A stretch of DNA of 20,372 nucleotides, from the IMG/VR virus record IMGVR_UViG_3300047380_000253, positions 1-20,372 of that record; one strand, written 5' to 3'. The notes beneath the pieces were generated by a model. That model was not told the DNA's origin, searched no databases, and worked only from the letters and a program-made list of their open reading frames with translations. Below are positions 1 to 20,372 of the stretch, in pieces (position 1 is the first letter of the stretch; the number at the start of each line of letters is the position of its first letter). This DNA is from a virus. Made by a program: the position numbers and the translations under genes.

Positions 1-2
1 AC

Positions 3-1658
3 AATACAGCTGGATATAACTGTAGTTACTTACCAGTAGATGATCCTAAATCTTTTGATGAGGCTATGTATATACTACTCTGTGGTACTGGTGTTGGCTT
101 CTCTGTTGAGAGACAGTTCATAAAGAAACTACCAGAGATACCTGAGTTGTTTGATAGTGAGTCTACTGTGGTTGTTAAAGATAGCAAAGAGGGCTGGGCT
201 AAAGGATTCCGTCAGGTTCTAGCACTACTATGGGCTGGTGAGATACCTAAGTGGGATGTATCTCAGGTTAGACCTGCAGGTGCAAGACTTAAAACGTTTG
301 GTGGTAGAGCATCAGGACCAGCGCCGTTAGTAGAACTGTTTAACTTCGCTGTAGCTACCTTCAAGGGAGCGCAAGGCCGTAAGCTTAGCTCTATGGAATG
401 TCACGACCTTATGTGTTTCATAGGCCAGATAGTTGTTGTAGGTGGAGTACGCCGTAGTGCTATGATTTCATTGAGTAATTTATCTGATGATAGGATGCGT
501 CACGCTAAGTCAGGCCAGTGGTGGGAAACTGCAGGGCATAGAGCATTGGCTAACAACTCAGTAGCATACAGTGAGAAGCCAGACATGGAAACATTCATGC
601 GTGAGTGGTTGTCTCTGGTTGAATCTAAGTCTGGTGAGCGTGGTATCTTTAACCGAGAAGCATCTAAGAAACAAGCGGCTAAGTTTGGAAGACGTGATCC
701 TAACTATGAGTTCGGGACGAATCCTTGCAGTGAGATCATCCTACGCCCATACCAGTTTTGCAATTTAACGGAGTGTGTGGTAAGAGCTACCGATACACTA
801 GAGGATCTGGAGCGTAAGGTTAAGCTTGCTACTATCTTAGGTACAATACAATCTACTATGATTAAGTTTCCTTACCTACGTAAAGTATGGCAGAACAATA
901 CAGCAGAAGAGAGGTTGCTTGGTGTATCTATGACAGGTATCATGGACAACCCATTAATGACACAGAAGAACAAAGGTCTGAAGAAGACACTAGAGCACCT
1001 ACGTTCTGTTGCTGTAGCTACTAATGCTGAGTGGGCTAACCTACTAGGTATACCTGCTAGTACTTCTATCAGCTGCGTAAAACCTAGTGGAACGGTTTCA
1101 CAGCTTGTAAATAGCGCCAGTGGAATCCATGCGAGACACAGCCCTTACTATATTCGTACTGTAAGAGGTGACAATAAAGACCCACTAACACAGTTTATGA
1201 TTGATAGAGGTATACCTAACGAACCTTGTGTTATGAAGCCTGACTCTACAGTTGTGTTTAGCTTCCCAGTTAAGTCCCCTGAGAAGTCAGTGACACGTAA
1301 CGATATGTCTGCTGTCGAGCAGTTAGAGTTATGGTTAGCTTATCAACGTCACTGGTGTGAGCATAAGCCTTCAGTTACTATAACAGTACGTGATGAAGAG
1401 TGGATGGATGTAGGTGCATTTGTGTATGAATACTTTGATGAGATGTCAGGTGTGTCATTTTTACCACACTCAGATCACTCATACCAGCAAGCACCTTACC
1501 AAGAGATAAATAAGAAAGCATACAAAGCCTTACTAGCAGAGATGCCTACAAGTATTGATTGGTCAGAGCTATCAGATTATGAGAGTGAAGATAACACAGT
1601 GTCTATGCAAACAATGGCTTGCTCTGGGGACTCTTGTGAAATTGTGGATCTGGTGTAA
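3..1658 (+). CDS. nrdJ: Class II (B12-dependent) monomeric ribonucleoside-triphosphate reductase, 5'-truncated by window edge
   Basis: Reduces ribonucleotides to deoxyribonucleotides for phage DNA synthesis using adenosylcobalamin. The frame is open to the left edge (about 21 more residues precede the ATG at 66), so that ATG is internal and the true start lies outside. Numbering from ATG66, the active-site motif N219-P-C221-S-E223 matches the Asn/thiyl-radical Cys/Glu triad of Lactobacillus RTPR (N406, C408, E410). C232 sits 11 residues after C221, as C419 does after C408. An upstream Cys in the motif YNCSY, before the ATG, is a candidate for the other disulfide cysteine. The tail carries C519 and C524 five residues apart, as the RTPR shuttle pair C731/C736. 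Other landmarks are GTGVGFSVE, GGVRRSA and KPSGT. About 110-190 N-terminal residues are missing. The last visible residues are followed 3 bases later by a glutaredoxin gene. Class II is preferred over class I because of the RTPR-like spacing and the absence of a visible beta-subunit gene. Confidence 0.93.
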   Translation, partial: NTAGYNCSYLPVDDPKSFDEAMYILLCGTGVGFSVERQFIKKLPEIPELFDSESTVVVKDSKEGWAKGFRQVLALLWAGEIPKWDVSQVRPAGARLKTFGGRASGPAPLVELFNFAVATFKGAQGRKLSSMECHDLMCFIGQIVVVGGVRRSAMISLSNLSDDRMRHAKSGQWWETAGHRALANNSVAYSEKPDMETFMREWLSLVESKSGERGIFNREASKKQAAKFGRRDPNYEFGTNPCSEIILRPYQFCNLTECVVRATDTLEDLERKVKLATILGTIQSTMIKFPYLRKVWQNNTAEERLLGVSMTGIMDNPLMTQKNKGLKKTLEHLRSVAVATNAEWANLLGIPASTSISCVKPSGTVSQLVNSASGIHARHSPYYIRTVRGDNKDPLTQFMIDRGIPNEPCVMKPDSTVVFSFPVKSPEKSVTRNDMSAVEQLELWLAYQRHWCEHKPSVTITVRDEEWMDVGAFVYEYFDEMSGVSFLPHSDHSYQQAPYQEINKKAYKALLAEMPTSIDWSELSDYESEDNTVSMQTMACSGDSCEIVDLV

Positions 1659-1661
1659 GCT

Positions 1662-1889
1662 ATGTATATAGTATTAGGAACAAGTAATTGTGAGTTCTGT
1701 AACAAAGCAAAGAGCTTACTAGAGGAGAAAGGCATAGCGTTTATGCCTTACTCTGTTGATACAGTTAGTAGTAGGTGGTTGTTAACACTGATGTTACAGG
1801 CAGGTATGACTACTGTACCCCAGATATGGGATAATGAAGGTCACCATATCGGTGATTATAACAAACTAAAGGAACGGATAGATGGTTGA
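1662..1889 (+). CDS. Glutaredoxin
   Basis: A 75-residue glutaredoxin/thioredoxin-fold protein. The redox motif is C10-E-F-C13 near the N-terminus, followed by a T51-V52-P53 segment carrying the conserved cis-proline and a G64-D65 pair near the glutathione-binding end. Length is normal for a compact phage glutaredoxin. The ATG lies 3 bases after the nrdJ stop, and the likely role is to re-reduce the C519/C524 shuttle disulfide of that reductase. This is inference from adjacency and from the known need of RNRs for a dithiol donor. No strong Shine-Dalgarno is visible, so translational coupling to nrdJ is likely. Confidence 0.9.
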   Translation: MYIVLGTSNCEFCNKAKSLLEEKGIAFMPYSVDTVSSRWLLTLMLQAGMTTVPQIWDNEGHHIGDYNKLKERIDG

Positions 1890-2034
1890 AGTATTAGTAA
1901 TGTTTTTCGTAGGTATCGCAGCGGTTGAAGTAGCTGGTGATATAGGTAGTACAACATATAATTATGTAGAGCCTAAGGTAACACAAGGGGTAGACTATGT
2001 AAAAGATAAAATCGAAGGGGAAGGAGACGAATAG
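1882..2034 (+). CDS. Small 50-residue protein with hydrophobic N-terminus, unknown
   Basis: A short reading frame whose ATG overlaps the last 8 bases of the glutaredoxin gene and whose stop TAG shares its final G with the GTG start of the next gene. The product begins MVEVLVMFFVGIAAVEVAG, a hydrophobic stretch long enough for a single membrane segment. A polar tail with YVEPKV and VDYVKDKI follows and ends in acidic residues. The frame fills the space between two genes exactly and is coupled at both ends, which supports it being real. No family was recognised. A small membrane-associated protein is possible; no function is assigned. Confidence 0.6.
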   Translation: MVEVLVMFFVGIAAVEVAGDIGSTTYNYVEPKVTQGVDYVKDKIEGEGDE

Positions 2035-2234
2035 TGTACGTCCTTGTCCTGATAGCATATATGATAGGTGAGGAACCAACAATAAAAGCCTCACCTGTCC
2101 TGTATGAGTCATATGAGAGTTGTATTGATGGTGCAGCACGTGCTATGACAGACGTATACAGGTACTTACCAAAAGAATTTAAACAAAAGGTTTATATATT
2201 ACCTATGTGTAACGCTTTACCAGAGGACTTATGA
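2034..2234 (+). CDS. Small 66-residue protein of unknown function, GTG start
   Basis: Starts with GTG at 2034, overlapping the previous stop by one base, with a clear Shine-Dalgarno (AAGGAG, about 2021-2026) at suitable spacing. That supports this start over the internal ATG at 2061. The product begins with a hydrophobic segment (VLVLIAYMIG) followed by a polar stretch with two cysteines and YRYLPKEF. It could be a short secreted or membrane-tethered protein, but no family is recognised. Its stop overlaps the next gene's start (ATGA). Confidence 0.6.
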   Translation: MYVLVLIAYMIGEEPTIKASPVLYESYESCIDGAARAMTDVYRYLPKEFKQKVYILPMCNALPEDL

Positions 2235-2686
2235 TGCAACTAAAGTTTGACTTGTTTGAGAATATAGAAGAGAAAGACCCAGAAGATGTTAGGCATAAAA
2301 AATGTACAGCATGTAAAGAAGTACTACCTGAGACAAAGGAAAACTTTCATGTAGCTGCTCGTAACCTATCAATAACTGGCAATATTAAAGAGCACTTTTC
2401 CAATAAATGTCGCCCCTGTGCAAGTAAAGCTAGAATGGTACAACGCCATCTAACAAAGACACATGGGCATAAAGCGTTTGGAAACTGTGCTTGCTGCGGT
2501 TTAGATTCAAATGAACTTAAAACAGATAGGTTAGACTTAGATCATTGCCATGAAACAGAAAGGTATAGAGGGCATCTCTGTAGTAGTTGTAATCGTGGTA
2601 TAGGTTTACTAGGCGATGATCTTGAAGGGGTACAACGAGCAATAAACTATCTAAAGAAAGTAGAACTAAAGAATGAAGAAGATTGA
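2231..2686 (+). CDS. Endonuclease VII-like HNH (His-Me finger) nuclease
   Basis: A 151-residue protein of the phage recombination endonuclease VII family. An N-terminal zinc-ribbon has C25/C28 and C60/C63. The catalytic region has C86/C89 and C117/C120 as the zinc pairs, the D104-H105-C-H107 core and N121, followed by the family tail CNRGIGLLGDD and a terminal helix ending INYLKK. Family members resolve branched DNA such as Holliday junctions and clear DNA before packaging, so a role in replication-intermediate resolution is likely. ATG at 2231 overlaps the previous stop as ATGA; a second ATG follows immediately at 2234. A free-standing homing HNH nuclease is the alternative, but the LDHCHET...RGHLC layout fits endonuclease VII better. 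Confidence 0.87.
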   Translation: MMQLKFDLFENIEEKDPEDVRHKKCTACKEVLPETKENFHVAARNLSITGNIKEHFSNKCRPCASKARMVQRHLTKTHGHKAFGNCACCGLDSNELKTDRLDLDHCHETERYRGHLCSSCNRGIGLLGDDLEGVQRAINYLKKVELKNEED

Positions 2687-2879
2687 GCTAGAGGCAACTA
2701 ACTTTGTTAAGACTAAGAGTGATAAGTTTAACACAGGGCTTAACAAAGAAGTACGCAGTCTAGACAGTTACATCTTAAACAACTTACATGATTGTAAGGA
2801 AAGGGAGAGGGTAAGGGAGAAGATACTGGAAGCAAAGATGTGGGCTAGATTAGCTGCAGACAGACACGGAATAAAATAA
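2673..2879 (+). CDS. Small helical protein, possible Acb2/Tad1-hairpin (cyclic-nucleotide sponge) family
   Basis: A 68-residue protein whose start overlaps the nuclease gene by 14 bases. The second half is predicted as two helices joined near residues 38-44. The last helix carries ERERVREKILEAKMWARLAA (44-63). This resembles the end of the Acb2/Tad1 hairpin domain (reported Pfam PF24729), whose members typically read like REKSLALTKLEEAxMWANAA. Known Acb2 proteins form hexamers that bind cyclic di/trinucleotides and block CBASS defence. The resemblance here was judged by eye from memory and only over one helix, so the assignment is tentative. It is the last gene of the rightward module, just before a terminator. 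Confidence 0.6.
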   Translation: MKKIELEATNFVKTKSDKFNTGLNKEVRSLDSYILNNLHDCKERERVREKILEAKMWARLAADRHGIK

Positions 2880-2910
2880 GGGGGCTTCTTAGCCCCCTCT
2901 CTCTTTGTTT
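2879..2910. terminator. Bidirectional intrinsic terminator between convergent operons
   Basis: A 7-bp GC-rich stem (GGGGGCT at 2880-2886 and AGCCCCC at 2891-2897, extended by an A-T pair at 2879/2898) encloses a 4-base TCTT loop. On the + strand it is followed by a T-rich CTCTCTTTGTTT tract. Read on the - strand it is followed by TTATTTTATT. It sits in the 29-base gap between the ends of the opposing gene sets, so it likely stops transcription from both sides. Confidence 0.85.
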
Positions 2911-5900
2911 ATAACTGACCTGCTTCGTCATAGGCATCTTTGAGATGCTCACTATAACTTATAAATAGATCTAGCTCAGCGAAAGAGTAGTCTTCTATTT
3001 CACCACTCACACCAAACTTTTCTTTCATTACTTTCTGAGCTTCGGATGTTATCTCTTTAGAGAACTTTGACTGTGCTTTATATACGGCTCTTAGCTTAAC
3101 GTTATCCCCTGTAGTATAACCACTGTCCAACTTCTCACGTATCTGCTTCTTAGCGCTACGTAGTACAGCCTTTAACATACCGCGTCTTTCAGGCAGGTCA
3201 GCTTTCATAAACTTCTCTGTCCTTAAAAGTCTCTGCGTCTGTCTTTCTAAGATAGGCGCTAACATACCGTTGAAAGCTCTATCATAGGCAGGTAGTTTAG
3301 ATCTTTCATTAGCAGTCCAAGCTTGCATCTCAGACATAGAGTATGCTTTCTCAGTAGCTGTACGACCTTGCTTTATAGTTAGACCAAAGATTCTAGCAAA
3401 GGGGTTAGCGTCATATATCTCACCCTCTCTTGTTGCTACTTTTAAATCTTCACCAGTAATAGTATCTGTCTTACCTATGAATGCCTCAAGAATGTTATCA
3501 AAGTATTTTGTAGAAGTCTGAGTAAACAAACCAGCGCCATCAGCCTGTCTTACATCTTTAGCTGTATCTGTACCCATAGCAAAACCTACAATCTTATTGA
3601 CAGCATCTAAGGGTCTAGTAGTACCTGCTAAGATATTACCAAATGTTTTTTGGAAGGCGTTAAACTGTGCACCTCTTGCACCCTCGTCTTGGTTTATCAA
3701 TACATCTAGTATATTGTTTAGATCATTACCAAACTGAGCATCTTTTGCTAACTGTCCTACAGCAACTTGAGTACCCATCTCTTGTATAAGCTCTGGTGGT
3801 ACAGTCTCGCCATTCATTTTCATATTGACGATACGCCCAGCGGCAAGGAAGGCAGAGAAAGGGTAGGTGTTTTTAGCATCTATAATCTTACCGCCACCTA
3901 CATTAATCTCGAATACACCTAAGCCATCATCCCTACGTTCTTTATCATACTGAGCAGCAAGTGCTAAACCAGCTGTCCCAACTATTGTACGAGCAGCCGC
4001 ATCCATTTCCGTGATATTATCTACCCCTTCAGTCTTAGCCATTCGTTTAAACACAGGTTTAAGTAGTGTCTCAGGTGCAGAGAGGAACGACCACTGATAA
4101 GCAGTAGCCACAACGTTGTTAAAGAAACGACCAAAGGGTAGTATAGTACCTAACCCTGGTGTATTAGATACAGTCTCTACAAACTTTGCCGCTGTTCTAA
4201 TAAGCTCTGGTTGTTCTGCTGTAGTATAGTCTTTAGCAAACACAGACTTTAGAGTAGTATCTAGCGCACCTGATATAACCTCATCATCAATAATTATATC
4301 ATCAGATAGTAAGGCTTCTTTAAGAGTAACACCTCTCTTTAATCTTAGATATTTATCCATATCAGTCATAAACATTTGAGACTTGGTAAATGTATCTTGT
4401 ATACGCACACCTGTTATCTGATTCATAGCTCTAGTAAAAGCTTCTACATTACGAAAGGTTGGGTTATTAGGGTCCATACCATAACGTTTAGCTGATGCAT
4501 CTACACCACCTGCCATAGTTTCAAACAATACCTTTTGTGCGTTTAAGTTTTCAGGGTCTTCTAGAAACTTCATGTACGCATCACGTGTAGTATATGGGTC
4601 CATCAAGTTACGAATCTTTTGTACTTGTAGTGAACTGAGAGCACGTGCCTGTCTAAATGATTCCTGTGCACCCTTACGATTGGTGACACTCTGTGCTAAA
4701 CCTTTAGTCATTAACGCTGTTGAACTAAACAGATCAGCAACAGTTTGACCTACATAGTACTGGCTAAAACCAGCAACGTTTAATGCTGTAGTAGCAGGTG
4801 AAGAAACAAGTAATCGTTTCCATACAGACTGACCATAACGTATTGGCTCAGCTGGCTTAGGAACTTTTGTACCATCAGCTAATGTCTTTTCAGAATCCTC
4901 AGCTTTTTTAATAGTGTTAGCCTGTAGTTTTATCTTAGTCTCAGCTGCTAATAAACCAGCGTTTAAAGTTTTACTAACCTCTGATGCTACTTGTAGAGTT
5001 TTACCAGCCTCACTAAAACGGTCAGCCATAAGATCCCCTAGTTTAACACGTGTACCAGTAAGGTTTCCAAAGGTAAATCCTGTATGCTTACCTATAGATA
5101 CGTTAATATCTTTGAGTTCTTTTTGTGTAAGTGAGTTAGCTACGTTAGTCATAACGTCAGATATATGAACCTCTTTACCAACCTTGTATCCCTTAGATCT
5201 GAACACCCCAACAAGGCCACCTATCTCACCTGCTTTTAACTCATCGGGATCACCAAACATAATCTCTCTAATAAGTTGAGAGTCATCTATTACATCGCCT
5301 CTACCCTTCTTACCTCTAGCTACCTTAGCATTCCACTTATCTGCCGCTTTACGTATAGCTTTAGCCGCCTCAGGTGTGTCTGCTTTCTTTAGAATAGGAG
5401 AATATAAATCTATTGTATTCTGTGCTAACTTCTCCGTTTCTGTGCGAGTATCTTCAAAGCCTGATTTACCAGCGCCTAGCTTACGTGTAACAAGTTGTGC
5501 AGCACCTGCAACACCACCAAGGAGAGCAGAGAAAGCACTCTGTGTTTTACTAAACGAATCCTGTGCTCCTACTGCTAGACGAGCCTCTTGATTTGCAATA
5601 TCTTGATAGACTGCAGCTGTAGCGTCCAACGCTGTAGTAGCATATAATGATTTAGTTGCCGCTGATTTAAACAGATCCTGTTGTGCTTTTTTCATAGCAT
5701 CTCTGGGCATAGTCTTCATAGCCTCTGTCTCAACAAGCTTAGAGACTTTATCATACACGCCTTTAGTTCTTGTCTTGGTCATACCTCTAGCCGCCGCACG
5801 TGCCGCCGCTTCTCTACCAGCTTTACGACCAGCATCTATAGCGGCTTGTTTTGTAGCACCAGATTGTAATGCTTCTCTACCAGCCCTGCGTACTGCCGCT

Positions 5901-6415
5901 TTGATAACTTGCTTACCACTTACTTGAACACCACCAGCTGCAGCTCTACCTATACCACCAGTAAGTATACCTAAGTAGTTAGTAGGATCAGAAGCCGCTG
6001 CAAACACGTAGTCGCCTACACCTTTTACTGCACCCATTAAACCATCATTAACAAAGACGTTACCTAGTTGATCATATATTTGATAAGCTTTACGTGCTGT
6101 CTCTTTTTGTCTGTCGTTTGCTTTAGTAACAAATCTAACTTCACCTGCAGTCATTACAGTATTAGAGTTGAAGTAACGCATGTGCTTTACAAAATCATCT
6201 ACTACATCTTCATCAGATTTAGTTTGATAATCTACACCCATACGTTCAATCATATAATCACGGATAGGTGAATTATACTTATAGTCTTTTCGTATGTCGT
6301 CTAAAGATAATGTTTCTTCTGGGTCAAACGATAGAGTTTCATACTCCTTTTTAGTAGAAGTATCTACACCACTGTAAAGGTTTTTCATATATTCTTTTTG
6401 TTCAAAGTAATTCAT
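2909..6415 (-). CDS. Large internal virion (ejection-type) protein, 1168 residues
   Basis: Last gene of the leftward late operon; its stop lies beside the shared terminator. The protein is very long, largely soluble and helical. An Ala/Gly/Arg-rich segment at about 150-225 (AAAGG, REAAARAAARG) suggests membrane- or DNA-interacting helices. Further semi-hydrophobic stretches occur in the middle and C-terminal half, for example around TALNVAGFSQYYVG and LPFGRFFNNVVATAY. Size and position after other virion genes match the large internal core proteins of short-tailed phages (T7 gp16-like), which are ejected to span the cell envelope. No lysozyme motif was found in it, unlike T7 gp16, and the lysis-type domain lies instead in the gene at 8808-10052. 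Homology to gp16 itself is not claimed. Confidence 0.7.
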   Translation of the reverse strand: MNYFEQKEYMKNLYSGVDTSTKKEYETLSFDPEETLSLDDIRKDYKYNSPIRDYMIERMGVDYQTKSDEDVVDDFVKHMRYFNSNTVMTAGEVRFVTKANDRQKETARKAYQIYDQLGNVFVNDGLMGAVKGVGDYVFAAASDPTNYLGILTGGIGRAAAGGVQVSGKQVIKAAVRRAGREALQSGATKQAAIDAGRKAGREAAARAAARGMTKTRTKGVYDKVSKLVETEAMKTMPRDAMKKAQQDLFKSAATKSLYATTALDATAAVYQDIANQEARLAVGAQDSFSKTQSAFSALLGGVAGAAQLVTRKLGAGKSGFEDTRTETEKLAQNTIDLYSPILKKADTPEAAKAIRKAADKWNAKVARGKKGRGDVIDDSQLIREIMFGDPDELKAGEIGGLVGVFRSKGYKVGKEVHISDVMTNVANSLTQKELKDINVSIGKHTGFTFGNLTGTRVKLGDLMADRFSEAGKTLQVASEVSKTLNAGLLAAETKIKLQANTIKKAEDSEKTLADGTKVPKPAEPIRYGQSVWKRLLVSSPATTALNVAGFSQYYVGQTVADLFSSTALMTKGLAQSVTNRKGAQESFRQARALSSLQVQKIRNLMDPYTTRDAYMKFLEDPENLNAQKVLFETMAGGVDASAKRYGMDPNNPTFRNVEAFTRAMNQITGVRIQDTFTKSQMFMTDMDKYLRLKRGVTLKEALLSDDIIIDDEVISGALDTTLKSVFAKDYTTAEQPELIRTAAKFVETVSNTPGLGTILPFGRFFNNVVATAYQWSFLSAPETLLKPVFKRMAKTEGVDNITEMDAAARTIVGTAGLALAAQYDKERRDDGLGVFEINVGGGKIIDAKNTYPFSAFLAAGRIVNMKMNGETVPPELIQEMGTQVAVGQLAKDAQFGNDLNNILDVLINQDEGARGAQFNAFQKTFGNILAGTTRPLDAVNKIVGFAMGTDTAKDVRQADGAGLFTQTSTKYFDNILEAFIGKTDTITGEDLKVATREGEIYDANPFARIFGLTIKQGRTATEKAYSMSEMQAWTANERSKLPAYDRAFNGMLAPILERQTQRLLRTEKFMKADLPERRGMLKAVLRSAKKQIREKLDSGYTTGDNVKLRAVYKAQSKFSKEITSEAQKVMKEKFGVSGEIEDYSFAELDLFISYSEHLKDAYDEAGQL

Positions 6416-6417
6416 AC

Positions 6418-7812
6418 TTAGTCACCTTTAAGTTTCTTAGGAGTACCATCTACGTTGTGGGTTTTCTTATATTTGTCATCCCACGCTTGTTGTGCGTTTG
6501 TCTCTTTCTCTTTCCCTGAATATTTATTCTCAACCATGACCGTTGCTTCTTTGTCTGTAGGTCTCGGCTCAACTATAATAGGAGTACCATCTGCGTTGTA
6601 ACGAGCACCATACTGTCTATCCCAGCGTCTAGCATCTGCATTCCCAAAGTCTCCAGTTTCCGCATCTCCACCTGGCCTGTGCTTCTCTGGCGGTAAAGAC
6701 TCTGCAGTAGGTTGTACTACAGTAGTTTCTGTGTACGGTAATTCTTTCATCTTAGCTTCTTCAGTAGCTGAATCTTTAACATCATCAGTAACTGCATCAG
6801 GTTTATCTTTCTTTGGATCTAACCCATATTTACCTTTTAGTGTATCTAGGTATCCATCACCCATAAGTTTATTAATCTGATCCATAGCTATCTGCTGATT
6901 AAAGAAACCGCCAACCGCACCATATTGTCCTGCAAACATATCTATATAATCTTCAACCTGACCTCTGGCATATACTTCTGTAGCAATTCTTTGTGCCTCA
7001 AGAATCTCTACGGAAGTTACCTCACTTGCTTTACGTCCCTCGTTTTTCGCTTTTGTCAGTAGAATCTGTTGTGCCTTTTCTGCCTCATCTTTTGCTTCTT
7101 TAGAAGTTTTTGCATCATCATATATCTTAGTTATATCTTTAGCAAAAGTAAAAGCTTCTGTCTTACTAAAAGTTTCTATATCAGAGAATGACATTACAGC
7201 ATTAGGTATAAGAGAATTAAACTCAGCTAAACGAGAAGCGGCATTTATATCTGCAACAGACATACCATCACCAGCATCTCTTTTACCTAGTTCTTCTCTC
7301 GTTCTATCCATAGCACCGAAGCCAAATAATTGACCAACGATACTAGTGTCGTCTTTAAACTTAGCAGCTTTTGCAGTTGCACCGTATGTCTCTTTAGCAA
7401 ACTGCTCTAGTGGCATATCAATAAGTGATTTATCAATATCAGGTATGTTGGGCATATTAATAATAGCTTCAACATCGTTAATAGATAGTTTTTCACCTGC
7501 GGATAGACCTGCGTTAGCGTGTGCCTTAGCAAGTTTATTTCTAAGCTCACTTACACCTGTCATACCAGAAGCCATAGCAGTACGTATAATACCTTTAGAC
7601 CTAGCACCTTCTGGTAAATACTGGAGAGCTTCTCTACCTAAAGATACAGCTGCGCTGGCTCTAGCAGTACGTGTATTTATTAGTGCTCTGTTACGCTCAC
7701 TAGCCTCTATCTGTTCCTGCTTAAAGGCTTCAGCTTCCTCACGCATATCAACCATATTACCTGTTACTTGGTTGAGAAACTCTGCTGCAAACTCTTTCTT
7801 ATTAAACGCCAT
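6418..7812 (-). CDS. Probable internal virion protein with WD-x-x-Y...DGTP C-terminal repeats
   Basis: A 464-residue, mostly helical and highly charged protein located 2 bases before the 1168-residue gene. The N-terminal third is rich in Ala/Glu/Arg. The C-terminal 71 residues contain two related units: RRWDRQYGARYNADGTP (W397) and QAWDDKYKKTHNVDGTP (W444), linked by an acidic/Pro-rich spacer. No family is recognised. The location between small virion genes and the largest ejection-type protein suggests a partner of the internal core. A structural role is inferred from position only. Confidence 0.65.
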   Translation of the reverse strand: MAFNKKEFAAEFLNQVTGNMVDMREEAEAFKQEQIEASERNRALINTRTARASAAVSLGREALQYLPEGARSKGIIRTAMASGMTGVSELRNKLAKAHANAGLSAGEKLSINDVEAIINMPNIPDIDKSLIDMPLEQFAKETYGATAKAAKFKDDTSIVGQLFGFGAMDRTREELGKRDAGDGMSVADINAASRLAEFNSLIPNAVMSFSDIETFSKTEAFTFAKDITKIYDDAKTSKEAKDEAEKAQQILLTKAKNEGRKASEVTSVEILEAQRIATEVYARGQVEDYIDMFAGQYGAVGGFFNQQIAMDQINKLMGDGYLDTLKGKYGLDPKKDKPDAVTDDVKDSATEEAKMKELPYTETTVVQPTAESLPPEKHRPGGDAETGDFGNADARRWDRQYGARYNADGTPIIVEPRPTDKEATVMVENKYSGKEKETNAQQAWDDKYKKTHNVDGTPKKLKGD

Positions 7813-7818
7813 TGTATA

Positions 7819-8376
7819 TTAACCCTTTGCCATCAAGCCCATAGGCTTTTGTTCTTGTGTCATTTCTTCTTCTTGTGGCATCTCTTCCTCCGCAGGTTCT
7901 CCCTCCTGCGTTTCAACCATAGATTCAACCATCTGTTGCCCTTCATCTGGTGTATCTGTACCTTCTTTATCTAACATACTGTTAGCAATCATAAGGAATC
8001 GTTGCATCTCTGCATTTTCTGCTCTCTTCTGTGGGTTATCATTAGTGTCTTTAACATCAATACCCATATCTTCAAGTGAGGCTTTTATGTATGCGTGTAT
8101 AACAGGTGCTACAACAACCCCTGCATCTATTGAGTGTAGCCCTCGCATAACTCCCTGCATATATGTAGTCTCTACAATAGGAGCTAAGGATGCACCTGCT
8201 TGTATCATAGATCCAAAGTCTTGTAACACTTCTTCATTGTCTAGTCTATCAATGTAGTATTTAGCTACTTCGTTAACGTCTGACATTTGCGCTGGTTGTT
8301 CCCAAGGGTTATTACGCGGTTCACCTGTGAGTGACTCACCAGGAATTGGTCTATCAAATGGTCCTGCTATTGGCAT
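7819..8376 (-). CDS. Hypothetical virion-associated protein with acidic Glu/Gln/Met-rich tail
   Basis: A 185-residue protein beginning MPIAGPFDRPIPGESLTGEP, a Pro/Gly-rich start, followed by a helical middle (YYIDRLDNEEVLQDFGSMI). The low-complexity acidic C-terminus from about residue 140 has repeated EEE/QEE patterns and ends PMGLMAKG. It is the fourth-from-last gene of the late operon, between the three-helix membrane protein and the two internal virion proteins. The acidic tail could serve as a flexible or chaperone-like region. No function is assigned. Confidence 0.6.
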   Translation of the reverse strand: MPIAGPFDRPIPGESLTGEPRNNPWEQPAQMSDVNEVAKYYIDRLDNEEVLQDFGSMIQAGASLAPIVETTYMQGVMRGLHSIDAGVVVAPVIHAYIKASLEDMGIDVKDTNDNPQKRAENAEMQRFLMIANSMLDKEGTDTPDEGQQMVESMVETQEGEPAEEEMPQEEEMTQEQKPMGLMAKG

Positions 8377-8385
8377 ATTATTATC

Positions 8386-8808
8386 CTATTTGGTAAAGCC
8401 AGCGCCAAAGTATAGGCCGACTATTGCTGAAACTATGTGTGTGTCTAGTGGGGTTATAACAAAGCCACGAGCTGCTTTCCAATGTATAGCATCTGGTGCA
8501 CCTAGTAGCCAGTTGATGAAGCCACCCTGTACTTCTGTATAACCAACGATTACACTTACGTCAGGATACCATACTGCTACTAGCTTTGGCAACACAATAA
8601 TAGAGAAGACTGCAGATAAAGCTATGATCCTACGTGTCCATGCAAAGTGCTTATCTGTCTTGCCATGCTCTCTTGCATCGCTGACTGCCCCTACTAGGGC
8701 TTTCTGATGTTCTGCTTTATTTTTGTTGCTTTGCCCCCACATGGACATAACTCCACCTAAGACAGTGGAGAAAAGCATTGTGATTAATTCTAAGGGAAGT
8801 CCAAACAT
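8386..8808 (-). CDS. Three-transmembrane-segment phage protein, possible holin
   Basis: A 140-residue protein with three hydrophobic stretches: about 3-22 (LELITMLFSTVLGGVMSMW), 60-81 (RIIALSAVFSIIVLPKLVAVW) and 113-137 (FVITPLDTHIVSAIVGLYFG). A charged, helical loop (NKNKAEHQK...DAREHGKTDKH) lies between the first two. Its start overlaps the stop of the LysM/lysozyme-like gene by one base (TAATG), so the two are translationally coupled. Small size, three helices and pairing with a peptidoglycan enzyme suit a class I-like holin, but a virion membrane component is equally possible. No named family was recognised with certainty. Confidence 0.65.
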   Translation of the reverse strand: MFGLPLELITMLFSTVLGGVMSMWGQSNKNKAEHQKALVGAVSDAREHGKTDKHFAWTRRIIALSAVFSIIVLPKLVAVWYPDVSVIVGYTEVQGGFINWLLGAPDAIHWKAARGFVITPLDTHIVSAIVGLYFGAGFTK

Positions 8809-10052
8809 TATGGGAACTCAAACGCTGTTATATTATCGGATGGTGATTTGTTTAACTTAGATTGGCTTACACGAAATGCTCTTATTCTTTTTTTCTTTTC
8901 TTTCTTAGGTCCTGCCCACCAATGCTCAGCCCAAAAGTCTTCTATATTCTGTTTGCCTGATATTACTTTACCTATATCTGCTTTCGGATGCTCTAACATA
9001 TCATACACAGCTATAGCCATCTGTTGATCTGCAGATAAAGATACTATCTCAGATTGTATATCCCCAGATAAATCTATATTAGAAATCCACTCAGGTACGT
9101 CTTGTTTAAGCTTATCTTTATAATGATTCTTAGCTCTTTTTACAGCTGTTACAAAGCTATTAGGTTCATATTGCATAACACCTCTAGCAGGACCACCTCC
9201 ATACTGAGCTAATGTAGGGTCCATTGTGCTATCAGATTCATGGTAAGCCATAGGCTTAATAACCTTATTGAGTATATCTTCAGGCTTTGCATTCTTTATA
9301 TTAGCTGCTATAGCTAAAGCATTTTCTAAACTGTCATCTGTAGGATTTTTTTGTAATGTAGCCTCAGCCATTTTAGTATCTTCAACAGTAGGTTCTGCCT
9401 GAGGTTTAGACATGAGACCTACCTGACCGCCTTTTAGTGTAGAAGTATCCTCTTGATCTACAACAGGTGTCTCTTCTGTACTTGGTATGTTTATTTTCTG
9501 CCCAGGAAAAATCAAATCAGGGTCATCTATCTGTGGATTAGCATCTATCAACTCTTTTAAAGATACATCTTTATCTTTAGCTATAGCTGTTAGTGTATCT
9601 CCAGCCTTAACCTCAACATCATCTATTTCACCTGTATATACTTCTGGCACAGCCATACGAGCCATGTCAGCTGCGATAGCATCTTCAATATCAACACCAC
9701 GCAAGTAATCTTCTAGTTCTGTCTGCATCTCTTGCATGTTCTTTTGATCATACAAGTTCATAGGAGTTATTCTAGTTTCACTATTTTTAGCTAACCTAGC
9801 ACCAGCATCAGCCAAAGAAGCAGCAGTAGAACTGTACAAGGCAGTTACTGGTGTTAATCTTTTGTCTGAATTGTCATTGTTATCATTACTAGAATACGTA
9901 GGCTTTGGTGCAGAGAAGACTGCAGAACTACCTTTGTTATCTGCTGTACTAGGGCGTGAGCCTAGACCTGAGGGTCTCAGCTTAGGTGTTGGAGTACTAC
10001 TGGGATTGTAGAAACTCGATATAGCGTTTGGGTCATAACCTGGTTCTGGCAT
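8808..10052 (-). CDS. LysM-containing virion protein with lysozyme/transglycosylase-like domain
   Basis: 414 residues from the ATG at 10052 (MPEPGYDP), two bases after the previous stop and preceded by AGGA. An in-frame start at 10259 would overlap the upstream gene by 206 bases and is disfavoured. Residues 1-65 are Pro/Ser/Asn-rich linker. A LysM peptidoglycan-binding motif spans about 147-190 (VKAGDTLTAIAKDKDVSLKE, then ANPQ...IFPGQKINIP). From about 262 to 385 a lysozyme-fold-like region reads AYHESDSTMDP (E272 a candidate catalytic Glu) and ARGVMQYEP, resembling the SLT-type ES...GLMQ motifs. The protein probably digests murein during entry or lysis. The enzyme assignment rests on short motifs; LysM is firm. 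Confidence 0.8.
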   Translation of the reverse strand: MPEPGYDPNAISSFYNPSSTPTPKLRPSGLGSRPSTADNKGSSAVFSAPKPTYSSNDNNDNSDKRLTPVTALYSSTAASLADAGARLAKNSETRITPMNLYDQKNMQEMQTELEDYLRGVDIEDAIAADMARMAVPEVYTGEIDDVEVKAGDTLTAIAKDKDVSLKELIDANPQIDDPDLIFPGQKINIPSTEETPVVDQEDTSTLKGGQVGLMSKPQAEPTVEDTKMAEATLQKNPTDDSLENALAIAANIKNAKPEDILNKVIKPMAYHESDSTMDPTLAQYGGGPARGVMQYEPNSFVTAVKRAKNHYKDKLKQDVPEWISNIDLSGDIQSEIVSLSADQQMAIAVYDMLEHPKADIGKVISGKQNIEDFWAEHWWAGPKKEKKKRIRAFRVSQSKLNKSPSDNITAFEFP

Positions 10053-10053
10053 A

Positions 10054-11925
10054 TTATAAATTCCTGAATAATAGTTTGGCTGCGTTAGTGGCGATCTCTC
10101 CAAGGAACTTTCCTGATGCCGCTGATAGGCCACTAGAGTCAGTGTCGCCCCCAGCAGAAGCAGATGCCTCAGCTTGAATTTTAGCCATAGCAATGTTAGC
10201 ATCCCTTTCAGCAGCATTTTCACCTGACTGCCAAGCCCAAGCAAGAACATCACGTTCACGTTGAACCATATTATTATATGCAGTCATAGTTAAGTTGTTA
10301 GCGGCAAGAGCCGCGTCACGATTAGCTTGGTTGTCAGCTGCGTTTTCAGCTGTTGTTATAGACTGCGCCCACTGAGCGTTAGCCTGTGCTACAACTAAAT
10401 GGTTAGTAGCGTTGAACTGATCACGTGCATTCTCTTGATCTGTGTTAAATCTAGATAAAGCATTAGCTTCACCAGCGTTGAAACGAGACATAGCATTCTT
10501 TTGCTCAGAGTTAAACTGTGATACCTGCGTAGCAAGTGTAGCAAAGAATTGGTTAGTCTGATTTTCAGATGAAGCGTTAAACTGTTTAGCCGCATTCTCT
10601 TGTGCTGTATCAGACAGAATAGTATTAACACGCTCTTGAGCTTTAAACATGTTTGTCTGTTGCTCATTGCTTAGGTTAGTCATATCCATCTGTAAGAAAG
10701 CTTGAGCATTCTGTAGCTGGGCTTGCTGTCTATTGTTTAGATTAGCCATATCCATCTGAGACATAGCCGCTGCATCAGCCATAACCTTAGCTTGACGATT
10801 ACTTAGATTAGCTAGGTTCATAGTCTGAGCCATCTTAGCATTCTCAAGAGCTACCTGCTGTTGTGCTGTAAAGTTCATGTTAGCTATCTCAGATACCTTA
10901 GCCGCGTTCTGAACCTTAGCTTGGAAGTCTTGAGTAAATTCCATGTTGAGGAAACCAGCGCGTTGACGTGCCGATTCCATAGCAACCTCTTGTTTGTTAG
11001 AGGCATCCATCTGAGCTATAGGTAGTGCAGATTCCATAGCCGCTTGTACAATAGCCATACCAGCCATAGATGAAGCAGATAAACCTCTAGCTGCCATCCT
11101 TGCGGTAGCACCTCTCATAGCTCCTGCCGCCCATGCTGGTGTAGAGCCACCCTCAAAGTCTGCCATTAGGGAAGACATCTCGTCCTGAACACTAGCCGCT
11201 TCTAGCTTCTCTGTTCCATATATGTCTTGTACTTTTTGTTGATCTACAGAAGAACCATCTATAGTTTCGCCTGTCTCAAGTACACGTGTAGGAGCATTTT
11301 CTACTTTAGCTGCCTCACCCTGAGCCGCCTCTAGCTCTAACTGTGCTAACTTTGTAGGATCTCCTGTAGCCGCTGTCATAGTAGCTTCGTCACTTACAGT
11401 ACCTGTAGCTGCGGTAACACCTGCAAGTGCTTTATCTACAGCTGGAGCCGCAGTAGCTGAATCTATAGTAGATACTGGTGTGGTTGGTGAAGCTACTGCT
11501 TCTGGTGCTTGTTCAGCTGTTACATTTGTAGCTGTATTAGCGTCACCTAGTTGACCTGTACCTGTAGCAATCTCTGTACCCGTACCAGTATTAGCTACTG
11601 TATCGGCTTTGATGGTTAACTTACGAGGGTCTGTTGTTATAGCAGAAGTCATAGTACTTGCGCCACTATTAACTACAGTACCTTCATCTGTAGTAGTCTC
11701 TTCTTCCTCTGTAGTAGTACCACCTTCAGCCATCATCTTAACAGGATTACCTTCTATGGTTCTCCTAGCCGCTAGTGTGAACTTACCCATTCTAGCCGCC
11801 GCCGCAGGGTTGGATGATAGAAAGAGATTAATAGATTTTTGATCCGTAGGGCCGTTATATCCCAGCGCTGGTAAAACCTTATTCTTTAATGTTTCAGGTT
11901 TAAACCCTACAAACTTTTTTGCCAT
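10054..11925 (-). CDS. Virion structural protein with long hendecad coiled-coil region
   Basis: A 623-residue protein. Residues 1-65 are a small compact region, 70-250 are Thr/Ala/Glu-rich low complexity, and 262-305 contain the strongly patterned PAWAAGAMRGATARMAARGL segment ending MESALPIAQ. This segment is familiar from structural proteins of marine tailed phages. Residues about 310-580 form a long helical rod with 22- then 11-residue repeats. The C-terminus is Gly/Ser-rich. It is the largest tail-side structural protein of the operon, ending 1 base before the start of the LysM gene. A rod or fibre-like component is likely; the exact virion position is unknown. Confidence 0.72.
   Translation of the reverse strand: MAKKFVGFKPETLKNKVLPALGYNGPTDQKSINLFLSSNPAAAARMGKFTLAARRTIEGNPVKMMAEGGTTTEEEETTTDEGTVVNSGASTMTSAITTDPRKLTIKADTVANTGTGTEIATGTGQLGDANTATNVTAEQAPEAVASPTTPVSTIDSATAAPAVDKALAGVTAATGTVSDEATMTAATGDPTKLAQLELEAAQGEAAKVENAPTRVLETGETIDGSSVDQQKVQDIYGTEKLEAASVQDEMSSLMADFEGGSTPAWAAGAMRGATARMAARGLSASSMAGMAIVQAAMESALPIAQMDASNKQEVAMESARQRAGFLNMEFTQDFQAKVQNAAKVSEIANMNFTAQQQVALENAKMAQTMNLANLSNRQAKVMADAAAMSQMDMANLNNRQQAQLQNAQAFLQMDMTNLSNEQQTNMFKAQERVNTILSDTAQENAAKQFNASSENQTNQFFATLATQVSQFNSEQKNAMSRFNAGEANALSRFNTDQENARDQFNATNHLVVAQANAQWAQSITTAENAADNQANRDAALAANNLTMTAYNNMVQRERDVLAWAWQSGENAAERDANIAMAKIQAEASASAGGDTDSSGLSAASGKFLGEIATNAAKLLFRNL
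10354..10584 (-). repeat. Seven tandem 11-residue (33-bp) repeats, [QR]FN register
   Basis: Within the coiled-coil protein, QFN/RFN-type triplets recur at residues 448, 459, 470, 481, 492, 503 and 514, exactly 11 apart. The units read like QFNASSENQTN, RFNAGEANALS and RFNTDQENARD. A strict hendecad period predicts a nearly straight or right-handed coiled coil. Confidence 0.85.
10624..10821 (-). repeat. Three tandem 22-residue (66-bp) repeats
   Basis: Units start at residues 369, 391 and 413 of the coiled-coil protein: MNLANLSNRQ..., MDMANLNNRQ... and MDMTNLSNEQ... Each is twice the 11-residue period of the downstream array, so the two repeat blocks share one geometry. Confidence 0.8.
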
Positions 11926-11926
11926 G

Positions 11927-12184
11927 TTATTTATTCCCTAACTGCATCCACACTGCACCAGCGATGAATGTTAAAATAGCGATTGTTGTTACCTTGACGA
12001 AGGTAGACCATATACCTCTACGTGTATCGCGCCATACGTCAAGTAGATCTCTCATATCATTTATATCTTTAGCTGCTGACTTATCATGTAATCCGATAGA
12101 CGTTAGAGCTTGCTTAGCACCGCGCTTAGCTGCACGATCTAACATAGATTCTAACTCATCTGGTGTTAAGTTAATATTAGCCAT
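11927..12184 (-). CDS. Small single-pass membrane protein, DUF6127-like, possible holin/anchor
   Basis: An 85-residue protein. The N-terminal helix has LTPDELESMLDRAAKRGAKQ and IGLHDKSAAKDINDMRDLLD, a charged region, followed by WRDTRRGIWSTF and a single transmembrane segment (about 66-82, VTTIAILTFIAGAVWMQL) with a short polar end. The layout, including the IGLHDxxAAxDIxxMRxLL element and the WRDTRR boundary, matches the small DUF6127-like proteins found in many phage genomes as recalled. Its start overlaps the fibre gene's stop by one base (TAATG). A holin-like or anchoring function is possible; the evidence is topology and context. Confidence 0.72.
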   Translation of the reverse strand: MANINLTPDELESMLDRAAKRGAKQALTSIGLHDKSAAKDINDMRDLLDVWRDTRRGIWSTFVKVTTIAILTFIAGAVWMQLGNK

Positions 12185-13620
12185 TAGATAGTGCCAAACG
12201 CCGTTACGTTACCTGCTACAGTAATGTTACCGCTTGCGTCTAGCTTCATCTTGTTAGTACCGCTAGTAGCAAAGTACAAAGTACCAGAACTCTCTGTTAT
12301 GGTCCAGTCACCTAAATCTACAGTAGTAGCGTTAAGAGTGGAAGCAGAGAAAGCCTGAGATGAAGAACCAGCTAGTTCTGCTTTAGTATCTATTTCTGTT
12401 TGTAACCCATCTACATTAGCAATAGTATGGTTGTGACTATCATCGGCAATCACAGTTGTTATACTAACATTACCTGACCCATCAAAATTAACGTTGCCTG
12501 AGACATCTCCAGCAAGTGCTATATTACGTGCTGTTGCTAGTGCCGTAGCTGTAGAAGCATTACCTGTTACAGCACCTGTCACATCTCCCGTTAAGTCACC
12601 AGTTACATCACCTGTTAGGTTTCCAGTTACGTTACCAGTAACATTACCCGTTACGTCACCCGTAACACCACCTGTTAAGTCACCTGTAACGTTACCCGTA
12701 ACATCACCTGTAACATTACCCGTAACACCACCTGTAACATTACCTGTTAGATTCCCTGTTACGTTACCTGTAACATCACCTGTAACGTTACCTGTTAGGT
12801 TACCTGTAACATCACCCGTAACACCACCTGTTAAATCACCTGTGACATTTCCAGTAACACCACCTGTTAAATCTCCAGTTACGTTACCTGTAACATTACC
12901 TGTTAGGTTACCTGTAACATCACCTGTTAAAGAACCTAAGACACCCCCTGTAAGAATACCTGCAACGTCCCCTGTAACATTCCCAGTTACGTTACCTGTA
13001 ACGTCCCCCGTAACATTACCTACAACGCCACCTGTTGCTGTTGTAACACCTGTTATACCTAGTGTACCTGCTACTGTAGCATTCTCATCTACGGTAAGAG
13101 TATCCACGTTTGCAGTACCATCTAGCCACAAGTTATTCCATTGTTGTGTAGAAGTACCTAGACTAAAATTACCTGTTACCTCTGGTACTATATTACTGTT
13201 TACATCTGCTTGAAAGTCTATAGTATCTGTAGCCGCATCACCAAAAGTAAGACTGCCAGAGATTGTAGTATTACCTGTAACACTAAGGTTACCTCCTACA
13301 GAGATATTACCTGTCGTTGTGACAGTAGCACTATTAACACCACCCGTAAAGAAAGCGTCTTTAAACCCTGCTCCTGTAGAGCCTACATCTAAAGTATTTG
13401 TTGTCTTAGGTACAACATTTGAAGATGAGATAATTACATCTTGCGCTGGTCCTACCTTAGTAATAGGTGCACCTTCACCAGAAGTACCATCGTGTTTATG
13501 TCCTGACGATGCGTTGAACCCTGCTTCAAGAGCATTGTACTCTGCATCAAAGTCGTCAGCATCAATAACGTTTCCGTTAGCAATGTTGTTACCAGTGTCT
13601 TGACGTGTATAACCTGCCAT
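12184..13620 (-). CDS. Tail fibre protein with 38 GxVT repeats
   Basis: 478 residues. The N-terminal domain (1-100) has MAGYTRQDTG and HKHDGTSGEGAPI, a phage fibre signature, probably virion-anchoring. Residues 100-200 are beta-rich with GNISVGGNLSVTGN-like strands. Residues 201-352 are 38 uninterrupted G-x-[VL]-T units. Residues 365-478 end with WTITESSGTLYFATSG and GNITVAGNVTAFGTI, a C-terminal end common to marine phage fibres. The repeat array probably forms an extended fibrous beta structure. Start at ATG 13620 follows the nozzle gene stop by 10 bases. Target and symmetry cannot be judged from sequence. Confidence 0.85.
   Translation of the reverse strand: MAGYTRQDTGNNIANGNVIDADDFDAEYNALEAGFNASSGHKHDGTSGEGAPITKVGPAQDVIISSSNVVPKTTNTLDVGSTGAGFKDAFFTGGVNSATVTTTGNISVGGNLSVTGNTTISGSLTFGDAATDTIDFQADVNSNIVPEVTGNFSLGTSTQQWNNLWLDGTANVDTLTVDENATVAGTLGITGVTTATGGVVGNVTGDVTGNVTGNVTGDVAGILTGGVLGSLTGDVTGNLTGNVTGNVTGDLTGGVTGNVTGDLTGGVTGDVTGNLTGNVTGDVTGNVTGNLTGNVTGGVTGNVTGDVTGNVTGDLTGGVTGDVTGNVTGNVTGNLTGDVTGDLTGDVTGAVTGNASTATALATARNIALAGDVSGNVNFDGSGNVSITTVIADDSHNHTIANVDGLQTEIDTKAELAGSSSQAFSASTLNATTVDLGDWTITESSGTLYFATSGTNKMKLDASGNITVAGNVTAFGTI
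12565..13020 (-). repeat. 12-bp tandem array encoding 38 GxVT tetrapeptides
   Basis: In the fibre gene, residues 201-352 are 38 consecutive four-residue units of pattern G-[NDG]-[VL]-T. Rare departures are GDVA (217), GILT (221), GGVL (225), GSLT (229) and GAVT (349). Codons for the same residues vary (GTT/GTA/GTG, ACA/ACG/ACC/ACT), so the protein pattern is more conserved than the DNA. Confidence 0.92.
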
Positions 13621-13630
13621 AATTTAGTCC

Positions 13631-15169
13631 TTACTGTCTATCATTTTGTCTATACTCTAGCAGGGCTGTGTCTAGAGTGAATGTGGGATTAGTAGAGGTA
13701 TCCTCTACACGTAGTGCTATAGTCTTACCTGACCCAACAATATTAGTGTTATATACTACGTCAAGTTCACCACCAAAGGTAGAGGTGTTAAACACAGAAT
13801 CTGAAGAGCCATAGAGAAATACTGCTGTACCTGTACTTTCTATTCTCTGCGTAGGAGGTTGTATAACAGACGTGCTGGTCTTAGTATCAAAGTCATATTT
13901 TATATTTAACCCTAGATCCATAGGACCTGTAGGTTTAGCATACAGAGTAATTTTATAAAAGGATTTGCGTAGTTGTGGATCAGAGAGAGGCATAAAAGGT
14001 GATTCGTATATACCGTCAATGTTAGCACCATCAAAGCTAGAGCCTGTATCCATAGTATATACGTAACCATCTCCATTAGCAAAAGCAATAGTCTCTGCTG
14101 TACCTGAATATCGGCTGTCAGCTATATGCGCTTTTATACCAAAGGTAGTAGACCAACTCATACCAGAAGCACCCTGTGCTACAAGCTTAGTAGCGATTAA
14201 ACCTTTAGCAACTTCATTTTGTTCAGACTCAATAAATGCAAAGATTCTGTACTGGGCTTTCTCTCTTAAAATAACAGAAGTAAAGTTAGATGTACTACTC
14301 AAGAATTTAGTAGCATCTTTAGTAATAGGATCAGAGGCAATATCTAAACCAAAGTCACCAATACGATCAGTAGCACTTAGTAATCTAATACCGTCAGCTG
14401 CTAGATACATAATGTCACCACCAACTTCTTGTATTGTATCTCCGTTTATACAGCCCATCTTACTTGCTATAGGTGATACTTGGAAGTCAGATGCTGTACT
14501 ACCCGTTAAACGTTTTATACTATCAGACGTAAATATAATAAGTTGATCACGGAATACAACTAAACCTGTTACATCAGACGAGGCACTTATAGAACCTGCC
14601 CCATCTCCTGATGCAAAGTTATCAACAGTAGAAGGGGCAGTAAAGAATACATTATTACCCTTTGCATAGAACGCTGTGTCTTTAAACACAGCTACATGCG
14701 AAGCTCCTAATACATCTGTACTACTAGCTATTGCTGTAAGAGAATTACCAGAAGTATTATAAGTAGCAGGGTAATTGACCCCATCAACAAACAAAACCTT
14801 ATCGTCACCATTTAGATTATAAAGAGCACTACGTGCCTTAGTACCTAACAAAGGTCTAGCACCCATAGAAGTCCATGAAGTACCTGTACCGTAATAATAC
14901 TCTGTTACATTACTAGCGTTCTTTCTAGCAACTACAATTCTTCCAGAGCTTATAACTTTTAAAGCTAAGATAGAACCTGTACCAGGAACTGTTGTAGTAC
15001 TGTACTTTTCGTAACCTTTTATTTTAGAGTAGCCACCTTCTTTAGTGGCTTCAAAGTTCTGTAAAATAGTAGCCGAACCGACAGCATTACTACCATGCTG
15101 CAAGGCACTGAGATTAGAGACGAGACCGCCTTTAAACTCTATAGGAAATGTTTGCCACTGTGTAGCCAT
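13631..15169 (-). CDS. Tail nozzle / tail tubular protein B (T7 gp12-like)
   Basis: 512 residues, beta-rich. The N-terminus shows FKGGLVSN...GSATILQNFEATKEGGYSKI followed by KGYEKY, the characteristic start of the podovirus nozzle/stabilisation family. The remainder has repeating beta-propeller-like strands (VVFRDQLIIFTSDSIKRL; NGDGYVYTMDTG; YESPFMPLSDPQLRKSF). The start codon overlaps the adaptor gene stop by one base (TAATG), matching the usual gp11-gp12 order. In T7-like virions this protein closes the tail tip and opens upon host contact. Length is shorter than T7 gp12 (about 790 residues). Confidence 0.75.
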   Translation of the reverse strand: MATQWQTFPIEFKGGLVSNLSALQHGSNAVGSATILQNFEATKEGGYSKIKGYEKYSTTTVPGTGSILALKVISSGRIVVARKNASNVTEYYYGTGTSWTSMGARPLLGTKARSALYNLNGDDKVLFVDGVNYPATYNTSGNSLTAIASSTDVLGASHVAVFKDTAFYAKGNNVFFTAPSTVDNFASGDGAGSISASSDVTGLVVFRDQLIIFTSDSIKRLTGSTASDFQVSPIASKMGCINGDTIQEVGGDIMYLAADGIRLLSATDRIGDFGLDIASDPITKDATKFLSSTSNFTSVILREKAQYRIFAFIESEQNEVAKGLIATKLVAQGASGMSWSTTFGIKAHIADSRYSGTAETIAFANGDGYVYTMDTGSSFDGANIDGIYESPFMPLSDPQLRKSFYKITLYAKPTGPMDLGLNIKYDFDTKTSTSVIQPPTQRIESTGTAVFLYGSSDSVFNTSTFGGELDVVYNTNIVGSGKTIALRVEDTSTNPTFTLDTALLEYRQNDRQ

Positions 15170-15858
15170 TAGAAATGTACTCTTGTATCTCGTAAATATT
15201 CTGTGCGATTGATATGTAAACTACGTAATTGTTTAATACCCTGTTCAAACTTCTGTAGTGCTAGTTGTGCTGCTTGATTGTCACCTCTAAATTGGTAAAC
15301 ATAATACATAGCGCCATCTATTATTGTATGCTGATATTGTTCTGGTAGACTGGGTATATCTGTCGAGCTTTCTAATTCAAACCCTAAACGAAAATATTCA
15401 TATACTACTTCATACTCTTTATCAGGCGCTGGGTAAAAGATTAATTCTCTACTAGGGGTGCGTACAATGTGAGTAGGTGTACCAAAAGCGCTTGTTTCAG
15501 AGTTATACTCGGAATCAGCGTGTTTGTCAAGCCATTCTTCGTATGTAAGTACTTTTAGTTTAACAGTTTTTACGTTTAAACCTGAATTACGTTTAATACG
15601 AAAGGTATTCATATTAATAGTCTTACTATCATGCGGCATACTATAGCGAACTTCTCCTACAACAAGTACTTCTGTTTCTTCTACATGATTCCAAGGCCAC
15701 TCAAACTCTTCTTGGTTTATGTGTCTAATAGATGCATTAACAGAATCTTTAGCAAAGCTGTAAAAACCTGTAGTAGTAGAGAAGTTGGCTGTTGTAAGTT
15801 CTACCTCATTAAGTCTACGATTAATATTATTAACTAGGCCAATATAATTATACGCCAT
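15169..15858 (-). CDS. Tail adaptor / tail tubular protein A (T7 gp11-like)
   Basis: 229 residues. The N-terminal helices have NNINRRLNEVELT and FYSFAKDSVNASIRHINQEE. A beta core includes RYSMPHDSKTINM, TPSRELIFYPAPDKEYEVV, and the family signature YEYFRLGFELESSTDIPSLP EQYQHTIIDGAMYYVY (space added). It ends in a helical QLALQKFEQGIKQLRS segment. Such proteins form the ring that joins portal to tail tube in podoviruses. It lies immediately before the nozzle gene, which strengthens both assignments. A neck protein of another tail type is the alternative. Confidence 0.75.
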   Translation of the reverse strand: MAYNYIGLVNNINRRLNEVELTTANFSTTTGFYSFAKDSVNASIRHINQEEFEWPWNHVEETEVLVVGEVRYSMPHDSKTINMNTFRIKRNSGLNVKTVKLKVLTYEEWLDKHADSEYNSETSAFGTPTHIVRTPSRELIFYPAPDKEYEVVYEYFRLGFELESSTDIPSLPEQYQHTIIDGAMYYVYQFRGDNQAAQLALQKFEQGIKQLRSLHINRTEYLRDTRVHF

Positions 15859-15860
15859 TT

Positions 15861-16178
15861 CTATTTCTCCTTCACACGCAAGAAGATGCTACGCTCATAC
15901 TGTAAACCTGCACCTGTTGTAATTCTACACATAATTGTATATCTTACATTGTTTGTACCTAAAGAAAACCTAGCAGTAGATACCTTACCAGCTATTGTAC
16001 CAGTAACAAATTGTAGTCCATTAACAACACCAGAGTTTTCTACTAACGTATTGACACCAGCAGCATCTTTGATATACCAAACGGTAGCAGAAATAGTATC
16101 GTCACCCAAGAAACGAGACCAATCTACACTGTAATCTACAATTTCATCTTTATCTTTATCAGGCCATTTATATGACAT
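15861..16178 (-). CDS. Phage fibre-tail adaptor protein (Gp77-like)
   Basis: 105 residues. The pattern KWPDKDKDEIVDYSVDWSRFLGDDTI, then WYI, near the N-terminus and ITTGAGLQYERSIFLRVKE at the end is the Gp77-like fibre-tail adaptor layout (an Ig/beta-sandwich-type domain, about 100 residues). It sits between a repeat-rich tail protein and the tail adaptor. It probably attaches a fibre or spike to the tail. The assignment is by motif memory, supported by context. Confidence 0.7.
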   Translation of the reverse strand: MSYKWPDKDKDEIVDYSVDWSRFLGDDTISATVWYIKDAAGVNTLVENSGVVNGLQFVTGTIAGKVSTARFSLGTNNVRYTIMCRITTGAGLQYERSIFLRVKEK

Positions 16179-16187
16179 ATCTTATCC

Positions 16188-16877
16188 TTATGCTGTAATG
16201 TATACAGTATTACTTCTATCTTGCTTGGTAATATATACAGTATTACTTATGTTTTGTTTAGTGATGTATACAGTATTATCTGTATCTCTATTAGTAATAA
16301 ACAATGTTCGGTTTCTATTATATTGATTTGCATAGTCTTGATAAGGGAACACAACAGCTGTTGGATTAGATAAATTAACAGACAGCGTAGTAAGTATTGA
16401 ACTTAATGTTAGACTAGCTTGTGCGTCCTCATCTGAGAAATCAAAATTGTTTAATGTTAGAAACACACCTGTAATAGGCATGTTTGCCTTAGCATCAAAG
16501 TCTACTCCAGCTAGTGTAGTAACAGAAGACACACTGGGAATAACTGTTTCAGCTTTAGCATCTACGTCTGCAAAAGTATTAACGTCAAAAGAAGCAGTCG
16601 CAGCTGTAGGTATAATACTAGCTTTGGCAGAGGTGACTACAGAATTAATAGCTGTACTTACAGTATTAGAATCTAAGGTCATATTAGCTTTAGCATCAAA
16701 CTCTATAGCTAAATCAATACTAGCCGAAACGTTTGTCAGGTTGTGAAAGGCTATAGCTTCGTATAATAAAACACCTGTATCAAACTGAGCACTTGTACTC
16801 GGTAAAAAGGCATTAGCAACCGTTGCAGTAGTAACCTGCGATAAAGGGGTTTCTGATAGAGTTACAAAACCTAACAT
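16188..16877 (-). CDS. Repeat-rich tail protein, unknown
   Basis: 229 residues. Positions 60-173 contain five 22-23-residue imperfect repeats beginning with a DAKA/SAKA/DAQA element (61, 83, 106, 128, 151). The C-terminal 40 residues are 3.6 copies of an 11-residue unit (NTVYITKQ...). The N-terminus (MLGFVTLSETPLSQ) and the early IAFHNL resemble tail proteins recalled from marine phages. Neighbouring genes are the fibre-tail adaptor and the Rossmann-like gene, whose stop it overlaps by 7 bases. A fibrous tail component is likely; no named family. Confidence 0.7.
   Translation of the reverse strand: MLGFVTLSETPLSQVTTATVANAFLPSTSAQFDTGVLLYEAIAFHNLTNVSASIDLAIEFDAKANMTLDSNTVSTAINSVVTSAKASIIPTAATASFDVNTFADVDAKAETVIPSVSSVTTLAGVDFDAKANMPITGVFLTLNNFDFSDEDAQASLTLSSILTTLSVNLSNPTAVVFPYQDYANQYNRNRTLFITNRDTDNTVYITKQNISNTVYITKQDRSNTVYITA
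16191..16310 (-). repeat. 33-bp tandem repeat at the 3' end of the tail protein gene
   Basis: Residues 190-229 of the tail protein comprise R-T-L-F-I-T-N-R-D-T-D, then N-T-V-Y-I-T-K-Q-N-I-S, N-T-V-Y-I-T-K-Q-D-R-S and N-T-V-Y-I-T-A, period 11 residues. On DNA this is the recurring GTATACAGTATTA segment. The last three copies are nearly identical, so expansion may be recent. Confidence 0.85.
16359..16697 (-). repeat. Five 22-23-residue imperfect repeats in the tail protein
   Basis: Each unit begins with [DS]A[KQ]A (residues 61, 83, 106, 128 and 151) and continues with a hydrophobic beta-like strand. Spacing is 22, 23, 22 and 23 residues. DNA identity is low, so the repeats are old and protein-level. 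Confidence 0.7.
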
Positions 16878-17425
16878 TCTATACTATACTCTCTTTTTAT
16901 CTTTATCATCATAGTCTCGTAAGTCACTTGTTTAAAGTTAGATAATCTTGTCAGACATTCTGGGCTTCTATCTTCGAAAGGATCAACATGATAAAAGTTA
17001 ATCTCTGGGTATTCTCTTACAATCCACTCAATTTGTTTCTGCCAACCATTCGTAATACTCTCTGGGGCTACCCAACCTTCAGGTGTGTAATATAGTTCAC
17101 CTGAATACAAGTTATTAACCTTACCATCAATACCATAAAAATCCATACCAACTAAAAATATATTGTCTGATTTAATTTCTTTAGCTGCAAGGTATGTAGC
17201 TGTTGCCCCTGATGAATATTTTACTGTAGATTTATGGTGGTGTTTAATGTTTGGATAGTTTTCAGATATATAGTCAGTGATGTCTTGATCAGAAGTTATT
17301 AGTATGTCAGGTTCAAACTCGTCTCTAAAGAACCAATTACAAGCTATTATGTTAGCGTTATGTATAGCCTGTAGATTTTTACCCTTACGTGATGTACCGT
17401 TACCTACTACCACTGAGTTTATCAA
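16871..17425 (-). CDS. Rossmann-type DUF115/glycosyltransferase-like protein
   Basis: 184 residues. It begins with NSVVVGNGTSRKGKNL, a glycine-loop entry to a Rossmann fold, followed by IACNWFFRD and DILITSDQDI. The middle has SSGATATYLAAKEI and IFLVGMDFYG...NNLY. This pattern recalls the DUF115 / GT42-sialyltransferase-like and MptE-like families. No catalytic residue can be assigned. No ATG is available near the start: the frame is closed by a TAG a few codons upstream, and the best start is TTG at 17425 with GGGAAGAG at proper distance. It overlaps the ParB-like gene by 26 bases, indicating coupled translation. A role in modifying surface glycans or virion proteins is speculative. Confidence 0.65.
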   Translation of the reverse strand: MINSVVVGNGTSRKGKNLQAIHNANIIACNWFFRDEFEPDILITSDQDITDYISENYPNIKHHHKSTVKYSSGATATYLAAKEIKSDNIFLVGMDFYGIDGKVNNLYSGELYYTPEGWVAPESITNGWQKQIEWIVREYPEINFYHVDPFEDRSPECLTRLSNFKQVTYETMMIKIKREYSIEC

Positions 17426-17891
17426 GAGTCTCTTCCCATTCTAAAATAACTTGCTCTGAAAAATCTTCTGTCTTAAACCACTCCCTATTCAATAATCTAA
17501 TCTTTGGTTGTGTGTCTTTAGATATTACTGTAGGTATCTTTTGATTGTAGTACAATGAACAAGCTATCCTGTGAGCGCCTCCATTTATTGTTTTTACAGA
17601 ATTAGAGTATATAGGATATTGTTTATTATAACCTTTTGTTTTAAAACTTTCAATCAGTAAATCAAAACTATTAATATAATCCTGTATATTATTCTTAGGT
17701 GTTTGATCCCTAATATATTTGTCTGTAGGTTCTACTCCTTGCGTCTGTGCTTGTATACACTCTTTATATATTTCTTTGTAGTGTAGGTGGTTTGTGTTTT
17801 CGTTCTTAGATTTTACATATAAATATCTACACATAATATCTAATCTAGCAGAGTCTAAAAAGTACGAAGGATCTACTTCAATAACTTTCAT
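17400..17891 (-). CDS. ParB/sulfiredoxin-like domain protein
   Basis: 163 residues. The N-terminal half is helical and charged. A core at 75-123 reads FDLLIESFKTKGY, YPIYSNSVKTI, then NGGAHRIACSLYYNQKIP. The N-G-G-A-H-R-I-A box (103-110) matches the G-x-H-R nucleotide/phosphate-binding loop of ParB/Srx-fold proteins. Chromosome partition is not implied; related phage domains act in nucleotide binding, kinase or nuclease roles. It starts one base into the adhesin's stop (TAATG) and overlaps the next gene, so it is locked into the adhesin unit. Function unknown. Confidence 0.6.
   Translation of the reverse strand: MKVIEVDPSYFLDSARLDIMCRYLYVKSKNENTNHLHYKEIYKECIQAQTQGVEPTDKYIRDQTPKNNIQDYINSFDLLIESFKTKGYNKQYPIYSNSVKTINGGAHRIACSLYYNQKIPTVISKDTQPKIRLLNREWFKTEDFSEQVILEWEETLDKLSGSR
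17430..17437 (-). promoter_or_regulatory. Shine-Dalgarno GGGAAGAG deciding the TTG start
   Basis: GGGAAGAG lies 4 bases before the TTG at 17425 and no ATG occurs in frame nearby. The later in-frame GTG has no comparable site, so the TTG is preferred. Confidence 0.5.
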
Positions 17892-18826
17892 TATACATTA
17901 CCATAGACGTGTCCGTTATTTGTATACGTATATGATAGGCTTGCGTTAATAGCATCACCACCAGCGCCCCCACCATTTTCACCTGCGCGACCCCAACCGC
18001 CACCGCCGTTAGAACCTGCGCCATCTGTGTTTGATGTTGAGCTTAGAACAGAACCACCTGGGGCAGGGCTATTGGATACGTATCCAGATACGTTGAAAGA
18101 CCCCTGACCTCCTGACCAAAAAGTACCATATGAAATAACAGAACAGCTACCATATGATGTAGCTGGTGTAACACCACCACCACCTTGATCGCCACCTGTA
18201 CCACCTAATACTCCGATTGTACAAGAGCCACCACTCGCATTACCGTTTGTCCTAACCATACCTGGGTGTGATAAATAACCTATGGTACTACCATTACTTG
18301 AAGCTGTGTTATATGAACTTTGACCTGCACCACCACCGCCTCCAGCACCTCCACCACCACCACCGCCACCTGCGATAAATGCACCAGAGTTGTTAGTTAC
18401 TGTAGTACCTGTTGCAGTTATACTAATAGCGTGACCACCTGCTGTAGAATGACTACCGCCACGTCCAAAAATAGCACCACTGTTTATAAGTACGGAGTCA
18501 GCCACATCTATTGTTAACGAAGGTGTAGATGATGACATAGAGCGAATGTGTACGCCAGAATCTACAGTCATTATGATAGGCACTGTTCCGTCCCAACCTG
18601 CCGCTGTTGCTAGAGTACTTAAAGTAGAAGCCCCATCTATACCCGTAGAAACATTAAAAGAGAAAGCATCTTGTGCACCATACCATTCAGTCATAGACAT
18701 CTGAGCACCTGCAGCCTTACCAATAAGACCTCTAACATCAGCATCATTCAAAGATGTTGAACCAGAGATGCCAAGCTCTGTCATTATATCCTGCATAGAT
18801 ATTGCACCGCTACTAGTTACTGGCAT
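17891..18826 (-). CDS. Glycine-rich host-recognition adhesin (T4-type gp38-like)
   Basis: 311 residues. An N-terminal module has SSGAISMQDIMTELG, SLNDADVRGLIGKAAGAQMS and MTEWYGAQ, widely seen in marine phage tail fibres. A beta-solenoid-like central part (80-150) is followed by polyglycine runs at 153-167, 207-218 and 273-290. Between them lie variable Ser/Asn/Tyr-rich loops, and the end is YTYTNNGHVYGNV. Alternating glycine-rich motifs and variable loops are the hallmark of the distal gp38 adhesin of T4-like phages, which binds the outer-membrane receptor. ATG overlaps the halogenase-like stop by 10 bases. A generic Gly-rich fibre tip is the alternative. Confidence 0.75.
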   Translation of the reverse strand: MPVTSSGAISMQDIMTELGISGSTSLNDADVRGLIGKAAGAQMSMTEWYGAQDAFSFNVSTGIDGASTLSTLATAAGWDGTVPIIMTVDSGVHIRSMSSSTPSLTIDVADSVLINSGAIFGRGGSHSTAGGHAISITATGTTVTNNSGAFIAGGGGGGGGAGGGGGAGQSSYNTASSNGSTIGYLSHPGMVRTNGNASGGSCTIGVLGGTGGDQGGGGVTPATSYGSCSVISYGTFWSGGQGSFNVSGYVSNSPAPGGSVLSSTSNTDGAGSNGGGGWGRAGENGGGAGGDAINASLSYTYTNNGHVYGNV

Positions 18827-20025
18827 AATCCAAGCCCTATCTTATTTTGTGAAAATGAACCCTCCCACCAGTTATTGTATAGAGCGTTAAACTGCTCTGT
18901 CTTAACAAGTGGCATTTTAAATTTGTCAGAGTAAGACCCTATACTATTAGGTTCTTTTGAATATTCAAGCATATAGTGTAAACTAGCGTCTGCATTCTCC
19001 ATACACTTAATACCTCTCTCCTTAGCATAAGACCAAAAGTCACTTTTAAAAGAGGAGCCTGATGCATAATGTAACATTATAATATTCTCACAAGCGTCTA
19101 AGTAAGCATGGTATTTAGTATTAGCTAACTCTAAAGAATCGTTTTCAAACCATTTATTTGTAGCCATGTAGTTAATATTATCTACCGTACCAAAAGAGGT
19201 AGCCTCAAGTGGCTCTAAGAAGAAAGACGCATTTCCATTATACACAATATTGTCTTTAAAATTATTTTTACGCCTATAGTTAGAAAAACTAAATGAGTTG
19301 GTAGTTCCATTAGGAACTAAGTTATACTCATCTAGTATAAACTCTACGTCTGCTTTAACTTCTTCTAATGTATTTATATCTTTATTATACATATACCCTA
19401 TAGAGCAACGGTTCTTTAGGGGTATGCCAAACACCCAACCATAAGGACGGGCTATAGCTAGTGTATGACTAAATCTTGGATAATCCCAAGAGCACTGTGT
19501 TACATGAACAGCATTTACAGCAATGTACTTTGATAATTCAAAGTCTTCAAAGGAAGAAGGTTTACCAGAACAATCAATAATGTAATCCGCGTCTATGTTA
19601 TCAGAGGAGACATTTTGTTCCTTTATAGATACGACATCTTTTAACTTAGAATAAACATAATCCTGTAACTTAGGTGCATCAAAATGTATTCCTGTTGAAG
19701 GGCTTGGGAAATCGTGAGTGAAAGGTTTTCCAACACTACCCCAACCCTCTTTATAAATACCTGTCTTTATAGTTGCACCCACAGCATCAAACTCTCTAGG
19801 AGAAAAGTTTAAGCATTCATTAAGTCTCCTAGGTAAACTTATCGTTGATCCTTCTCCTACAGCCTGTGGCTTTATAGAGGGGTCAAAGTACCATTCTATT
19901 TCATCTGCGTTTATATAACGGCTACAATAGGCAGCTGTCATACACCCAGCTGTACCCTTACCTACTACAGCAACCCTCAATCCATCATCCCTAATCCGAG
20001 AATCCCAAACATTTCCCATTCCCAT
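18817..20025 (-). CDS. Flavin-dependent tryptophan-halogenase-like enzyme
   Basis: 402 residues from the ATG at 20025 (numbering used here). The FAD-binding start is VAVVGKGTAGCMTAAY (18-33), followed by AVGEGSTISLP (56-65). The halogenase catalytic-lysine context appears as ATIKTGIYKEGW with K87, comparable to K79 of PrnA/RebH. The usual WxWxIP motif is degenerate (GWVFGIP, 196-202), and the halide-side PLEST becomes PLEATSFG (272-279) with E274 kept. Length is shorter than the usual 500-540. A viral member, VirX1 of cyanophage Syn10, is reported to halogenate with iodide preference. The start is uncertain: ATG at 20025 overlaps the upstream gene by 49 bases and lacks a clear Shine-Dalgarno; TTG at 19980 has AGGGA and a 4-base overlap. 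Activity is unproven. Confidence 0.8.
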   Translation of the reverse strand: MGMGNVWDSRIRDDGLRVAVVGKGTAGCMTAAYCSRYINADEIEWYFDPSIKPQAVGEGSTISLPRRLNECLNFSPREFDAVGATIKTGIYKEGWGSVGKPFTHDFPSPSTGIHFDAPKLQDYVYSKLKDVVSIKEQNVSSDNIDADYIIDCSGKPSSFEDFELSKYIAVNAVHVTQCSWDYPRFSHTLAIARPYGWVFGIPLKNRCSIGYMYNKDINTLEEVKADVEFILDEYNLVPNGTTNSFSFSNYRRKNNFKDNIVYNGNASFFLEPLEATSFGTVDNINYMATNKWFENDSLELANTKYHAYLDACENIIMLHYASGSSFKSDFWSYAKERGIKCMENADASLHYMLEYSKEPNSIGSYSDKFKMPLVKTEQFNALYNNWWEGSFSQNKIGLGLCQ

Positions 20026-20246
20026 TCTGTAAAATAATCTGCATCAAGACCTACAATAAAATTTGGTTGGTTTTGAGGTATGTCTCTTAGCTTTTGACGG
20101 AAAGTAACCCATCTACTATCAGTAGGTCTGTCAGCCATAACATACACATCTGTTTTTCGTAACATTATATTTCTGTTAACACGGAATTGAGCGCTGTAGT
20201 TTTTAACGTCTGTATCACTAAGGCCATTATTATTAGAGTTAGTCAT
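19977..20246 (-). CDS. Phage tail assembly chaperone-like protein (APC family)
   Basis: 89 residues. The central element RNIMLRKTDVYVMADRP, then DSRWVTFRQKLRDIP, matches the R-xx-LL-xx-TD...YRQxLRDIP signature of phage tail assembly chaperones (PF16778-like). Such proteins help tail fibres fold or assemble. It lies between two glycine-rich fibre genes, consistent with that role. ATG at 20246 follows an AGGAT Shine-Dalgarno and an A-run. The C-terminus is short, with acidic and aromatic residues (TEWEWEMFG). Confidence 0.75.
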   Translation of the reverse strand: MTNSNNNGLSDTDVKNYSAQFRVNRNIMLRKTDVYVMADRPTDSRWVTFRQKLRDIPQNQPNFIVGLDADYFTEWEWEMFGILGLGMMD

Positions 20247-20255
20247 TTTTTTTTT

Positions 20256-20260
20256 ATCCT
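20256..20260 (-). promoter_or_regulatory. Shine-Dalgarno AGGAT before chaperone-like gene
   Basis: AGGAT is followed by a run of nine A residues and then ATG on the - strand. This is the clearest spacing in the right end of the operon. Confidence 0.45.
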
Positions 20261-20261
20261 A

Positions 20262-20372
20262 TTATTGTGGTTGTCTGTAAAACCTGATACTACCAGCTGC
20301 TCCATCGCCCCCAGGTAATGTAACATTTCCAACAGGTCCAGCCCCAGCACCCCCAGGTGCTGTACCATCATC
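20262..20372 (-). CDS. C-terminal end of a glycine-rich tail fibre protein, truncated by window edge
   Basis: A reading frame open to the right edge ends with TAA (20262-20264). The 36 visible residues are Gly/Pro/Ala-rich: DDGTAPGGAGAGPVGNVTL, then PGGDGAAGSIRFYRQPQ. The closing GAAGSIRFYR resembles C-termini of glycine-rich phage fibre proteins (G..G.vRi). It is the first gene seen of this operon. Frame and composition support a fibre; its size is unknown. Confidence 0.65.
   Translation of the reverse strand, partial: DDGTAPGGAGAGPVGNVTLPGGDGAAGSIRFYRQPQ

Follow-up and report, generated by a model that had tools for sequence, protein, structure and literature searches.

A compact phage halogenase-family protein that may modify tryptophans of the glycine-rich fibre tip encoded beside it

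The marine virus record IMGVR_UViG_3300047380_000253, a stretch of 20,372 bases that was analysed whole and is called the window here, encodes a compact protein of the flavin-dependent halogenase (FDH) family at 18817..20025 on the minus strand. Judged from its sequence, it is a real and conserved member of the family and not a proven halogenase. The gene lies in a cassette of fibre, chaperone and halogenase genes, together with a glycine-rich fibre tip. We give roughly even chances to the reading that it encodes a dedicated fibre-tip-modifying flavoenzyme, which would halogenate one or both of two conserved tryptophans in the tip. A broader proposal is somewhat less probable than that: a phage protein halogenase would put chlorine or bromine on conserved tryptophans of its own receptor-binding tip, the tip, chaperone and halogenase genes would form a mobile cassette, and the enzyme might belong to a wider oxidative, tip-decorating class that includes the Syn10 halogenase locus, where Gly_rich_2 proteins and 2OG oxygenases are encoded as well. 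If true, a viral receptor-binding protein would be halogenated post-translationally; this would bear on phage host recognition and be relevant to enzymes for site-specific protein halogenation.

Family, motifs and conservation of the halogenase protein

Conservation was counted over 50 compact phage homologues that are 43-95% identical to the window protein. The features of the gene and its neighbours are as follows.

18817..20025, minus strand: compact FDH of 402 aa, an ORF from ATG to stop (PF04820; PHROG 2928; AlphaFold2 and Foldseek)
19945..19962, minus strand: FAD-binding GxGxxG in the form GKGTAG, residues 22-27 (G22, G24 and G27 invariant, 50/50)
19765..19767, minus strand: K87 (in ATIK), counterpart of the catalytic lysine K79 of PrnA/RebH (invariant, 50/50; aligned with the Lys of RebH and the Syn10 halogenases)
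19420..19440, minus strand: GWVFGIP, residues 196-202, a WxF variant of WxWxIP (W197 and F199 invariant, 50/50)
19189..19212, minus strand: PLEATSFG, residues 272-279, a halide-loop variant with E274 as the counterpart of the catalytic glutamate (E274 and A275, 50/50)
19977..20246, minus strand: tail-fibre assembly chaperone (Phage_tail_APC) of 89 aa (PF16778, E 1.2e-9; conserved gene order)
20262..20372, minus strand: glycine-rich fibre-tip protein, truncated at the edge of the window to its last 36 codons and stop (frame DDGTAPGG...RFYRQPQ-stop)
17891..18826, minus strand: glycine-rich structural-type protein of 311 aa, directly downstream and overlapping the end of the halogenase gene by 10 bases

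The Pfam family Trp_halogenase (PF04820) matches the 402-aa ORF with E 3.1e-34 and 119.1 bits against a curated cut-off of 21, and the PHROG 2928 'tryptophan halogenase' profile matches it with E 4.5e-67. A phmmer search of the PDB retrieves tryptophan halogenases, including VirX1 (E 1.3e-11). The AlphaFold2 model, built on an alignment of window and IMG/VR sequences only, has a pLDDT of 92.9 and a pTM of 0.91. Its best Foldseek match in the PDB is PyrH (E 3.7e-25, TM 0.76), followed by other top matches to Xcc4156, SttH, BrvH and PrnA, while MibH is found at rank 50 (E 1.6e-22). The earlier note on this DNA had described a short, halogenase-like flavoenzyme. The profile, the alignment and the confident model support the family, the flavin fold on which that description depended is present as an FDH fold, and the length of 402 aa compares with 507 and 530 aa for the two Syn10 halogenases. 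The note had also placed GKGTAG, K87, GWVFGIP and E274 correctly, and in alignments with RebH and the Syn10 halogenases, K87 falls on the corresponding Lys.

The FX[DE]PX[EFL] signature is present as FLEPLE, in which E274 is the counterpart of PrnA E346 (50/50). The WxWxIP signature is absent from the 402-aa protein and is replaced by WVFGIP, with F199 in all 50 compact relatives; some FDHs, such as Bmp5, likewise have no WxWxIP or carry variants of it (PMC8407142). FxxPxxSxG, the tunnel motif of active FDHs (PMC8407142), is also absent from the protein, which has FLEPLEATS with A275 in 50/50. In the halide loop, Ala and Ser replace the Ser and Gly of PrnA, RebH and PyrH (PLEATS versus PLESTG). 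PLEATS also occurs in L036, a long phage halogenase with WxW, and the solved structure 9luq, the closest PDB sequence, has PLESTS.

G22, G24, G27, K87, W197, F199, E271, P272, E274 and A275 never vary in the compact homologues, so the FAD loop, K87 and E274 are retained as the note had claimed, and T276 and S277 are kept in 46 and 45 of the 50. At least 575 halogenase relatives were confirmed in IMG/VR. The dN/dS values of ten pairs of compact halogenases (0.03-0.15, about 0.1) show purifying selection on the coding sequence. Since WxF and PLEA are invariant in the 50 relatives and dN/dS is low, they read in these alignments as signatures of the clade and not as decay. The catalytic motifs are therefore altered relative to PrnA and RebH, as the note had it, but they are constant inside their own clade. 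Motif decay or a pseudogene is ruled out by the same conservation and by the dN/dS of about 0.1.

These motifs bear on two other readings. In the first, the tip would be modified without halogenation, as a flavin hydroperoxide hydroxylates or oxidises tip residues, in keeping with WxF and the altered halide loop. A role in suppressing monooxygenation has been proposed for WxWxIP (PMC8407142), and Phe stands at the position of its second Trp in 50/50; the exchange of halide-loop Ser and Gly for Ala and Ser fits this reading too, and so do the 2OG-Fe(II) oxygenases, a further class of hydroxylating enzymes encoded close to some of the compact relatives in large phages (a 2OG oxygenase lies <=6 genes away in 12 of 69 distinct compact halogenases). 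However, halogenation needs K87 and E274 while ordinary monooxygenation does not, and both residues are invariant; W197 is retained, and 9luq too has PLESTS in its loop. We consider non-halogenating oxidation of the tip rather improbable. The second reading, a flavin-fold assembly factor or tip co-chaperone in which catalysis is secondary or lost, draws on the adjoining Phage_tail_APC chaperone gene and on the departures from the PrnA motifs. It is very improbable, as the invariant FAD-loop glycines, K87 and E274 (50/50) and the dN/dS of about 0.1 speak for retention of the chemistry.

The fibre, chaperone and halogenase cassette

The gene had been placed inside a tail-fibre operon in the earlier note, and the Phage_tail_APC chaperone and glycine-rich fibre tip upstream of it bear this out. 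The chaperone gene runs 49 bases into the halogenase gene. Contig L003 represents the same virus (2.9 kb of overlap with the window, 2 mismatches and a single 1-base indel) and completes the tip protein that is cut in the window: the full glycine-rich product has 397 aa and follows a long fibre. In L004 the homologue of that long fibre has a C-terminal Peptidase_S74 chaperone domain. The 311-aa glycine-rich protein on the other side of the halogenase matches no Pfam family at E <= 1. Among the compared loci its relatives make up a cluster of 12, and it is possibly another fibre component.

The order of fibre, Phage_tail_APC chaperone and halogenase is found in nearly all near relatives among the loci first compared. 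In a tree of 81 halogenase rows, in which this order defines the tail-cassette label, the 25 rows with the label and L027 form one clade with support of 99/95. The label changes 2 times over the tree, compared with a shuffled mean of 21.6. L027, the sole unlabelled row of the clade, has its halogenase at a contig end where the upstream region is not covered. In every clade member with upstream sequence, a fibre protein and a tail-fibre chaperone precede the halogenase. In the larger sub-branch of the clade the glycine-rich tip ends the fibre wherever the fibre is visible, and the sister group of six rows (L046-L065) has another fibre type without the glycine-rich tip and a longer chaperone. 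A chaperone search returned a generic family at 80 loci, with tip and halogenase in only two, both already known. The chaperone family is mostly found without a halogenase, and therefore the chaperone alone is no predictor of the enzyme.

Compact halogenases of large phages that are more distantly related are mostly found at other locations. Like the different fibre of the sister group, this weighs against the tip reading. A second halogenase-family gene adjoins the compact one in L051, L064, L082, L085, L086, L088 and L099. Carbamoyltransferase-family genes (cluster c9) accompany compact halogenases in some large phages (L048, L055, L061, L062, L063, L071, L074 and L087). The contigs L100-L106, which also carry compact halogenases, were assigned to MAGs of Euryarchaeota, Chloroflexi, Actinomycetota or Poribacteria and are probably misbinned phage contigs.

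The window is a podovirus contig of HMO-2011 type, and its structural genes match those of such phages. Two ORFs in its structural region, 2909..6415 (1168 aa) and 10054..11925 (623 aa), have no PHROG match at E <= 0.01, and Rfam and tRNA scans were empty. Among cultured phages, Roseobacter phage CRP-207 is the closest relative: 88% of the first 8 kb aligns with it at 74% nucleotide identity. No halogenase is present in CRP-207 at 14000-44000, a range that contains the tail genes and that was also checked by HMM, and this phage is absent among the listed phage matches of the halogenase.

The cassette occurs with HMO-2011-type genes in the window, L004 and L025, beside a terminase and internal virion protein of T7 type in L009, L011 and L021, and with T4-type neck (gp15/neck) and sheath-stabiliser genes in L026 and L015. 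These marker genes show it on at least three phage backbones. Since the T7-like L021 and the HMO-2011-like L025 share tips that are 91% identical and halogenases that are 88% identical, their likeness points to recent transfer.

The fibre tip as candidate substrate

Two IMG/VR searches with tip alignments alone, the first with patterns that contain no tryptophan, gave 11 and 7 loci or 16 distinct contigs; the halogenase is present in 16 of 16, a perfect pairing that may be overstated because the starting tips were chosen beside halogenases and because the searches reach moderate divergence and fairly near relatives. A tip HMM matched 50 ORFs across all compared loci and 0 in the halogenase-free loci. 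Halogenase and tip distances over 18 loci are correlated (r 0.81, p 0.0001). The pairing of tip and halogenase in these contigs is strong but not unbiased. Other searches were less informative: the whole tip alignment has no stretch conserved enough to serve as a query, tblastn of the tips and the CRP-207 tip against named phages gave nothing useful, possibly through low-complexity filtering, and the matches of a 415-aa fibre query are dominated by its N-terminal part.

Fibre regions are recombination hot spots, and joint transfer of neighbours would likewise correlate their distances. The halogenase gene could thus be a hitch-hiker, placed by chance in a variable fibre region with no functional tie to the tip. 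This is the least probable explanation of all, given that the pairing holds in a fixed order on at least three backbones and that no tip without the enzyme occurs among the 16 contigs.

The substrate region of the enzyme differs from that of free-tryptophan halogenases. About 60 residues of the Syn10 halogenases are missing after P109 in the alignment, adjoining H104-x-F106. H104 (48/50) and F106 (49/50) are kept in the compact homologues and match the HxF that flanks the substrate site. The YY...E...N motif (Trp4 motif), which holds free tryptophan in RebH (PMC8269204), has no counterpart in the window protein in the RebH alignment, and W386 is tentatively aligned with the Trp of that motif. 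With this region shortened, the site would be able to accommodate a polypeptide in place of free tryptophan. Among the options raised in the earlier note, which also named an unusual halide preference and a flavin oxidoreductase relative, a halogenase with an unusual substrate fits best, as the free-tryptophan motif is missing and the gene is tied to one fibre-tip type.

The same evidence weighs on the classical view of an auxiliary metabolic gene, in which free tryptophan, indole or another small host molecule, for example an antimicrobial or a signal, would be halogenated, as speculated for cyanophage prnA. The family name and the activity of VirX1 on many small aromatics (PMC8407142) favour such a role, and protection against antibiotics was suggested earlier, in a 2010 review that called it speculative (PMC2984593). 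In contrast, the gene is flanked by fibre, chaperone and structural genes and overlaps its neighbours, no biosynthetic genes were recognised within the window, the free-tryptophan recognition motif is absent, and the pairing with one tip type is strict across backbones. A small-molecule role is unlikely on this evidence.

The gene order, the strict pairing and two invariant tryptophans make the tip a candidate substrate. In 17 dereplicated tips, most of them 22-42% identical to the L003 tip, only glycines, one serine and two tryptophans are invariant; the latter are W198 and W235 of the L003 protein (17/17). The W.[FP].G.G motif is absent from the Gly_rich_2 tip of CRP-207, the single halogenase-free relative tip that serves as a control, on a related backbone. 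A structural role for the invariant tip tryptophans is possible. The tip model is of moderate quality (pLDDT 77.7) and has a weak fold match to the Pam3 fibre (E 2.7e-3), whose glycine-rich domain is proposed to act in host recognition and is held by a chaperone (PMC9608196).

Modification of the fibre tip is the simplest account, most likely through halogenation of either or both tryptophans. If the protein is a tip halogenase, a host flavin reductase would supply FADH2, and the enzyme would form hypohalite from O2 and chloride or bromide, both plentiful in seawater. The hypohalite would go to K87, which together with E274 would halogenate one or both of the conserved tryptophans of the tip at the indole. 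This might take place around the time when the chaperone holds the tip, and receptor binding or tip stability would be tuned as a result.

Comparison with known systems

The free-tryptophan halogenases PrnA, RebH and PyrH have the fold, FAD loop, catalytic Lys, PLE glutamate and HxF near the substrate in common with the window protein. They differ in having YY...E...N, WxW and PLESTG, while the window protein has no such tryptophan-holding motif and carries WxF and PLEATS. VirX1 of cyanophage Syn10 (PDB 6QGM, 531 aa in the PDB) is a phage FDH like the window protein; it is active, prefers iodide and takes many small aromatics (PMC8407142). The Syn10 halogenases conserve the Lys and Glu as the window protein does, but they carry WxWxIP (with WVW), PLES and about 60 additional residues, in contrast to WxF, PLEA and the lack of these residues here. 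In the Syn10 locus (L283, 2236-11746), two Gly_rich_2 proteins precede the tandem long-form halogenases, and 2OG-Fe(II) oxygenase and JmjC_2/Cupin_8 genes follow them. This arrangement suggests that a larger group of oxidative enzymes accompanies proteins resembling fibre tips.

FDHs that act on Trp in ribosomal polypeptides include MibH and SrpI, and also ChlH (PMC12615548, PMC10858898); the substrate of MibH is a Trp in a lanthipeptide. MibH and SrpI act on small RiPP peptides and are encoded in biosynthetic clusters, whereas the putative substrate here would be a virion protein. The Pam3 fibre gp24 and its chaperone gp25 resemble the present tip and chaperone in combining a glycine-rich distal domain with a fibre chaperone, and the consulted part of that report describes no halogenase alongside them (PMC9608196).

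Phage 'tryptophan halogenases' have long been annotated, and in cyanophages such genes have been on record for years without a known natural substrate. Searches of the open-access literature turned up no phage halogenase with a described fibre substrate. The new element here is the genomic context, namely the fibre, chaperone and halogenase cassette and the tip tryptophans; the earlier note had described neither, although it named tail-fibre peptides among the substrates worth assaying. Compact phage enzymes of the same family and length class (about 360-415 aa, with WxF) are grouped in PHROG 2928 and T4-like gene cluster 212, and examples are those of S-RIM4 (QBQ74919, 46% identical to the window protein), S-ShM2, S-SSM7 and Sf-CH5. 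These belong to large cyanomyoviruses and have no such fibre chaperone adjoining them in the regions compared, whereas those of the present clade stand in the fibre and chaperone cassette.
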